From NCBI GenBank assembly GCA_017471045.1, contig JAFUWZ010000011.1, positions 1 to 64,000 on the forward strand: a stretch of DNA of 64,000 bases. Reading direction: 5' to 3'. Below the pieces are notes generated by a model. That model saw only the letters and a program-made list of their open reading frames with translations. It made no database searches and was not told the DNA's origin. Shown in pieces: positions 1 through 64,000 of the stretch. Position numbers and translations under genes: made by a program. Origin of the DNA: Bacteroidales bacterium. Lineage in GTDB: Bacteria; Bacteroidota; Bacteroidia; Bacteroidales; UBA932. Position 1 is the first letter of the stretch; each line of letters begins with the position of its first letter.

Positions 1-52
1 GCTGTTGCCGGGAGCCGGAAAGAACCCTCCGGGGAAGGCTCCCGGCAACAGC
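1..52. repeat. Palindromic element, copy A
   Basis: Perfect 16-bp inverted repeat: arms 1-16 and 37-52 around a 20-nt centre. Read on the minus strand, the core GGAGCC-(about 20 nt)-GGCTCC, with an inner CCC..GGAGGG hairpin, closely matches the element at 38605-38641 inside tsaB. The two differ at only a few positions, mostly C/T transitions. It lies just beyond the stop of the S9 peptidase gene, so it could also act as a 3' stem-loop. That it is a dispersed repeat family is inferred from two copies only. Confidence 0.7.
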
Positions 53-76
53 ACCGCCGCCCACAGCCGAGACACG

Positions 77-2854
77 TCAATAGCCCAGCGTCAGGCCCTT
101 TTCCGTCGCGGGGATGCCCTTCTCCATCCACACGGGCATCGGCTCGTCCTTCAGGTAATGACCGAAGAACTGGTCCAGGCGCCGGCTCAGGTCCTTGGAG
201 TTCCAGCGGCCGTTGAGGTTGTGCGCTTCGCGGTTGTACTGAAGCATCCAGGCCGGTTTGCCGCAGCGGCGCAGGGCCGTAAAGAACTCGATCCCCTGCC
301 ACCACGGGACGGCGCCATCATTGTCGTTGGACATGATCAGCACAGGGGTCTTTACCTTCGGTACAAAAAAGACCGGCGAATTGTCGTAATACAGGTCAAA
401 TCCGGACCACAGGTCCTTGCCGATGCGGCTCTGGCCCTGCTCATACTGGACTTCGCGCACGATGCCGCTGCCCCAGCGGATGCCACCGTAGGCCGAAGTC
501 ATGTTGGACACCGGGGCACCGGCGCCTGCCGCCGCATAGCGGTCCGTCTGCGTGATGATGTAGGCCACCTGATAGCCGCCCCAGCTCTGGCCTTGGATGC
601 CCATGTGCGCCTGGTCCACCCAGGCGTTCTTGCAGAGCTCATCCGTCGCGGCCAGGACCGACTCCAGGCCGTCGCGGCCCGGATGGCCGTCCAGCTTGTA
701 GTAGATATCCGGATCGCAGACCACATAGCCGTTGCTCACGAACCAGGGGATGTTGACAATCGAGCGGCTGGGCGCAGGATTGCGGGCGCTGTACATCGTC
801 TGCGAGTCTTTCTCGTAGAAATAAAAGATCACCGGATATTTCTTCGAAGGGTCGAAATCCTCCGGCTTGAACACCAGGGCGTCAGCCTCGATCCCGTCCG
901 CGCGCGTCCATTTCATCAGCTCGACCGTGCCCCAGTTGTAGTCGCGGATCTGGGGATTGGCCTCGCACACCAATTCCCCGCCCCGGGTCAGGTCGGTCGC
1001 CGCATAGAGGTTGCGGCCGGTCTCGAACGATTCACGAGTGTAAAACAGGACCGGCTTCTTCGGGGCCCGGGAGATGCACAGCGCATCCCATTTATAGGGT
1101 CCGGAAGCGAGCGTCACCAGCGAGGAGCGGCGACGGCTCAGGTCCCGCATCGCCACACCGCCCTCCTTCGTCACTTCGTTCTGTGTCAGGAAGTACAGCG
1201 GCAGCGACGGATCGATCCGCGTCGGACGCGGAAAATACTCCGGACGACTGTAGGGCATATTCAGGAAATACATCGTCTTCTCCGCCCGGCCGCGTCCTTC
1301 GGTCAGCATATACGGTTTGTCCCGGCCGGTCACATCGATCACCCACACGTCGTAACGGTCCCGCAGCGCGACGTGGCGTGAATCCTTGAACCAGGTCGCC
1401 GCGCCCGTCGGCGGCGGCAGGCACGGATGATCATCCTTCTCGTCGAAGAAGTTGACGCCCAGACCTGACGTCAGATCCGTCAGCCCCCCATCGGCGAGTG
1501 CATAAGCCATCCAAACGCGCTTCACGGCATCATAGAACACATAGCAGCAGCCGTCCGGCGAAGGGCTGATCCACGTCCAGGGGACCGCCTCGGCGACAAG
1601 CGTCCGGCTGCCGTCCCGCAGATCCACGGCATAGACATCGTGACAGGGATCCGTATCCCACTGCTGCCGGATCCGGTAAGGCTTGTCCGTCCACGCCAGC
1701 AACCGGTCTCCTTGGAAATCTGTCGGGATGTTCACATCCGGCAAGTCCTCATCCGCCAGGCGGGTCAGGCTGCCGTCGCCGAGGCGCAGCAGCGACCGGT
1801 AGGTCCGGTTCTTTTCCGTACCGGAACGGAGCTTTTGCACGGACTGGAGGTAATCCTCGTTCCAGGTCCAGATATCCAGTTGCGGCTGCTCGAAGTCCAC
1901 CAGGGTCGTATCTTTCTCCCGTGGGACCGGACAGAGACCAACGGTGAGGGCCTGGTCGCCGAAACGCCAGCCCAGGCCGGGATTGTCACTCAGTTTCCAG
2001 CCCTCCGGGATGGAGGCATGGGCGTGGTCCAGCACCTTGCTGACCTGACCGCCCGCCCAGGTATAGACGTCAATGCATTTGGATACGGCCTTGGCGGTAT
2101 CCAGGTTGGCATAAAAGGCGAAACGGTCCCCCGCCTCATTCCAGTAGATCTTGCCGAGCCGCGCCTTCTTGTCCGCCACGAGCAGCGTATCCGTCATGCC
2201 GGCAGCCGGATCGTAGAGGCAGACGCCCGCCCGGCGGAGCGAATCCTTTGCACCGGGTGTGCAGTCGTAGGCGATCCGCCGGCCGGTCCGGTTGAAGACC
2301 GGGTTGGAGACCGTTTTCAGGGTGTCCCGGGACAGATTCTTGATATTCAGGACGATAAGATCTTCTTTCTTGAGCAGGCTGTCTTTCTTGTCGACATGCT
2401 TGGTGTAAGCGATCCAGTCCGAAAGCTCAAAAGGCACGTACAGGGCATTCAGCAACTCATATTTCTCCACGGCGCCGGTCTGCAGGTCCAGGACGGCCAG
2501 GCTGTCCTTGGGCATCTGATCCGCCTTCTTCTTCTTGATCTTCGCCTGGCGCGTCTCTTTGTACCCCGGTTTGATCTTGTACACCGCCTTGGTACCGTCC
2601 ATCGAGATTTTGAAGTCCGAGGCGCGCGGGCAGCTCCACTCGCTGCCGGTCACCGCGTTGACCACATGCAGCACACCGTCCCCCTGCTGGGGGGAAAGCG
2701 TATAATACATCCACGCGCCGTCATAAGGAACGGCAGGACGGCTCAGGGTTTTCCAATCATCATAGACCGAATGGTCCAAGGCAGGTTTCTGGGCCTGGAG
2801 GCTGAAAGAAGCCAGCAGCACGGCCACGGTACACATCGACACGTTTCGTCTCAT
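77..2854 (-). CDS. S9 family peptidase (prolyl oligopeptidase-type), exported
   Basis: 925-aa serine peptidase of the S9 family. A signal peptide occupies about residues 1-21 (ending LQAQ), so it should act in the periplasm. The first 600 or so residues are WD/propeller-like repeats of the kind that gate substrate access in dipeptidyl-peptidase relatives. The C-terminal third is the alpha/beta-hydrolase domain. The nucleophile sits in GQSWGGYQ near residue 755, the acid in SNDNDGAVP near 845 and the base in REAHNL near 875, so the triad looks complete. Monocistronic, with a TATATTTG box 22 nt upstream of the ATG. The family cleaves short peptides, often after proline; the actual substrate cannot be read from the sequence. 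Confidence 0.93.
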   Translation of the reverse strand: MRRNVSMCTVAVLLASFSLQAQKPALDHSVYDDWKTLSRPAVPYDGAWMYYTLSPQQGDGVLHVVNAVTGSEWSCPRASDFKISMDGTKAVYKIKPGYKETRQAKIKKKKADQMPKDSLAVLDLQTGAVEKYELLNALYVPFELSDWIAYTKHVDKKDSLLKKEDLIVLNIKNLSRDTLKTVSNPVFNRTGRRIAYDCTPGAKDSLRRAGVCLYDPAAGMTDTLLVADKKARLGKIYWNEAGDRFAFYANLDTAKAVSKCIDVYTWAGGQVSKVLDHAHASIPEGWKLSDNPGLGWRFGDQALTVGLCPVPREKDTTLVDFEQPQLDIWTWNEDYLQSVQKLRSGTEKNRTYRSLLRLGDGSLTRLADEDLPDVNIPTDFQGDRLLAWTDKPYRIRQQWDTDPCHDVYAVDLRDGSRTLVAEAVPWTWISPSPDGCCYVFYDAVKRVWMAYALADGGLTDLTSGLGVNFFDEKDDHPCLPPPTGAATWFKDSRHVALRDRYDVWVIDVTGRDKPYMLTEGRGRAEKTMYFLNMPYSRPEYFPRPTRIDPSLPLYFLTQNEVTKEGGVAMRDLSRRRSSLVTLASGPYKWDALCISRAPKKPVLFYTRESFETGRNLYAATDLTRGGELVCEANPQIRDYNWGTVELMKWTRADGIEADALVFKPEDFDPSKKYPVIFYFYEKDSQTMYSARNPAPSRSIVNIPWFVSNGYVVCDPDIYYKLDGHPGRDGLESVLAATDELCKNAWVDQAHMGIQGQSWGGYQVAYIITQTDRYAAAGAGAPVSNMTSAYGGIRWGSGIVREVQYEQGQSRIGKDLWSGFDLYYDNSPVFFVPKVKTPVLIMSNDNDGAVPWWQGIEFFTALRRCGKPAWMLQYNREAHNLNGRWNSKDLSRRLDQFFGHYLKDEPMPVWMEKGIPATEKGLTLGY

Positions 2855-2875
2855 CTCAAATGGAAATTAAGGAAA

Positions 2876-2883
2876 CAAATATA
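2876..2883 (-). promoter_or_regulatory. Bacteroidota -7 box (TATATTTG) for S9 peptidase
   Basis: TATATTTG on the minus strand, 21 nt from the peptidase ATG. It lies back to back with the plus-strand box of tcdA at 2919-2926. No clear -33 TTTG was found. Confidence 0.6.
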
Positions 2884-2918
2884 AGACATCTGTTCCGCAA
2901 AAACCACAATAATTTGCG

Positions 2919-2926
2919 TATCTTTG
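2919..2926 (+). promoter_or_regulatory. Bacteroidota -7 box (TATCTTTG) for tcdA
   Basis: TATCTTTG, 19 nt before the ATG at 2946. This box argues against starting tcdA at the in-frame TTG at 2931, which would lie at the transcription start. Confidence 0.6.
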
Positions 2927-2945
2927 GCTGTTGTTTTCCGGTGAA

Positions 2946-3779
2946 ATGGCTACGACACTCGAAAAAGCGATTTACAACCGCACCACCTTGCTGCTCGGGG
3001 ATCCCGTGATGGAAGCCCTGGGACAGGCCCGGGTCATCATCTTCGGCGTGGGCGGCGTCGGCAGCTGGTGCGCGGAAGGGCTGCTCCGGTCCGGAGTCAC
3101 ACACCTGACCCTGGTCGATTCGGACTGCGTCTGCATCACCAACGTCAACCGACAGAGCATGGCAACGACCCGGACGGTCGGGCAGGTAAAAGTGGACGCG
3201 CTCAAGAATAAGCTACTGGAAATCAACCCGAAAGCACAGATCGAAGCCGTGCAGGAAATCTATTCTGAGCAGACGGCATCCCACTTCGACCTCGACGCCT
3301 ACGATTATGTCGTGGACGCGATTGACTCGCTGAAAGACAAGGCCGCCCTGATCCTGCATGCCTGCCGGAGCCGGGCCGTTTTCTATTCGGCGATGGGTGC
3401 TGCTCTCAAACTGGACCCCATCCAAGTCAAGGTGGCGGAGTTTTGGAAAGTCCGCGGTTGTCCGCTCGGCGCCATCCTGCGCAAGCGTTTCCGGAAAAAC
3501 GGGACCCTCCCGGCGCGCAAGTTCCTCTGTGTCTATGACGAGGAGGTACTGCCCAACCTGGGCAAGGCACAGACCTGCGGCACGGACCAGTGCCTGTGCC
3601 CGAAAGCCCGGGTCGGGGTCGGTCGGGCGGATCTCGCCGGCCACGAATGGTGCTCGTCCAAGGCCCAGATCAACGGGACCACGGCCCCGATCACAGCCAT
3701 TTTCGGCTTCACCCTGTCCGGGCTCATCCTGAAAGACCTCTACCGCAAAGTCCGCGTGCAGGCATCAGCGTCCGCCTGA
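2946..3779 (+). CDS. tcdA: tRNA threonylcarbamoyladenosine dehydratase (TcdA/CsdL)
   Basis: ThiF/MoeB/E1-like ATP-dependent enzyme, 277 aa, which cyclises t6A37 of ANN-decoding tRNAs to ct6A. The nucleotide-binding Gly motif (IIFGVGGVGSWCAEGLL) lies near residues 28-44, followed by the NRQ/Asp region (TNVNRQSM) and the DAIDSLKDKAAL segment typical of this subgroup. A Cys-rich tract (ICGTDQ-type, CLCPKAR) lies near residue 215. I chose ATG 2946 over the upstream in-frame TTG because of the promoter position. The 3' end overlaps the convergent esterase gene by 15 nt. tsaB, for the t6A precursor pathway, is also in this window at 37983. Confidence 0.92.
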   Translation: MATTLEKAIYNRTTLLLGDPVMEALGQARVIIFGVGGVGSWCAEGLLRSGVTHLTLVDSDCVCITNVNRQSMATTRTVGQVKVDALKNKLLEINPKAQIEAVQEIYSEQTASHFDLDAYDYVVDAIDSLKDKAALILHACRSRAVFYSAMGAALKLDPIQVKVAEFWKVRGCPLGAILRKRFRKNGTLPARKFLCVYDEEVLPNLGKAQTCGTDQCLCPKARVGVGRADLAGHEWCSSKAQINGTTAPITAIFGFTLSGLILKDLYRKVRVQASASA

Positions 3780-4688
3780 GGCCAGGATGGTGCCGAAAAA
3801 ATCCGTCAGCGCATCCCGGATCTCCTGATAGCGGAGGCTCAGGGTCCAGTCGTCATTCAGATGGAGCCTGTGCCGCTTTTCCTTGCAGACATGCAGCACA
3901 CAAGGGATACCCAGGGCCTCGGCCCGCTGACAGGTGGCCTGGGTGCCGAACACTTCGTCCGTGAAGAGACGGGCCTTCAACGGGTACCCCCGGTCGAAGG
4001 GGACGACGGGATCCTGCTCCGACTGGAAAGCGAGGATCGGTACGCGCGCGTGTTCCAGCACGGAAAGATCCCGCACATAGCCCCACAGGTCGCCGACGGC
4101 CCGGATCCGGAAATCCGGTCCCAGCCGGGTTTGAAAGCCCTCCGACGGGACATCCCCATAGACCTCATACGCCAGATGAAGCGCCGTCGTCGCACCGGCG
4201 CTGGTCCCGGCGACGAAGACCCGCTCCGGATCGATCCGCAGGTCTTCGCGCCCCAGCAGGTAAACCAAGGCGCAATCGGCATCTTCCACGGCATCCCATT
4301 CAGCCTTCACAATCGCGGCCTTGTGCGGCCGAAACCCCAGCCGGTAGTCGATCGATGCGGCCACGTATCCCAGCGAAGCAAAATGACGGCACCAGGCGAC
4401 CTGGCCCTTCTCGCCTTTGTTGCCAATCCAGTAAGCACCGCCGTGCATCATCAGCAGCAGCGGGCGCGTCGCTGACGGATCGCCGGCCGGCTGATAGATG
4501 TCCATCTTCAAGTCCAGTGGACGACGCTTCATCCCTTCCCACACCATCATACCGACCGGGAAGGGCCGCCGCTCCGGAGCCTCGCTCCAGTACCCGTCGG
4601 CCCGACCGTACACCACGTCCGCCAAGACTTCCACCCCGAAGGACGGAGTCCGGTAGGACAAGGGACGGGCGGGAAGATCGACATGCAT
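3765..4688 (-). CDS. Alpha/beta hydrolase (BD-FAE/carboxylesterase-like)
   Basis: 307-aa alpha/beta-hydrolase with the oxyanion-hole motif HGGAYW near residue 80, the nucleophile elbow GTSAGAT near 160, an acid in SEQDPVVP near 225 and a His in the C-terminal KRHRLHL region. This layout matches the feruloyl-esterase-like/acetylxylan-esterase-like group common in Bacteroidales. No signal peptide is visible, so a cytoplasmic location is likely. It converges on tcdA with a 15-nt overlap and diverges from the SLC1 transporter gene. The ester substrate is unknown. Confidence 0.85.
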   Translation of the reverse strand: MHVDLPARPLSYRTPSFGVEVLADVVYGRADGYWSEAPERRPFPVGMMVWEGMKRRPLDLKMDIYQPAGDPSATRPLLLMMHGGAYWIGNKGEKGQVAWCRHFASLGYVAASIDYRLGFRPHKAAIVKAEWDAVEDADCALVYLLGREDLRIDPERVFVAGTSAGATTALHLAYEVYGDVPSEGFQTRLGPDFRIRAVGDLWGYVRDLSVLEHARVPILAFQSEQDPVVPFDRGYPLKARLFTDEVFGTQATCQRAEALGIPCVLHVCKEKRHRLHLNDDWTLSLRYQEIRDALTDFFGTILASGGR

Positions 4689-4741
4689 GACGGTAATGAG
4701 GAAAAGGTCCGGTTCATGGACAAATATCGCAATTTTATTCC

Positions 4742-4749
4742 TATCTTTA
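4742..4749 (+). promoter_or_regulatory. -7 box (TATCTTTA) for the SLC1-nitrilase pair
   Basis: TATCTTTA, a one-base variant of TAnnTTTG, 21 nt before the ATG at 4771. Confidence 0.5.
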
Positions 4750-4770
4750 CGCTGAAGACGATTCTACATC

Positions 4771-5949
4771 ATGAAAAAACTGAAAGCCGGCCTCTTCGTC
4801 AAGGTCCTCCTCGCCATCGGCGGCGGCGCCCTGCTGGGGCTGATCGCACCGGATGTCCTGGTGCGCATTTTCAAGACCTTCAACGTCCTGTTCGCCCAGG
4901 TACTCAAATTCATCATTCCTCTCCTCATCCTGGGGCTCGTCACCCCGGCCATCGCCCATGTCGGCAAGGGAGCTGGCAAGATGCTCCTTGCTGTACTCGG
5001 CATCGCCTACCTCTCGACCATCTGCTCGGGCTTCTTCGCCCACCTGAGCGCCTCCCGCACGCTGCCGCTCTACCTCAAAGCCGGCGAGCTCTCGTCCGAA
5101 GCGGTTTCGGCCAAGGAGTTCCTTCCCTATTTCGACCTCAAGATCCCGCCCGTGTGTGACATCCTGACGGCCCTGCTGCTGTCTTTCATGATCGGTGTCG
5201 GCATCATCCTGACGGATGCCGGCGCGCTGCGCAAGGGATTTGACGAGTTCGGCAAGATCGTCCGCCTGACCATCGAGCGCGTGATCATCCCCCTGCTGCC
5301 CTGGTACGTCTTCACGATGATCTGCGAGATGAGCGCCCGGGGTGTGATCGCCGTGGTGCTGGGATCCGGTGCCAAGATCATCCTGACGGGCATCGTCCTG
5401 ACGATCCTCTATCTGATCATCCAATACGGCATCGCCGGAGCGATCGCCGGGAGAAACCCGTTCAAGTGCCTCTGGAACATGCTCCCGGCCTACTTTACCG
5501 CCTTCTCGATCTGCTCCTCCTCCGCCGCCATCCCGGTCACCTCGGAGTGTACCCGCAAGAACGGCGTGCCCGACGACCTCGTGGATTTCACCATCCCGCT
5601 CTGCTCCACGGTCCACATGTGCGGCTCGACCATCAAGCTGGCCGTCTCCGCCATTGCGGTCGCCTACCTCACCGGGACCCCGCTGCCTTTCGCCGTCTAT
5701 GTCCATTTCGTACTGATGCAGGGCATCGCGGCTGTCGCGGCCCCCGGCGTGATGGGCGGCGTGCTGATGGCTTCCGTCGGCCTGCTGGAGTCCATCTTGG
5801 GCTTCTCGCCCGACCAGACGGCCCTCGTCATGACGCTCTACCTGGCGCTGGACGGCTACGGTCCGGCCTGCAATGTGACGGGCGACGGCGCCATCGCCCT
5901 GATCATCAACAAATTTTTCGGAAAGAAACCCCTAACCGCAGTCCAATGA
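4771..5949 (+). CDS. Dicarboxylate/amino acid:cation symporter (SLC1 family)
   Basis: 392-aa polytopic membrane protein of the DctA/GltP (SLC1) family, driving uptake of a dicarboxylate or amino acid with Na+ or H+. The reentrant-loop serine motif is present (SICSSSSAAIPVTSEC region, near residue 245). The family's NMDGT motif, which holds cation ligands, is changed to HMCGS near residues 285-289, so ion coupling or substrate may differ from DctA/GltP. It ends in an ATGA overlap with the nitrilase-like gene, so the two are translationally coupled. The exact substrate is not predictable. Confidence 0.88.
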   Translation: MKKLKAGLFVKVLLAIGGGALLGLIAPDVLVRIFKTFNVLFAQVLKFIIPLLILGLVTPAIAHVGKGAGKMLLAVLGIAYLSTICSGFFAHLSASRTLPLYLKAGELSSEAVSAKEFLPYFDLKIPPVCDILTALLLSFMIGVGIILTDAGALRKGFDEFGKIVRLTIERVIIPLLPWYVFTMICEMSARGVIAVVLGSGAKIILTGIVLTILYLIIQYGIAGAIAGRNPFKCLWNMLPAYFTAFSICSSSAAIPVTSECTRKNGVPDDLVDFTIPLCSTVHMCGSTIKLAVSAIAVAYLTGTPLPFAVYVHFVLMQGIAAVAAPGVMGGVLMASVGLLESILGFSPDQTALVMTLYLALDGYGPACNVTGDGAIALIINKFFGKKPLTAVQ

Positions 5950-7196
5950 AACGTTTCCTCACCCTCGCGCTGTTCCTCTTCGCGGCACTTCCCTCCTTCG
6001 CGGCCCCGATGAAGGCCCGTGTCATCCAGCCGCTCTTCGGCCAGGACCGCCAGGCCCTGGACAAAAGTTTCGAATGGACCCTCCGCCAGCTGGAGAAATG
6101 CAATGCCAGCCTGGATATCGTCGTGCTGCCCGAATTCAGCGAAGTGCCGGGCGCCACGCCGCAGCCCGAAGATTTCCTCAAAATCGTGCGCGAATACGGT
6201 CCCACCCTGCTCCAGGCCTGCTCCGAGACGGCCCGCCGCTGCTCCACGCTGGTTTTCTGCGGGGCGATCGACACCGATTGGGACGTGCCGCGCAACGCCA
6301 CCTTCGTCTTCGGCCGGGACGGCGCCCTGATCGGCAAATACTACAAGGAGCACCTGACCGCCGGCGAGTGGCAGAAATACGGTCTGGACAAATCCTACAC
6401 CGAGCAGTGGACCCAGCCCCTGATGATGGACATCGAGGGCGTGCGCTACGCCTTCCTCACCTGCTACGACTTCTATTTCTACGAGAATTTCGCCAACATC
6501 GCGCGCTGGAAGCCGGATGTGATCATCGGCTGCTCCCACCAGCGAAGCGATCCCTTCCGGGCGCTGGACATCATCAATACCTTCTGCGCCTACAACACCG
6601 GCGCGTACGTGGTCCGGGCTTCCGTATCGATGGGCCGCCGCTCAAAGCTTGGCGGCTGCTCCTGCATCGTTTCGCCGACCGGCAAGATCCTGGGCAAACT
6701 CCGCTCCCAGGTGCGCGTGCTGGACGTGACCTTCGATCCGAAGGAGAAATACCTCAAGCCCGCGGGCTACGGCAACCCGCCCGCCCTGCATTCGGAATAC
6801 ATCGAGATCGGCCGGCGTCCCTGGAAGTACCGTCCGGGCGGCAGCGCCATCGTCCCGCCGCTCAGCGAGACCCCTGCCGAGCACAGTTACCTGCACAGCA
6901 ACGACCTGGCTGCGCTCGGTGCCGCCGTAGCGACGGGTACGCGGGAGATCGGATTCGACCTGGATCCCTCCGGAGACTGGGAGGCGCATCTGCAGGAGAT
7001 CCTGCAGCATCTGTCCTGCCACGCGATCATGGACATCCACCTGGCGGGCAACGCTTGGGATGAGGCGGCCTTGCGCCGCTTGTACGCGCTCGTATTCGTC
7101 TATGACGCTGTCGCACACACGCATTTCAGCGTCCCGGACGCGGCGGTCCGGGAGCAGCTCAGCGCCCTGGCGCCGAAGATCCCGGTCAGCGAATAA
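5946..7196 (+). CDS. Exported carbon-nitrogen hydrolase (nitrilase superfamily)
   Basis: 416 aa, starting at the ATG that overlaps the SLC1 stop (ATGA). A longer open frame extends upstream, but it runs through the transporter gene and has no independent support. Residues 1-20 are a signal peptide (LFAALPSFAAP). The Glu-Lys-Cys catalytic triad of the nitrilase superfamily is visible: Glu in LPEFSE (about 62), Lys in GKYYKEHL (about 136) and Cys in LTCYDFYF (about 172). After about residue 310 there is an extra 100-residue C-terminal part I do not recognise. Coupling to a transporter suggests that the released acid or amino acid is imported, but this is inference. Confidence 0.85.
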   Translation: MKRFLTLALFLFAALPSFAAPMKARVIQPLFGQDRQALDKSFEWTLRQLEKCNASLDIVVLPEFSEVPGATPQPEDFLKIVREYGPTLLQACSETARRCSTLVFCGAIDTDWDVPRNATFVFGRDGALIGKYYKEHLTAGEWQKYGLDKSYTEQWTQPLMMDIEGVRYAFLTCYDFYFYENFANIARWKPDVIIGCSHQRSDPFRALDIINTFCAYNTGAYVVRASVSMGRRSKLGGCSCIVSPTGKILGKLRSQVRVLDVTFDPKEKYLKPAGYGNPPALHSEYIEIGRRPWKYRPGGSAIVPPLSETPAEHSYLHSNDLAALGAAVATGTREIGFDLDPSGDWEAHLQEILQHLSCHAIMDIHLAGNAWDEAALRRLYALVFVYDAVAHTHFSVPDAAVREQLSALAPKIPVSE

Positions 7197-7219
7197 CGGT
7201 CTCTCGCCGGGGCAGGCTG

Positions 7220-8044
7220 CTAGATCCGGATGCGGCCCGCCAGGCGGTTGAGCGCGTCCCACCAGCGCGTCGGCAGGACCGCGTGGAAAAAGACCAGCAG
7301 GAAAGATCCGGTCCCGATCCGGTACCGCGTCCTCGGACGACGGCTCTCCACCGCCCGCACGATCGCCCGCGTCACGACGGCAGGCCGCGCAAGCAGATTC
7401 GACTCGTAACCTTTGCGCATCGTCGCGCTCATCCGAAGACCCGTCTGCTCATAGACCGTGCCCCGTGACGAATCGGCCAGATGATCCGCCGCGATCACGC
7501 CCCACGCCGTGTGGATGCCGCCCGGCTCGATGATGGACACATTGATCCCGAAAGGCTTCAGCTCCATGCGCAGCGCGTCGCTCAGCGCTTCCACCGAGTA
7601 TTTGGATACATTATACCAGCCACCGTAATACATCACGACGCGGCCGGCGACGGAGGCGACGTTGATGATGCGGCCCGATCCCTGGGCGCGCATGGACGGC
7701 AGGACGAGCTGGCACAGACGCGCCAGGCCGAAGACATTGACTTCCTGCTGCCGACGGGCCTCTTCCATCGGGACATTTTCGACGGCGCCGAAATAGCCGT
7801 AACCGGCATTGTTGACCAGGACGTCGATCCGCCCTTCGGCCTCCAAAACCGTCCGGACGCCCTCCTGCATCGAGGTCTCGTCCGTCACGTCCATCCGCAG
7901 CGGCACGATGCCCAGCGGTCGCAAATCTTCCATTTTTTCAACCCTGCGTGCCGCCGCATAGACGCGGTATCCCTTCTGCGCAAGCGTACGGGCCGTTTCG
8001 TACCCGATGCCGCTGCTGGCTCCAGTGACTAAAATTACCTTCAT
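7220..8044 (-). CDS. SDR family NAD(P)-dependent oxidoreductase
   Basis: 274-aa classical short-chain dehydrogenase/reductase. The cofactor motif TGASSGIG lies at residues 7-14, NNAGYGYFG near 88, the catalytic Ser in INVASVAG near 138, and Tyr-Lys in YNVSKYS near 152-156. The second basic residue after the Gly motif (AARRVEKM) suggests NADP(H). Monocistronic; a TACCTTTA box lies at 8049-8056 just before the ATG. Convergent with the nitrilase gene across a 23-nt gap. Substrate unknown. Confidence 0.9.
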   Translation of the reverse strand: MKVILVTGASSGIGYETARTLAQKGYRVYAAARRVEKMEDLRPLGIVPLRMDVTDETSMQEGVRTVLEAEGRIDVLVNNAGYGYFGAVENVPMEEARRQQEVNVFGLARLCQLVLPSMRAQGSGRIINVASVAGRVVMYYGGWYNVSKYSVEALSDALRMELKPFGINVSIIEPGGIHTAWGVIAADHLADSSRGTVYEQTGLRMSATMRKGYESNLLARPAVVTRAIVRAVESRRPRTRYRIGTGSFLLVFFHAVLPTRWWDALNRLAGRIRI

Positions 8045-8094
8045 GCGCTAAAGGTAAGCAATATTTTGTACAATGAAAACGGTCCCGGGCAGGA

Positions 8095-8751
8095 TCAGAA
8101 GTGCCAGCCTAAACCGCCATGGATGAGCGAGGCAAAAGGACTGACGGAATCATCGAGAAAAACATAGAAGTGTTCGCCCCCGAATCGTAATCCGATCAAG
8201 GTAATGGAGGGCATGACCGACAGTTCGTCGGTCCACACCAGGCCCAGGCCGATCTCGGAGTACCACTGAACGGCGCGATCCGGACTCCAGACATGGCGGT
8301 AGGAGCCGGTAAGGGAGTACGAGTACAGGGGCTTCTCCCATTCCCCCTCTATTTGGGCGAGATTGTACCGGGTCCTTCCTTCGGGATCGACCCCAAACGC
8401 AGCGTACTGGGTATACAAGACTTGGGAACGCGTTGCACAGCCCGTCAGGACCAGCTCAGAGCCATATCTTACATGATAGATGCCGGACAGACTGATATTC
8501 AACTTGTTTCCATCCATAAAACTCGTCTCTTGCCCCAGCTCGGCCAGGGATCTGTCATACCGGCGTGAGTTCTCCTGCAAGAGTGCATGCAAAGGAAGAA
8601 AGCCTGTTCCCAGTTCCAAGGAAAAACGCTGACTCTGGGGCAAACGGTAGGACCGACGGACCCTCGTCGGGCCGGAAGGCCCCACCCACTGAGCCGATGC
8701 AGCAAGGCTCCATCCGAGCAGCAGCCAGACAAAAAGCAATCGGACCCGCAT
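8095..8751 (-). CDS. Predicted small outer-membrane beta-barrel protein, linked to the rSAM/lipoprotein pair
   Basis: 218 aa with a signal peptide (about residues 1-20, ending SLAASAQ) followed by alternating polar/aromatic segments (for example RFSLELGTGFL, KLNISLSGIYHV, SYSLTGSYRHV, GLRFGGEHFYVFL). It finishes with a terminal aromatic residue (GGLGWHF), as in outer-membrane barrels. The length would suit about eight strands. It starts 2 nt after the lipoprotein gene upstream, so it is almost certainly co-transcribed with it, and both diverge from the radical SAM gene. I do not recognise a named family. Confidence 0.7.
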   Translation of the reverse strand: MRVRLLFVWLLLGWSLAASAQWVGPSGPTRVRRSYRLPQSQRFSLELGTGFLPLHALLQENSRRYDRSLAELGQETSFMDGNKLNISLSGIYHVRYGSELVLTGCATRSQVLYTQYAAFGVDPEGRTRYNLAQIEGEWEKPLYSYSLTGSYRHVWSPDRAVQWYSEIGLGLVWTDELSVMPSITLIGLRFGGEHFYVFLDDSVSPFASLIHGGLGWHF

Positions 8752-8753
8752 GG

Positions 8754-9143
8754 TTACTGCCCTTGAGGGTTAAGACGGATCACGATCTCGCGCTCACGCA
8801 GGTCGGCCAGCATCGTATCCTTGGGAGCCACCTGGCCAGATGGATCCTCGAAGCGAAGGTAAGGTCCCAGTTCATTCCGCTCATAGGGGATCCCCACCTG
8901 GCACCGGCCATCCGCATCGGTCACACCCAGCTCCACATATTCAACGTCATCCTGGATCGCTTTTCCCTTTACCCGGATGCCTTCCAACGGCTCTCCGGTC
9001 CTGTCCGAAACAAGGGAAAAACTCATCGGTGCCCAGCCAAATTCGACAAGGGCAGGCTGCGGCACGCCATAGCAAGCCTGGAAGATAAACAGGGCCGTCG
9101 TCAGGGACGCACCTTTGAGCAGATTGTGCAACCACTTCATCAT
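8754..9143 (-). CDS. Putative lipoprotein of the rSAM/lipoprotein system
   Basis: 129 aa with a lipoprotein signal (FIFQAC, Cys near residue 24). The mature part is a small carboxypeptidase-regulatory/Ig-like fold (motif DRTGEPLEGIRVKGK). The only other Cys is in the DGRCQVG loop. It resembles the partner lipoprotein of the Bacteroidales rSAM/lipoprotein system (as I recall, TIGR04134), whose radical SAM partner (TIGR04133) is the divergent gene at 9215. Two in-frame ATGs (9143, 9140) are possible. The modification, if any, made on this lipoprotein is unknown. Confidence 0.75.
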   Translation of the reverse strand: MMKWLHNLLKGASLTTALFIFQACYGVPQPALVEFGWAPMSFSLVSDRTGEPLEGIRVKGKAIQDDVEYVELGVTDADGRCQVGIPYERNELGPYLRFEDPSGQVAPKDTMLADLREREIVIRLNPQGQ

Positions 9144-9164
9144 GTCAAATTTACAAATATTCCC

Positions 9165-9172
9165 TATCTTTA
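9165..9172 (+). promoter_or_regulatory. -7 box (TATCTTTA) for the radical SAM gene
   Basis: TATCTTTA in the 71-bp divergent spacer between the lipoprotein and the radical SAM gene. It leaves a leader of about 40 nt before the GTG start. Confidence 0.5.
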
Positions 9173-9214
9173 CAAAAAGGAAACGTACATACCCTGGATT
9201 TACGTCTTGCTAGT

Positions 9215-10318
9215 GTGAAAGCTTTTCTCCATCGTCTGTTCCGCGACAACGAAGTGGCAGTCCACGAACTGAACTACCTCTTCTGGGAATGTACGACCCG
9301 CTGCAACCTGCATTGCCGGCATTGCGGCAGCGACTGCTCCATCCAGAGCCGGGAGAAAGACATGCCCCTGCAGGACTTCCTCGGCGCCCTGGACACGATT
9401 CCTGCCGGGCACCGGCCCGAGGATTTCGTCATCGTGCTGACCGGGGGCGAACCCCTGCTGCGGCCCGATATCGAGACGGCGGGGCAGGAGATACGCCGGC
9501 GCGGACTCGCCTGGGGCGCGGTGTCCAACGGCTGGTTCTACGATGAAGCGATGCACGGGCGGCTCATGCAGGCCGGGATACGGTCCCTGACCATCAGCCT
9601 CGACGGAGGGGAAGCGTCCCACGACTGGATGCGCGGCCACGCGGGAAGCTACCGCCGGGCACTGCGAGCCATCGGACTTTGTGCCCGTGAGCCCCGCCTG
9701 ACTTCCGATGTTGTCACCTGCGTCAACCGGCGCAATCTCTCCGAACTGCCCGCGCTCCACCGCATCCTGAGCGATCTGGGTGTCAGGCAATGGCGTCTGT
9801 TCACCATCATTCCGATCGGGCGCGCCGCCCACGATCCCGATATGCGGCTCTCCGACGCCGAGTGGCGGAGCCTGATGGACTTCATCGTGTCGAAGCGGCA
9901 GGAAGGCGGACCCATGCACGTGACGTTCAGCTGCGAGGATTACCTGGGTCCCTACGAGGAACGGGTGCGGGACAACCGCTTCTTCTGCCGGGCCGGCATC
10001 AACATCGCCTCCGTCCTGATCGACGGCCGCATCTGCGCCTGTCCCAACATCGACCGGGACCTCTTCTCCCAGGGCAGCATCTACACCGACAACTTCTACG
10101 AAGTTTGGGAGCAGCGCTTCCAGCCCTTCCGCCACCGCGACTGGGCCCGCGGGCACGAAAACGGCCTTTTTTGTGCCCAGGATGCCCCCTGCGCCCGCTG
10201 CAAGGAGTGGCGCAACTGCCTCGGCGGGAGCCTGCACAACTGGCACGCCGCCACCCCCGGCGATTCCCGCCCTCGGCTTCTCCAGTGCCACTACGCCGGC
10301 TATCCGGAGAAAGCCTGA
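9215..10318 (+). CDS. Radical SAM/SPASM protein of the rSAM/lipoprotein system
   Basis: 367-aa radical SAM enzyme. The 4Fe-4S/SAM motif CNLHCRHC (CxxxCxxC) lies near residues 30-37 and GGEP-like (LTGGEPLL) near 72. A C-terminal SPASM-type cluster region contains CRAG, CACPN, CAQDAPCARC and C-x-GGS cysteines (residues about 255-345), so auxiliary clusters are likely. Proteins with this layout modify peptides or proteins. The start is GTG at 9215; there is no ATG nearby, and the next upstream candidate would be CTG 9194. It diverges from the small lipoprotein gene, matching the known Bacteroidales rSAM/lipoprotein arrangement. The product chemistry is undetermined. Confidence 0.85.
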   Translation: MKAFLHRLFRDNEVAVHELNYLFWECTTRCNLHCRHCGSDCSIQSREKDMPLQDFLGALDTIPAGHRPEDFVIVLTGGEPLLRPDIETAGQEIRRRGLAWGAVSNGWFYDEAMHGRLMQAGIRSLTISLDGGEASHDWMRGHAGSYRRALRAIGLCAREPRLTSDVVTCVNRRNLSELPALHRILSDLGVRQWRLFTIIPIGRAAHDPDMRLSDAEWRSLMDFIVSKRQEGGPMHVTFSCEDYLGPYEERVRDNRFFCRAGINIASVLIDGRICACPNIDRDLFSQGSIYTDNFYEVWEQRFQPFRHRDWARGHENGLFCAQDAPCARCKEWRNCLGGSLHNWHAATPGDSRPRLLQCHYAGYPEKA

Positions 10319-10528
10319 TCACGGGTCGTATGCCTTCACCTCGACTGTCGGGGTATACTTGAACCGACCGATGCGCCAATAGACGGTGAGTCGGAAAGAG
10401 CGACCCAGGCGCTCAGCGAAATAATGCTTGATGAAAGCACTGTCATGGATGACACTTTCCCGCATCCCGCCACTGAGAAGAGCCTGGCACAGGATTCGCA
10501 GCGAAACACTTGGTGTAGTTATTATTTC
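10319..10528 (-). pseudogene. 3' remnant of an outer-membrane barrel-type gene
   Basis: An open minus-strand frame with no start of its own, bounded upstream by TAG (10529-10531) and ending in TGA directly abutting the radical SAM stop. Its roughly 69 codons read as a real protein tail (for example ESVIHDSAFIKHYFAERLG, then GRSFRLTVYWRIGRFKYTP), like the last strands of a Bacteroidales barrel or TonB-type receptor. A short neighbouring frame upstream (RYFDGPVFIP) may be more of the same gene after a frameshift. The local GC content is lower than in the flanks. Confidence 0.55.
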
Positions 10529-10611
10529 CTAGGGATAAAGACAGGGCCATCAAAATAGCGACAGGGTTCACATAGATTAATGATTTATGAAGACAAATAT
10601 AAGGTTATAGT

Positions 10612-11039
10612 ATTATACGCAACAAAAGCACACGTTTCTCACTTCATTCAGTTTGTGTTCTTATTCTGTTTGTTTTCAGTTGCTCAACAACGAAGCCAGT
10701 ATCCCCGATGACAAGGCTTCAGACCTTCACTGGATGTATTTAGATTATTATGCCCGCAGTTCTGAATCCGAGATGTACCTGACCGTGAACGATATTCCAA
10801 AATTAGGTGAGCCGGTACCGATCCGAGAATGGACAACCAGCCGGCGACGGCCCCGGTATTATCAAGAGAAGCAACGGCTGCTAGATGTTGTCTTTTACGC
10901 AGACTCCGACATTATTCGGGAATATCTGCCTGCAAAACCTAGGAGAGGGAAAGGTGATTATCATATGATAGGGCGTTTTGTATTTCAAGACCGGCAAGTC
11001 ATCGATCGTTGGCCATCACTCATTGTTTTTCCAAAATAA
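10612..11039 (+). pseudogene. Frameshifted small lipoprotein gene
   Basis: The frame ending at 11039 has no ATG and would need a TTG start (10653). The +1 frame from about 10612 encodes a convincing lipoprotein signal (VCVLILFVFSC, then STTKPVSP) before stopping. Adding one C to the CCCC run at 10703-10706 joins the two frames into a continuous lipoprotein of about 140 aa (SP-DDKASDLHWMYLDYYARS and onward). So this is a lipoprotein gene with a 1-nt deletion and probably a lost start codon, or a sequencing error in the C run. The mature part is unfamiliar: basic in the middle (SRRRPRYYQEK) and ending VIDRWPSLIVFPK. Confidence 0.55.
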
Positions 11040-11048
11040 TAGAAAAGG

Positions 11049-11080
11049 CTTGTTTATTCCGGGATTAGAGTATATCTTTG
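11049..11080 (+). promoter_or_regulatory. Promoter for the SPFH operon (CTTG - N20 - TATCTTTG)
   Basis: The -7 box TATCTTTG lies at 11073-11080, with a near-consensus -33 element CTTG at 11049-11052. The leader to the ATG at 11117 is about 32 nt. Confidence 0.65.
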
Positions 11081-11116
11081 TGATATCAAAATGATATTAC
11101 TCAAAAATATTCAGAC

Positions 11117-12055
11117 ATGGAAAACAAGGAATTCGCCTACAAGGGTTTTGTATTGAACGGCTTTCTGGCCCTTCTGGTGGCCTTGGCCCTCCTGGCCGGC
11201 GCCATCTACTGTTTCGTCCTGGCAGACGGGGATGCGGTTTATGCCATCCCAGGCATCATCCTTCTGCTCATTTTCGCCCTGTGCATGAACGGCTTCATCA
11301 AGCTCGAGCCCAATGAAGCCAAGGTTCTGGTGTTCTTCGGCAAATACAGCGGCACCTTTTCCCGGACGGGTTTTTATTGGGTCAATCCCTTCCTGAGCAA
11401 GAAAGGCGTGAGCCTGCGCGCCCGCAACCTCAACCCGGAGCCGATCAAGGTCAACGACAAGTCGGGAAATCCCGTCCTGATCGGCATGGTGCTCGTCTGG
11501 CGCTTGGAAAACACATACAAGGCCCTCTTCGAGATTGACAGCCAGTCCCTGGCCCCCGTATCCGCCGGCCAGAAAGGAGCCAGCGCCGCCCGCTATCTTT
11601 CCCAGGCCTTCGAAAACTTCGTCAAGGTCCAGAGTGACGCCGCCCTCCGCCAGGTCGCCGGCTGCTATGCCTATGACAACCCCGATTCGGCCGACGAGCT
11701 CACCCTCCGCTCCAATGCCGAGGAAATCAACGAGCGCCTGGTCAGCACCCTCAACGACCGTCTCGCGATGGCCGGCATCCACGTGACCGAGGCCCGGATC
11801 AACTACCTGGCCTACGCTCCGGAGATCGCGGCCGTCATGCTGCGCCGCCAGCAGGCGGATGCCATCATCGCCGCGCGCGAGAAGATCGTGGACGGCGCTG
11901 TAAGCATGGTCAAGATGGCCCTGGACAAGCTGAAAGACGAAGGCGTCGTCGATCTGGACGAGGAGCGGAAAGCCGCGATGGTGAGCAACCTGCTGGTGGT
12001 CCTCTGCGGCGATGAACCCGCCCAGCCTGTTGTCAATTCCGGCAGTCTCTATTGA
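11117..12055 (+). CDS. SPFH/Band-7 domain membrane protein
   Basis: 312 aa. An N-terminal hydrophobic hairpin (about residues 12-60: [18 protein letters not shown], then [18 protein letters not shown]) is followed by an SPFH/prohibitin-type domain ([17 protein letters not shown], about 70) and the typical late segment [27 protein letters not shown] near 225. Such proteins form membrane-associated rings or scaffolds that control membrane proteases and microdomains. It is followed 1 nt later by a ribbon-helix-helix gene and then a CPBP protease gene, forming a three-gene operon. Confidence 0.88.
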
Positions 12056-12056
12056 T

Positions 12057-12230
12057 ATGGCCAAGGAAAAAGACAGCGTCAAGAGTTTTGTCTTCAGGGC
12101 GGACCCGGAGATGATGGAAGCGTTGGAGCGTTGGGCTGCGGACGAACTCCGCAGTACCAACGCACAGCTCCAGTGGATTCTCCGGGAAGCGCTCAGAAAA
12201 CACGGACGGATCAAGTCTTCACAGCCATGA
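12057..12230 (+). CDS. Arc/MetJ-type ribbon-helix-helix DNA-binding protein
   Basis: 57 aa starting at ATG 12057, one nucleotide after the SPFH stop. The sequence KSFVFRADPEMMEALERWA, then RSTNAQLQWILREALRKHG, has the beta-strand followed by two helices of Arc-like repressors. There is no toxin-like partner, so it is more likely a regulator (perhaps of this operon) than an antitoxin. It ends in an ATGA overlap with the CPBP gene. Confidence 0.78.
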   Translation: MAKEKDSVKSFVFRADPEMMEALERWAADELRSTNAQLQWILREALRKHGRIKSSQP

Positions 12231-13099
12231 ACCGAAAGAAACTCCTCCTATTCCTCCTGTTTGCCTTCGCCCCGGTGATGGGAGCCGGCCTCAGCATCCA
12301 TTTCGCTCCGGAAGGGATGGCCGGCGCTATCGTAAAAGGACTCCTGACCTCCCTGTGCATGTTCTTCCCGCTGATTGCGGTCGTCCTCACGCAAGTGATC
12401 TGCAAGGAGCCCGTCCTTCAGGACATCGGTATCTCGCTGCGCCTTAACCGCTGGTGGCTGATCGGCTGGCTGCTGATCCCAGTGCTCGCCTTTGCCATCC
12501 TGGGCGTATCCCTCCTGATGCCGGGTGCCCATTGGAGCCCGGACAACCCGATGGTGCAGCAGGCGATGGCCCAAATGCCCGAAGGGATTGGGCTGGGCGG
12601 CTTCATAGCCCTCACGACACTGAGCGGGATGTTTGCCGGAATCACCCTCAACGCCCTATTCGCCTTCGGAGAAGAAGTGGCATGGAGGGGCTGGCTGCCC
12701 AAACTGTTTGAAGGGAAATCCCTGCCGGTCCAGAGCCTGATCATCGGTACAATCTGGGGGCTGTGGCATTTCCCGCTGATCCTGAACGGCCACAATTATC
12801 CCCAGCATCCCGTCGCCGGCGTATTCATGATGGTGCTGCTGTGCATACTGCTGACACCCCTGCTGCTGTATTTCCGCCAGCTATCCGGTTCCGTCATCGT
12901 CCCTGCCATCCTGCACGGGACTTTCAACGGGCTCGTCGGCATGAGCAACCTGCTCGTCCAACCTGCCAATGACCTCCTCATCGGCGGCCCGGGACTCGCC
13001 GGCATGCTGGTCCTTATGTCCGCCGACCTTGTCATCCTCGCCCTTTACGCACGAAAAAACAGATTTTCGAACTTTTCTCTCGGACGTTCTCGCAGTTGA
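12227..13099 (+). CDS. CPBP family intramembrane glutamic endopeptidase
   Basis: 290-aa polytopic membrane protein of the CPBP (Abi/CAAX protease-like) family. The three family motifs are visible: EEVAWRGW near residue 150, the WGLWHFP box near 178 and the HGTFN His near 230. The start ATG 12227 overlaps the stop of the ribbon-helix-helix gene (ATGA); longer in-frame extension upstream merely overlaps that gene. Linkage with an SPFH scaffold suggests a membrane-protein quality-control role (inference). Substrate unknown. Confidence 0.87.
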   Translation: MNRKKLLLFLLFAFAPVMGAGLSIHFAPEGMAGAIVKGLLTSLCMFFPLIAVVLTQVICKEPVLQDIGISLRLNRWWLIGWLLIPVLAFAILGVSLLMPGAHWSPDNPMVQQAMAQMPEGIGLGGFIALTTLSGMFAGITLNALFAFGEEVAWRGWLPKLFEGKSLPVQSLIIGTIWGLWHFPLILNGHNYPQHPVAGVFMMVLLCILLTPLLLYFRQLSGSVIVPAILHGTFNGLVGMSNLLVQPANDLLIGGPGLAGMLVLMSADLVILALYARKNRFSNFSLGRSRS

Positions 13100-13253
13100 A
13101 GAGTTCTGCCGTCGGCTCGAAGAGCGGGGAGAATCAAAACCGAGGGGAAAGAGCAGAGTGCCTTGCGGCACAGGGCTAAAGCTCCACTATTTTTGGTACC
13201 CTTTCAGGTTTGCCACCCATAAATCAGTGAAATACAGCGTGGAGCGCTTTCTG

Positions 13254-13335
13254 TGCGGATGGAGGGACTCGAACCCTCACGCCTTGCGGCACCAGATCCT
13301 AAGTCTGGGTTGTCTACCAATTCCAACACACCCGC
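13254..13335 (-). tRNA. tRNA-Leu (anticodon UAG)
   Basis: 82-nt class II tRNA on the minus strand. The acceptor stem pairs GCGGGTG with CATCCGC, with discriminator A. The anticodon stem CCAGA/TCTGG has loop CTTAGGA (anticodon TAG), the variable arm is TGCCGCAAGGCG and the T arm GAGGGTTCGAGTCCCTC. The 3' CCA is not encoded. It sits downstream of the asmA-like gene but has its own promoter. Confidence 0.95.
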
Positions 13336-13383
13336 AGAAAACCGGAGGACGGCAGCGCACTTCACGTGCCGCGGCCAGGACGA

Positions 13384-13413
13384 CAAAGTTAACAAAAAAT
13401 ACGGAACCCCAAA
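13384..13413 (-). promoter_or_regulatory. Promoter for tRNA-Leu (TTTG - N18 - TAACTTTG)
   Basis: On the minus strand the -33 TTTG lies at 13410-13413 and the -7 TAACTTTG at 13384-13391, ending about 48 nt before the tRNA 5' end. It immediately follows the stop of the AsmA-like gene. Confidence 0.65.
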
Positions 13414-13416
13414 GGC

Positions 13417-16400
13417 CTACAACATCCCTTCGATAATCTTGTCGATTTCTTCGTTGAGCGCCGCCGTCTCCTCCTCCAGTTCCTGCTCCATCATGATCCG
13501 CTCCAACTCGTTCTGCTCCTGGGGCGTCAGCAATTCCTCCGTCGAGGAATCATAGGACACGGCCCGCTTCCGGTCCGCGATGACCGCCTGCGCTTCGTGG
13601 CTCTCCTGCAGGACCCGGTCCACGCCTTTCGTAAAGACGTTCTTGATGGAAGACACCAGGTTGAGCTGCATGTTGTCCACCTCCTCGTTGAAGAGCGGCA
13701 CCGCTGTCGTGCGGTACTTCGGCTTGCCGAGACGGAACTTCCAGGCATCGAACGACGGCCCGAAAATGTTGATGCCCAGCTTCAGCAGGATCGGTGATTT
13801 GATCAGCGAGACGTGGTAGTCGAAACTCTTGTTGAGCCGCTGCACACCTTGCAGGGCCACGGTGTAACGGTCGATCGCCAGGATGAACGGAAAGACCTCC
13901 AGGGTGTTGTCCGAAATCACTCCGTTGACCGACATCTCGTCGACACGGCCTGTCATCTGGTCTTTGAACATCAACGTTTTGGCGATCTTCTTCAGGCTGC
14001 CCAGATCCTCAAGCACCAACTGCTGACCGTGGATCTTGAACATCCCGTCCAGCGTCGGAAGCAGGAAGTTCATGTTGGTATCGATCTGGGTCGTCGCCGC
14101 CATCTCGCAGTCCAGCTTGCCTTTGAATGACTTGAGCATCGGAACGACCTCGTCGATCTTGGGGAAGAAGTCGATCACCTTCTCCGCCGTCACGTCGCTC
14201 AGTTTCAGTCCGAAACCGACCGCCAGGTCCCGCTTGGTCTTGGTCGAGTAGAAGGCATCCAGGTCGAAACTTCCCATGTCCGTGCGCGCCCGCGCCCCGT
14301 CCAGCCGGATGCAGCGCTGCTGCATTGAGGCATCCACCTGGAAATCCTCCAGCACGGTCGTGGAATAATCCAGATGGCCGACATTCAGGTGGACATCTCC
14401 CATCACGTTGGCCGGGACTACGAAGAGATTGAATCTCTCCGGGACCTCCTCGACCACGATCGAATCCACCGCCACCTGCCTGTCATAGGCCAGCGCGTCG
14501 ATCTGTACAGGTTCATTCTCTCCGGCAGCAGCCGGACGTTCCTCCGTTTTTCCTTTGTCGAAGGCGGCGATGATCTCGTTGAGATTGAACCGGTCCGAGA
14601 ACGCATTCGCATTGATCCTCAGCATCGTCCGGCCCGCGGTCAAGCCTCTCTTCAGGCCCTCGACCGTGCCGGAGAGCGACAGGTCGGAGGTCCCGGAGGT
14701 GATCCGGACGCTGTCGACCTGTATCTTGTCGTCCTTCAGCGAAGCGGACAGACCCGAGAAGCGGCTCCGGAGCGGGAATGCGGGCGAAGCGAACAAGCCC
14801 TCCGAGGAACTGAGCTGCAAGGCGGGATTCCACTCCCGGAGCAGTTTGCTCACGGACTGGCTGACCTGGAACGAGATGTCGGATGCCCGAAAATCCTTTT
14901 CGCGCAGGAAATCCGGAACGCCGGTACTGTCCACGGATACCCGCCAGCGTCGGCGCGTCGTGTCCCGGGCCGCCTTGGAACGCAGCTGGACCTGTGCAGA
15001 GGCCAGGAAAGAGGCATCCTTCGCCGCCAGAAGGGCTGCGGAATTTTTGAAGAACATACGGGAATTGTCACTTTCCAGCCTCATGTACGGCGTCACCTGG
15101 TCTTCCTGGACCTGGGGCGTGACCGTAAACTTGTTCTGCGTCGTGTGCATCCCGACAATCAACGAATCCGCACCGCGCACGACCAGCTGGTCCGCCGTGA
15201 TCTTACCGATCAACGGATGCCACTTCGAACCGGCGCTGATCGCCTTGGTGGAATTCTGGGCAAAGACCAGGATATTCCGCCCCCGGGCGCAGAGCGACGA
15301 TCCCAGGTCAAAGTCAATGCTGTCGGCCGTGGCCGTGGCCGCGATGGCGCGGTCCTTGGCATCCACGGCGCTCGCCATCGTGCCGAGATTGACCACGGGC
15401 CGGCGCAGGTAACACGCAATCGTGTCCCGCTTGTCCTCGACCCGGATCACGTCGCCGGCCAGCCTGCCCTTGAGATCAGCGCCGGAGCACTTGTACAGGC
15501 TCAACTGCGACTGCCGTATCGTCCCGTCCAGGTCAAGATCCACCTTGCCGGAAGCCGTAAAGGCGGAACGGAGCGACCGGGGCAGATAGCCGACCGCCTT
15601 TTTCAGGTCAGCCGAGCCCTTCGCATCCACCTTGTAAAGCGGATCCTTACCCAGAAGGTCCCGGGCGCCGCCGGCCGCCGACAGGTCGAGGCCGTCGAGG
15701 TGGAACACGAAATCGTCCACTGTCACGTTTTTGATATTCGCTTCCGTATTCTCGCCTTGGGCGGTCAGTTGCAGGTCCGCGCCGTCGAAGAACCCCTTCC
15801 AGGACCATGTAGATTTGGGCAGGTCCAGGCTCAGCTGGAACGGCGGAAGTGCAGCGAGCGAATCAAGCCGGAGCGGGCCGGCGATCCGGGCATCCATGGA
15901 CAGGCGGCCGTCCGTGCTGAGCGCGGCGAGCGCAGGACTGAGCGAATGGCCCAGGGTCTCCAGGAGGGTTCCCAGTTCCAGTTCCCGTAAGGAAAAACGG
16001 GCGTCGATTGCCGAGCTGTCCGTCCGCGGTACGAACGATCCGTCCGCCAGGAATTTATTCCACACCACCTTGGCCTGCAGATCCCGGGGCCGATCGGAAT
16101 ACACGATTCGGGGCTTGGAAACCGACAGCTCTTCCAGCCGGATGTCCGCCAGGTCAAAGGAGGAGGGCTCCTTCAAACTGTCTTTGGGCGTCAAAAATCT
16201 CAGGACCTGCCAGTTGGCGGTGGTGTCGTCGTATCGGCGGGCGAAGGCCAGCGGGCGGTCCAGGAAAAGTTTATGGACCAGCAGGCGTTTCTCCAGCAGG
16301 AAAGCCTTTGCATCGGCACCGGCATACAGGTGCACGGCATAGAGCAGGGTGTCCACTTCCGCACCCCGGCCTTCCTCCCCTTCCGCAGCGAGCGGGGCGA

Positions 16401-16659
16401 AGCGGTCATGCGGGTAAGTAATCAGCAGGTCCTCGACCGACAGGCTCACGTCCGGGAACTGCCGGAAGGGCGAAAGGCGCACGTCACCGATGCTGACAGT
16501 CCCGTCCACCTGGGCGGAGAGCAGCTTCTGCGCAGCGTTCTTCAGCGCGGAAGAGTGGAAAAAGACCTGGCACGCCACCAAGACCAGCAGCACCAGTCCC
16601 AGTAGCGTCCCGAGGATGATTCCCAGGATCTTGAGCGGCAGATTGCGGCCTTTCGCCAT
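13417..16659 (-). CDS. AsmA-like / inner-membrane-anchored envelope protein
   Basis: 1080 aa. One N-terminal transmembrane segment (KILGIILGTLLGLVLLVLVA, residues 10-30) is followed by a very long periplasmic region. It opens with the AsmA-type pattern (HSSALKNAAQKLLSAQVDGT..SIGDVRLSPF) and continues as repeated beta-rich 'groove' segments. The AsmA/TamB/YhdP group forms rods bridging the envelope that move phospholipids to the outer membrane or help outer-membrane biogenesis. The C-terminus is acidic and helical (LTPQEQNELERIMMEQELEEE). It lies 14 nt after the fumarase gene. Confidence 0.85.
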   Translation of the reverse strand: MAKGRNLPLKILGIILGTLLGLVLLVLVACQVFFHSSALKNAAQKLLSAQVDGTVSIGDVRLSPFRQFPDVSLSVEDLLITYPHDRFAPLAAEGEEGRGAEVDTLLYAVHLYAGADAKAFLLEKRLLVHKLFLDRPLAFARRYDDTTANWQVLRFLTPKDSLKEPSSFDLADIRLEELSVSKPRIVYSDRPRDLQAKVVWNKFLADGSFVPRTDSSAIDARFSLRELELGTLLETLGHSLSPALAALSTDGRLSMDARIAGPLRLDSLAALPPFQLSLDLPKSTWSWKGFFDGADLQLTAQGENTEANIKNVTVDDFVFHLDGLDLSAAGGARDLLGKDPLYKVDAKGSADLKKAVGYLPRSLRSAFTASGKVDLDLDGTIRQSQLSLYKCSGADLKGRLAGDVIRVEDKRDTIACYLRRPVVNLGTMASAVDAKDRAIAATATADSIDFDLGSSLCARGRNILVFAQNSTKAISAGSKWHPLIGKITADQLVVRGADSLIVGMHTTQNKFTVTPQVQEDQVTPYMRLESDNSRMFFKNSAALLAAKDASFLASAQVQLRSKAARDTTRRRWRVSVDSTGVPDFLREKDFRASDISFQVSQSVSKLLREWNPALQLSSSEGLFASPAFPLRSRFSGLSASLKDDKIQVDSVRITSGTSDLSLSGTVEGLKRGLTAGRTMLRINANAFSDRFNLNEIIAAFDKGKTEERPAAAGENEPVQIDALAYDRQVAVDSIVVEEVPERFNLFVVPANVMGDVHLNVGHLDYSTTVLEDFQVDASMQQRCIRLDGARARTDMGSFDLDAFYSTKTKRDLAVGFGLKLSDVTAEKVIDFFPKIDEVVPMLKSFKGKLDCEMAATTQIDTNMNFLLPTLDGMFKIHGQQLVLEDLGSLKKIAKTLMFKDQMTGRVDEMSVNGVISDNTLEVFPFILAIDRYTVALQGVQRLNKSFDYHVSLIKSPILLKLGINIFGPSFDAWKFRLGKPKYRTTAVPLFNEEVDNMQLNLVSSIKNVFTKGVDRVLQESHEAQAVIADRKRAVSYDSSTEELLTPQEQNELERIMMEQELEEETAALNEEIDKIIEGML

Positions 16660-16673
16660 CGCGGGGGAGCGCC

Positions 16674-18320
16674 TTACAGTCCGAGGGTCTTGAAGAAGTC
16701 GTTGCCCTTGTCATCCACAAGGATGAAGGCCGGGAAGTCTTCGACGCGGATCTTCCAGATGGCTTCCATGCCGAGTTCCGGATACTCGACGCACTCGATG
16801 GAACGGATACTGTTCTGTGACAAAACGGCCGCGACGCCGCCGATGGTACCCAGATAGAATCCACCATGTTTGCGGCAGGCATCCGTCACCGCCTGGGTGC
16901 GGTTGCCCTTGGCGATCATGACCAGGCTGGCACCATGGTCCTGGAATTCATCCACATACGGATCCATGCGGTTGGCGGTAGTAGGTCCCATGCTGCCGCA
17001 GGGGAACCCCGCAGGCGTCTTGGCCGGGCCCGCGTACAGGATCGGATGGTCCTTGAAATAAGCCGGCATCGCCTCGCCCGCATCAAGGCGGGCCTTGAGT
17101 TTGGCGTGAGCGATGTCACGCGCCACGATAATCGTCCCGTTGAGGTTTACGCGTGTGCCAACGCCATACTTGGTGAGCTCGGAACGGACGGAGTCGATAC
17201 CCTTGTCCAAATCGATGACGATGCCCTGGGGGCCTTCGCCGGGGCGGCGATAGGCTTCGGGAATGAGTTCCGAAGGGTTGGTGTCCATTTTCTCGATCCA
17301 TACGCCGTCCGCATTGATCTTGCTCTTGATATTGCGGTCTGCCGAACAGCTGACGCCCATCCCGATCGGGCAGCTGGCGCCGTGGCGGGGCAGACGGATC
17401 ACGCGGATGTCGTGGGCCATATATTTGCCGCCGAATTGCGCGCCCAGGCCGATTTTCTGAGCCTCCACGAGGAGCTTCTCTTCGAGGTCAAGGTCACGGA
17501 AGGCGCGGCCCGTCTCGTCTCCCGTCGTAGGAAGGTTGTCGTAATACTTGATGCTGGCCAGTTTGACGGTAAGCAAATTCTTTTCGGCCGAAGTCCCGCC
17601 GATGACGAAAGCGATGTGGTAAGGCGGACAGGCGGCGGTGCCCAGGCTCTTCATCTTTTCAACCAGGAACGGGAGGAGCGTCCCTTCATTCTGGATGGTA
17701 GCTTTGGTCATCGGGTAGAAGTAGGTCTTGTTGGCCGAGCCGCCGCCCTTGGCGACCATCACGAAGCGGTATTCGCTGCCCTGGGCAGCTTCGATATCGA
17801 TCTGGGCGGGAAGGTTGCACTTGGTGTTGACCTCGTTGTACATATCCAGCGGTGCGTTCTGGCTATAGCGGAGATTCTCCTGCGTGTAGGTGTTGAACAC
17901 GCCGCGGCTCAGCGCCTCCTCATCCTCGAAGCCGGTCCACACATGCTGGCCCTTTTCGCCGTGGATGATGGCCGTACCGGTATCCTGGCAGAACGGCAGG
18001 ACGCCCTTCACGGAAGTCTCGGCATTGCGCAGGAACTGCAGTGCAACGTACTTGTCATTGTCGGAGGCCTCCGGGTCGCGAAGGACCGCGGCCACCTGCT
18101 CATTGTGGGCGCGGCGCAGCATGAACTGGCAGTCATGGAAAGACTGCTGGGCAACCAGCGTGAGGGCCTCGGGGCTGACTTCCAGGATCGTCCTTTCCCC
18201 GCTTCCGCACACCTCTCCCAGCTTTACGGTCTTTACCAGTTTCTCCGAATCCGGAATCTTGTAGTATTCAGTGGTGTCCGGCCCCAACTGAAACATCGGT
18301 GCATACTTGAACTGTGTCAT
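16674..18320 (-). CDS. fumA: Fumarate hydratase, class I (iron-sulfur)
   Basis: 548-aa class I fumarase interconverting fumarate and L-malate. N- and C-terminal domains are fused as in FumA/FumB. The three cluster cysteines are in PFCQDTGT (about residue 114), [10 protein letters not shown] (about 230) and GVSCSADRN (about 328). The C-terminal domain contains [16 protein letters not shown] and KGNRTQAV. The class is oxygen-sensitive, which fits an anaerobe using fumarate reduction. It starts 1 nt after the prfB stop and is followed by the AsmA-like gene, a compact though functionally mixed operon. Confidence 0.95.
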
Positions 18321-18321
18321 A

Positions 18322-19431
18322 TTAGTTTTCCATCAAAAATTTCTTCATGAATTCATTGAGGTCGCCGTCCAGCACGCCCTGGGTGTCGGCGGTTTCGTAG
18401 CCGGTACGCAGGTCCTTGACCATGCGGTAGGGGTGCAGGACGTAGGAGCGGATCTGGGAGCCCCACTCGATCTTGCGTTTCTGTCCTTCGAGCTCTGCCT
18501 GCTTCTCCTGGCGTTTCTTGAGCTCCAGGTCATAGAGACGGGATTTCAGGATGCGCAGGGCGTTCTCCTTGTTGCCAATCTGGGTGCGGGTCTCGGTATT
18601 CTCGACCACGATGCCGGTCGGCAGGTGCCGCACGCGCACGCCTGTCTCGACCTTGTTGACATTCTGGCCGCCATGGCCGCCGCTGCGGAAGGTATCCCAC
18701 TCCAAGTCGGAATCCTTGATCTCGATGTTGATCGTGTCATCGACCAGCGGATAAACGAAGACCGAGGAAAAGGTAGTCTGCCGCTTTCCCTGGGCATTGA
18801 ACGGGGAAATACGGACCAGACGGTGGACGCCGCTCTCCGCCTTGAGATAACCGTAGGCATAGTCACCCTCCACCTCGATGGTGGTGGACTTGATGCCGGC
18901 CTCGTCCCCTTCCTGAAGTTCCGTGATGGTCATCTTATAGCCGTTGCGCTCGCCCCATCGCAGATACATACGCATCAGCATAGCGGACCAGTCGTTGGCC
19001 TCGGTGCCGCCAGCACCGGAATTGATGGTCAGCACGGCGCCCAGGTTGTCGCCTTCGCCGCCGAGCATGTTGCGCAATTCAAGGGCTTCCACCTCGGAAA
19101 GCGCCGCCTTGTAGGCGGCATCCAGTTCGACCACTTCGGCCAGGCCGTCGGCCTGCTCGGGCTCGGACTGCGCAGCTTCCGCCGCGAAGTCATACAGCAC
19201 ATCGAGATCATCGACGGCTCCGCACGCCTTGTCATAGGCGATGACCCAGGACTTGACGGAACTGATCCCTTTCAGGAAAAGCTCTGCGGCCTTCGGGTTG
19301 TCCCAGAAGCCGGCGGACTGGGTCTGCAGCTCTTTTTCAGTTATTTCCGCGCGTTTGCCGGGGATATCCAGATACTTTTCGAGGGCATACACCCGCTCGT
19401 GCAAATCCTTGATTTGATCCTGACTTGTCAT
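18322..19431 (-). CDS. prfB: Peptide chain release factor 2
   Basis: 369-aa RF2, which terminates translation at UGA and UAA. The codon-recognition motif SPF lies in [12 protein letters not shown] and the catalytic GGQ in [15 protein letters not shown]. The whole protein is in one frame. At the site where many prfB genes carry a programmed +1 frameshift (Tyr-Leu-UGA-C), this gene reads TAT CTG GAT (KYLDI, near residue 20), so the autoregulatory frameshift is absent. First gene of the prfB-fumA-AsmA run. Confidence 0.96.
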
Positions 19432-19449
19432 ACTCTTCGTTCAATCTGA

Positions 19450-19457
19450 CAAATATA
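19450..19457 (-). promoter_or_regulatory. -7 box (TATATTTG) for prfB
   Basis: TATATTTG on the minus strand, 18 nt before the prfB ATG. Confidence 0.55.
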
Positions 19458-19470
19458 GGCAAAAGTCCGT

Positions 19471-21468
19471 TTATTTCCAGCGGTTCTGCCGGACTCCGAT
19501 CTGATCGAAGGGGATCTTGTCCAACCCGTGCTCTTTCAGCACAGGCGGTTGCAGGAAATGCGTCATCGGGTGCACGCTCTGCATGACAATGTTACCCCCG
19601 GTGAGGAAGCCCGGGGACCTTTGCAAGAGCAGGCTCTTCGCATTCACGACCAGGTTACGTTCCACATAATTATATCCTTCCGGACTTTGCAGATGCGGCA
19701 ACATGTCAGGATACCTTTCCCGCCAGGCGGGCGTGGTCATGTCCACCCGGCTCAGGTACTGCCGGCTGAGTTCACCCTCCAACGCTTCAAACCATTTCCC
19801 ACGCTGGAAAGCACCGCCCGACACGGCATACGGACAGTCGAAGAACAGGTTGTTGAAGATACGGTTGTCACGGCCGCCATTGATCTGCACGCCGCCGAAA
19901 CCGCCGCCGCCCGACCAGCCGCCGCCACCGCAGCGCTCAAACACGTTGCCGAAGACCAGCTGGCCGGAAACGAGATCGTCGAAACGGATGCCGGCAGCGC
20001 CGGCGTAGGATCCCCCTTTGATGTCCCGCCAATGGTTGTAGCGCAAGACAATGCCGCGGTACGAATAATCCATGAACGTATCGAACCCGCCTTGGTCGTC
20101 GCTTTCCTCCACCAAATTGAAACACTGGTTGTATTCGACCGTGATCTCATTGCCTTCCAGGCGCAGGGCCGAAGACGACGAATGGGAGAAGCGGTTGTGC
20201 GAGACCAGCAAGCCCACTCCGTGGAAGAAAACGGCCGGCTCATACGTGCGCTTGAAGAGGGAGAAACGGTCGATGATCGTATTGCATACCGTAAACCCGG
20301 CAGGCTCCAGCGTTTTCCGGTCTCCGCCGGTCATGGAGATGCCTCCGCAGCCCAGTTCGGTCAGCAGGCAAGCTTCCACGGCATGGCCATGACCTCCTTC
20401 GACCACCACCGCCGTCTCCCCGAAACGGGCCATACGGCAATCCCGGATGACGTTGGCTTCACCGCCCCGGATACGGACCGCACCGCGACGGCCCCCTTCC
20501 AGCCGGAGTCCGGAGAGGGTCAGCCGGGGACAGTTCTCCCCAAGGATCATGGCCTCATCCTTGAAGACTGAGACCGTCGTTTCCGCTTTTTCCAGTTCTA
20601 TGGAAGGGATCCAATAAATCACGCCCTTTTCCCGATCGACATAGTACTCGCCGGGAGCATCCAACTCACAAAGCAGGTTGAGCCCGTAATAGCGACAGCT
20701 GTCGCGATAGCCGTAGCGGCTCCAGGGTTCGTCCAGGGTAAAGACCTTCCGCTCCGGGTCAAGGGATACCAGCCGATGGTACTGGTCGGCCCAGTCCCAA
20801 TACCAATATCCGAACAGAATAGGGTCCCGTTCCTGCATCCAGCGCTCCATCCGCTCATCCTGATACTCGAGCCTACCCTCGGCTGTGCCCAGGACATGAA
20901 TCCAAGTATCCGGCAGGGGCGTCCCTCCGACAGCACGTCCGGCCCTTGTAAATCCCTGGTCCGGCCAGCGGGCGAGGATCTGCCTTACACCGCCGCAGTA
21001 CAGATCGATACGGTTCGTCCGGTCGATCGGATCGCCGAAATCCGTGACCCCGTTGGTCCTCAAGTCCGCCTGGACGACCCGTCCGGCGGCAGCGGGAGAC
21101 ATCCTGCGCAAGACTCCGGGATCCGTGACCGGCACCCAGCCCCGGATCTCCGTCTCCCCCGACAATACGGCCTCCGCCGTATCGGGTCCCGAAAGCAGCA
21201 GCGCAGCAGTCAGGTCTTTAAAGACCAGCGGCGCGCGCAAACTGTAAATGCCGGCGGCAAAAGAGAGCCGCACAGACTCCCCGGGATGCGCCTGCATATA
21301 AGCCTGGACCCGGCTCGCCGCCACCTCCGGTGTCCGCCAGGGGCTGGCCATCGAACCGGACGCCGCATCGTCACCGGAAGGAGAAACGCAGAAAACGGCT
21401 TCAACAGGCTGCGCCCAGGCGGCAGCGGCGGCAAACGCCAGAAAAAGGGATAAGATTTTTCGCTTCAT
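19471..21468 (-). CDS. Exported right-handed parallel beta-helix protein (possible glycosidase)
   Basis: 665 aa with a signal peptide (AFAAAAAWAQP, residues 10-20). The N-terminus has the opening common to secreted beta-helix carbohydrate enzymes (VSPSGDDAASGS..PWRT, then GIYSLRAPLVF, GPDTAEAVLSGETEIRGW). The middle carries coil-like repeats (NVIRDCRMARFGE, NTIIDRFS, HNRFSHSSSSAL, NRIFNNLFFDCP). The layout resembles GH141-type beta-helix glycosidases, but I cannot confirm catalytic residues. Its promoter box ends 4 nt before the ATG, so the transcript may be leaderless. Divergent from murI across 40 bp. Confidence 0.75.
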   Translation of the reverse strand: MKRKILSLFLAFAAAAAWAQPVEAVFCVSPSGDDAASGSMASPWRTPEVAASRVQAYMQAHPGESVRLSFAAGIYSLRAPLVFKDLTAALLLSGPDTAEAVLSGETEIRGWVPVTDPGVLRRMSPAAAGRVVQADLRTNGVTDFGDPIDRTNRIDLYCGGVRQILARWPDQGFTRAGRAVGGTPLPDTWIHVLGTAEGRLEYQDERMERWMQERDPILFGYWYWDWADQYHRLVSLDPERKVFTLDEPWSRYGYRDSCRYYGLNLLCELDAPGEYYVDREKGVIYWIPSIELEKAETTVSVFKDEAMILGENCPRLTLSGLRLEGGRRGAVRIRGGEANVIRDCRMARFGETAVVVEGGHGHAVEACLLTELGCGGISMTGGDRKTLEPAGFTVCNTIIDRFSLFKRTYEPAVFFHGVGLLVSHNRFSHSSSSALRLEGNEITVEYNQCFNLVEESDDQGGFDTFMDYSYRGIVLRYNHWRDIKGGSYAGAAGIRFDDLVSGQLVFGNVFERCGGGGWSGGGGFGGVQINGGRDNRIFNNLFFDCPYAVSGGAFQRGKWFEALEGELSRQYLSRVDMTTPAWRERYPDMLPHLQSPEGYNYVERNLVVNAKSLLLQRSPGFLTGGNIVMQSVHPMTHFLQPPVLKEHGLDKIPFDQIGVRQNRWK

Positions 21469-21472
21469 ACTC

Positions 21473-21480
21473 CAAAGATA
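21473..21480 (-). promoter_or_regulatory. -7 box (TATCTTTG) for the beta-helix gene, leaderless position
   Basis: TATCTTTG on the minus strand, ending 4 nt before the ATG (21468). With the usual distance from this box to the transcription start, the start falls at or next to the ATG. Confidence 0.6.
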
Positions 21481-21493
21481 GCGATTTTTGGGT

Positions 21494-21501
21494 TATCTTT
21501 G
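21494..21501 (+). promoter_or_regulatory. -7 box (TATCTTTG) for murI
   Basis: TATCTTTG, 7 nt before the murI ATG, giving a leader of only a few nucleotides. It overlaps the upstream part of the divergent beta-helix promoter. Confidence 0.6.
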
Positions 21502-21508
21502 CTTAGAG

Positions 21509-22339
21509 ATGGCTACCATTGGGATTTTCGACTCCGGTATCGGCGGTCTCTCGGTCTTCCGGGAGATCCGGCGCCTGCTGCCCACAGAACGCTACATCTA
21601 TTTCGCGGACAACGCGTTCTGCCCATACGGCACCCGATCCCCCTCTTTCATCCAGGAGCGCGCCCGGGAAATCACGGAGCTCCTGGTCCGCCGGGGCGCT
21701 GAAATCATCGTCGTCGCCTGTAACACCGCCACGGCGGCCGCCATCGCATCGCTTCGGGCGGCCTTCTCCGAAGGCCCGTCCGAAGCCGTCCGGGAATGGT
21801 CTGATGGCCGCCTGGACCACATCTGCTTCATCGGGATGGAACCGGCTGTCAAGCCGGCCGCCTTAGGCACGAAGTCCGGCGTCGTCGGAGTGCTGGCGAC
21901 CGCAGGGACCCTGGCTGCTTCCAAGTATCTGAAAACCAGGGGGCTTTATGAGGATGAAGCCCATATCGCAGAGCACGTCGGGCAAGGATTCGTAGAGCTC
22001 GTGGAAAGCGGGGACCTGACCGGCGCCCACGCCGAAGCCGTTGTCCGGGAGAGCCTGACTCCCCTGCTGGAAGCCGGTGCCGATACGATCGTCCTCGGCT
22101 GCACCCACTACCCTTTCCTGCTGGAGACCTTGCGAAAAGTCGCCCGCGAACACACGGATACCGAGATCCGCTTCATCGACCCCGCCCCCGCCGTCGCCCG
22201 CCAGCTGCTGAACGTGATGGACCGTGAAGGCATCTTCCACGGCCCGGTCGGCGAAGCCCAGCTATCCGGAGAGGCCGACCTCACCCTGCTCTCCAGCGGC
22301 CCTTCCTGCGTCCTCTGCGATGCCGCCCGGCTCCTGTAA
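21509..22339 (+). CDS. murI: Glutamate racemase
   Basis: 276 aa; makes D-glutamate for peptidoglycan. The start motif IGIFDSGIGGLSVFR is followed by the two catalytic cysteines in VACNTATAAA (about residue 73) and LGCTHYPFLL (about 198). ATG 21509 is chosen over the in-frame TTG at 21488 because the latter lies upstream of and through the promoter box. It ends just before a bidirectional terminator shared with the long minus-strand operon. Confidence 0.95.
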   Translation: MATIGIFDSGIGGLSVFREIRRLLPTERYIYFADNAFCPYGTRSPSFIQERAREITELLVRRGAEIIVVACNTATAAAIASLRAAFSEGPSEAVREWSDGRLDHICFIGMEPAVKPAALGTKSGVVGVLATAGTLAASKYLKTRGLYEDEAHIAEHVGQGFVELVESGDLTGAHAEAVVRESLTPLLEAGADTIVLGCTHYPFLLETLRKVAREHTDTEIRFIDPAPAVARQLLNVMDREGIFHGPVGEAQLSGEADLTLLSSGPSCVLCDAARLL

Positions 22340-22341
22340 AT

Positions 22342-22369
22342 AAAAAGGAGGCCGCGGGGCCTCCCTTTT
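22342..22369. terminator. Bidirectional intrinsic terminator between murI and the DUF6515 gene
   Basis: Stem GGAGGCC (22347-22353), loop GCGG, stem GGCCTCC (22358-22364), flanked by A5 on the left and CTTTT on the right. It therefore works for both convergent transcripts. Confidence 0.85.
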
Positions 22370-22387
22370 CATTTATGAAGGAATGGG

Positions 22388-23848
22388 CTAATAAACGTAG
22401 CCGTACTGTTTGGCGATCTTGGTCGGCATCTGGCCGAGGACCTCAAGATAAGGCGTACCGTCGACGAGGGTGACCCGATAAACGGTGTTGTCCACGCGGT
22501 AGTACTCGATCCCGTTCATCACGAGGGTCTCGTAGTCATCCGGGAGCTCGCTCACGAGCGCGCCGGCCGGAGGGACGATGACCTCGTACTGGCCTTTGGC
22601 GTTGACGACGAAGAAGACGCCGTCCTCATAGTAGTATTCCGTCGCGGCATTCGCGTAACTCTGGACCAGGCCGAGCTGGTTGGCGAGCTCGTAGGCGGAA
22701 TACGCGCGGTTGGCATTCAGCGCCATGGCCGCATTCTGCGCGGCTATGGTCGCGTTGTTGCGTGCGATAATCCTGTTCTGCTCATCGATCGTCCGATAAT
22801 TGGCGTCGATTTCGCGGTAGGTGTAATACGCGTTGTGGTAGTAGGCGAACCTCAGGGAACTGAGGGTGGCGCTGACCATGGCGCGCTCGACACACACGCC
22901 GAAAGGAGGACGGCACACGATATATACGCTGCCCCAAGGGCGGTAGTATACGTTGTTGTAATAGTAGTAGGTCACTCCCCAGTGGACCATCTTGTGCGGC
23001 CGCGGAGGCAGGGCCTGGATCCGGTAGCCAAAGTAGTGAGGGTCATGGGTGAAGAAGTGGGCCGGAGCATCGTAAACCATGACGCGCTCACGCTCACGAG
23101 GAGGGACGCGCAAGACTTCGTGGTTGTCCAGCCGCATGTTGGCGTCACGTCCTCCGTAGTTCGAGATCCGGGCTTGGGATGCGCTGGAAGCGACCTTGGC
23201 GGTCTCGTTGACGGAGGTCAGGCCCTTGCTGGCCGTGGAGGTGGCGCTTCTGCGGGATGCCGTGGCAACCCTGCCCAGATCAGCGCTGTTGATAGAAGTT
23301 GCCTCCCTGCCCGCGGTGCCAGTGGCGGAGCGCCGGGCCGTCGTCGAGGTTCCAGAAGCGTTGCTGCCGGAAGAAGCAGCGGAAGAGCTGCTGCCCGAAG
23401 TCGTGGTGGCGGAGCGCCGGGCCGTGCCGGACTGCGGCTGGACCGAAGAACGGCTGGCAGAAGTCGAGGACTGCCGGGTCGCGGAAGCCGCGCTTCCACT
23501 GGTGCCGGTCGTCGAGCTGCGACGGGTCTGCGTGCTCTGCGCAGCGGTGGAAGAACTGCTCCGGGACGCGGTGCCGGCGCTGCTGCGGCCGGCACTGCTG
23601 CTCTGGGTCGCCGCAGAACTGCGGGACACGGTGGCAGCGGAGGAACGGCTGGCAGAAGAAGAACGTGAAACGCTGGAAGAACTGGCGGAGTTCGAAGCGG
23701 AACTCCCGGTATTGGAAGACCTGGCCGCGGAGCTGCCGGAAGCCGTTCCGGCCGCACTGCGCCTGGCCTGCGCATGTAAAGCTTCGGGGGTGAATGCCAT
23801 CGCTATCGCGAGGGTGGTCACCATCAGGGATTTGAGTAAAGTTTTCAT
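22388..23848 (-). CDS. Ser/Ala/Thr-rich exported protein with DUF6515-like C-terminus
   Basis: 486 aa from ATG 23848, which opens a normal signal peptide (KSLMVTTLAIAMAFTPEALHAQ). Residues about 25-185 are a low-complexity linker of Ser, Ala, Thr and Arg, which looks like a disordered wall-spanning tether. The C-terminal half is folded and Tyr-rich (APAHFFTHDPHYFGYR, HWGVTYYYYNNVYYRPWG, then paired repeats with EYYYEDGVFFVV and EYYRVDNTVYRV). This matches the DUF6515 type common in Bacteroidales. It is the last gene of the six-gene operon, 4 nt after namZ, so a cell-wall role is plausible but unproven. Confidence 0.75.
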   Translation of the reverse strand: MKTLLKSLMVTTLAIAMAFTPEALHAQARRSAAGTASGSSAARSSNTGSSASNSASSSSVSRSSSASRSSAATVSRSSAATQSSSAGRSSAGTASRSSSSTAAQSTQTRRSSTTGTSGSAASATRQSSTSASRSSVQPQSGTARRSATTTSGSSSSAASSGSNASGTSTTARRSATGTAGREATSINSADLGRVATASRRSATSTASKGLTSVNETAKVASSASQARISNYGGRDANMRLDNHEVLRVPPRERERVMVYDAPAHFFTHDPHYFGYRIQALPPRPHKMVHWGVTYYYYNNVYYRPWGSVYIVCRPPFGVCVERAMVSATLSSLRFAYYHNAYYTYREIDANYRTIDEQNRIIARNNATIAAQNAAMALNANRAYSAYELANQLGLVQSYANAATEYYYEDGVFFVVNAKGQYEVIVPPAGALVSELPDDYETLVMNGIEYYRVDNTVYRVTLVDGTPYLEVLGQMPTKIAKQYGYVY

Positions 23849-23852
23849 AAGG

Positions 23853-25166
23853 CTAATAGATATAATACTTTTCGGAGATTGACCGGAACTCTGCAACATC
23901 TTTGGACCAGTACCCGAGAATATCAGAGACCTTGTACTTCTCCTTGAAATGGACTCTTACATAATCCGTACCACAAATTTTGTCGAACATGGAAAAACTG
24001 CCTTTCGCGAACGGATCCCGCTCCGGATACAACTCCTTGAGTGCCTGCATCACATAGAACTGCAGCAAGGTCAGGGAAGCCGCCTCATAATCCGTGTAAT
24101 AGTATTGCACCCCGTGCAGGAGCTTGCCGGCAGAGGCCCCGAAGAAAGGCTTGTAATGGATCTCCCGGAACGCCACGCCCGGCAGCGCATAGTCTTCCAG
24201 GCGCGCCTTGAGCCGGCCGGCATCGATCCATTCCGCCGCGAAGCAGGCGAAAGGCAGGGTATAACCCACACCGATATTGAGATAGCCGGCATCGCCCGCG
24301 ATTCCGGCGGAAGGATAGCAGCGCGTCGTCTCGGCATACGGGATCTGGGGAGAGGGCATCACCCACGGCAGGCCCGTGTCTTCATACAGCATACGCCGCT
24401 CCCAGCCTTCCATCGGAACGACGGTGAGTTTGCATTTCAGCGGAGCCAGATCACCTTTCTGGCCGCAGTTCAAGTCCTCCCCGTTGATCAGGCGCGCGAG
24501 TTCGCCCACCGTCAGGCCGTACACATAGGGGATGCGGTACTGCCCGACAAAGGAGAAGAAACCCGGCTGGACATAGGAGCCCTCCACCTTGAGGCCGCCC
24601 AGCGGATTCGGGCGGTCAAGCACGATCACTTCGATTCCCTGCTCGGCGCAGGTGCGCATCATCAGGCCCAGGGAGCTGATGAAGGTGTAACAGCGCACGC
24701 CGACATCCTGGATGTCATAGACGACCGCGTCCAGGCCCTTCAGCATCTCGGCGGTCGGCTGGCGGTATTTCCCGTACAGGGAATAGCATTTCAGGCCCGT
24801 GGCCGGGTCGAAAGCATCCTCCGTGGCGTCGCCGGCGTGGGCATCGCCCCGAACGCCGTGTTCCGGGCCGAACAGGCGCACCAGCTGCACCCCCGGGGCA
24901 TGGTGAAGGATGTCGATGGTCGTGCGCAGGTGGCGGTCCACCCCGCTCGGGTTGGTCAGCAGACCGATCCGTTTGCCTTGCAGGACATCAAATCCCCGGG
25001 CCTCAAGGACTTCGATGCCGGGCTTGACGACGGGAGAGCGCGCTGCGGAGACGGCGAAGCCGCCCGTCCCGCCCGCAGCAGGACGCGTCTGGCAGGCAGC
25101 CGGCAGCAACGTCAGGACAAACGCCGACGCGCAGACAAAGTGACGAAGAGAGTTGCGAAACAACAT
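23853..25166 (-). CDS. namZ: Exo-beta-N-acetylmuramidase NamZ (DUF1343, GH171)
   Basis: 437 aa with a lipoprotein-type signal (LTLLPAAC, Cys near residue 25). The DUF1343 domain begins with GKRIGLLTNPSGVDR and contains FGPEHGVRGDAHAGD near residue 100, the family's active-site segment, then YDIQDVGVRCYTFISS and LDRPNPLGG. NamZ removes MurNAc from the non-reducing end of peptidoglycan fragments. Its start overlaps the AmpG-like permease gene by 55 nt, so the two are coupled. Together they fit periplasmic trimming and uptake of muropeptides. Confidence 0.88.
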   Translation of the reverse strand: MLFRNSLRHFVCASAFVLTLLPAACQTRPAAGGTGGFAVSAARSPVVKPGIEVLEARGFDVLQGKRIGLLTNPSGVDRHLRTTIDILHHAPGVQLVRLFGPEHGVRGDAHAGDATEDAFDPATGLKCYSLYGKYRQPTAEMLKGLDAVVYDIQDVGVRCYTFISSLGLMMRTCAEQGIEVIVLDRPNPLGGLKVEGSYVQPGFFSFVGQYRIPYVYGLTVGELARLINGEDLNCGQKGDLAPLKCKLTVVPMEGWERRMLYEDTGLPWVMPSPQIPYAETTRCYPSAGIAGDAGYLNIGVGYTLPFACFAAEWIDAGRLKARLEDYALPGVAFREIHYKPFFGASAGKLLHGVQYYYTDYEAASLTLLQFYVMQALKELYPERDPFAKGSFSMFDKICGTDYVRVHFKEKYKVSDILGYWSKDVAEFRSISEKYYIY

Positions 25167-26362
25167 ATCATTACCAGAATGAAGAATCCCACGTAGCCCA
25201 GCCCCTCCTGCAGATAACCTGCCACGGAGCCGGGGAGCAGCATCGAAAGGGCCATGAAGCCCGTGCAGATCGCGTAGTGCGAGGTCTTGAGCGATCCGTC
25301 CGCAAAACGCATCATATAGACCGTGTAAGCCGTGAAGCCGTAGCCGTATCCGAACTGGTCAAAGACCACGCAGGCGCCCACGGTCCAGATGGAGGAAGGC
25401 TGCGCCAGCGCCAGAAACAGATATACGGCGCAGGGCAGCGCCAGGCTCAGCGCCATCGGCAGCAGGCACGGCTTCAGGCCCCGGCGTGCGATGTCCAGGC
25501 CGCCCAGGATGCCACCGAGCAGCAGCGCGATCACGCCGGCCGTACCATAGACCAGGCCGAAAGCGGCCTTGTCGAGTCCCAGTCCTCCGGCCGCGACCGC
25601 ATCGCTGAAGAAGGGATAGAGCATCTTGACAGACAACGCCTCGGGAAGGCGGTACAGCAGCATGAAAGCGATGGCGAGACCGATGCCCGGCTTGGTAAAG
25701 AACGAGCCGAAGGCCCGGCCGAATTCGCTGAGCACCTCCCGCCCCGTCTTGCGGCCTGCGAGGCGGTCCTCGTCGGGACGCGGCAGCACCAGCGAATGAT
25801 AAAGCGTCATTACCGCCAGCAGGATCGCCGTCGCCAGGAGCGTCAGGCTCCAGGCCCGCGACACAGCACCCGTGCGCTTCTCCATCCACCCGGCCAGCAC
25901 CACCAGCACACCCTGGCCGAAAACCATGGCAGTGCGGTAGAAGGTATTGCGGATGCCGACGAAAGCCGACTGCCGCGTCGGATCGAGTGCGATCATATAG
26001 TATCCGTCCGCCGAAATGTCGTGGGAAGCTGAGGCAAAACCGGTGATGACAAACAAGATCAACGTCCAGGTAAACGGCGAAGAGGCGGGCAGGGTCACGG
26101 CGAGCAGCGCCACGGCGGCCGCCATCAAGGCCTGCATCGTCACGATCCACCAGCGCTTGCTGCGGAAAATATCCACGAAGGGGCTCCAGAGCGGCTTCAC
26201 CAGCCAGGGAAGGCCGATCAGCGAGGTCAGCAGCGCCAGGCGCCCGTTGTCCATCCCGAGATCTTTCAGGATGATGACGGAAATCGTGTTGACGATGAAA
26301 TAGGGAAGCCCTTCCGCGAAATACAGCGTCGGCACCCACAGCCAGGGACTCTTGGTCTTCAT
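25112..26362 (-). CDS. ampG: AmpG-like MFS muropeptide permease
   Basis: 416-aa, about 12-TM transporter with the AmpG-type opening (PTLYFAEGLPYFIVNTISVI) and the charged loop after TM2 (KPLWSPFVDIFRSKRWWI). AmpG imports anhydromuropeptides to the cytoplasm. The gene overlaps the DUF4922-SpoIID gene by 4 nt upstream and namZ by 55 nt downstream. This makes the substrate call stronger than sequence alone would, though a different sugar or peptide ligand is still possible. Confidence 0.85.
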   Translation of the reverse strand: MKTKSPWLWVPTLYFAEGLPYFIVNTISVIILKDLGMDNGRLALLTSLIGLPWLVKPLWSPFVDIFRSKRWWIVTMQALMAAAVALLAVTLPASSPFTWTLILFVITGFASASHDISADGYYMIALDPTRQSAFVGIRNTFYRTAMVFGQGVLVVLAGWMEKRTGAVSRAWSLTLLATAILLAVMTLYHSLVLPRPDEDRLAGRKTGREVLSEFGRAFGSFFTKPGIGLAIAFMLLYRLPEALSVKMLYPFFSDAVAAGGLGLDKAAFGLVYGTAGVIALLLGGILGGLDIARRGLKPCLLPMALSLALPCAVYLFLALAQPSSIWTVGACVVFDQFGYGYGFTAYTVYMMRFADGSLKTSHYAICTGFMALSMLLPGSVAGYLQEGLGYVGFFILVMICCFATLFVTLSARRRLS

Positions 26363-28569
26363 AAGCGTTCCAGTTGGGATCCCGGGTAATAATGGGCCAG
26401 GATCTGTCGATAATCATATCCGCGGGAGGCCATCACGGCAGCACCGATCTGGCAGAGCCCGACGCCGTGGCCCCAGCCACGGCCGTGCAGGACGATGTCG
26501 TCCCCGTCGTATTCCACCTCGAAAGCGGAGCTCTTGAGGTGGGAATCGGACAGCCAGCGGCGGATCATCAGTTCCTTGCCGACCGTCAGGGTCTTCCGAC
26601 TGCCGACGATTTTCAGGCGGCAGATGCGGCCCGATCCGCCCCGCTCCACAGGGACGAACGCCCGGATCTGTCCGACATCCACGCCGCTCCGGCAGGAGAC
26701 CAGTTCGGACCATCCGGCCCGGCTTCGCCGTACCGTCCAGCGGTAGAAGTCTTTGGTTTCCAAGTCATAATCATTGAGTACCTGGGAAAGGATGGCCGCG
26801 TCGGCCGTATCGCAGAAAGGGTCTCCGCCTTCCGCCGGCGTATCCGGCTTGACGGCAAGGTAGGGCAGGTCCCGGTTTTCCCAGCAGGTGGAGAAGCGCT
26901 CCATCACACCGCCGCAGCATTTGGAGAAGCGGGCGTCGCAGATCTCACCTCCGAAGGTCAGCACCTGACCCCAGGTCGCATCCACGGCGCGGCGGGCATT
27001 GCGGGACAAGGAGCCGCCCAGACCCTGGTAGCGCTGGCAGTGGTCGTCCGCGCAGACGTCGAAACTGGCATGGTCGTCGTGGTCGAACCAACGGATGTAT
27101 TCCCCGCCGTCCGGGACGTCCGCCGGTTCATGCAGGCCCCTGTCGCCGGCTTTTGCCCCGGCCTGGCCGGGGACCGTCCCTTTCCGGCGCCCGATCTGTG
27201 CCATCACCCACGAACGCGAGATGACGGCATGCGCCTTCAGGAATTCGACCGAGGCCGAGCCTTTCATCTCGGAGGAGATAACGCTCAACAGGTAATCCTC
27301 CACGCCGACGCGGTTGATGGCCCGGACCTTGTCGCCCTCCACGATGAACCGCAGCGACCCGGCGAATTTCTGCACCTGCTTGCGCTCCCAATGGAAATCC
27401 ACGCCGATCGTGACATCGTGCAGGATGAAGGTCGGCTCGGCGAAAAGGGAGGACGGCGTCACGGCATCGAAGACCAGTTCGTCGTAAAGCATCCCGTTGT
27501 AGTCGATGCGCCCGCCGGCATATTTGACGATTTGCGTCCCCGCACCGTCGGAAATGATCTCGAAACGGATCTCCTTGGCTGCGAGGATGCCCACGTCCAG
27601 GGTGCGCTGGGTACGCGTCAGGCGCCAGACCGCATCCTGCTCCGTTTCGGCCGGGAGACTGACTTCGTCCAGCATCTGCTCCAGGACCGGCGCGTCCAGG
27701 CGCTCGAATTCCTCCTCCACCGGGCAGATGAAAAAGCCGGCGACGTCGGCGCAGCCGATGCTCATCGTGTAATGCTCCGTCCCTTCGGCACGGAAATGGT
27801 GCGAACGCAGTTCGCTGCGAAAGACCACCATAGTCCGGTATTCGCCACCGGCATGCCAGGAGAAAAGGTTGAAACGCGGTTCTTTCTCGCCGGGCAGGAT
27901 GGGTATGCAGTCCAGCAGCCGGTAGAACAGTTTGGCAGCCGACTTGACGGTTTGGGAGCGGATCAGGAAGATGCCGCGCGTGAATTTCTGGAAGTGATAC
28001 AAGTGCGCATCCTGGACACAGGTCAGGTGGCGCAGGGCGTCCGCCTGGTCCCGGACGGCCTGGTTGAGCGCGTTTTCCAGCGGCATCAGGCCCGAGGGGC
28101 AAGCCTGGAAATGCATGTGGTCAGGCTTGGAGGCGCCGCTCCGGGGTCCGTTGTAGAACACGGTGAAGCCGCGCAAGTCCCGCGCCAGGTCCAGCATATC
28201 GACATAGCAGCGCCAGATCGACTGGTCGCAATGCGTATCGCGCGCGATGACCAGATGGTTCGGGAAGATCGGATAGGGGTTGACCTGGATATTGTAGAGG
28301 CGGCCTTTACGGCCTTCGAAACGCAGGTGAAACTGCTCTGCGGGGCGGTATTCCTTGCAGAGGAAACAACCCTCGGGCGTGAAGGTCTCATCCGGATCGC
28401 CGGCCAGCGAGGACTGGATCCGGGCCGGATTGCATTGCGCCTGGACGCGGATTCCGTTGACAGACAAATCCTTGACGTGCACGGATTTAAGATCCCGGAA
28501 ATGACGGGCGGCCAGCGGCCATACCGACAGCTGATCCGTGATGAATTTGCCGACCGGAATTGCACTCAT
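26359..28569 (-). CDS. DUF4922 (HIT-like) - SpoIID/LytB fusion protein
   Basis: 736 aa. Residues about 1-300 form a DUF4922 domain with a HIT/GalT-like phosphorylase signature: NHLVIARD, then SKPDHMHFQACP near residue 150. Residues about 390-736 are SpoIID/LytB, with VEDYLLSVISSEM near 421, KAHAVISRSWV, the Cys-rich FSKCCGGVME segment and GRGWGHGVGLCQIGA near the end. SpoIID is a lytic transglycosylase acting on peptide-stripped glycan. No signal peptide is visible, which is odd for a wall enzyme. A nucleotide-sugar step plus glycan cleavage in one protein is inferred. Confidence 0.85.
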   Translation of the reverse strand: MSAIPVGKFITDQLSVWPLAARHFRDLKSVHVKDLSVNGIRVQAQCNPARIQSSLAGDPDETFTPEGCFLCKEYRPAEQFHLRFEGRKGRLYNIQVNPYPIFPNHLVIARDTHCDQSIWRCYVDMLDLARDLRGFTVFYNGPRSGASKPDHMHFQACPSGLMPLENALNQAVRDQADALRHLTCVQDAHLYHFQKFTRGIFLIRSQTVKSAAKLFYRLLDCIPILPGEKEPRFNLFSWHAGGEYRTMVVFRSELRSHHFRAEGTEHYTMSIGCADVAGFFICPVEEEFERLDAPVLEQMLDEVSLPAETEQDAVWRLTRTQRTLDVGILAAKEIRFEIISDGAGTQIVKYAGGRIDYNGMLYDELVFDAVTPSSLFAEPTFILHDVTIGVDFHWERKQVQKFAGSLRFIVEGDKVRAINRVGVEDYLLSVISSEMKGSASVEFLKAHAVISRSWVMAQIGRRKGTVPGQAGAKAGDRGLHEPADVPDGGEYIRWFDHDDHASFDVCADDHCQRYQGLGGSLSRNARRAVDATWGQVLTFGGEICDARFSKCCGGVMERFSTCWENRDLPYLAVKPDTPAEGGDPFCDTADAAILSQVLNDYDLETKDFYRWTVRRSRAGWSELVSCRSGVDVGQIRAFVPVERGGSGRICRLKIVGSRKTLTVGKELMIRRWLSDSHLKSSAFEVEYDGDDIVLHGRGWGHGVGLCQIGAAVMASRGYDYRQILAHYYPGSQLERL

Positions 28570-28570
28570 T

Positions 28571-29140
28571 TTACAAGAGGGCTTGGAGGGCAGCGCCGAT
28601 CCGTTGATATTCCTGCTCGAAGTTGGGCGTCAGGATCCCTTTGCCACAGGCGGCGAGGATCTCTTCCGGTGTCCAATAACGGCCCTCCTCCACTTCATCA
28701 TTGACCGGATGCAGGTCGAAGTTGCCGACGGCGGCATAGACATTGACCCATTCCCGCTCGGTCTCCGACTCCCAGATATAGGTGTCCAGATCGATCGGAT
28801 TGAACTCGGCCAGGCCGATCTCCTCGCGGGCTTCCCGGTAGAGCGCTTCCATGACGGATTCACCATAAGTGACATGTCCGCCGACAGCGGTATCCCAGCG
28901 GCCGGGAAGGAGTTTCTTGGCGGCCGCGCGCTTCTGGAGGAAAATGCGGCCGAAGCGGTCGATGACCTGCAGATGGACGACGGGGTGCAGGGGTTTGGAC
29001 CCGTCATGGGCAAAACTGCGGGCCATCTGGGCTTTCACGATCCCATTTTCGTCGAGGACAGGCAGCATCTCTTCCCGCTGCTTGCCGGCGGCGCCGCGAA
29101 GGACCGGTGCGATGAAGACCGGATAGAAGATTTCGGACAT
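28571..29140 (-). CDS. NUDIX hydrolase
   Basis: 189 aa with a complete Nudix box, GGHVTYGESVMEALYREAREEIGL near residues 93-116 (GX5EX7REVXEEXGU pattern). The flanks resemble the YfcD/IDI-like group. It hydrolyses a nucleoside-diphosphate-linked compound. It lies 1 nt before the DUF4922-SpoIID gene and 6 nt after the HU-like gene, so it belongs to the same operon. A nucleotide-sugar substrate linked to the HIT-like domain is a guess from context. Confidence 0.88.
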   Translation of the reverse strand: MSEIFYPVFIAPVLRGAAGKQREEMLPVLDENGIVKAQMARSFAHDGSKPLHPVVHLQVIDRFGRIFLQKRAAAKKLLPGRWDTAVGGHVTYGESVMEALYREAREEIGLAEFNPIDLDTYIWESETEREWVNVYAAVGNFDLHPVNDEVEEGRYWTPEEILAACGKGILTPNFEQEYQRIGAALQALL

Positions 29141-29146
29141 GGTCGG

Positions 29147-30121
29147 CTATTTATAGAGGATCTCAAGCTGCTCCCGGCTATACAGGAAACGGTCGACGAA
29201 ATGGGGAGCGACACGGCCCAGGACGGCGAGCAGGATCAGGAATGCAGCGAACGAGGAGGCCAGGATGATCAGTTCTTTCTTCCAGACGGGCAACTTGTGG
29301 CGACGGCTGCGGGAGTGACTGTGGTGATGGCCATGGATATGGCTGCCGCTGCTGCGATGCCGGCGATCCTCTGCGGAGGGTTTGTCCGGAGCAGAAGCTT
29401 CGGGGGCTGCGGCGGGGACGACGACGGCTGCTGCGGAGACTGGCTGCGGTTCTGCGACAGGTTGCGGTTCTGCGACAGGTTGCGGTTCCTCCGCCGTCGG
29501 AGGTACGCCATGAAGGGCGGCCGTGGATGTCTTGTCAGCCGGCGCAAGTATCGTTTCGGGGTCAGGCACGGATTCAGCCGTTTCGGTGCTGTCGGACGGG
29601 ATTTCGGACGACGAAGGCACGGACTCGAGCGTTTCGGTGCGGTTGATATCGGCAAGCGCATCGACAGTCGCCGCCAGTTCAACGATCTCTTCCACTTCCT
29701 CATGACTCTTCAGCGACACCGGCTCCAGTCCGAAGCCCTCCGGATAAATGTTCAGCTCCTCATCCGGCACGAAGAAAAACAGGTTCTCCTTCGTAGCCCG
29801 CAAACGCCCGAGACCCGGGAAAAAGACATACTTTTTCGTTTTCAAGACCTCCTTCATCTCCGACAGGAAGCGCGTCAGGATGTCCGCAGCCGTCGATTTC
29901 TCCAGCGAATTGGTCTTCGCATAAAAATCAATCAACAAATCGGGGTCCCCTTCCCGCTGGCGGAATGAAAGTTTGCGGTAAGGCGGATTGATCGTGAATC
30001 CCTTGTCGGAAAACGAAGCCCCCACCAACTCGGCAACGAAAGTCCCGACGCCCGGAAGCGCCACTTCGTCATGCTCGAGAATCAAATCCCCCACCATCTT
30101 TGCAAGAAGATCTACATCCAT
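29147..30121 (-). CDS. HU/CCDC81-like domain protein with C-terminal membrane anchor
   Basis: 324 aa from ATG 30121; longer in-frame starts run through the intergenic AT-rich region. Residues 1 to about 150 carry two HU-like halves (GDLILEHDEVALPGVGTFVAE and KTKKYVFFPGLGRLRATKE). An acidic Pro/Glu linker follows, with a tandem EPQPVA repeat (DNA 29445-29487), then a His/Ser stretch (SHIHGHHHSHSRSRRH, about residue 262). One transmembrane helix (ELIILASSFAAFLILLAVLG) lies near the end. Bacteroidota relatives usually end in SPOR; here no SPOR domain is present. It heads the murein operon. The role may be DNA or wall anchoring, but this is unknown. Confidence 0.72.
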   Translation of the reverse strand: MDVDLLAKMVGDLILEHDEVALPGVGTFVAELVGASFSDKGFTINPPYRKLSFRQREGDPDLLIDFYAKTNSLEKSTAADILTRFLSEMKEVLKTKKYVFFPGLGRLRATKENLFFFVPDEELNIYPEGFGLEPVSLKSHEEVEEIVELAATVDALADINRTETLESVPSSSEIPSDSTETAESVPDPETILAPADKTSTAALHGVPPTAEEPQPVAEPQPVAEPQPVSAAAVVVPAAAPEASAPDKPSAEDRRHRSSGSHIHGHHHSHSRSRRHKLPVWKKELIILASSFAAFLILLAVLGRVAPHFVDRFLYSREQLEILYK

Positions 30122-30237
30122 AGTATTCGGTTCATTACGGGCCCCACAAACCGGGTAGCCTTTCAAACTTTCAAATATACGACTTTTCCACGACATTTCT
30201 GCCCCTCGAAAAAACCAAAGAAAAAACGAGCGTTTTG

Positions 30238-30268
30238 TTTGCAGAAAACAAAAAATGTCGTACCTTTG
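30238..30268 (+). promoter_or_regulatory. Promoter for tRNA-Asn (TTTG - N19 - TACCTTTG)
   Basis: TTTG at 30238-30241 and TACCTTTG at 30261-30268, exactly 19 nt apart: the best match to the Bacteroidota consensus in the window. The tRNA starts 20 nt after the box. Confidence 0.8.
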
Positions 30269-30287
30269 CAATCCCGAAAGGAAACAT

Positions 30288-30364
30288 TCCTCCTTAGCTC
30301 AGTTGGTTAGAGCACCTGACTGTTAATCAGGGGGTCCTGGGTTCAAGTCCCCGAGGGGGAGCCA
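30288..30364 (+). tRNA. tRNA-Asn (anticodon GUU), CCA encoded
   Basis: 77 nt. The acceptor stem pairs TCCTCCT with AGGGGGA, the D arm is GCTCAGTTGGTTAGAGC, and the anticodon stem CCTGA/TCAGG has loop CTGTTAA (GTT). The T arm is TGGGTTCAAGTCC. Discriminator G and CCA (30362-30364) are encoded. Confidence 0.96.
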
Positions 30365-30404
30365 AAGCGGACAAATTGCTGAAATCGGCGGTTTGTCCGC
30401 TTTT
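30364..30404 (+). terminator. Intrinsic terminator of tRNA-Asn
   Basis: Perfect 12-bp inverted repeat (30364-30375 and 30392-30403) with a 16-nt loop, ending in TTTT. It starts at the last base of the encoded CCA. Confidence 0.75.
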
Positions 30405-30436
30405 CGGTATTTGATTTCGCCTACAAGTCGATATAA

Positions 30437-30547
30437 TTCATCCTGATCCTTTCCCTGGCACTCTGCGCTCTGTTTGCTTCGAGTTGTGCGACGACGTCTT
30501 TCCTCAGCACGACTCCTTCCGCCGTCATCATCGAGTACGACAACTAG
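30437..30547 (+). pseudogene. Remnant of a small lipoprotein gene next to tRNA-Asn
   Basis: An open frame after TAA (30434-30436) reads as a lipoprotein signal with lipobox: ILILSLALCALFASSC, followed by ATTSFLSTTPSAVIIEYDN and TAG (30545-30547). No ATG is available; the natural start (MKK..) appears to have been replaced by sequence containing the upstream TAA. It is either a decayed gene or a 36-residue lipoprotein using a rare CTG or ATC start. It lies in the 150 bp between the tRNA terminator and the convergent GH31 gene. Confidence 0.5.
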
Positions 30548-30551
30548 CCCG

Positions 30552-32864
30552 CTACGGAAGCGGGACGGAGACCTCCGCGCCGGCATAGCGGACCACGACA
30601 TCGCAGGCGTCGCGGTCCAGGGCGGCACCCGCTCCCGGGCGGACCCGGACGATGCGGAAATCCCGCTCGCGGAGCATGCCGGGGAAGGAGCCTTCGCGCG
30701 CGGAGATCGTCAGGCGGGATGCGGCGTCGTCCCAGCGGAAACGGATCTCGGAGCGCCGGCCCTGCTCATAGCCGTAACCGTCCCCCTCGTCTTCATACAG
30801 GACGAAGGAGCCGTCCGCACCGGGATAGATGCGGATCTGCAGGCTGTCCCAGGGCTGTTCCGAAGCATATTGCACATCCGGACCGACGGGCAGCACGGTC
30901 CCGGCCCGCACAAACAACGGAATCCGGTCCAGGGGACATTCGACCGTGAAGGAAGCCTGCGATGCCGCTGCACCGGGACGAGCATCCACCGCCGCCCCGC
31001 TCCAGAAGTCGAACCAGCCCCCTTCCGGCAGATAGACCTCGCGCGAGAGCGCATCCGTCACCACCGGCGCCACGAGCAACGAGCGCCCGAACAAGAATTC
31101 GTCGGAGACGGACAGCGCCCGCGGATCCGAGGGCCAGTCCTGAAACAGCGCCCGCATCAGGGAGCCGCCCGCCGAAGTGACCTGCCAGGCCGTGCCGTAG
31201 AGGTACGGCAGTAGCAGGTAGCGCAAGCGGATGCATGCGCGCTGCGCGTCGAAGTCGAAGTCACCCGGACCGCCGAACTGGAAGATTTCGCGCGGCGTAT
31301 GGGTCCCGTGTGAGCGCATCATGCCCGTGAAGGCGGCAAACTGCATCCAGCGCAGATACAGCCGGCGGAAAGCCGGATCCCGGAACCCGTCCGGATAGTA
31401 GTTGGCGGAGAAGAAGCCCCCGATGTCCGAATTCCAGTAGGGCATCCCGCAGAGCGAGAAATGGAGCGCCTCCGGGATCTGCGCGGCCAGCGCGTCCCAG
31501 CCCGATACCAGGTCTCCCGACCAGCAGTGCGCCCCGTAGCGCTGGAGTCCCACCGTTGCCGAGCGGGTCAGGATCAGCACGCGACGGTCCGGCGTATCGG
31601 CCCGCTGGTGCTCATACACGCCGCCGCAAGAGTAGAGCGGGAAGGCGTTGCGCATCTGCCCGTAGGTCCCCCCGGCCGTGACGAAGTCGAAGTCGGACGC
31701 CTGCGGATTCTTGTGCACCGGCTCGGTCGCATCCAGCCACCACCCGTCAAGCCCGGCGTCCCACAAGTTGCGTTTCATGTACGACCAGTAGATGTCCCGC
31801 GCCTGCGGAAGGAAAGGATCATACACTTTCACTCCGTTGTCCAGCGGGAAAGTCTCGATCGGCAGCAGGGCCCCGGCCGCCTCCAGATCACGGTAGAGAT
31901 TCGTCCCCGGGCCGAAAGAGGGCCAGATGGAAATCAGGGCATGGGCATGAAGGCCGTGCACCTCATCCATCATGCGCCGGGGATCCGGGAACTCCGGGTT
32001 GCGGAACTCAACGGCATTCCAGTTGCTGTGGTCGATCCCCCAGTAGCGCCAGTCCTGCACGATGCCGTCCAGCGGGACTTCCAGCTCGCGGTAGCGACGC
32101 ACGACGCCGACCAGCTCCTCCTGACTGACATAGCGCTCGCGCGACTGGTGGAAGCCGTAGCTCCACAGGGGGCTCAGCGGCGCCTGTCCGGTCAAGGTCC
32201 GGATCCCGGCGACGACGCCGTCCGCATCCTCCGCCGCGATCACATAATAGTCCCGCCGCTCTCCCCATTCCGAAGCGAAGCGCATCCCCTCCGGTCCGTC
32301 GGAGAAGCGAGTCGTGCTGTAGTTGTCCCAATAGAGCGCATAGCCCTTGGACGAATGGACGAGCGGAAGGGCGATTTCCGTATTGTTGTTTTGGAGCGTC
32401 AGGCTGTGAGCGCGCCAGTTCCAGACGCCGCCCTGGTGCTGTCCCAGGCCGAACAGGGACTCTTCTTCGTCCAGGCGGAAGGTCTGCGCGGCGCCTTCAC
32501 CGCCGGGACATTCGGCCACCAGGACCGTCCCGTCGGGGCGGCAGACCGTCGCCGTCCCTTGCCCACGGTCCAGCCGGACCTGGAGCGCATCGGAGTGCAG
32601 GAGCACCCCTTCCGGCGTCTTTTCCAGCCGGACGCGGACGCTTTCAGGCTGTTTCACGACCGAAAAGGAGGGAGCATCCGTGCCTTCGTAGCCATCGGGC
32701 GTATGCGTGATCCGTACGATGGAAGGGGTGAAGAATTCGGCCCGCAGGCTGCCGCCGGCCGTATGAACGGCCGCGCCGCCCCGGACATGGCGCACACCCG
32801 GGCTGCAGAAGGCCAGGGCAAGCAGGAGGAAGGCCACGGCCGGAAGAAGTGCAACTCTTTTCAT
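30552..32864 (-). CDS. GH31 family glycoside hydrolase, lipoprotein
   Basis: 770 aa from ATG 32864, which opens a lipoprotein signal (AFLLLALAFC). The catalytic TIM barrel carries the GH31 nucleophile segment GWWLDATEPVHKN near residue 378 and the typical RSATVGLQRYGAHCWSGD segment near 440. An N-terminal beta-sandwich precedes the barrel and C-terminal beta domains with YEDEGDGYGYEQG follow it. The LDATEP form is close to alpha-xylosidase/alpha-glucosidase members. It is surface or periplasmic, monocistronic and has no SusCD neighbours. The precise sugar is undetermined. Confidence 0.92.
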   Translation of the reverse strand: MKRVALLPAVAFLLLALAFCSPGVRHVRGGAAVHTAGGSLRAEFFTPSIVRITHTPDGYEGTDAPSFSVVKQPESVRVRLEKTPEGVLLHSDALQVRLDRGQGTATVCRPDGTVLVAECPGGEGAAQTFRLDEEESLFGLGQHQGGVWNWRAHSLTLQNNNTEIALPLVHSSKGYALYWDNYSTTRFSDGPEGMRFASEWGERRDYYVIAAEDADGVVAGIRTLTGQAPLSPLWSYGFHQSRERYVSQEELVGVVRRYRELEVPLDGIVQDWRYWGIDHSNWNAVEFRNPEFPDPRRMMDEVHGLHAHALISIWPSFGPGTNLYRDLEAAGALLPIETFPLDNGVKVYDPFLPQARDIYWSYMKRNLWDAGLDGWWLDATEPVHKNPQASDFDFVTAGGTYGQMRNAFPLYSCGGVYEHQRADTPDRRVLILTRSATVGLQRYGAHCWSGDLVSGWDALAAQIPEALHFSLCGMPYWNSDIGGFFSANYYPDGFRDPAFRRLYLRWMQFAAFTGMMRSHGTHTPREIFQFGGPGDFDFDAQRACIRLRYLLLPYLYGTAWQVTSAGGSLMRALFQDWPSDPRALSVSDEFLFGRSLLVAPVVTDALSREVYLPEGGWFDFWSGAAVDARPGAAASQASFTVECPLDRIPLFVRAGTVLPVGPDVQYASEQPWDSLQIRIYPGADGSFVLYEDEGDGYGYEQGRRSEIRFRWDDAASRLTISAREGSFPGMLRERDFRIVRVRPGAGAALDRDACDVVVRYAGAEVSVPLP

Positions 32865-32880
32865 GACAAAGACTTTTCTC

Positions 32881-32888
32881 CAAAGATA
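32881..32888 (-). promoter_or_regulatory. -7 box (TATCTTTG) for the GH31 gene
   Basis: TATCTTTG on the minus strand, 16 nt before ATG 32864. It supports this start over longer upstream in-frame starts, which would lie before the promoter. Confidence 0.65.
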
Positions 32889-32979
32889 AAGAATAATTCG
32901 CAGATTCGCACACAGGCCGACCGGCAGAATGATTCCCCGATGTACCATATCGGGAGCAAAGATAAAAGGAGGACCTAAA

Positions 32980-33010
32980 CGCCCGGCTTAATTGATCATT
33001 AAGTCGGGCG
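32980..33010 (-). terminator. Hairpin terminator after lspA
   Basis: Arms CGCCCGGCTTA (32980-32990) and TAAGTCGGGCG (33000-33010) pair over 11 bp with one G-T. On the minus strand the hairpin is followed by GTTTAGG, a weak U tract. It closes the ileS-traR-lspA transcript. Confidence 0.6.
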
Positions 33011-33048
33011 CCGGATCCCTGATATTTTACGGCAAAAGGCGATGCAGG

Positions 33049-33639
33049 CTATTTCTTTTCCGCCTTCTCCTCCGAGGAGAAGAACCGCCACTGGAAGAGG
33101 ATCAGGTAGAAAGCGCCGACGGTGACGCAGCTGTCAGCGAAGTTGAAGACCGGATCGAAGAAGGTGAAGGGCTTGCCGCCGATCCACGGCAGCCACTGCG
33201 GCCAGACCGTATCGATCAACGGGAAATAGAGCATGTCCACCACCCGGCCCTGCATGAAGGGCATGTGCGGCTCGAAGATCAGGCCGTAAAAGAGGCAGTC
33301 GACGATGTTGCCCATCGCGCCGGCGGCGATCAGCGTCAGCCCGACCAGCACGCCCGCCGGGACATTGTCCCGCTTGATCAGGCGCGAGATCCACCAGCTG
33401 AGCGCTGAGAAGAGGCAGATGCGGAAGAAGGTCAGGAGGTACTTCCCGAGCACGCCGCCGAACTTCATCCCGAACGCCATCCCCTCGTTTTCGATGAAGA
33501 GGATCTGGAACCAATTGCCGATGACGTTGAAGTGCTGTCCGATCGACATGTTCGTCTTGACCAGGACCTTGATCACCTGGTCGATAACGACGAGAACGAT
33601 GCCCAGTATCAGCAGTTTCTTTCCCTTGGAGAGCTTCAT
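33049..33639 (-). CDS. lspA: Lipoprotein signal peptidase (signal peptidase II)
   Basis: 196 aa with four membrane helices. The two catalytic Asp motifs are present: GAMGNIVDCLFYG (about residue 108) and VFNFADSCVTVG (about 166). It cleaves lipoprotein signal peptides before the lipid-modified Cys and serves the many lipoproteins in this window. It starts 7 nt after the stop of the fused ileS-traR frame, in the usual Bacteroidales order ileS-traR/dksA-lspA. Confidence 0.94.
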   Translation of the reverse strand: MKLSKGKKLLILGIVLVVIDQVIKVLVKTNMSIGQHFNVIGNWFQILFIENEGMAFGMKFGGVLGKYLLTFFRICLFSALSWWISRLIKRDNVPAGVLVGLTLIAAGAMGNIVDCLFYGLIFEPHMPFMQGRVVDMLYFPLIDTVWPQWLPWIGGKPFTFFDPVFNFADSCVTVGAFYLILFQWRFFSSEEKAEKK

Positions 33640-33646
33640 GGTCCGG

Positions 33647-36600
33647 TCAGTTCTTGCCGGACTTGGCGAGCATCTCCTTGGCTTCCACCGTCAGCGTGGC
33701 GTGGGGGACGAGACGCAGGCGCTCCTTCGGGATCAGCTTGCCGGTCACGCGGCAGATGCCATAGGTCTTGTTTTCGATGCGAGCGATGGCAGCCTCAAGG
33801 TTCTGGATGAACTTGTACTGGCGCTGGGCGAGCGCGCTCGCTTCCTCCTTGGAGAGCTGATTGGCACCGTCATCCTCAACCGTCTTGAAGGACGGGGAGG
33901 TGTCCTCGATGTCGTTGCTGCCATTGTGCATCACGATGTGACGGAGCTTGTTGTACTCGGAACGCGCTTTCGCAAGCATGTCCTCGATGATCACGCGGAA
34001 CTCTTCGAGCTCCTCATCGGAATAGCGGGTCTTTTGTGTGTCTGCCATATTCTTTTGTTTTATGACATGGATCTTTATGGGTGTATCGCTCCATTCCACC
34101 TCCACGGCATCCCCGGGCGCGGCAGATAACGGCGCGAGGTCCACCGAGACGGCGAGGGTCTGCGATGCAAGGTAATCTTTGTAGGCGGACAGGGACGCTG
34201 CGATCTCCTCGGCGTCGGTCCCGTCGGCATAAAGCATGACGGCCACCTTGTCCGTCACCGCGAAGCCGCTGTCCTTGCGGATGTTCTGGATGCGGTTGAC
34301 CAGTTCGCGGGCGACGCCCTCGCCACGAAGCTCTTCGGTGACGGCGATATCCAGGGCGATGGTGAGCGAGCCTTCCGAGCCGACCAGCCAGCCGGGCATG
34401 TCCTCGGATGAGATCTGGTAGTCTCCGGGCTGCAGATCGACGGGACCGGAGGGCAGGGCGAGCGTGTAGGTGCGGTCCTCGGACTCGGCGGCCTGGATGT
34501 CGGAAATCGTCTGCTGGCCGAACGCGGCGAATGCGGCGGCGATCTCCTTCATCTGCTTGCCGTAGATCTTGCCCAGGGTCTTGAAATTGGGCTTGATCTT
34601 CTTGGTGATGATGCCGGTCGTGTCGGAGAGGAACTCCGCCTCCTTGACGTTGACCTCCCCGAGCAGGATGTCCTTGACCTTCTCCAGCTGGTCGCGGACC
34701 TTGTCGGAAATGACCGGGATGACGAGCTTGGAGAGCGGCTGGCGGACTTTGATGCCCACTTTGCGGCGCAGCGCGAGGACCATCGAGGTGGCCTTCTGGG
34801 CCAGCGCCATCCGCTCCTCCAGGTCCTTGTCGATCAGGGCCGGATCCGCCTCGGGCATCAGCACGTAGTGGACGGATTCTTCCCCGTCGGGCACGAGGTC
34901 CAGATAGAGGCGGTCCATGTAGAAGGGCGCGATGGGTGCCGCCAGCACGGCGACGCTGCACAGCACCTCGTACAGGGTCTGGTAGGCGGCCGTCTTGTCC
35001 GCTCCGGCCTCACCGCCCCAGAAACGCTTGCGGTTGAGGCGCACATACCAGTTGGACACGTGGTCGCAGACGAAATCCTGGATCAGGCGGCCGGCCAGCG
35101 TGATGTCGTAATCCTCATACGCAGCCCGCACGTCGCGGATCAGGGAGTTGAGCAGCGAAAGGACCCAGCGGTCGATCTCCGGACGCTCCGCGTACGGGAC
35201 AGCCGGCGCCTTGGGGTCGAAACCGTCCACATTCGCGTACAGCGCGAAGAAGGAGTAGGTGTTGTAGAGCGTGCCGAAGAACTTGCGCCGCACCTCGTCC
35301 ACGCCGGCCTCGTCGAACTTGAGGTTGTCCCAGGGCTGGGCGTTGGTCAGCATATACCAGCGCAGCGGGTCAGCGCCATAGGTATCCATCGCCTGGAACG
35401 GGTCCACGGCATTGCCCAGGCGCTTGGACATCTTTTCGCCCTTCTTGTCGAGGACCAGACCGTTGGAGATCACGCGGCGGAAGGCCGGCGTCCCGCTCAC
35501 CATCGTATGGATGGCGTGCAGGGTGTAGAACCAGCCGCGGGTTTGGTCGACGCCTTCGGCGATGAAATCGGCCGTGCTGCCGAAATCGGGCGTATCCAGG
35601 CCGCGCAGTCCCGTCTGGGCGTACGGCATCGCGCCGGAATCGAACCACACGTCAATCAGGTCGGTTTCGCGCGTCATCTTCCGCCCGCTCGGGCTGACGA
35701 GGAAGATCCGGTCCACATAGGGACGGTGCAGGTCGATCTTGTCATAGTTGGCCTTGGACATGTCGGCCGGATCGAAGCCCTTCTCCTTGAGCGGATTGCC
35801 TTCCATCACGCCGGCCGCAACGGCCTTTTCGATCTCGGCATAAAGCTCGGCGACGCTGCCGATGCAGATCTCCTCCCGACCGTCGTCGGTGCGCCAGATC
35901 GGGAGCGGCGTGCCCCAGTAGCGGCTGCGGCTGAGGTTCCAGTCTTGGATGTTCTCCAGCCATTTGCCGAAGCGGCCCGTGCCGGTGGCTTCCGGCTTCC
36001 AGCTGATCTGCCCGTTGAGGGCCATCATCTGTTCGCGCACCGCCGTCGCCTTGATGAACCAGGAGTTCAGCGGGTAGTAGAGCACGGGCTTGTCCGTGCG
36101 CCAGCAGTGCGGATAGCTGTGCGTATGCTTCTCGATGCGGAAAGCCTTGTTGGCGGCCTTGAGCATCACGCAGAGGTCTATATCGAGGGTCGGGGCGTCC
36201 GGCGCGAGGGAGGCGTCGTAGGCGTTCTTGACGTAGCGGCCCGCCCACTCCTTGTAGTCGTCGCTGACCCGCCCGGCCACATAAGCCGGATCGAGGTCTT
36301 CGAGGCGATAGAAGCGGCCCTGAGGGTCCACCTGGGCCTGGGGCGCGCCGTCCTTGTCCGTCACGTACAGGCCCGGGACACCGGCGAGCCGGGCCACCTT
36401 GGCGTCGTCGGCGCCGAAGGTCGGGGCGATGTGGACGATGCCGGTACCGTCCTCGGTGGTGACATAGTCGCCGGGAATGACCCGGAACGCGCCCTCATCC
36501 GGGCGGAACCAGGGGATCAGCTGCTCATAACGCATGCCGACCAACTCACTGCCCTTGACCGTGCCGGGAAGCACTTCGAAGGGGACCTTGTCGCCAAACC

Positions 36601-37414
36601 AGGCGCCGACCAGATCCTTCGCGAGGATGTAGGTCGCGGGCGTGCCGGTATAGGGGTTGGTGCTACGCACGCGGACGTAGTCGATGTTCGGGCCCACGCA
36701 GAGCGCCGTATTGGAAGGCAGGGTCCAGGGGGTCGTCGTCCAGGCGAGGAAGTAGAGTTCGTCCTCATCGACGGCCTTGAACTGCGCGCAGACCGTCGTG
36801 TCCTTGACGTCGCGGTAGCAGCCCGGCTGATTGAGCTCGTGGGAGCTCAGGCCCGTCCCGGCGGCCGGGGAATAGGGCTGGATGGACTTGCCTTTGTACA
36901 GGTAGCCCTTGCCATAGATATCCTTGAGCAGGTACCAGAGCGTCTCGATGTAGCGGTTGTCGTAGGTGATGTAGGGATCGTCCATGTCCACCCAGTAACC
37001 GACGCGCTCGGTGAGGGTCCGCCACTCGGCGGTGTATTTCATGACCTCCTGACGGCAGGTGCGGTTGTACTCCTCGACGCTGATCTTGGTGCCGATGTCC
37101 TCTTTGGTGATGCCGAGCTTCTTCTCGACGCCCAGCTCGACCGGCAGGCCATGGGTATCCCAGCCGGCGCGGCGGCGGACCTTGAAGCCGGTCTGCGTCT
37201 TGTAGCGGCAGATCGCGTCCTTGATCGAGCGGGCCATCACATGGTGGATGCCCGGCATGCCGTTGGCCGAGGGCGGACCTTCAAAGAAAATGAACTCCGG
37301 GGCCCCCTCCCGCAGGGAAAGGGATTTCTCGAAAGCGGCGTTCTTCTTCCAGCGCTCCAGGATGTCGTTTCCGACTCCGACCAGATCCAGTCCTTTGTAT
37401 TCTTTGAATGTCAT
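33647..37414 (-). CDS. ileS: Isoleucyl-tRNA synthetase fused in frame to a TraR/DksA-family protein
   Basis: A single 1255-aa frame. Residues 1 to about 1122 are a complete eukaryotic-type (IleS2-like) IleRS: signature GIHH at 55-58 in place of HxGH, editing domain, KMSKR loop (KKGEKMSKRLGN) and a long C-terminal region ending near KIHVIKQKN. Residue 1123 (ATG 34048) begins what is normally a separate gene: MADTQKTRYSDEELEEF, a coiled coil, then YGICRVTGKLIPKERLRLVPHATL, a TraR/DksA-type C-terminus with only one of four zinc Cys. No stop separates them. The AT-rich junction looks like a former spacer, with an out-of-frame TAA. ATG 34048 could still give a free 133-aa protein. ATG 37414 is chosen as the start. 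Confidence 0.9.
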   Translation of the reverse strand: MTFKEYKGLDLVGVGNDILERWKKNAAFEKSLSLREGAPEFIFFEGPPSANGMPGIHHVMARSIKDAICRYKTQTGFKVRRRAGWDTHGLPVELGVEKKLGITKEDIGTKISVEEYNRTCRQEVMKYTAEWRTLTERVGYWVDMDDPYITYDNRYIETLWYLLKDIYGKGYLYKGKSIQPYSPAAGTGLSSHELNQPGCYRDVKDTTVCAQFKAVDEDELYFLAWTTTPWTLPSNTALCVGPNIDYVRVRSTNPYTGTPATYILAKDLVGAWFGDKVPFEVLPGTVKGSELVGMRYEQLIPWFRPDEGAFRVIPGDYVTTEDGTGIVHIAPTFGADDAKVARLAGVPGLYVTDKDGAPQAQVDPQGRFYRLEDLDPAYVAGRVSDDYKEWAGRYVKNAYDASLAPDAPTLDIDLCVMLKAANKAFRIEKHTHSYPHCWRTDKPVLYYPLNSWFIKATAVREQMMALNGQISWKPEATGTGRFGKWLENIQDWNLSRSRYWGTPLPIWRTDDGREEICIGSVAELYAEIEKAVAAGVMEGNPLKEKGFDPADMSKANYDKIDLHRPYVDRIFLVSPSGRKMTRETDLIDVWFDSGAMPYAQTGLRGLDTPDFGSTADFIAEGVDQTRGWFYTLHAIHTMVSGTPAFRRVISNGLVLDKKGEKMSKRLGNAVDPFQAMDTYGADPLRWYMLTNAQPWDNLKFDEAGVDEVRRKFFGTLYNTYSFFALYANVDGFDPKAPAVPYAERPEIDRWVLSLLNSLIRDVRAAYEDYDITLAGRLIQDFVCDHVSNWYVRLNRKRFWGGEAGADKTAAYQTLYEVLCSVAVLAAPIAPFYMDRLYLDLVPDGEESVHYVLMPEADPALIDKDLEERMALAQKATSMVLALRRKVGIKVRQPLSKLVIPVISDKVRDQLEKVKDILLGEVNVKEAEFLSDTTGIITKKIKPNFKTLGKIYGKQMKEIAAAFAAFGQQTISDIQAAESEDRTYTLALPSGPVDLQPGDYQISSEDMPGWLVGSEGSLTIALDIAVTEELRGEGVARELVNRIQNIRKDSGFAVTDKVAVMLYADGTDAEEIAASLSAYKDYLASQTLAVSVDLAPLSAAPGDAVEVEWSDTPIKIHVIKQKNMADTQKTRYSDEELEEFRVIIEDMLAKARSEYNKLRHIVMHNGSNDIEDTSPSFKTVEDDGANQLSKEEASALAQRQYKFIQNLEAAIARIENKTYGICRVTGKLIPKERLRLVPHATLTVEAKEMLAKSGKN

Positions 37415-37440
37415 TATTTTTTGGCTAATTTTGCAACTGA

Positions 37441-37448
37441 CAAATATA
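37441..37448 (-). promoter_or_regulatory. -7 box (TATATTTG) for ileS
   Basis: TATATTTG on the minus strand, 26 nt before ATG 37414. It supports that start over the in-frame upstream start at 37453. Confidence 0.6.
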
Positions 37449-37478
37449 GTCAATCCAAGGAATTTTTACAATATATCT

Positions 37479-37976
37479 ATGAGTACCCTGGACATTATCC
37501 TCCTCGTTTGCTTCGTTCCCGCGATCGTGACCGGGATCCAGCGGGGTTTCATCGCGCAGGTCGTCTCGCTGGTATCCATCATCCTAGGCATCTGGCTGGC
37601 CTTCCACTTTTCGGAAATGGTCTGCGAATGGCTGCGGCAGTACTTGCCGAATCTGTCGGAAACGATCCTGAACATCGTCGGCTTCGTCCTGATCCTCACC
37701 GTCGTGGCCCTGCTGCTGCACCTGGTCGGGAAATTGCTGATGCGCTTGTTCAAGGCCGTGGACCTGGGTTGGCTGAACTGGATCCTGGGACTGATCTTCT
37801 CCTTGCTGAAAGCCGCCCTGATCATCGGGCTGGTCCTGGTCCTCTTCGACACGCTGAACCTCAAGTTCGGGCTCGTCAAGGCAGACACGCTCGACCAGTC
37901 CGTCCTTTACGCCCCGCTGCGGGATGCCGCCTACAAGGTGTTCCCCTATCTCAAAGCCTTGCTCTTCAAGCAGTAA
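37479..37976 (+). CDS. cvpA: CvpA family membrane protein
   Basis: 165 aa with four predicted helices, including LDIILLVCFVPAIVTGIQRG at the N-terminus (the family's typical G-x-RGF entry) and VSLVSIILGIWLAFHFS. CvpA proteins affect envelope stress tolerance and, in E. coli, colicin V production. ATG 37479 begins the conserved part; the open frame upstream overlaps ileS on the other strand and is not real. It precedes tsaB by 6 nt. Confidence 0.88.
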   Translation: MSTLDIILLVCFVPAIVTGIQRGFIAQVVSLVSIILGIWLAFHFSEMVCEWLRQYLPNLSETILNIVGFVLILTVVALLLHLVGKLLMRLFKAVDLGWLNWILGLIFSLLKAALIIGLVLVLFDTLNLKFGLVKADTLDQSVLYAPLRDAAYKVFPYLKALLFKQ

Positions 37977-37982
37977 CGCTCC

Positions 37983-38834
37983 ATGAAAGACAGGATCATA
38001 TACATCGAAACATCGACTTCCCTCACCTCCGTCGCCCTGTCGGAACAGGGACGCATCGTCGCCTACCGGCAGACCGACGTCCCGCGCAGCCAGGCTTCCC
38101 TGACCGCCCCGTTCATCGACGCACTCCTGCGGGAGCGGGGCCTGACGGTAAAAGATTGCGACGCCGTCTGCGTCAGCAAGGGCCCCGGCTCCTATACCGG
38201 CCTGCGGGTGGGGTCCTCCACCGCGAAAGGGCTCTGCTTCGGGGCGGATCTGCCGCTGATCGCGGTGGGGACGCTCGATACGCTGGTGGCGCAGGCGCAG
38301 GACGACGGCCTCGTGCCTGAGGGTTGCAAATACATCATCCCGATGATCGACGCCCGGCGGATGGAGGTATATTCGGCCGTCTTTTCGGCCGCCGGCGAAC
38401 GCCTGACGGAAATATCGCCTGTCATCGTGGACGGCACGACCTACGCCGCCCGTCTGGCGGAAGGGACCGTCCTCTTCATCGGCGACGGCGCCCTGAAGTG
38501 CCGGGACATCATCTACGGCACGGCGGAGGCAGGCGACTGCGAATACGGCAAGGCCGGAAACGGCACGACGGAGGCAGGCTCTGCACAGGCCGGTGACGGG
38601 TTGAGAGGAGCCTTCCCTGAAGGGTCCTCTCCCGGCTCCTCGATGCCTGCGCCGGCCTCGCAGCCGACCGCCGGCGTTGAAGCATATTTCGCGGGCTGCT
38701 GCCCGCGGGCAGATGCGATGCTGCGGCCCGCCATGCAGGCGTTGAAAGCAAAACGGTTCGAAGACACCGCGTACTTCGAACCGTTCTATCTCAAGCAATT
38801 TGTCGCCACCGTCAGCGCCAAGAAACTCTTCTAA
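37983..38834 (+). CDS. tsaB: tRNA threonylcarbamoyl transferase subunit TsaB, with an inserted segment
   Basis: 283 aa; the TsaB partner of TsaD in t6A37 synthesis. The ASKHA-fold start IYIETSTSLTSVAL, the GPGSYTGLRVG motif (about residue 67) and DARRMEVYSAVF (about 122) are intact. Between about residues 180 and 233 there is a low-complexity insert (GTAEAGDCEYGKAGNGTTEAG and beyond) holding a near-duplicate 20-nt tract and the palindromic element at 38605-38641. The normal C-terminal helix (FEPFYLKQF) follows. The insert is in frame, so the protein is probably functional. The usual length is about 230 aa. The stop overlaps the convergent lipoprotein gene by 4 nt. Confidence 0.9.
   Translation: MKDRIIYIETSTSLTSVALSEQGRIVAYRQTDVPRSQASLTAPFIDALLRERGLTVKDCDAVCVSKGPGSYTGLRVGSSTAKGLCFGADLPLIAVGTLDTLVAQAQDDGLVPEGCKYIIPMIDARRMEVYSAVFSAAGERLTEISPVIVDGTTYAARLAEGTVLFIGDGALKCRDIIYGTAEAGDCEYGKAGNGTTEAGSAQAGDGLRGAFPEGSSPGSSMPAPASQPTAGVEAYFAGCCPRADAMLRPAMQALKAKRFEDTAYFEPFYLKQFVATVSAKKLF
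38605..38641. repeat. Palindromic element, copy B, inside tsaB
   Basis: Arms GAGGAGCC (38605-38612) and GGCTCCTC (38634-38641), with an inner CCCTGAAGGG hairpin. It matches copy A (1-52, opposite orientation) across the 32-33 nt core. It is translated in frame as part of the tsaB insert. Confidence 0.7.
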
Positions 38835-39952
38835 AGATTCTTCTTCAGATAGCCTTTGAGCCCCTCGATACCGAAACCCGGCTCACTCACCAACTCCCCG
38901 CCCGCGATCAGGTAGAAAGCCGGCAGCGCCGTCACGTTGTAACGCTGCAGCGCCACGCTCGCCGCACCGAACCCGTCGCACACGTTGATCCAAGGCAGCT
39001 GCTGGTTGCGCACCGTCGTGCCCCACAACGTCTTGTCCGCATCCACATTGACGGCATAGATCTCGAATCCCTTCGGATGATACTCCCTGTAGAGCGGCAG
39101 GAGCTGGTCGATGTTGAACATCTTCTGCGCCGCATCCGCCGCATTCCAGAACATCACCAGGATCACCTTGGCATCCACCTCGGAAAGCCGGGACTTCCCT
39201 CCCTGGCTGTTGGGCATCTCCAGATCCGGGAAACTCATCGCCTGCGCATTCTGCATCTTGAGACCGAGCTCCATCAGGTTGGTCCGGCGGGCAGCCTCTT
39301 TCTCCAGCGCCTTGACATAGCCTGACTCCGGCCAGACCGTCTTCAGGGAGTCGCACACGCTGCGGAAATAGATCGCATCCGTATTCTCCTTGAAGATCGG
39401 GAATCCCTCATTGATTTTCTGATACAAGACAGGGATCGTGGTCAGGGAATATGGATTCGCCACGACGTAGCGCAGGGCCTTGCGATAATAATCCACGTAC
39501 TTCCTGGATATCTCGCGGTTGAGCGCGCTGCCGTCCTGACCGGACGCATCGATCGTCGCCGCCAGATCCGTCAGGAAGGCCGAGAAATCCTGCTCCACCT
39601 GCTGGAGACGGGCGCTCTCCTCGGAACCCGTGACCGTGTAATGACCGAGCGTATCCGCCGTCACCGTGACCTTGTCTCCCTTCCGGAGCAGCAGGGATGC
39701 GACCTTGGTGTCACCGTCATACAGGTACACGAACAGCGGCTGTCCATCCTGGACGTCCAGGGCGTATCTGAAGGCCCCGGACGCATTCGTCTGGACGGTA
39801 TCCAAGGTCTTGGTCACGTTGACATCCAAGAACTTGACGGCCAGTTTGCGCCCGGGCGCATCGGTCAGCGTACCCTGGATGGACGTATTCTTGCCGCAGG
39901 AGGCGGCCAGCAAGGCCAGCAGGCCCAGCAATACGATTCTATAGCTTTTCAT
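38831..39952 (-). CDS. TlpA-like lipoprotein lacking the CxxC motif (DUF4369 + thioredoxin fold)
   Basis: 373 aa with a lipoprotein signal (GLLALLAASC, Cys 19). An N-terminal DUF4369-like beta domain (SIQGTLTDAPGRKLAV..) leads to a helical linker and a C-terminal thioredoxin/AhpC-TSA fold (about residues 235-373). Where TlpA/ResA have W-C-x-x-C, this protein has FWNAADAAQKMF, with no Cys, so it cannot act as a disulfide reductase. The cis-Pro loop (VTALPAFYLI) is kept. It probably binds or chaperones a substrate. It overlaps the HIT gene by 14 nt. Confidence 0.82.
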   Translation of the reverse strand: MKSYRIVLLGLLALLAASCGKNTSIQGTLTDAPGRKLAVKFLDVNVTKTLDTVQTNASGAFRYALDVQDGQPLFVYLYDGDTKVASLLLRKGDKVTVTADTLGHYTVTGSEESARLQQVEQDFSAFLTDLAATIDASGQDGSALNREISRKYVDYYRKALRYVVANPYSLTTIPVLYQKINEGFPIFKENTDAIYFRSVCDSLKTVWPESGYVKALEKEAARRTNLMELGLKMQNAQAMSFPDLEMPNSQGGKSRLSEVDAKVILVMFWNAADAAQKMFNIDQLLPLYREYHPKGFEIYAVNVDADKTLWGTTVRNQQLPWINVCDGFGAASVALQRYNVTALPAFYLIAGGELVSEPGFGIEGLKGYLKKNL

Positions 39953-40343
39953 ATTCTTTCAAGATGGATTCTGCGATGGCTTTCTGCTCCTCGGGGGTCA
40001 CGGCCGGACGCTCCTTGCGGAAGTCCATGTCCCCTTCGGTCTGCAACGGGACGAGATGGATGTGCGTGTGGGGCACTTCCATGCCCAGCACGGCCACACC
40101 GACCCGCTGGCAGGGGACGGCGGCCTTGAGCGCCAGGGCGACCTTGCGGGCAAAGGCCCACAGGCCGGCGTAGGTCTGCTCGTCAAGATGGAAAATATAA
40201 TCGTCTTCGACTCTCTTGGGGATCACGAGCGTGTGGCCCTTGGCGAGCGGACTGATATCGAGGAAGGCATAGAAGTCTTCGCTCTCGGCGACCTTCCAGG
40301 AAGGGATCTCACCGTTTGCAATACGGGTAAACAACGTAGCCAT
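39939..40343 (-). CDS. HIT family protein (Hint-like purine nucleotide hydrolase)
   Basis: 134 aa with the histidine triad HTHIHLVP near residues 92-99 and the family start TLFTRIANGEIPSWKV. It hydrolyses nucleoside phosphoramidates or adenylates. It lies 6 nt after greA and overlaps the TlpA-like gene by 14 nt, so the three form one transcript. Confidence 0.92.
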   Translation of the reverse strand: MATLFTRIANGEIPSWKVAESEDFYAFLDISPLAKGHTLVIPKRVEDDYIFHLDEQTYAGLWAFARKVALALKAAVPCQRVGVAVLGMEVPHTHIHLVPLQTEGDMDFRKERPAVTPEEQKAIAESILKEYEKL

Positions 40344-40349
40344 GGCAGT

Positions 40350-40820
40350 TTAGATCGAAATGTCGAGAATCTTGAACTTCAGCACGCCCGAAGGGACCTG
40401 CGCCTCCACGACCTCGCCCTTGGCATGGCCGATCAGGGCCTTGGCGATGGGCGTCGTCGCGGCGAGCTTGCCGTGCGCGAAGTCCGCCTCGGTCTCGCCG
40501 ACGATGGTGAACTCCATCACCATCTTGTTGGCCAGGTTCTGGACCTTGACCTTATTCATCATACGGACCACATCCGTGCTCAGTTGGGTCTCATCAATGA
40601 TCTTGGCGTTGGCTACCAGGTTCTGGAGCTTGGCGATCTTGACTTCGAGCAGCCCCTGGGCTTCGCGGGCGGCTTCATATTCGGCATTTTCGGAGAGGTC
40701 TCCTTTCTCGCGGGCTTCGGCGATCTGCGCGGAGATGACCGGGCGCTGGGCGAGGGCTTCGGCAAGGTCGGCCTTGACTTTCTCGAGACCGTCCGCCGTC
40801 ATGTAGTGTACTTGTGGCAT
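40350..40820 (-). CDS. greA: Transcription elongation factor GreA
   Basis: 156 aa. An N-terminal coiled coil (LAEALAQRPVISAQIAEAREKGDLSENAEYEAA) carries the acidic tip DLSENAEY near residues 41-48, and an FKBP-like C-terminal domain includes ATTPIAKALIGHAKGEVVEA. It rescues backtracked RNA polymerase by stimulating transcript cleavage. ATG 40820 is chosen because the region upstream is a leader with promoter and hairpin. Confidence 0.95.
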   Translation of the reverse strand: MPQVHYMTADGLEKVKADLAEALAQRPVISAQIAEAREKGDLSENAEYEAAREAQGLLEVKIAKLQNLVANAKIIDETQLSTDVVRMMNKVKVQNLANKMVMEFTIVGETEADFAHGKLAATTPIAKALIGHAKGEVVEAQVPSGVLKFKILDISI

Positions 40821-40860
40821 ATTCAATTTAGGTTTTGTCAAACAAAGTAAGCAAAAGAGA

Positions 40861-40881
40861 GTTCTGTCTGTACGACAGAAC
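40861..40881 (-). promoter_or_regulatory. Palindrome in the greA leader
   Basis: GTTCTGTC - TGTAC - GACAGAAC, a perfect 8-bp inverted repeat near the 5' end of the greA leader. On the minus strand it is followed by CTCTCTTTTG. It could be an operator or a leader RNA stem-loop. Confidence 0.5.
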
Positions 40882-40894
40882 CCCTTCATCAATG

Positions 40895-40926
40895 CAAAGA
40901 TACAAAACTTTTTTGATTATCCCAAA
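40895..40926 (-). promoter_or_regulatory. Promoter for greA (TTTG - N20 - TATCTTTG)
   Basis: On the minus strand the -33 TTTG lies at 40923-40926 and TATCTTTG at 40895-40902. The implied start near 40890 gives a leader of about 70 nt containing the palindrome at 40861-40881. Confidence 0.75.
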
Positions 40927-41172
40927 CCACCGTCCGAATTGTATCGGCAGGTTCCCCTCCCCTGTCATTGAGGCAGGTCTGTCCGTCCTGAAAAAAGTTT
41001 ACCAAAATGGAATAAACGTATGATGGCTGGGAGCCAGCGCAACACTACGGGTTGCGGACGAAAGCAGGGTGCAGGCAGTTGGCGCCAGGACGACGGGAAG
41101 AGCAGACAGGAGACAGGTTGCACGAAGGAGCGGCGGCGGACAGTGGACAGGTGTGGCGGAGGGATGAAGAAC
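40927..41172. other. Intergenic region without a recognisable gene
   Basis: 246 bp between the greA promoter and the korB terminator. Short open frames here (such as 41020-41208) are Arg/Gly-rich, lack family resemblance and have no promoter box. I see no tRNA, 6S, SRP or RNase P pattern. The composition is GC- and purine-rich on the plus strand from about 41030. Confidence 0.5.
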
Positions 41173-41200
41173 AGGAGGTCCGGAACTCTCCGGGCCTCCT
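41173..41200 (-). terminator. Hairpin terminator after korB
   Basis: AGGAGGTCCGGA (41173-41184), loop ACTC, TCCGGGCCTCCT (41189-41200): 12 bp with one G-T pair. On the minus strand it is followed by GTTCTTCAT, a weak U tract. It is placed 30 nt after the korB stop. Confidence 0.65.
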
Positions 41201-41230
41201 GTGACTGAATCGCTGCTGTTTCGAGACGGA

Positions 41231-42250
41231 TCAGCGGACTTCCCAGGTAGAGCCGCTGTGGAGCAGTTCATCCACGGAATGGATCTGGGACTTGGCCGTC
41301 ACTTCGAGGACCTGGTCCCGGACGCCGTCGTCGTAAGTAACCTGCTTGACGTCGCGGATCACGCCCAGGGCAACGGGCAGTTCCGGACCCTTCATCTCGG
41401 CCAGCATCATGTGCAGGCCCATGTTGTCGGCGTGGGCGTCATGCACGAGGATATCCTCCTCGGTGTAGCCGTCCTGGCCGATCGTCACAGCCCGCAGCCC
41501 CATGCCGTCCAGCACCAGGCCCTTGTCCCGTGCCTTTCCGAAGATCATCTTCTCCCCGTGCCGCAGCACGATCGTACGGTCCGCCTTGACGGCCGGATCC
41601 GACAGGTCCTTGTGCGCCCCGTCGTTGAAGATCACGCAGTTGGTCAACATTTCCACTACGGAAGTGCCGTCGTGCAGCGCCGCCTGCGTCAGGATCTCCT
41701 CATTGAGTTTCAATTCGATATCCAACGAACGGGCAAAGAAGGTCCCTTTCGCGCCCAGCACCAGCGAGCCTGGGTTGAAGGGCTGCTCGACGGTGCCATA
41801 CGGGGACGTCTTGGTAATCGCGCCGAACTTGGAGGTCGGCGAATACTGCCCCTTCGTCAGACCGTAGATACGGTTATTGAAAAGGATGATATTGATGTCG
41901 ATGTTGCGTCGGATGGCATGGATGAAATGGTTGCCGCCGATGGCGAGCGCATCGCCGTCGCCGCAGGCCTGCCACACCGTGAGGGTAGGATTGGCCACCT
42001 TGATCCCGGTACTCACGGCCGTCGCACGGCCGTGGATGCTATGGAACCCATAGGTGTCCATATAGTAAGGCAGACGCGAGGAGCAGCCGATGCCGGATAC
42101 CACCACGTAACGTTCCTTCTCGTAACCCAGCGCGTGGCTCACTTGCGGAAGCGCCCGCTGCAGGGCAGCCAGGATGGCGTGGTCGCCGCAACCGGGGCAC
42201 CAGCGGACCGCCTGGTCGCTTTTGAAATCTTGAAAGGTCAGATTAGGCAT
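41231..42250 (-). CDS. korB: 2-oxoacid:ferredoxin oxidoreductase, beta subunit
   Basis: 339-aa TPP-binding subunit. The opening WCPGCGDHAILAALQ and the TPP/Mg motif GDGDALAIGGNHFIHA to NNRIYGLTKGQ (about residues 100-140) are typical of 2-oxoglutarate:ferredoxin oxidoreductase. With KorA it makes succinyl-CoA (or another acyl-CoA), CO2 and reduced ferredoxin. It follows korA by 4 nt and ends before a hairpin terminator. The exact 2-oxoacid preference (2-oxoglutarate versus branched-chain) is not certain. Confidence 0.92.
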   Translation of the reverse strand: MPNLTFQDFKSDQAVRWCPGCGDHAILAALQRALPQVSHALGYEKERYVVVSGIGCSSRLPYYMDTYGFHSIHGRATAVSTGIKVANPTLTVWQACGDGDALAIGGNHFIHAIRRNIDINIILFNNRIYGLTKGQYSPTSKFGAITKTSPYGTVEQPFNPGSLVLGAKGTFFARSLDIELKLNEEILTQAALHDGTSVVEMLTNCVIFNDGAHKDLSDPAVKADRTIVLRHGEKMIFGKARDKGLVLDGMGLRAVTIGQDGYTEEDILVHDAHADNMGLHMMLAEMKGPELPVALGVIRDVKQVTYDDGVRDQVLEVTAKSQIHSVDELLHSGSTWEVR

Positions 42251-42254
42251 AGTA

Positions 42255-44102
42255 TCAGATCTCCTTTTTGATCGCGTCCTTGATCTCGCTCACGAGGAAC
42301 GGCTGACCCTGGACCTTGCCATAAGAAACATAATCAAACTGCGGGAAGATGCCGCGCAGGTAAGCGGCAAACTGGCCGCTGTTGAGCTCACAGACCAGCA
42401 TCTTGTCGAAACGGCTGAGAACCTCCTCCGTATTCGCAGGCAGCGGATTGATATAATCGAAATGCGCATAGGAAACCGCCACGCCTTCGGCCTGCAGCTC
42501 GTTCACGGCGCTGGACAGATGGCCGTAGGTACCGCCCCAACCGACCACCAGCAGGCGTCCGGAAGCCGGCCCCTGGACTTCCAGGGACGGAAGGTCGCAG
42601 GCGATGCGCGCCACCTTCTCCGCCCGTTCCGCGACCATCATCGCATGGTTCTCGGGATCGGTGGACAACACGCCGGCGTGGTTCTTCTCCAGGCCGCCGA
42701 CACGGTGCTCAAAACCCTTCTGGCCCGGCAGGGCCCAGCGGCGCACCATCGTCTCAACATCCCGCTCGAAAGGATGGAACTTCTCCCCTTCCGCCGGCGT
42801 CCCCTTGACAAACGGGGGATTGATCTCGGGATAGTCTGCCATCGAAGGGATGCGCCAGGGTTCGGACCCGTTGCCGAGGAATCCCTCGGACAGGAGGATG
42901 ACCGGGGTCATGTGCTCCAGGGCGATCTTGGCCGCCTGGAAAGCCGCGTCGAAACAACCTGCCGGAGAACGGGCCGCGATGACGGGCAGCGGGCACTCGC
43001 CGTTGCGGCCGTACAGGGCCTGGCCCAGGTCCGTCTGCTCCGTCTTGGTCGGCAGTCCGGTCGAAGGACCGCCGCGCTGGACGTCGACGACCACCAGCGG
43101 CAGCTCGACCATCACCGCCAGGCCCAGGGCCTCACTCTTGAGCGACAGGCCGGGGCCGGAGGTCGTCGTGACCGCCAGGTTGCCGGCGAAGGAGGCGCCG
43201 ATCGCCGTGCAGATGCCTGCGATCTCGTCCTCGGCCTGCAGGGTCTTGGCGCCCAGGTTCTTGTGGATCGCCAATTCCTCCAGGATGGCCGTAGCCGGCG
43301 TGATCGGATACGATCCGCAGAAGAGCGGAAGACCCGACTTCTCGGAAGCAGCCAGCAGGCCCCAGGCCGTCGCCTGGTTGCCCGTGATGTTGCGGTAAGT
43401 ACCTTTCGGAAGGTCGGCGACCGGCTCGACGACATAGGTATCGGGAATCGCCTGGATGTTGGCGGCATAGTTGAAACCGTCTTCGAGGACCTTCTTGTTG
43501 GGAGCGATGACTTCGGGGTGCTTCTTCGAGAATTTTTTCCCCAGATAGGCATGGATCGGCTCCAACGGCCGGCTGTAGATGTAGCAGGCCATGCCGAGCG
43601 TGAACATGTTCTTGCATTTGAGGATAGCCTTCTGGTCCATGCCGCTGTCCTTGAGGCTTTCCTTGGTCAGCGTCGTGATGGGGGCGACGATGAGGGTCCT
43701 GTCCCCGACACCGAGTTCCTCGAACGGATTCCCAGTCCGGAAACCGGCCTTCTTCATGCCGGCCTCATCGAAGGCATCCTCATCCACGAGGATCATCGCG
43801 TTGCGTTTACACCATTTGGCGTTGGCCCTGAGGGCGGCCGGATTCATCGCGACCAGCAAATCGCAGAAATCTCCGGGTGTCGTAACCTTTTCGCTGCCGA
43901 TATGCACCTGAAAGCCGGAGACGCCCGACACGGTACCGTGGGGCGCCCGGATCTCGGCGGGATAGTCCGGGAAGGTGGAAAGGCCGTTCCCGTAGATGGC
44001 CGAGGTATCAGCAAAAAGAGATCCGGTCAGCTGCATGCCGTCTCCCGAATCTCCTGCAAATCTAATTACAACATCTTTTGTATCAATGACTCTATGTTGC
44101 AT
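42255..44102 (-). CDS. korA: 2-oxoacid:ferredoxin oxidoreductase, fused gamma-alpha subunit
   Basis: 615 aa. The gamma domain comes first (VIRFAGDSGDGMQLTG at residues 12-27, then TFPDYPAEIRAPHGTVSGVSGF), followed by the alpha pyrimidine-binding domain (PITPATAILEELA near 263, TTTSGPGLSLKSEALGLAV near 310). The gamma-alpha fusion is the usual Bacteroidales KorA layout. There is no ferredoxin-like delta subunit nearby. It is transcribed after ompH with a 43-nt gap. Confidence 0.92.
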   Translation of the reverse strand: MQHRVIDTKDVVIRFAGDSGDGMQLTGSLFADTSAIYGNGLSTFPDYPAEIRAPHGTVSGVSGFQVHIGSEKVTTPGDFCDLLVAMNPAALRANAKWCKRNAMILVDEDAFDEAGMKKAGFRTGNPFEELGVGDRTLIVAPITTLTKESLKDSGMDQKAILKCKNMFTLGMACYIYSRPLEPIHAYLGKKFSKKHPEVIAPNKKVLEDGFNYAANIQAIPDTYVVEPVADLPKGTYRNITGNQATAWGLLAASEKSGLPLFCGSYPITPATAILEELAIHKNLGAKTLQAEDEIAGICTAIGASFAGNLAVTTTSGPGLSLKSEALGLAVMVELPLVVVDVQRGGPSTGLPTKTEQTDLGQALYGRNGECPLPVIAARSPAGCFDAAFQAAKIALEHMTPVILLSEGFLGNGSEPWRIPSMADYPEINPPFVKGTPAEGEKFHPFERDVETMVRRWALPGQKGFEHRVGGLEKNHAGVLSTDPENHAMMVAERAEKVARIACDLPSLEVQGPASGRLLVVGWGGTYGHLSSAVNELQAEGVAVSYAHFDYINPLPANTEEVLSRFDKMLVCELNSGQFAAYLRGIFPQFDYVSYGKVQGQPFLVSEIKDAIKKEI

Positions 44103-44145
44103 TGTAGATTATGTGGTTGAAAGATTTTCCGCCTGGGTAGAGGAA

Positions 44146-44721
44146 CTACTTGGCTTGGGCGGCAGCCTCCGCCTCAGCGGCAGCCTGCAATTCAGCCTGG
44201 AGGGACTCGAGCGTCCGGCCAGCCGGGATATTGAGAGCCTTACGTGCCTCAGGAGTAAGATCGACGCTCTGGGCCGGATCCAGATACAGGAAAGTGCTCT
44301 GATCCATCACATAGATATAACCGCCGGCCTTGGCGATGGTGTTGACCGCCTCCTGGGCCTTCTGGTAGATCGGGGCCATCAGCTGCTGCTGTTGCTGCTG
44401 GAGCTCCTGCTGGATGGTCTGGTTGAACTCCTCAAGACGCTGCTGGATGCCGGCAAGCTCCTTCTCTTTGCTCTCCTTGATGGCGGGAGTCCAAGAGGCG
44501 GCCTTCTGCTGATACTGCTGCATCTTGGTCTGATACTCTTCGTACATCGACTGGAAGGTCTCGGAAGCCTCCTTCTGGGAAGCGTTCATCGCCTCGCGGG
44601 CCTGATCGGCCTCGGGCATGAGCTGGACCAGTTCGGTGAAGTTGACGTGAGCGAATTTGGGCTGAGCAAATCCTGCCACGGTAACAAGTGCCATAGCGGC
44701 AAACAAAACGAGTTTTTTCAT
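44146..44721 (-). CDS. ompH: OmpH/Skp family periplasmic chaperone
   Basis: 191 aa with a signal peptide (VLFAAMALVTVAGFAQP, cleaved near residue 20). The Skp-like start FAHVNFTELVQLMPEA is followed by a long coiled coil rich in Gln (poly-Q near residue 105) and a C-terminal beta piece (AGGYIYVMDQSTFLYLDP). It holds unfolded outer-membrane proteins for the BAM complex and sits directly downstream of bamA. A C-terminal Ala/Glu tail extends the usual length slightly. Confidence 0.9.
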   Translation of the reverse strand: MKKLVLFAAMALVTVAGFAQPKFAHVNFTELVQLMPEADQAREAMNASQKEASETFQSMYEEYQTKMQQYQQKAASWTPAIKESKEKELAGIQQRLEEFNQTIQQELQQQQQQLMAPIYQKAQEAVNTIAKAGGYIYVMDQSTFLYLDPAQSVDLTPEARKALNIPAGRTLESLQAELQAAAEAEAAAQAK

Positions 44722-44766
44722 ATTGGTAAGAATTAAAACTAATTTGTCAATAACAACATAGGGTTA

Positions 44767-47346
44767 TCAGAACTGTTGTCCGATCACGAAGTGGAACTGG
44801 CTGCCGCCATAGGAGGAATCGTCGAAGCCATAGCCCCAGTCCACACCCAGCAGGCCGACCATCGGCAGGAAGATCCGTACGCCGACACCGGCGCTGCGTT
44901 TGATCTGGAAGGGATTGAAATCGCGGATGTCCGCCCAGCAGTTACCGCCTTCAAGGAAAGCCAGCGCATAGATGGTCGACTGGGGCTGGAGGATGACCGG
45001 GTAACGCAGCTCCACCGTAAACTTGTCATACACATTGCCGGCGTAGGCATAGCCGTTGGAATTGTAGGCGGAAGGCTGGTATGGAGTCAGGCGGTAATTC
45101 TCGTAGCCGCGCAGGGACACGATCTCCGAGCCGTAGGTCGCATATCCGGACATGCCGTCACCGCCGACCAGGAAGCCCTCGAACGGAGAATAGCCCCAGT
45201 TGCGGTTGTAGTAGCCGAGGTAACCGAACTGCGCCCGCGTCATCAGGACCAGGTCCGCCACCAGGTTGGTATAGACGGCGCCGGAGAGTTTCCACTTGTG
45301 GTATTCGATCCACTTGAAGCGGTGCTGCGTGTCCCAGGTATCGTAATTGATGTCCCGCCAGCTGGAGACCGGCGTCGGATTGCCACTGGCATCCAGGTTG
45401 CCCCAGTCCTTCTTGCGGAAGAGGGAATACGGCGGCGTGAACTGCACGGAAGCGGAGAACTCCGAACCCTTACGCGGATACAGCTGCTGGTCGTAAGAGG
45501 TGCGGGAGAGCGCCAGGGTGTAGCTCAGATTGTGGGCCAGGCCGTCATCGAAGAAGAAATAGCCCGAGAACCAGTTGGTCAGCTTGTAGGACTGCCAGCT
45601 CAAACCGTTGTAGAGCACGAAGTAGCTGTCAGGCCACTTCAGGCGGTTACCCAGGGAGGCGGACAGGCCGTAGATCTCCATCATCTTGTCGTGACTCAGG
45701 ATGTTGAGGTACAGATAGGAATCGGTCTGGCGCGTATAATAGGCGGACAGGTTGAGGGAGGTCGGCTTCTTTCCGAAGAGCCAGGGCTCCGAGAAACTGG
45801 CCGTCAGGGCCGTATAGTAGGTTCCATTGGTCTGGAAACGGAAAGCCAGGTTCTGCGCGTCACCCAGCGGGACCGGCCGCCAGGCGCTCTTGTCGAACAT
45901 CCGCTTGGTGGAGAAGTTGTTGAAGCTGACACCCACCGTCGCGACGAAGGTGTTGCCGCCCCAGCCGCCGGACAGTTCCAGCTGACTGGAAGGTTTCTCG
46001 GTCACGTTGTAGACCACATCAACCGTATTGTTGAGCTGGTTCGGGATGATCGTGTAACCGCCTTCGCCCATAATGGCTTCCGGGTCGAACTGGCCCAGCG
46101 AGGCGATTTCCCGGATGGAGCGCTCGAAGTCCGACTGGGAGAAGAGGTAACCGGGCCGGGTGAACACCTGACGACGGACGACATTCTCGTTGGTCAGGTC
46201 ATTGCCGTTGATGACGATGTTGTTGAGCGTCGCCTGCTTGCCTTCCGTGATCCGGAGCTCCACGTCGACCGAGTCATTCTGGATATTCATCTCAACCGGC
46301 GTGATGTTGAAGAAGAGGTAACCGTTGTCCCGGTACAATTTCGACACATCGTACTCGGTCTGCTTGCCGCCTCCCTTGAGGCGGTGCTCCATCGTCACGA
46401 CGTCGTACACATCGCCTTTGTTGATGGCGAGGATGTTGTTCAGCACATCGGTAGGATAGACGGAGTTGCCGGTCCAGCTGATATCACGGAAATAATACTT
46501 GTCGCCCTGATCGAAAGTCAGGTCGATGCCGAGCCGGTTGGGTTTGACATAGTAGATGGAATCCTTGACCAGGCGCGCGTCCCGGAAACCCGCCTCGTTG
46601 AAGGCACTGATCACGTTCTTCTTGTCCTTCTCGTACTCTTTCTCGTTGAATTTCTTGCTGCTGAAAAAGTTGTAGATCTTGTTGGACTTGGTCTTCTTCA
46701 TCGACCGGGCCAGCTTGAACTCCTTGACATCCTCGTTGCCGATAAAGTTGATGTCGCGGATCTTGATCTTGTCGCCCTTGTTGACGGCGAAATTGACCCG
46801 CGTGGCATTCTGGATCACCGTGTCTTCCTGGGTCTCGATATCCACGGCACAGTTGAGGAAGCCCTTCTCCGCATAATAATTCTTGATGACGTTGGTGGAG
46901 GCTTCCGCCACATAGTCGGAGAACTCGCCGCCCCGGCGGACATGGAGCCGCTCGAGCAGTTCTTTCTGCTCCCCTTTCTTGACGCCGGTGAACGTCCAGC
47001 GCGATACGCGGGGACGCTCCTGGACGATGAGTTTCAAGAAAACGCTGTCCCGGGTCGCATTGAGATGATCGACCTCCAGGGAGACATCCTCGAAGAAACG
47101 ATGGGCCCAGAGCCGGTCGATGATGGCAGAGAGGGCGTCACTGGGGATCGTCACCTCCATCCCTTCCTGCAGGCCCGTCAGCTGGACGACCTGCTGGTCG
47201 GTGTAGTAATTATTGCCTTCGACGGAGACGCCGCCCACGTAATATTTATGCGGATTGCCGTAATCGACGTCAAACATGTTCTGCGCTCCGGCCAGGCCAG
47301 GCAGGAGCACGATCAACGAAAACAGCAGACGTTTTATCTTGTCCAT
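44767..47346 (-). CDS. bamA: Outer-membrane assembly factor BamA
   Basis: 859 aa, exported (signal peptide ends LAGAQN). Five POTRA domains (about residues 25-430) precede an Omp85 barrel. The barrel's C-terminal strand ends in QFHFVIGQQF, a terminal Phe signal. The characteristic VRIF-type lid segment (AGVGVRIFLPMVGLLGVDWGYGF) is present. It inserts beta-barrel proteins into the outer membrane. ATG 47346 is used, since the in-frame codon before it is TTG. bamD is at 55268 and the OmpH chaperone follows bamA. Confidence 0.95.
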   Translation of the reverse strand: MDKIKRLLFSLIVLLPGLAGAQNMFDVDYGNPHKYYVGGVSVEGNNYYTDQQVVQLTGLQEGMEVTIPSDALSAIIDRLWAHRFFEDVSLEVDHLNATRDSVFLKLIVQERPRVSRWTFTGVKKGEQKELLERLHVRRGGEFSDYVAEASTNVIKNYYAEKGFLNCAVDIETQEDTVIQNATRVNFAVNKGDKIKIRDINFIGNEDVKEFKLARSMKKTKSNKIYNFFSSKKFNEKEYEKDKKNVISAFNEAGFRDARLVKDSIYYVKPNRLGIDLTFDQGDKYYFRDISWTGNSVYPTDVLNNILAINKGDVYDVVTMEHRLKGGGKQTEYDVSKLYRDNGYLFFNITPVEMNIQNDSVDVELRITEGKQATLNNIVINGNDLTNENVVRRQVFTRPGYLFSQSDFERSIREIASLGQFDPEAIMGEGGYTIIPNQLNNTVDVVYNVTEKPSSQLELSGGWGGNTFVATVGVSFNNFSTKRMFDKSAWRPVPLGDAQNLAFRFQTNGTYYTALTASFSEPWLFGKKPTSLNLSAYYTRQTDSYLYLNILSHDKMMEIYGLSASLGNRLKWPDSYFVLYNGLSWQSYKLTNWFSGYFFFDDGLAHNLSYTLALSRTSYDQQLYPRKGSEFSASVQFTPPYSLFRKKDWGNLDASGNPTPVSSWRDINYDTWDTQHRFKWIEYHKWKLSGAVYTNLVADLVLMTRAQFGYLGYYNRNWGYSPFEGFLVGGDGMSGYATYGSEIVSLRGYENYRLTPYQPSAYNSNGYAYAGNVYDKFTVELRYPVILQPQSTIYALAFLEGGNCWADIRDFNPFQIKRSAGVGVRIFLPMVGLLGVDWGYGFDDSSYGGSQFHFVIGQQF

Positions 47347-47372
47347 CAAACTTTATCGCCTATACAAGTTTG

Positions 47373-47380
47373 CAAATATA
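47373..47380 (-). promoter_or_regulatory. Possible -7 box (TATATTTG) for bamA
   Basis: TATATTTG on the minus strand in the 39-bp uppS-bamA gap, 26 nt before the bamA ATG. It would give bamA-ompH-kor a promoter in addition to readthrough from nadK-uppS. Confidence 0.45.
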
Positions 47381-47385
47381 ATCAT

Positions 47386-48087
47386 TTATTTGACTTTTCC
47401 ATAACGCCGGTCCCGCTTGGCGTATTCGGCGAGCGCACGGCGGAAGCTATCTTCCCGGAAATCGGGCCATAATTCGTCCACGAAGAGAAACTCCGAATAG
47501 GCCCCCTGCCAGAGCAGGTAATTGCTGATGCGCTGCTCGCCGGAGGTCCGGATGATCAGGTCCGGATCGGGATAGCCGGCCGTCACGAGATACCGGTCGA
47601 AATCGGATATGTCCTTCACCCCGGAGGGGTCCTTCGCCAGGTCGGCCGCCATCTTGCGCGCCGCCTGGAAGATGTCCCACTTGCCGCTGTAGCTCAGGAA
47701 GACGATCAGCGTCATCGCCCCGTTCTTCGCGGTCGCGCGTTCCAGGCCGGCGATGGCCGTGCGCAGCGACAGCGGGAGGCGGTCCCGGTTGCCCAGGACC
47801 ACGAAACGGACCCCGTTGTCCATCAAGGTCGGGACCTCGTTCCGGATCGAGGTCATCATCAGGGCCATCAGGGCATCCACTTCTTCCCGCGGGCGGCCCC
47901 AGTTCTCCTCGGAGAAAGCAAACAGGGAGAGATATTTCACACCCTGGCGCACCGCTTCTCCGGCGCAGGCCCGGACGCTCGACACGCCTTCGAGATGGCC
48001 TTTGACACGCTCCAGGCCCCGTTCCCGGGCCCAACGGCCGTTGCCGTCCATGATGATGGATACGTGGACAGGAATCCTGTTCTCCAT
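47386..48087 (-). CDS. uppS: Isoprenyl transferase (undecaprenyl diphosphate synthase)
   Basis: 233 aa. The conserved start HVSIIMDGNGRWARERG (Asp of the diphosphate site near residue 14) and the late RTSGEQRISNYLLWQGAYSE block are intact. It builds the C55 lipid carrier for peptidoglycan and surface glycans. It lies 3 nt after nadK and upstream of bamA, in the standard Bacteroidales order. Confidence 0.95.
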   Translation of the reverse strand: MENRIPVHVSIIMDGNGRWARERGLERVKGHLEGVSSVRACAGEAVRQGVKYLSLFAFSEENWGRPREEVDALMALMMTSIRNEVPTLMDNGVRFVVLGNRDRLPLSLRTAIAGLERATAKNGAMTLIVFLSYSGKWDIFQAARKMAADLAKDPSGVKDISDFDRYLVTAGYPDPDLIIRTSGEQRISNYLLWQGAYSEFLFVDELWPDFREDSFRRALAEYAKRDRRYGKVK

Positions 48088-48090
48088 ACG

Positions 48091-48891
48091 CTAGATCGAT
48101 TCGTTTCTGACATCTTCGCCCCAGAACAACTTGCTGCGCAAGGCGCCGATGAAGTTGGTCTCCGGAAGCCGCACCCTTTTAAGCGAAAACTGTGCCAGCG
48201 AAATGTCGAGCCGCGTGCCGCGGTCCACGGAGGCCGTCCGCGTATCGTGGGTCAGCATCACCTCGGCGTTGCGGGAGCGCAGCGACAGGCCGATGCGCGT
48301 GGAAGCCGGCACGATCAGCGGGCGCACGTTGAGGTTGTGCGGAGCGATGGGAGCGACGATCAGCACCTGAGAATCCGGCGTGCAGATCGGCCCTCCCACG
48401 CTGAGCGAATAAGCCGTGGATCCGGAGCTGGTAGCCACCAGCAAGCCGTCCGCCCAATAGGTTGGCAGCGGCTCCCCGTCCACCGTCACATCCACGCCGA
48501 GCATGGCGGCTCCGATACGGGTCACGGCGATCTCATTGAGCGCGAACCGGGGCTCGCCCCCGTCCACGACACTCTGGAGGACTTCTCGGCCCTCAAGGAC
48601 GAAACGGCCTGAGAGCAGGGCCGGAGCCACTTTTTCAGGCGGGCAGTCGGACAGGAAACCCAGCCGGCCGAAATTGACGCCCAGCAGAGGAATGCCGGCG
48701 CGGGCCGCGATTTCCGCCGCCGAAAGATAGGTCCCGTCCCCGCCGATGCTCAGGATCACATCCGTCCCGGAGCGAAGCGCTTCCAGCGACGCGATCTCAT
48801 ACAAATCGCAGGACGCGAGTCCGCGGACCATATCCCGGAAACGGGGATCCTCGCGCAAAGTTGTCTTGGGAATAAAAATGGCGATCGTCAT
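48091..48891 (-). CDS. nadK: NAD kinase
   Basis: 266 aa; phosphorylates NAD to NADP. The GGDGTYLSAAE motif lies near residue 54, NFGRLGFLSDCP near 74, and the NE/D motif and AYSLSVGGPI near 160. Divergent from pdxJ, it heads the nadK-uppS-bamA run. Confidence 0.95.
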   Translation of the reverse strand: MTIAIFIPKTTLREDPRFRDMVRGLASCDLYEIASLEALRSGTDVILSIGGDGTYLSAAEIAARAGIPLLGVNFGRLGFLSDCPPEKVAPALLSGRFVLEGREVLQSVVDGGEPRFALNEIAVTRIGAAMLGVDVTVDGEPLPTYWADGLLVATSSGSTAYSLSVGGPICTPDSQVLIVAPIAPHNLNVRPLIVPASTRIGLSLRSRNAEVMLTHDTRTASVDRGTRLDISLAQFSLKRVRLPETNFIGALRSKLFWGEDVRNESI

Positions 48892-48943
48892 GGCTGTCTG
48901 TCGAAATAGAAGTCAAATTTAACCAATATTTATCATTTTTATA

Positions 48944-48951
48944 TATTTTTG
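48944..48951 (+). promoter_or_regulatory. -7 box (TATTTTTG) for pdxJ
   Basis: TATTTTTG fits TAnnTTTG and lies 20 nt before the pdxJ ATG, in the AT-rich divergent spacer with nadK. Confidence 0.5.
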
Positions 48952-48971
48952 CCCCCAAGAACGAACAAGAA

Positions 48972-49691
48972 ATGACCCGATTCAGCGTCAACATCAACAA
49001 GATCGCCACGATCCGCAACGCGCGGGGCGGGCATATGCCGGATGTCGCAAAGGCGGCCGCAGACTGCGAGCGCTTCGGTGCAGAAGGCATCACAGTGCAT
49101 CCCAGGCCCGATCAGCGGCACATCCGTTACAGCGACGTGCGGCAGATCCGGCCGCTGGTCACGACCGAATTCAATATCGAAGGCAACCCGATCCCCGAAT
49201 TCATCGACCTGGTGCTCGAGGTCGTCCCGGACCAGGTGACCCTCGTCCCTGACGCCCACGACGCGATCACCTCCAATGCCGGCTGGGACATCCCGGCCCA
49301 CCGGGAATTCCTGACCGAAGTCTGCCACCGTTTCAAAAGCAAAGGGATCCGTACGTCCATCTTTGTCGATCCGGTCCCGGAAATGGCCCGGGCGGCCCTC
49401 AGCTGTGGCGCCGACCGCGTGGAGCTCTATACGGCCGCCTATGCCGAGCTATTCCCCGAAAACCCCGAGGCTGCCGTCAAACCCTATCTGGAAACGGCCC
49501 TGGCGGTCCGCGAATGTGGACTCGGCCTCAACGCCGGCCACGACCTCAACCTCGACAACCTCGCTTACTTTATCCGGACCATCCCGTGGACCGATGAAGT
49601 CTCGATCGGCCACGCCGTCATCTGCGATGCCCTTTACATGGGCCTGGAGAAAACAATTCAGGCTTATCTGTCGGAGATCAAGATTTTTTGA
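48972..49691 (+). CDS. pdxJ: Pyridoxine 5'-phosphate synthase
   Basis: 239 aa; condenses 3-amino-2-oxopropyl phosphate with deoxyxylulose 5-phosphate in the DXP-dependent vitamin B6 route. Conserved segments are VNINKIATIRNARGG at the start, GITVHPRPDQRHI near residue 45, VTLVPD near 92, and GLGLNAGHDLNLDNL near 183. Confidence 0.96.
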   Translation: MTRFSVNINKIATIRNARGGHMPDVAKAAADCERFGAEGITVHPRPDQRHIRYSDVRQIRPLVTTEFNIEGNPIPEFIDLVLEVVPDQVTLVPDAHDAITSNAGWDIPAHREFLTEVCHRFKSKGIRTSIFVDPVPEMARAALSCGADRVELYTAAYAELFPENPEAAVKPYLETALAVRECGLGLNAGHDLNLDNLAYFIRTIPWTDEVSIGHAVICDALYMGLEKTIQAYLSEIKIF

Positions 49692-49692
49692 C

Positions 49693-49700
49693 TATCTTTG
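49693..49700 (+). promoter_or_regulatory. -7 box (TATCTTTG) for the OmpH-like lipoprotein gene
   Basis: TATCTTTG right after the pdxJ stop. The leader to ATG 49741 is about 36 nt. Confidence 0.65.
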
Positions 49701-49740
49701 TGGGTTACATGAAATTGACAAAAATCAACAACCATAAACA

Positions 49741-50346
49741 ATGAAAAAAGCAACACTTATCTTCGGCCTTGCCGCCGCCCTCCTCGCAGTTTCTTGCAAC
49801 ACCACGCCCGGTGCCCAGAACAATGAGAACAAGGAGGAGACCCCTTCGATGAAGGGCGCCATCGTTTTTTTCAACCTTGACACCGTCACGCAGGAATACG
49901 ACATGGCCAACGACCTCCGCAGCGTCGTCGAGACCAAGATCAACAGCATCAGTGAAGAAGTCAACCGCAAGGGCAACAAACTCCAGAAAGACGTCAACGC
50001 CTTCCAGGAGAAGATCGACAAGGGCCTGATGACCCGCAGCGTCGCCGAAGTCCAGAGCCAGAAACTCCAGAAGCAACAGGCCGACTTCCAGAACTATGCC
50101 GCCCAGAAACAGCAGGAAATCAACGAAGAGCAATCCGTCATGATGAACCAGATCGCCGATGCGATCAAGACCTTCGTCGACAAGTATGCCGAAGAGCAGG
50201 GCTTTGCGATGGTGCTCACCACCCAGGGCGAAATCCTCCCCGCTCCCGTCGTGACCGGCAATGCCGAGCTTGACATCACCCAGGCCATCATCGACGGCCT
50301 CAACGAGGAGTATGTCAAGGAGAAAGCCAAGACCGAGAAGAAATAA
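49741..50346 (+). CDS. OmpH/Skp-like lipoprotein
   Basis: 201 aa with a lipoprotein signal (AAALLAVSC, Cys 19). An acidic linker is followed by a Skp-like body (AIVFFNLDTVTQEYDMA, then a long Gln/Lys coiled coil and EEQGFAMVLTTQGEILPAP). It resembles the OmpH at 44146 but is membrane-anchored, which suggests a specialised or envelope-tethered chaperone. The next gene, a glycosyltransferase, starts 12 nt downstream. Confidence 0.87.
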   Translation: MKKATLIFGLAAALLAVSCNTTPGAQNNENKEETPSMKGAIVFFNLDTVTQEYDMANDLRSVVETKINSISEEVNRKGNKLQKDVNAFQEKIDKGLMTRSVAEVQSQKLQKQQADFQNYAAQKQQEINEEQSVMMNQIADAIKTFVDKYAEEQGFAMVLTTQGEILPAPVVTGNAELDITQAIIDGLNEEYVKEKAKTEKK

Positions 50347-50358
50347 TCCGTCGGAGGA

Positions 50359-51480
50359 TTGAGGATTGCCATTCTATCCTGCTTCTACCCCTACAGAGGA
50401 GGGGTTTCTCAGTTCAACGCCAGCATCCTGAACGAACTGGGCGAGCAACATCTTGTCAAGGCGTTCAATTTCAAGCGGCAGTATCCCGAACTCCTCTTCC
50501 CGGGCAAGACGCAGAAAGTCACTCCCGAAGATTCAGCCGTACCCGTAGAGTCCGTTTCTCTGCTGGATACGGCGAATCCTTTTTCGTACCCCGCCACGGC
50601 CCGCGCCATCGCCGAGTGGCAGCCGGACCTGCTTGTGATGCGGTACTGGATGTCCTGGTTCGCACCCTCGCTCGGTTACGTAGCCCGCAGGATGAAAAAA
50701 AAGTGCAAGGTCGTTTCGATCGTGGACAACGTCATTCCGCATGAGCCGCATTTCTTCGACAAACCGCTCACGCGCTATTTCCTGTCCGGCAATACCGGAT
50801 GCGTGACCATGAGCGAAGAAGTGGCCAGGGACCTGATCTCGATCCGGAGCGATATGCCCCATACGATCCTCCCCCATCCGCTCTACACCAACTTCGGTGA
50901 CAAGATGGACCGGGCTGAAGCCGAAAAGGCACTGGGCATCCCGGCCGGGCGCAAAAACATTCTCTTTTTCGGGCTGATCCGGCACTACAAGGGCCTGGAC
51001 ATCCTGCTGGAAGCATTCCGCAGCCTCGGGGACGACTACCAGCTCATCATCGCCGGCGAGCCATACGGATCTTTCGAGCCCTATCAGAAAATCATCGACA
51101 GCCTCCCCGGGAAAGACCGGATCCGGCTGATCCCGGAATACATCCCCGATTCGGAGGTCAAAAAGTATTTCTCGGCTGCCGACGTGACCGTCCTGCCTTA
51201 TCGCAGCGCGACCCAGAGCGGCGTCAGCTCCCTGTCATACCATTTTGAAGTTCCCATGATCGTCACGGATGTCGGAGGACTGACCGAGACGGTCGGAAGA
51301 CGCGGCACGGGCCTCGTCGCCGCAGAAGCTACCCCCGAGAGCGTGCTGCAGGAGATCCGCCGTTATTTCGCCCAGGAGGAAGTCCGGGAGGAATGCGTCC
51401 GACACATCCGCCAGGAAAAAGAGCGCCTGTCCTGGACCCGGTTTTGCAAGGGCCTCGTAGAGTTCGCAGAATCCATCTGA
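50359..51480 (+). CDS. Glycosyltransferase family 4/1 (GT-B fold)
   Basis: 373 aa from a TTG start (50359), with GGAGG 2 nt upstream. The N-terminus RIAILSCFYPYRGGVSQFNASIL is the normal first strand plus glycine loop of this family, and no ATG fits. The C-terminal half has LFFGLIRHYKGLDILLEAF near residue 205 and the donor-binding ATQSGVSSLSYHFEVPMIVTDVGGLTE near 285. It transfers a sugar from a nucleotide donor. The acceptor is unknown, and there is no polysaccharide cluster around it. Confidence 0.88.
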   Translation: MRIAILSCFYPYRGGVSQFNASILNELGEQHLVKAFNFKRQYPELLFPGKTQKVTPEDSAVPVESVSLLDTANPFSYPATARAIAEWQPDLLVMRYWMSWFAPSLGYVARRMKKKCKVVSIVDNVIPHEPHFFDKPLTRYFLSGNTGCVTMSEEVARDLISIRSDMPHTILPHPLYTNFGDKMDRAEAEKALGIPAGRKNILFFGLIRHYKGLDILLEAFRSLGDDYQLIIAGEPYGSFEPYQKIIDSLPGKDRIRLIPEYIPDSEVKKYFSAADVTVLPYRSATQSGVSSLSYHFEVPMIVTDVGGLTETVGRRGTGLVAAEATPESVLQEIRRYFAQEEVREECVRHIRQEKERLSWTRFCKGLVEFAESI

Positions 51481-51482
51481 TT

Positions 51483-53243
51483 ATGAAAAGATTACTGATC
51501 ACGGCATTGACAACCCTGTGTCTGCTGCCTTGTGTCCTGACGGCCCAGACATACAAGGCCACGCCTGTCACCCTCTCCCAGGAGAAAGTCAACAAGGACG
51601 GCAAAGTCTACTATGTCCATACCGTGCTGGACCACCAGACCCTGTTCTCCATCTCCCGAACCTACGGCGTCACTTATCAGGACATCGTGGACGCCAATCC
51701 GGATACGGACCTGAGCAGAGGCCAGATCCAGACAGGACAGTCCCTGCTGATCCCCCTGCAGGGAGTCCAGCCCGTCGCTGCACCCGGGACCGGAACCCAG
51801 CCATCATCCACTGAGAGCGTCCCGCCGGCAGCCACCCCGTCGCCGGCCGCCGCACCAGCCGACGGCGACTATACCTGGTATCAACCCAAGTGGTATGAGG
51901 ACCTGGGCATGATCGCCGCCAAATTCAACGTCCCCAAGGAGACGCTGCTGACGTACAACGGCCTGTCTTCCGATCAGATCGCCAAACGGCAGAAGATCCG
52001 CATCCCGCTGCATCCCGGCCAGGCTGAGGCCCCGGCTCCGGAGATGTCTGTCGTTCCCGAGGCCCCGGCCCCGGCCGGAACCGCTGCCACGGAGCCGGCC
52101 CCTACCCCCGCCGAGCCGGAAGAACCGGCCGTCGAAGCGGCAGACACCGTACAGAGTCTGGCCGAACGCCTTGGGTTTTCACTCAAGGATCTTTTCCGCA
52201 AGAAACAGTCTTCCGACAGAATCTCGGTCGCCGTCATCCTTCCCTTCAACGCCAAGGCCCAGCCCAGCCACTCCGCCTTCGACTTGTACAGCGGCATGCT
52301 GCTGGCCGTCCGGGACCTGGCCGCAGAAGGCATCAAGGCCGACCTGACCGTCATTGACAGCAAGAACCCCTCTACGCCCGTGACGGAAGCCGGTCTGGAC
52401 GGATGTGACCTCGTCATCGGCCCGATCGCTCCGGAAGACCTGGAACAGGTACTCCAACTGTGCCCCCGCTCCACGGCCGTCGTCTCTCCCCTGGACCCCA
52501 AGGCCGCAACGCTGGCTGAGACATACCCCAATTTCATCCAGGCTCCCAGCCCTGCCGACGCACAGAATAAAGACATCGTGGTATGGATCCGCGAAGACTT
52601 CCGCAGCGATGACAAGGTTTTCCTCATCCAGGAAAAGGACAACGCCCCTACCGCCGTGGCCGGCTATCTCGCGGCATCCGGGCTGGACTATGAAACCCTG
52701 ACCCTCACGCCAGGCGAAGCGCGCGGCTGCGCTGAGCTGCTGCATGCCAAGGCGGGCCGCAGCACCGGCCGGGTCGTCGTCGCTTCCGAAAAAGAAAGCT
52801 TCATCAACGAGGTGATCCGCAACATCAGCCTGCTCAACTTCAAAGGCTACGATTTCGTCCTCTACGGCCCCTCCAAGATCCGCACCTTCGACGTGGTGGA
52901 AGTTGAGAACCTGCACCAGGCCAACGCGCATCTTTCCTGCTCCTATTTCATCGATTACGACAACGCCCGCATCAAGAACTTCCTGCTGAGCTACCGGGCC
53001 CTGTTCGGTACCGAGCCGACCCAGTTCGCCTACCAGGGTTACGACGCCGGTTCCTATTTCATCCGCAATTTCGCCACTTCCGAGCGCGAACGCGAACGGA
53101 TGACCCGCCTGGAAGACCGCAAGTACCGCGGACTCCAGTCAGATTTCCTGATCGTTGACGAAGATGGCGTCGGGCACGTGAACCGCGCCGTCCGCAGGGT
53201 CGTATATCAGAAAGACTACTCGATCGTCCTGCTCAATCAGTAA
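51483..53243 (+). CDS. LysM-domain protein with periplasmic-binding fold
   Basis: 586 aa, exported (LCLLPCVLTAQT, cleaved near 21). Two LysM-type modules lie at about residues 38-88 and 130-180, linked by Pro/Ala-rich tracts. After about residue 245 (ISVAVILPFNAKAQPSHSAFDLYSGMLLAVRDLA) there is a type 1 periplasmic-binding fold like amino-acid/LivJ receptors, ending with AYQGYDAGSYFIRNF. There is no permease nearby, so it probably senses or binds at the peptidoglycan rather than feeding an ABC transporter. It starts 2 nt after the glycosyltransferase and converges with recN (11-nt overlap). Confidence 0.84.
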   Translation: MKRLLITALTTLCLLPCVLTAQTYKATPVTLSQEKVNKDGKVYYVHTVLDHQTLFSISRTYGVTYQDIVDANPDTDLSRGQIQTGQSLLIPLQGVQPVAAPGTGTQPSSTESVPPAATPSPAAAPADGDYTWYQPKWYEDLGMIAAKFNVPKETLLTYNGLSSDQIAKRQKIRIPLHPGQAEAPAPEMSVVPEAPAPAGTAATEPAPTPAEPEEPAVEAADTVQSLAERLGFSLKDLFRKKQSSDRISVAVILPFNAKAQPSHSAFDLYSGMLLAVRDLAAEGIKADLTVIDSKNPSTPVTEAGLDGCDLVIGPIAPEDLEQVLQLCPRSTAVVSPLDPKAATLAETYPNFIQAPSPADAQNKDIVVWIREDFRSDDKVFLIQEKDNAPTAVAGYLAASGLDYETLTLTPGEARGCAELLHAKAGRSTGRVVVASEKESFINEVIRNISLLNFKGYDFVLYGPSKIRTFDVVEVENLHQANAHLSCSYFIDYDNARIKNFLLSYRALFGTEPTQFAYQGYDAGSYFIRNFATSERERERMTRLEDRKYRGLQSDFLIVDEDGVGHVNRAVRRVVYQKDYSIVLLNQ

Positions 53244-54891
53244 GCAGACGGCGGGCATTGGCCACGGCCTCTTCCGTGACGGAGGACCCGCTGAGCATAC
53301 GGGCAATCTCGAAGACTCTCTCCTCCGGGGAGAGTTTTTTGATGGTGGACACGACCCGGTCGGCGGCCTCCTTGCTGACCAGGAAATGGGCCTGTCCCTT
53401 GGCCGCGACCTGTGGCAGGTGCGTGATAGCGAAGACCTGCATCCGGCCGCCCATCGCACAGATCATCGATCCCATCTTGTCGGCGACGCTGCCGGACACG
53501 CCGGAGTCGATCTCGTCGAAAACCATCGTGGGCATCTGCATGAAATCGGCCATCGTGGCCTTGAGGCTCAGCATCACACGGGACAATTCGCCGCCGGAGG
53601 CGCACTTGGACACATCGGCAGGATGCCGGCCGGTGGAGGAAAAGAGGAAACGCACGGCGTCCGCGCCGTCCCCATCCCCCGGGGCCGGCTCCAGCGCCAC
53701 GTCGAAAAGGGCACGGTCCAACTCCAGGAAGCGGAGCCTGTCCGCGATCCGGGCGGCCAGTCCGGGTGCGGCAGCCAGACGCTTGCCGTGCAGCTGCGCG
53801 CTCAGGGTCTCCCAACGCTCCTGCGCCGCGGCAATTTCCGCATCCAGCGCTTCCGCGCGGTCTTCCAAGGCGGTCGAGTCGTAGAGCAGCGACGAGAGCT
53901 GGTCCCGCGTTTCGATCAGCCCGGCCAACGTCTCACAATGATACTTCTTCAAGAGGTCGTACAGGAGCGACATGCGGTCCTCCACGGCCTCGAGCCGTTG
54001 CGGGGAGACCTCCACGCCGGCGTCCAGGCGCCCGACCTCCGAGAGGATGTCATCCAGTTCGATCCGGGATGCCTCCAGCCGGGCTGCGAGATCCGCAGCT
54101 TCCGGCAGGAAAACGCCCGTCCGGGAAAGCAGGCGCGAAGCCTCCTTGAGGGTCGGAACCAGTCCGGGCAGTTCGCCGGACGAGGGAGACAGCATCTCCC
54201 CGACGCCGGACAGGGCCTCCTTGATCTGCCCGGCGTTGGCCAGGCGGGTCTGTTCGGCCTCCAGTTCCTCCAACTCCCCGTCACGCAGCCGGGCCTCTTC
54301 GAGGCGCTGATAGCGGGCCTCGTTGTAGTCGCGCTCCGCCTCCAGGCGGTCCAGGCGTTCCCGGATCTCACGCGACTCGGTCTTGCGCCGCTGCAGGTCC
54401 CGCCACGCCGTGCGACACGCCTCCAGCTGCTCCTCGTCCCCGGCGAACAGGTCCAGGACCGAGAGTCGGAAGAGCGGGTCGGCAAGCACGAGGCTCTGGT
54501 GCTGCGAATGGATGTCCACCAGGCGGGAAGCCAGCTCGGAGAGCACGCCCACCTGCACCGGACAGTCATTGACGAAGGAGCGGGAACGGCCGGAGCGGTG
54601 TACCACCCGGCGGATCAGCAGGCACCCCTCGTCCCACTCGACTTCCTGGCGGTCCAGGATCTCCCGGATCCGGGGATCGGCGGAGCGGAATTCGCCCTCC
54701 ACGACGCAACTGTCCGCACCGTCGCTGATGACGGAAGCGTCGGCCCTGGCGCCCGTGAGCAGGGACAGGGCCCCCAGCAGGATGGACTTGCCGGCGCCGG
54801 TCTGCCCGGTAATAATGACCAGACCCTCCGGAAACGCGACGTCCAGAGAGTCTATCAGGATGTAATGGCTGATATGAAGGGCGCTAAGCAT
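53233..54891 (-). CDS. recN: DNA repair protein RecN
   Basis: 552-aa SMC-like ATPase in double-strand break repair. It starts with LHISHYILIDSLDVAFPEGL; Walker A GQTGAGKS lies near residue 30, long coiled coils follow, then the ABC signature (CASGGELSRVMLSLK, near 432) and Walker B MVFDEIDSGVSG near 457. ATG 54891 is chosen because it begins the conserved strand. It overlaps rpoZ by 8 nt. Last gene of the trxB-bamD-rpoZ-recN run. Confidence 0.94.
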   Translation of the reverse strand: MLSALHISHYILIDSLDVAFPEGLVIITGQTGAGKSILLGALSLLTGARADASVISDGADSCVVEGEFRSADPRIREILDRQEVEWDEGCLLIRRVVHRSGRSRSFVNDCPVQVGVLSELASRLVDIHSQHQSLVLADPLFRLSVLDLFAGDEEQLEACRTAWRDLQRRKTESREIRERLDRLEAERDYNEARYQRLEEARLRDGELEELEAEQTRLANAGQIKEALSGVGEMLSPSSGELPGLVPTLKEASRLLSRTGVFLPEAADLAARLEASRIELDDILSEVGRLDAGVEVSPQRLEAVEDRMSLLYDLLKKYHCETLAGLIETRDQLSSLLYDSTALEDRAEALDAEIAAAQERWETLSAQLHGKRLAAAPGLAARIADRLRFLELDRALFDVALEPAPGDGDGADAVRFLFSSTGRHPADVSKCASGGELSRVMLSLKATMADFMQMPTMVFDEIDSGVSGSVADKMGSMICAMGGRMQVFAITHLPQVAAKGQAHFLVSKEAADRVVSTIKKLSPEERVFEIARMLSGSSVTEEAVANARRLLTD

Positions 54892-55210
54892 CCTCCTCGC
54901 CAGCCGTGCGATAGAAGAGGTCGCCGCTTTCAAACTCGGCGATCGCTACCAGATCCGGCTTGGGCTGCTTCTCATAATACTTGGAGATCTCGATCTGCTC
55001 CTTGTTTTCAAAGATCTCGTCCATGGTGTCGCGCTCGTTCTTGAAATCTTCCAGCTTCTTGTTGAGCTCTTTCTTCTCGGCGAGGGCGATCTGGTTGGCG
55101 CGCTTGTAGAGGATGACGACGGACTCGTAGATGTTGCCGGTCGGAGCGGCCAGGTTTTTCGTGTCCCGGGTGATGGTGTTGGTAGGGACTTTTTTCGTCT
55201 TATTTTCCAT
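54884..55210 (-). CDS. rpoZ: RNA polymerase Rpb6/omega-type subunit
   Basis: 108 aa. The Bacteroidota omega homologue starts with TRDTKNLAAPTGNIYESVVILYKRANQIA and continues with a Lys/Glu-rich helix (KKELNKKLEDFKNE) and EIFENKEQIEISKYYEKQPKP. It stabilises the beta-prime subunit. It overlaps the recN start by 8 nt, and a hairpin separates it from bamD. Confidence 0.9.
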   Translation of the reverse strand: MENKTKKVPTNTITRDTKNLAAPTGNIYESVVILYKRANQIALAEKKELNKKLEDFKNERDTMDEIFENKEQIEISKYYEKQPKPDLVAIAEFESGDLFYRTAGEEDA

Positions 55211-55236
55211 ATCTTGATCGTTTCTAAAACAAATAC

Positions 55237-55254
55237 TCCCGCCGGAGGGCGGGA
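55237..55254 (-). terminator. Hairpin between bamD and rpoZ (attenuator-like)
   Basis: TCCCGCC (55237-55243), loop GGAG, GGCGGGA (55248-55254). On the minus strand it is followed by GTATTTGTTTTAG, T-rich. It may partly terminate bamD transcripts. The TATTTG just after it is not a full promoter match. Confidence 0.5.
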
Positions 55255-55267
55255 AGTTTCAAAATTT

Positions 55268-56149
55268 TTATTTCTCGGCGCCTTTCAGCAGTTTCCGCTC
55301 TTTCCCGGCATCCTTCGCGTCCAGGTCCTCATCCCCGTCTTCAGGTCCCGTGTACCGGCCCAGGGCCCGCTGCGCACGCTTGTAGAGGGTATCCATCTCG
55401 CGGCGGTAGGGGGACGACTCGTATTCGCCCACGAAGTTGAGATAGTCATCGATAAAGGTCAGATAACGCTCCCGCTGCTTCTCCGGCACGCTCATCTGGG
55501 CGTACTTGTAGGAGGCTTTGGCCGCATAGTAGAGGATATCTTCCCGATAGACGTTGTCCGCGTCGTCCTTGAGGACATTCTTCAAGGCCACGCGGGCCGC
55601 CAGGTAGTCTTCCATCTTGTAGTACAGTTTCGCGCCCTCGTAGGCCTTGCGGTCCATCCGCTCGCCAAGATCCTTCAGGATGTCCCGGCATGCGTCCAGG
55701 TGCTGCGTCCGGGGGTAGCTGGTCAGGTATTCGCCGATGGCCGAAATGGTCTGGACCGAGGAACTCTGGTCCAGCTCGTAGCGCAGCGAGGAACTGTACA
55801 GGCAGTCGATCCGCAGGAAACCGGCCTCCTCGGCGAAGGGGCTGCGCGGGAACTTTTCCACGAACTCCTTGAAGTTGGTCTCGGCCGTGAAATAATCCTT
55901 GAAGCGGTAGTTGCTCAGGCCCCAATAGTACTGGACGGTGTCGTCCCGCTCCGTACCGCCCGCCGTGACGGACAGGTTTTCGAAGAGCTGGGCCGCCTTG
56001 GAGAACTTGCCCTGGTTGAAATAGTCGAAGGCTGCGGCATACTTCGCGTCCTCGTCATACCCTTCGAGCAGGGCCTGATACTCAGACTTGCAGGACACCG
56101 CCGCCCAGAGGGCAAGGCAGGCTGCCAGGAAAAACTTGATCTCTTTCAT
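55268..56149 (-). CDS. bamD: Outer-membrane assembly lipoprotein BamD
   Basis: 293 aa with a lipoprotein signal (CLALWAAVSC, Cys 20). TPR repeats start with EYQALLEGYDEDAKYAAAFDYFNQGKFSKAAQLFENL, as in BamD/YfiO. It partners BamA (47346) in inserting barrel proteins. The C-terminus is extended and charged (GPEDGDEDLDAKDAGKERK). It follows trxB by 16 nt. Confidence 0.92.
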   Translation of the reverse strand: MKEIKFFLAACLALWAAVSCKSEYQALLEGYDEDAKYAAAFDYFNQGKFSKAAQLFENLSVTAGGTERDDTVQYYWGLSNYRFKDYFTAETNFKEFVEKFPRSPFAEEAGFLRIDCLYSSSLRYELDQSSSVQTISAIGEYLTSYPRTQHLDACRDILKDLGERMDRKAYEGAKLYYKMEDYLAARVALKNVLKDDADNVYREDILYYAAKASYKYAQMSVPEKQRERYLTFIDDYLNFVGEYESSPYRREMDTLYKRAQRALGRYTGPEDGDEDLDAKDAGKERKLLKGAEK

Positions 56150-56165
56150 ATTCGCTCAAATACTC

Positions 56166-57089
56166 CTACTTCTGCTTGAGGAAGCGCTCCGCGTCCAGGG
56201 CGGCCTTGCAGCCCGAAGCCGCGGCGGTGACCGCCTGGCGGTAACGGGGATCTTGCACGTCGCCGGCCGCAAAGACACCCTCGACGTTGGTACGGGAGGA
56301 CTTTCCATCCGTCACGATGTAGCCTTCGGCATCCGTTTCAATCCAGCGGGAGAAGACTTCCGTGACCGGATGATGGCCGATCGCAAGGAAAAAGCCGTCG
56401 AGTTCCACATCAAAAACAGTACCATCCTTGCGCAGCAGGCGAACGCCGGTGACCTTCTCGCCGTCGCCGAGCACCTCCTGGGTGTTGCAGTTCCAGAGGA
56501 TCTCGATATTCTCCATCGCACGGACCTTCTCCTGCATCGCCACGGAAGCGCGCAGCACGTCGCGGCGCACGATCATGTACACCTTCTTGCACAGGCCGGC
56601 CAGGTAGGTGGCCTCTTCGCAGGCCGTGTCTCCGCCTCCGACCACGGCGACCGTCTTTTTGCGGTAGAAGAAGCCGTCGCAGGTCGCACAGGCCGACACC
56701 CCGCGGCCCCGGTACTCCGCCTCGGAGGGCAGTCCCAGGTAACGGGCGGTCGCGCCGGTCGCGATGATCAGCGACTCGGCTTCGATCCCGGTCCCATTGT
56801 CGATCTTGACCCGGAAGGGACGCGCCGACAGGTCAGTTTCAGCGACCGTGCCCCGGCGGATGTCCGCGCCGAAGCGGGCGGCCTGCTTCTTCATGCCGTC
56901 CATCAGCGGGAAGGCTTCCACCCCTTCGGGGAATCCGGGATAGTTTTCGACCACGGTCGTGGTCATCAGCTGCCCGCCGGGCTCCATCCCCTCATACAGG
57001 ACGGGCGACAGGGAGGCGCGGGAGGCGTAGATGGCCGCCGTGTAACCGGCAGGGCCACCGCCTATGATCAGACACTTGACTTTTTCCAT
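56166..57089 (-). CDS. trxB: Thioredoxin-disulfide reductase
   Basis: 307-aa flavoenzyme reducing thioredoxin with NADPH. The FAD motif GGGPAGYTAAIYASRA lies at residues 10-25, the redox-active CATC in SACATCDGFFY near 132-135, the NADPH motif GGGDTACEEA near 150, and the C-terminal FAAGDVQDPRYRQAVTAAASG near 270. It heads the trxB-bamD-rpoZ-recN run and diverges from the phosphoesterase gene. Confidence 0.95.
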   Translation of the reverse strand: MEKVKCLIIGGGPAGYTAAIYASRASLSPVLYEGMEPGGQLMTTTVVENYPGFPEGVEAFPLMDGMKKQAARFGADIRRGTVAETDLSARPFRVKIDNGTGIEAESLIIATGATARYLGLPSEAEYRGRGVSACATCDGFFYRKKTVAVVGGGDTACEEATYLAGLCKKVYMIVRRDVLRASVAMQEKVRAMENIEILWNCNTQEVLGDGEKVTGVRLLRKDGTVFDVELDGFFLAIGHHPVTEVFSRWIETDAEGYIVTDGKSSRTNVEGVFAAGDVQDPRYRQAVTAAASGCKAALDAERFLKQK

Positions 57090-57112
57090 TTCCGAGTTTG
57101 TATTGTAACTGA

Positions 57113-57120
57113 CAAATATA
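57113..57120 (-). promoter_or_regulatory. -7 box (TATATTTG) for trxB
   Basis: TATATTTG on the minus strand, 23 nt before the trxB ATG, back to back with the plus-strand box at 57133-57140. Confidence 0.6.
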
Positions 57121-57132
57121 AGAATTATTGTC

Positions 57133-57140
57133 TATCTTTG
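57133..57140 (+). promoter_or_regulatory. -7 box (TATCTTTG) for the metallophosphoesterase gene
   Basis: TATCTTTG, 23 nt before ATG 57164. It rules out the in-frame upstream start at 57128, which would precede the promoter. Confidence 0.6.
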
Positions 57141-57163
57141 GAAAACAAAAACCGAATGTAAGC

Positions 57164-57985
57164 ATGAAACGGATCGTCTTGTTCCTGGTCCTGTGCGTCA
57201 GTTGCCTGCAACTGAACGCGGCCAAGCCTTTCTTTTTTGTCCAAATCACGGATCCCCAGCTGGGTTTCAAGGAGAAAAACTCGATCGAGGTTGGCGTCAA
57301 GTTGCTGACGGAGACGGTCGAGGCGATCAACCGGATCCACCCCGACTTCGTCGTAGTCACCGGCGACATGACCAACAACCGTTTCAGCGAGGAGCAGTGG
57401 GAGGCCTACCGGAAGCTGATCGGCCAGATCGACAAGGACATTCCGGTCTGGCACATTCCCGGCAACCACGATCTCAAGCCGCAGGAAGAAGGCGACCTCG
57501 AGCACTATCTGGCGCGTTACGGCTACGACCGCTTCTGCTTCCGCCACAAGGGCTGCGCCTTCATCGGCGCCAACTCCTGCTTCCTCAAGGACAAGTGCTT
57601 TGCGCAGGAAAGGGAGCATTACATCTGGCTGGAAGAGCAGTTATGGCGCAGCCGCAAGGCCCGCCATGTCTTCGTCTTCACGCACTGTCCCGTCGTCAAG
57701 GAGCGTGTGGACGAGAAAGAGGACTACTTCAACTTCCAGGCGCCTTACCGCCAGCTCTACCTGGATCTGTTCCGGCAGTATCAGGTGGACGCCGTCTTCT
57801 CCGGACACCTGCACCGCAGCCGCTTCTGCGAGGACGGCGGCGTCCCCTACTACACGACCAGCGCTTCCGGACTGCCCCTGGGCGACGGGACCTCCGGCCT
57901 GAACATCGTCACGGTCTATCCGGACCATTTCACGGCCGAGTTCGTGTCCGCCGCCGAAGCACGCAATCCCCTCCTCCGGCCCTGA
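57164..57985 (+). CDS. Exported calcineurin-like metallophosphoesterase (CSTP1-like)
   Basis: 273 aa with a signal peptide (VLFLVLCVSCLQLNAAKP). The metal-site motifs run in order: TDPQLGF (the usual DxH is DPQ, as in the CSTP1/CPPED1 group), VTGDMTNN near residue 67, IPGNHD near 100, FTHCP near 183 and FSGHLHR near 218. It hydrolyses a phosphoester in the periplasm; the substrate is unknown. Divergent from trxB. Confidence 0.9.
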   Translation: MKRIVLFLVLCVSCLQLNAAKPFFFVQITDPQLGFKEKNSIEVGVKLLTETVEAINRIHPDFVVVTGDMTNNRFSEEQWEAYRKLIGQIDKDIPVWHIPGNHDLKPQEEGDLEHYLARYGYDRFCFRHKGCAFIGANSCFLKDKCFAQEREHYIWLEEQLWRSRKARHVFVFTHCPVVKERVDEKEDYFNFQAPYRQLYLDLFRQYQVDAVFSGHLHRSRFCEDGGVPYYTTSASGLPLGDGTSGLNIVTVYPDHFTAEFVSAAEARNPLLRP

Positions 57986-58025
57986 GGCGCCCCTCCGCAA
58001 GTCAAACCACAAACCCACAACATCC

Positions 58026-58700
58026 ATGGAACTTACAGAAGCCATCAAGACACGGCACTCCGTGCGGAAATACACGGACCAGCCCATCGATACGGCCAAG
58101 GTGGCCATCCTTCGAGCCGAACTGGAGAAATGGAACGCCGGGAGCGGACTGAACATGCAACTGGTGCTGGACGAACCAAAGGCCTTCTCCACGGGGATGT
58201 GGCGATACGGCCAGTTCTCCGGCGTGAAGAACTACTTCGTGATGGCCGGTCCCGCGGGCAAAGCGGCCGGGGAAAAGATCGGCTACTACGGCGAGAAGCT
58301 GGTACTCCTCTCCCAAACCCTCGGCCTGAACACCTGCTGGGTGGGGCTCACCTACAAAAAGATCCCGGGGACCTACCGGCTCCGCGAGGGGGACAAGATC
58401 CACTGCGTGATCGCACTGGGCTATGGTACGGTCCCCGGCGTCCAGCATCCCATGAAACCCGCTGACGGTTTTTATGAGCCCGAAGGGCCCAAGCCGGAAT
58501 GGTTCATGGCCGGGCTGCAGGCCGCCATGCTGGCCCCCACCGCCGTCAACCAGCAGAAGTTCAAGTTCATCCTGCACGAAGGCAACCAGGTGGAAGCCAA
58601 GGCCTTGTTTTCCATGGCCGGCTATACGGACATTGACCTGGGCATCGTGAAATGCCATTTCGAGATCGGCGCCGGGGAGCAGAATTTCACTTGGGTGTAA
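58026..58700 (+). CDS. Nitroreductase family protein
   Basis: 224 aa of the FMN-dependent nitroreductase fold. It opens ELTEAIKTRHSVRKYTDQPI (the family's RxSxRxY FMN-phosphate motif). It contains GEKLVLLSQTLGLNTCWVGLTYKKIPG and a C-terminal LAPTAVNQQKFKFIL segment, as in the TM nitroreductase-like group. It reduces an unknown substrate with NAD(P)H. The next 125 bp to the Fur-like gene hold no gene. Confidence 0.85.
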   Translation: MELTEAIKTRHSVRKYTDQPIDTAKVAILRAELEKWNAGSGLNMQLVLDEPKAFSTGMWRYGQFSGVKNYFVMAGPAGKAAGEKIGYYGEKLVLLSQTLGLNTCWVGLTYKKIPGTYRLREGDKIHCVIALGYGTVPGVQHPMKPADGFYEPEGPKPEWFMAGLQAAMLAPTAVNQQKFKFILHEGNQVEAKALFSMAGYTDIDLGIVKCHFEIGAGEQNFTWV

Positions 58701-58825
58701 TCCCACGGGGCACGGCTCCGGCAAAGACAGGGAAAAGCGGCAGAATCCATCATAATCCGGCGACATCGTTGCTGATCCGGGATATTTTCAGTAACTTGCC
58801 CGAGTTTATATAACAGTCGAGGCCC

Positions 58826-59281
58826 ATGACCCAAGCCATCCATACTCCGGATCTGAACGATTTCAAGAAAGCCCTCAAGAATCACGGGCTCAAGGCCACC
58901 GGCCAGCGCCTCGCCATCCATGCGGCGATGATGGAGCTCGGTCACGCCAGCGCCGACCAGGTCCGGGAGCACATCCTCGCCCACGGCGGCGCCGTCACGG
59001 TCGCTTCCGTGTACAACACACTGACGCAGTTTGCGCTGCTGGGCATATACAAGCACCGGCTCAGCGCCAACAACAAGATGTACTTCGACGTCAACACCGT
59101 CCGCCACATCCACCTCTACGACGTATATAACAACCAATACAAAGACGTCTTCGACGACGAATTGCTGGCCACCGTGGAGTCCGCCTTGAAACGACGCCGC
59201 TTCCGGGGCTTCAAGGTGGACGGCATCGACATCCAGATCCTCTGCCACCCGTCCCACCGCAAGACTCCCTTATCTTTCTGA
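58826..59281 (+). CDS. Fur/PerR-family regulator lacking the structural Cys motif
   Basis: 151 aa. A Fur-type winged helix (KKALKNHGLKATGQRLAIHAAMMEL, GGAVTVASVYNTLTQFALLGI) and the dimer domain are present. The usual zinc-binding C-x-x-C pairs are missing. The metal-site segment reads TVRHIHLYDVYNNQYKDVF, where Fur/PerR have H-x-H-x-x-C, and only one Cys remains (QILCHPSHRK). It probably binds metal through His/Asp/Tyr only, as in Irr-like or CxxC-free PerR forms. It lies 2 nt before the NigD-like gene. Confidence 0.85.
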   Translation: MTQAIHTPDLNDFKKALKNHGLKATGQRLAIHAAMMELGHASADQVREHILAHGGAVTVASVYNTLTQFALLGIYKHRLSANNKMYFDVNTVRHIHLYDVYNNQYKDVFDDELLATVESALKRRRFRGFKVDGIDIQILCHPSHRKTPLSF

Positions 59282-59283
59282 AC

Positions 59284-60015
59284 ATGAAAAACAGATTCAT
59301 CCATTTCCTGCCGCTCCTCTGCCTGACGGCCCTAACCGCTTGTTTCGACCCATCCGAACCGGAATACCTCTACACCAACCTCTACGCATTCGGCATCGTC
59401 GAGGGCGGACAGATCCGCATTGAGCCCGACGGGATCACCTTCGCCGTCGTCGAGGACAAGTCGGACCAGCACTGGATGGCGCATCACCGCATCTTCCTCT
59501 GCTGCGACGTGCTGCGCATGACGGACGAGACGAGCTATGAAGTCCGCCTCAACTCGTACGAGACCGTCAACTCCAAGCCCGTCCTGGTCAAGAGCGAGAC
59601 CGACGAGAGCGTGTACGGCACCGATGCCGTCTCGTTCGACCAGGACTGGGGGCTCGACTCCCGGCAGCGCACCCTCAACATGGCCCTCCGCTTCACGGCC
59701 CTGAAAAACTCCGAAACGACGCATACGATCGACCTGGTCTATGACGACCAACGGAGCCACCGCGACACGATGTTCTTCGCCCTGCACCACCAGGGGCACG
59801 GCGAATCCTACGAGAACACGGACCACGAAGCCACAGACTTCGAGATCCGGCCGGCCTACATGACTTTCTCCCTGTCCAATGCCCCCGTTCCGGAGGGAGC
59901 CGGATCGTCCATCGTCATCTGCATCGAGTGGGACTGGTTCGTCCCCAACGGACTCCAGTTCCTGAGCCGCGAGACCCGCCGGGAAAAAGTCTGCGGCACC
60001 CTGTATCTCCCCTGA
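59284..60015 (+). CDS. NigD-like lipoprotein
   Basis: 243 aa with a lipoprotein signal (LLCLTALTAC, Cys 20). The opening GIVEGGQIRIEPDGITFAVVED is the OB-like N-terminal domain of the Bacteroidales NigD-like family, followed by a beta-sandwich. NigD was named from a bacteriocin operon, but most relatives have no known function. It is translated 2 nt after the Fur-like gene and may be under that regulator. Confidence 0.75.
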   Translation: MKNRFIHFLPLLCLTALTACFDPSEPEYLYTNLYAFGIVEGGQIRIEPDGITFAVVEDKSDQHWMAHHRIFLCCDVLRMTDETSYEVRLNSYETVNSKPVLVKSETDESVYGTDAVSFDQDWGLDSRQRTLNMALRFTALKNSETTHTIDLVYDDQRSHRDTMFFALHHQGHGESYENTDHEATDFEIRPAYMTFSLSNAPVPEGAGSSIVICIEWDWFVPNGLQFLSRETRREKVCGTLYLP

Positions 60016-60042
60016 ACAAACAGAAAGACACCCTACTGAACC

Positions 60043-61545
60043 ATGGACCCACAAACCCAAAAGAAGTACAACTATTGGCAGTGGCGCATCATCATCGTCT
60101 CGATGGTCTGCTACGCCATCTTCTATTTTGTACGGAAAAATTTCTCCATCGCGATGCCGGGCCTTACGGCCGAATACGGCATCTCCAACACCAGTTTCGG
60201 CATCATCATCGGCCTCGGCTCGATCGTGTACGGCCTGGCGCGCTTCATCAACGGCTTTATCGTCGACAAGGTCAGCACCAAGGTGTTCATGGCCATCGGC
60301 CTCTTCCTCTGCGCCGCGGCCAACTTAGCCTTCGGCTTCGGTGCCGACCTGAGTTACCTGATCACAGGCGTGCATGAAGGGCCGCAGTTCGTCAACATGC
60401 TCATCCTCGTGATGGGCATCACGATCGTACTGAACCAGTATTTCCAGGGCATGGGCTACCCGCCCTGCGCCCGCATGCTGCCGACCTGGATCCCGCCGGG
60501 ACAGCTGGCCACCAAGATGAGCATCTGGAACACCTCCCACTCGATCGGCGCCATCGCCGCATCTGTCGTCTGCGGCCTGATCATGTCCAATATGGGCGCG
60601 GACCTGAGCGGTGACTCTTCCGTGGTCCACGCGATCACGCAGAATCTCGCCGGTTCCATCAAGGGCTGGGAGTCCCTCCCGGCCGCCGAACAGACCTCCC
60701 GCGTCCTGTCCTATGCCGGCCACTACGGCGCCTGGCGCTGGTGCTTCTGGATCCCGGCCCTCTTTGCCGTCTGCGGCGGCATCATCATCCTGCTCGGGCT
60801 CAAGGACAAGCCCCAGGACGTCGGCCTGCCCGAAGTCGAGGGCACGCACACCGGCAAGGACGACACCGCCGGGCAGAAAGGGGCCCACAGCGCTTTCCTG
60901 CGCCACATGGTCTTCAAGAACCGCTGGGTCTGGACCCTTTCCATCGCCAACATCTTCGTCTATGTGCTGCGCGTCGGCGTCCTGGACTGGGGCCCGAAAT
61001 TCCTGACCGAGCACCGCGGCATGGACATCAAGTCCGCCGCCTGGTCCGTCGCGTTCTTCGAGCTGCTCGCCATTTTCGGCACCATCTTCGCCGGCTGGGC
61101 CACCGACCACCTCTTCAAGGGCAAGGCGCACCGGATGTGCGTCGTCAGCATGGTCGGCGCCGTGATCTTCTTCGGCCTCTTCGCCCTGCTGCCCAACATC
61201 CCCACGGCCTTGTCGATCTTCATCCTCGCCCTCGGCGGTTTCTGCATCTACGGACCGCAGGCCTTGATCGGCATCGGCGCGGCCAACCAGGCGACCAAGG
61301 AAGCCTCGGCGACGGCCAACGGCCTGACCGGCATTCTCGGCTACGTCGGTTCGGCGCTGGCCGCCATCGCGATCGGCCTGATCGCCGACCACTTCGGCTG
61401 GAACGCCGTCTTCCTCACCTTCATCTTCGTCGGCATCATCGGCGTGCTGATCTTCCTTTCGATGTGGAATGCCCCGCGCGACGGGTACGCCCGTGCCCAG
61501 GCCTTCACAGCCTCGCTGGTCGAGAAAGAAAAAGAAAAGGAATAG
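60043..61545 (+). CDS. MFS organophosphate:phosphate antiporter (GlpT/UhpT type)
   Basis: 500 aa with about 12 helices. The OPA-family signature lies in the first third (CYAIFYFVRKNFSIAMPGL; GSIVYGLARFINGFIVDKVSTKVFMAIG). Central GYPPCARMLPTWIPPGQLATKMSIWNTSHSIGA near residue 145 matches GlpT/UhpT. It probably imports a sugar- or glycerol-phosphate in exchange for phosphate. The long loop with GLPEVEGTHTGKDD around residue 270 is the central cytoplasmic loop. Convergent with GT39 across 10 nt. Exact substrate uncertain. Confidence 0.9.
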   Translation: MDPQTQKKYNYWQWRIIIVSMVCYAIFYFVRKNFSIAMPGLTAEYGISNTSFGIIIGLGSIVYGLARFINGFIVDKVSTKVFMAIGLFLCAAANLAFGFGADLSYLITGVHEGPQFVNMLILVMGITIVLNQYFQGMGYPPCARMLPTWIPPGQLATKMSIWNTSHSIGAIAASVVCGLIMSNMGADLSGDSSVVHAITQNLAGSIKGWESLPAAEQTSRVLSYAGHYGAWRWCFWIPALFAVCGGIIILLGLKDKPQDVGLPEVEGTHTGKDDTAGQKGAHSAFLRHMVFKNRWVWTLSIANIFVYVLRVGVLDWGPKFLTEHRGMDIKSAAWSVAFFELLAIFGTIFAGWATDHLFKGKAHRMCVVSMVGAVIFFGLFALLPNIPTALSIFILALGGFCIYGPQALIGIGAANQATKEASATANGLTGILGYVGSALAAIAIGLIADHFGWNAVFLTFIFVGIIGVLIFLSMWNAPRDGYARAQAFTASLVEKEKEKE

Positions 61546-61555
61546 ACCCCTGCCG

Positions 61556-63127
61556 CTACCGCCAGATCCCGTAGAGACCCTCCGGAGAAAGGCTACGGGT
61601 GCGGCCGGAGGCCTTCAGGATGCCGCTGTATCGACCCGATACGGCGGCATCGGCTTTCTCGGAGAGGATCACCGCCGCACCGTCGGGAATCACGGCCGGA
61701 TCCTCCAGGAAAGCGTCGGGATCCACGGCTTTGACCGGCCGGTGGAGGTAAACGTCAATGTTCTCCCCGCCCTTCAGGCCCAGGGTGCAGACGGAGGCGT
61801 CAAGCGCCACTTCCTCGCTGAGCTGACGATAGCCGATGCGGGCGTTGACCTGCGGGAGAAGGGGCGAAGCGAGGGCAAGGGTCAGCATCAGGGAGGCCGA
61901 CAGGGCCAGGACCGGACGCTGCCAGCCGGTCTTCAGGGAGACGAGGGCCAGGATCGCCCCGGCGAGCAGGACGCAACCGGCCGGGATCAGCAGCGGCGTG
62001 CGGATGAAGTCGTATTCCGCCGGGACCGACAGGAGACCGAAGCAGAAATACGCCGCGGCGACGGCCGCCCCGACCAGTGCCCAGAGGGCCGCCGTCACCC
62101 CCATCGTCCCGCGCATCCAGGGCTCCCACCCCCGGCGCTTCCCGACCTGCACGAAGAGCGAGACCCAGAACGGCACCTGCGGAAGCAGGTAGATGGCCAG
62201 CTTGGAGCTGAAGAGCGACAGCAGGACAAGACCGGTGAGCACCACCGACAAATAGAAGCGTTCCGGCCGGGACCGGCGCGTATCCGGCTTCTGCGGCAGG
62301 CAGGCCACGACGATGGCGGGCACCGTCAGCAGGCACCAGGGAGCCGCCACGCCCCAGATCACAGCCCCGTAATACCAGAAAGGCGCCTGATGATGGAAAG
62401 CATGAACCGCCCGGTCGAAGGTCTGGTGGAAGAGCAGGTTTCCCAGATACTCCGGCCCCGCTTCCGCATAAACCCCGCCCAGCCACAGCAGGCTCAGCCC
62501 GCCCAGGATGGCCCAGAAGGGCCAGTTGAAGACCTTCGCAAGCGAAATGTCCCGGCCGCCGGCCACCCTATACACCAAGACGGACAGGATCGGGAGCAGC
62601 AGGCCGACCGGGCCTTTGGTAAAGAGCGCCAGGAAGGTGAAAAAACCGAACCGGCCGCACTTCCCCGTCCAGGCCGCGCGAAGCGCCAGCACGATCCAGA
62701 AGCACATCAGCAGGTCCATCCGCAGATAGACAGACGTCCCGAGGAACAGGCCCGTCGTCAGCAGCATCGCGGCCGCGGCGGCCCGGCTCAGCGCATGCTC
62801 CCGCCGGAAGGTCCAGCGGTCCATCACCGCGACGATCCCGAGGGCCGGCAGCAACGAAAACAGCGCCAGCGCCGGCATGCTGTGGGTCCCGAACAGGCGC
62901 CGGCACAGCATCACGATCCAGAAATACAGCGGCGGCTTGTCCGCATAGGGGATGCCGTGGTTGGAAAAACTCAGCCAGTGCCCGTCCGCAAGGGCCTCGT
63001 CCGCGATGCTCAAATAGCGCAGCTCGTTGGCCGGCGTGAAATCCCGCAGGACCAGCACCGGCAAGAGGCACAACAGAAACGGAAGCCATACGGAAAGCAG
63101 CGGGTGACGCTCAAACAGGGTCTTCAT
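61556..63127 (-). CDS. ArnT-like glycosyltransferase family 39 membrane protein
   Basis: 523 aa with about 10-12 helices. The first periplasmic loop has the PMT/ArnT-like signature FTPANELRYLSIADEALADG and the following ISFSNHGIPYADKPPLYFW near residue 60. The canonical acidic pair (DE-x-RY) is NE here. It uses a polyprenyl-phosphate sugar to glycosylate a lipid or protein. It starts inside the end of the LAB_N gene (17-nt overlap). With that gene and the polyprenol-P transferase upstream it forms a lipid-glycan modification unit. Confidence 0.86.
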   Translation of the reverse strand: MKTLFERHPLLSVWLPFLLCLLPVLVLRDFTPANELRYLSIADEALADGHWLSFSNHGIPYADKPPLYFWIVMLCRRLFGTHSMPALALFSLLPALGIVAVMDRWTFRREHALSRAAAAAMLLTTGLFLGTSVYLRMDLLMCFWIVLALRAAWTGKCGRFGFFTFLALFTKGPVGLLLPILSVLVYRVAGGRDISLAKVFNWPFWAILGGLSLLWLGGVYAEAGPEYLGNLLFHQTFDRAVHAFHHQAPFWYYGAVIWGVAAPWCLLTVPAIVVACLPQKPDTRRSRPERFYLSVVLTGLVLLSLFSSKLAIYLLPQVPFWVSLFVQVGKRRGWEPWMRGTMGVTAALWALVGAAVAAAYFCFGLLSVPAEYDFIRTPLLIPAGCVLLAGAILALVSLKTGWQRPVLALSASLMLTLALASPLLPQVNARIGYRQLSEEVALDASVCTLGLKGGENIDVYLHRPVKAVDPDAFLEDPAVIPDGAAVILSEKADAAVSGRYSGILKASGRTRSLSPEGLYGIWR

Positions 63128-63749
63128 TTTTTCGGTGTGCCAAGGCGATCATGATGTTGCGGACGGAGGCCACGATGCCGATCTGGCCGGCGACGAGCAC
63201 CCAGTCGTGGCGGATCAGGCCATAGACGATGATCATCAGGGAGCCGGCCACGGAGAGGATCCAGAAGGACATCGGAAGGGAGGATTCGCCGTGCCGCACG
63301 CTATAGAACCATTGGAAGAGGAAACGCGACTTGAAGACGATCTGCCCGGCGATGCCGAAGCAGAGCAACGGGCCCGTCACTTCGGCGTCCCGGAAGAAAT
63401 CTGTCGTGAAAGAGTCCGAACGGGCCAGCATCAGCCCCACCGCGAACAGGGGAGCCACGGCGACCAGCAGCGGCACGACCCGCGGCATACGGTCGAACAG
63501 TCCCTTCGTCCGCAGGTTCCACAAATAAATATAGAAAGAGATGCACTCCCCGATCAGGATCGCGAGATCCCGGCGCAGCCAGCCGTACCAGAGCAGGATC
63601 AGCGAACCCACGATGCTGAAAAGCCAAAACAGCATCGGGGACTCGACCTTCCGGTGCTTTTCGGACAGATACCACTGGACCAGTACCCGCGCCGTGAAAA
63701 ACAGCTGGGCAGCAAATCCGACGCAATAGATCCAGAGCGGACTGTTCAT
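63111..63749 (-). CDS. LAB_N (lipid-A-disaccharide synthase N-terminal domain) membrane protein
   Basis: 212 aa with two tandem copies of the roughly 72-residue LAB_N unit: LWIYCVGFAAQLFFTARVLVQW near the start and LLCFGIAGQIVFKSRFLFQWFYS near residue 125. Each is followed by a second membrane pair (SPMLFWLFSIVGSLILLWYG; LPMSFWILSVAGSLMIIVYG). In LpxB this unit is an N-terminal extension; as a free protein it often sits beside GT2/GT39 genes. It overlaps GT39 by 17 nt, and the polyprenol-P glycosyltransferase lies 6 nt upstream. Confidence 0.87.
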   Translation of the reverse strand: MNSPLWIYCVGFAAQLFFTARVLVQWYLSEKHRKVESPMLFWLFSIVGSLILLWYGWLRRDLAILIGECISFYIYLWNLRTKGLFDRMPRVVPLLVAVAPLFAVGLMLARSDSFTTDFFRDAEVTGPLLCFGIAGQIVFKSRFLFQWFYSVRHGESSLPMSFWILSVAGSLMIIVYGLIRHDWVLVAGQIGIVASVRNIMIALAHRKNEDPV

Positions 63750-63755
63750 GGGCGC

Positions 63756-64000
63756 TTACTTCAAGTTGGTATGGGCCACAAGATAAGAAATATGCCGGGA
63801 TTTCATCCAGCGGAAGGCGAAACAATCAGCCAGAGGCCCCCAGAAACGATTCCACAGATGGTATTTGGACCGGCCGGCGGTACGAGGAAAATGGCGGACC
63901 GGGATCTGCCGGACCCGGCCCCCTTCGAGCTGGACCAGCGCCGGCAGGAAGCGGTGCATCCCGTCGAACAGGGGCAGTTTCCGGGCCATTCGGGTCCGGA
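63756..64000 (-). CDS. Polyprenyl-phosphate glycosyltransferase (DPM1-like), C-terminal part only
   Basis: Partial: the frame stays open to the window edge (RTR upstream of MARKLPLF). The visible 80 or so residues, KLPLFDGMHRFLPALVQLEGGRVRQIPVRHFPR, SKYHLWNRFWGPLADCF, match the C-terminal end of GT2 DPM1/GtrB-like enzymes that charge polyprenyl phosphate with a sugar. It provides the donor for the GT39 downstream. The Met at 63989 is internal. Confidence 0.85.
   Translation of the reverse strand, partial: RTRMARKLPLFDGMHRFLPALVQLEGGRVRQIPVRHFPRTAGRSKYHLWNRFWGPLADCFAFRWMKSRHISYLVAHTNLK

Follow-up and report, generated by a model that had tools for sequence, protein, structure and literature searches.

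An in-frame fusion of ileS with a TraR/DksA-family gene and its retained internal start codon in one genus of Bacteroidales

The fused reading frame and its parts

The window analyzed here is a 64,000-nt stretch of a contig from a gut bacterium of the Bacteroidales, whose draft genome comprises 73 contigs with a completeness of 95.99. On its minus strand, an uninterrupted frame of 1255 codons runs from an ATG at 37414 to a stop ending at 33647. No stop codon separates the isoleucyl-tRNA synthetase (IleRS) part from the TraR/DksA-family part that follows it, in agreement with the initial annotation, and the second ATG and the nearby out-of-frame TAA (34062 to 34060) pointed out there were likewise read in the sequence. 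The locus contains the following features:

34049–37414, minus strand: IleRS part with a DUF5915 C-terminal domain, without a stop codon of its own
33647–34048, minus strand: TraR/DksA-family part of 133 aa, which begins at an ATG of its own (34048); the coordinates include the stop codon
34049–34068, minus strand: A-rich stretch directly 5′ of the internal ATG, a former spacer that now provides linker codons and is a probable translation initiation region (A at −3, −6, −12, and −13)
34060–34062, minus strand: out-of-frame TAA
33049–33639, minus strand: lspA (signal peptidase II), the next gene, which gave the control junction

The domain content of the predicted protein was determined by profile searches. 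The Pfam domains tRNA-synt_1, Anticodon_1, DUF5915, and zf-dskA_traR were all matched in the single fused protein. The ileS model TIGR00392 scored 968.7 bits against a cut-off of 621.4, and PF01258 scored 30.5 bits against a gathering score of 24.9, indicating membership of the IleRS family and of the TraR/DksA superfamily, respectively. The equivalog model for DksA proper, TIGR02420, gave 43.6 and 49.4 bits and stayed below its cut-off of 115.5. A C4-type zinc finger with four zinc-binding cysteines was not found either: the 133-aa part has only one cysteine. The Pfam match spans this region. Judged by its sequence, this part is a DksA-family protein and not DksA in the strict sense; the solved structures related to it by sequence are 6ptg, 4ijj, 2kq9, and 1tjl.

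Across 12 aligned fused proteins, the DksA part was strongly conserved, and the linker was short and variable. An AlphaFold model of the 350 residues at the C-terminal end, computed from the 12 fused relatives, had a mean pLDDT of 67.4 and a pTM of 0.37, with pLDDT below 50 at residues 217–225, in the stretch that links the last strand of IleRS to the first long helix of DksA. The model is compatible with a loosely tethered DksA domain and carries no information on function. A single ileS above the cut-off and a single PF01258 match at E 0.1 were found in the genome, both located in the fused frame. Because its sole ileS and sole dksA-like gene share this frame, an IleRS without the tail could not be produced by ordinary translation from the genome as assembled.

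Two further features were observed upstream of the fused frame. A TsaB/TsaD-family gene (PF00814; window 37983–38834) contains imperfect repeats at about 38515–38579, within a Gly-, Glu-, and Ala-rich stretch, and this TsaB-like gene overlaps a convergent thioredoxin-like gene by four bases at their ends (38831–38834).

Occurrence among relatives and number of origins

The distribution of the fusion was surveyed at the level of genus, order, and phylum. Among 400 genomes of the genus, 370 gave a match and at least 20 were clearly fused, with one match spanning both parts and no stop; an additional fusion lay at a contig edge (G071). Matches were listed best first, so those spanning both parts rank at the top and fusions with long linkers may be missed. 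Seven split matches in long open frames (L139–L145) were considered as long-linker fusions, and none was fused once the loci were read. A second genus sample was ranked on DksA only; of its 151 genomes, 137 matched, 11 of them in an open frame of at least 1000 aa, in addition to G071. The closest relatives of the window, G095 (locus L032) and G188 (locus L113), are 88–89% identical to it over the searched part of the protein. Both were compared for a stop between the two parts and were open too, with linkers that differ from that of the window. By tree, the genus includes a relative of Candidatus Cryptobacteroides gallistercoris, as locus L067 pairs closely with L142 (genome G315, of the same genus). 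In genome G128, one of the 11 from the DksA-ranked sample, the fusion was accompanied by a second, separate dksA on another contig (contigs C84 and C19); two strains may be mixed in this assembly, since its stated contamination is 5%.

Outside the genus, no fusion was found in any of the 142 genomes of the order that could be assessed from the open frame holding the match, three long frames being read in addition. The order sample held 149 genomes, 145 of them matched; two belonged to the genus (the window genome and G253, in which the genes are separate), and among the 143 others G830 was left unjudged, having only a 24-residue fragment at a contig start. The three long frames turned out to be an out-of-frame reading over ileS (G827), a DksA-like protein that itself carries a lysine-rich extension (G881), and a separate dksA (G929). 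The G881 protein (L266:2763–3968) has a long lysine-rich front with AKKAP-type repeats, which we take to be reminiscent of histone-H1-type tails, and is not fused to ileS. A genome of another family, G051, for which an open frame of 1316 aa was given, had stops between the genes when the locus was read. In the phylum sample (391 of 395 genomes matched), none but the window had an open frame above 379 aa among the matches listed, and plasmid records gave no megablast match. Within the genomes searched, the fusion is confined to one genus.

Loci with both genes numbered 194, of which 135 were distinct, 22 fused and 113 separate. The proportion 22/135 is not a frequency, because the search ranking favours in-frame pairs and fused genomes were fetched on purpose. 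The order ileS, dksA-like gene, lspA, described in the initial annotation as the normal arrangement, was indeed found for the separate genes in the other 113 distinct loci, and lspA was found in 134 of the 135. The linker had also been taken for a former AT-rich spacer, which agrees with the nearest separate relatives (L174, L175, and L176): their IleRS ends a few codons earlier with TAA, followed by a short AT-rich spacer.

Trees were built with FastTree on all 135 rows and with IQ-TREE on 61 chosen rows, comprising 21 fused and 40 of the 113 separate loci; rows left out were L138, which is very short, and six that were long-branched or belonged to the outgroup. On both trees seven changes between the fused and separate states were needed, and all seven were forced by well-supported branches. 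The fused groups are the window with L032 and L113, five loci around L036, seven around L006, four around L003, and the single loci L005, L136, and L137. A single fused clade was rejected by the AU test (p = 9.7e-66), as were three unions of fused groups that were picked after the tree was seen (p = 7.5e-6, 7.7e-5, and 1.2e-13). L137 is set apart from L169, and the L159 group from L136, by the branches of the trees. A count of changes cannot distinguish gain from loss; gain would be the natural direction, since the relatives seen outside the genus are separate. The fusion thus seems, from these sequence trees, to have arisen about seven times independently in the genus. No regained stop was found inside the fused groups, against about four expected by a rough hand estimate, which is weak in its four-fold rates and its choice of groups and, with the tree length of the window group guessed, too soft to count as selection (four-fold tree lengths in three fused groups were 1.30, 2.44, and 1.17).

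The internal start codon and its surroundings

An ATG at the old dksA start was present in 22 of 22 fused junctions, and the residues preceding it vary. In Flavobacterium johnsoniae, A at −3, −6, −12, and −13 raises initiation and mRNA structure is also a determinant, according to Baez et al. (2019; PMC6847099). The same four positions were scored here. The mean A count was 2.64 at the 22 fused ATGs and 2.57 at the 113 separate dksA starts, compared with 0.75 at the other IleRS Met codons of fused loci (439 codons) and 0.80 at those of separate loci (2294 codons). The window ATG has A at all four positions. The count was two of four in L165, L170, and L173, and just one of four in L164, L168, and L169, a value reached by 46 to 67% of the ordinary Met codons there. 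Folding was tested in 18 of the 22 fused loci, and in all 18 the 63 bases surrounding the ATG folded less strongly than those at any other IleRS Met codon examined. With one locus taken per each of the seven groups, Fisher p was 0.001 for the A count and 5e-5 for the folding energy.

Base composition was also compared around the ATG. Fused and separate loci alike showed a dip in GC that spans roughly codons −14 to +5. In the last eight codons before the ATG, third-position GC was 0.27 versus 0.78 in ileS (21 fused loci), and overall GC was within the lowest 4% of ileS windows in all 21 scored fused loci; linker third-position GC was only mildly low in L159 and L164, in which 15% of ileS windows were as low. 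In separate loci, third-position GC of the last eight ileS codons was 0.37 versus 0.75 where the gap was below 20 nt (63 loci) and 0.51 versus 0.62 where it was at least 40 nt (24 loci). Most of the third-position dip would therefore belong to the dksA start, the dip being clear at short gaps and slight at long ones. The AT-richness could partly be a leftover of the recent spacer. However, within the L006 group divergence between loci at four-fold sites reaches 55%, and yet AT-rich codons are kept before the ATG, suggesting that these start surroundings have been maintained and are not only a recent leftover.

A dual product, the fusion plus a protein from the internal start, had been proposed in the initial annotation. 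The kept ATG, the start-like context, and the open mRNA speak for it in the window and in most fused loci; the A count of L164, L168, and L169 does not. These three weak contexts fit the alternative that the internal ATG is no longer used, leaving the domain tethered to IleRS as the only source of DksA activity. With an open frame, production of the fusion is to be expected, and the conservation of the DksA part would also be accounted for. However, a plain linker needs no ATG, A-rich context, GC dip, or open mRNA, all of which are kept in most fused loci, and we therefore consider the production of the fusion only to be unlikely.

Proposed stop loss, reading frame, and fate of the fused tail

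The frame relation of the neighbouring genes was examined in 60 separate loci, taken in list order from the DksA-ranked list and skipping those fetched before, with the dksA start set at the ATG nearest the conserved part (five loci have a further upstream ATG inside ileS). The two genes stood in the same frame in 17 of the 60 loci and in other frames in 43. Without the ileS stop, 11 of these loci would fuse in frame and 34 would overlap in another frame; in the remaining 15, ileS would end ahead of the ATG. The balance is reversed in the 113 frame-enriched loci, some of whose genomes are also among the 60: 55 would fuse, outnumbering the 13 that would overlap, and 45 would stop before the ATG. 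No separate locus in either set (0/60 and 0/113) had an ileS that runs out of frame past the dksA start. If all stop losses were equally lasting, seven in-frame events and no others would have a probability of about (11/45)^7 = 5e-5, a comparison made after the fact. At the control junction between dksA and lspA, where the gaps are mostly shorter, fusion was found in 0 of 134 loci. That fusions were found in frame only is most simply read as tolerance of a folded DksA tail but not of a nonsense one. The fused tail may be of benefit, but this need not be assumed.

Taken together, these sequence comparisons suggest that the fusion is probably a tolerated and recurrent stop loss which gives IleRS-DksA together with free DksA from the internal start. 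The ileS stop would have been lost while ileS and dksA stood in the same frame, joining IleRS to the DksA-family domain by a short linker. The old dksA start, A-rich, little folded, and of the type used by Bacteroidota ribosomes without Shine-Dalgarno pairing, would have been kept, and free DksA would still be made from it on the same mRNA. The fused tail would be tolerated, and perhaps useful, because it is a folded domain. The roughly seven occurrences in the genus may follow from the short spacer and from the same-frame position of about three in ten separate pairs. All fused genomes are drafts. Among the options of an indel, a dual product, and a bifunctional protein put forward in the initial annotation, the dual product appears to be the best supported.

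The fusion might instead be a bifunctional regulator, in which DksA is brought to IleRS and couples isoleucine charging to RNA polymerase control. Its roughly seven separate origins, its persistence in groups of three to seven distinct loci, and, suggestively only, the lack of regained stops would suit such a role. However, the fusion is absent from most of the genus and from the genomes sampled outside it, the linker is short and variable, and tolerated stop loss accounts for the pattern, so that we regard regulation of this kind as quite improbable. There is an equally slender chance that the charging state on the synthetase body gates the access of the tethered DksA to RNA polymerase, while free DksA, initiated internally, provides a basal level, a design that would have been reached about seven times as useful. 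A tail-less IleRS might be released if ribosomes shifted frame at the junction or if the linker were cleaved, for which the nearby out-of-frame TAA and the low-confidence linker of the AlphaFold model would offer a place. Such release must be rated as doubtful: the one motif class tested, the slippery heptamer X XXY YYZ, was absent from −75 to +30 of the ATG in 22 of 22 fused junctions, and the linker sequence varies between groups. An assembly or sequencing indel that removed the ileS stop, conceivable in a draft of 73 contigs, is very improbable, since the separately assembled G095 and G188 share the fusion with different DNA and six further groups have fusions of their own.

Significance and comparison with known systems

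Searches of open-licence PMC papers gave none with a title or displayed abstract on an IleRS-DksA fusion. The tolerated stop loss with a retained start proposed here would amount to an experiment that nature has repeated: within one genus, a housekeeping synthetase and a transcription factor were joined about seven times, and all 22 fused junctions seen retain the old start codon. These fusions allow neutral stop losses to be tested against selected links between tRNA charging and transcription, and they would also serve to examine the persistence of a start site within a coding frame when no Shine-Dalgarno pairing is involved. The annotation of a fused genome may also seem to lack dksA.

In Shigella flexneri, dksA is reported to adjoin gluQ-rs, a GluRS paralogue, as separate genes with a transcriptional terminator (PMC3542578). 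As in the window, dksA there lies beside a synthetase-like gene; the order is opposite, the neighbour is a GluRS paralogue, and the genes are separate. The separate genes of related Bacteroidales are much closer, sharing the protein families and the gene order ending in lspA, and they differ from the window by the stop and short spacer between ileS and the TraR/DksA-like gene. NCBIfam NF040702, ileS with an N-acetyltransferase domain, is likewise an IleRS carrying an unrelated domain, but the domain is another one, and the fused protein scored 280.9, far below the cut-off of 1999. IF2 and CheA are each made in a long and a short form, the short one beginning at an in-frame internal start of the same gene. 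They resemble the arrangement proposed here in deriving two products from one frame, whereas the frame in the window is a joining of genes that are separate in its relatives.
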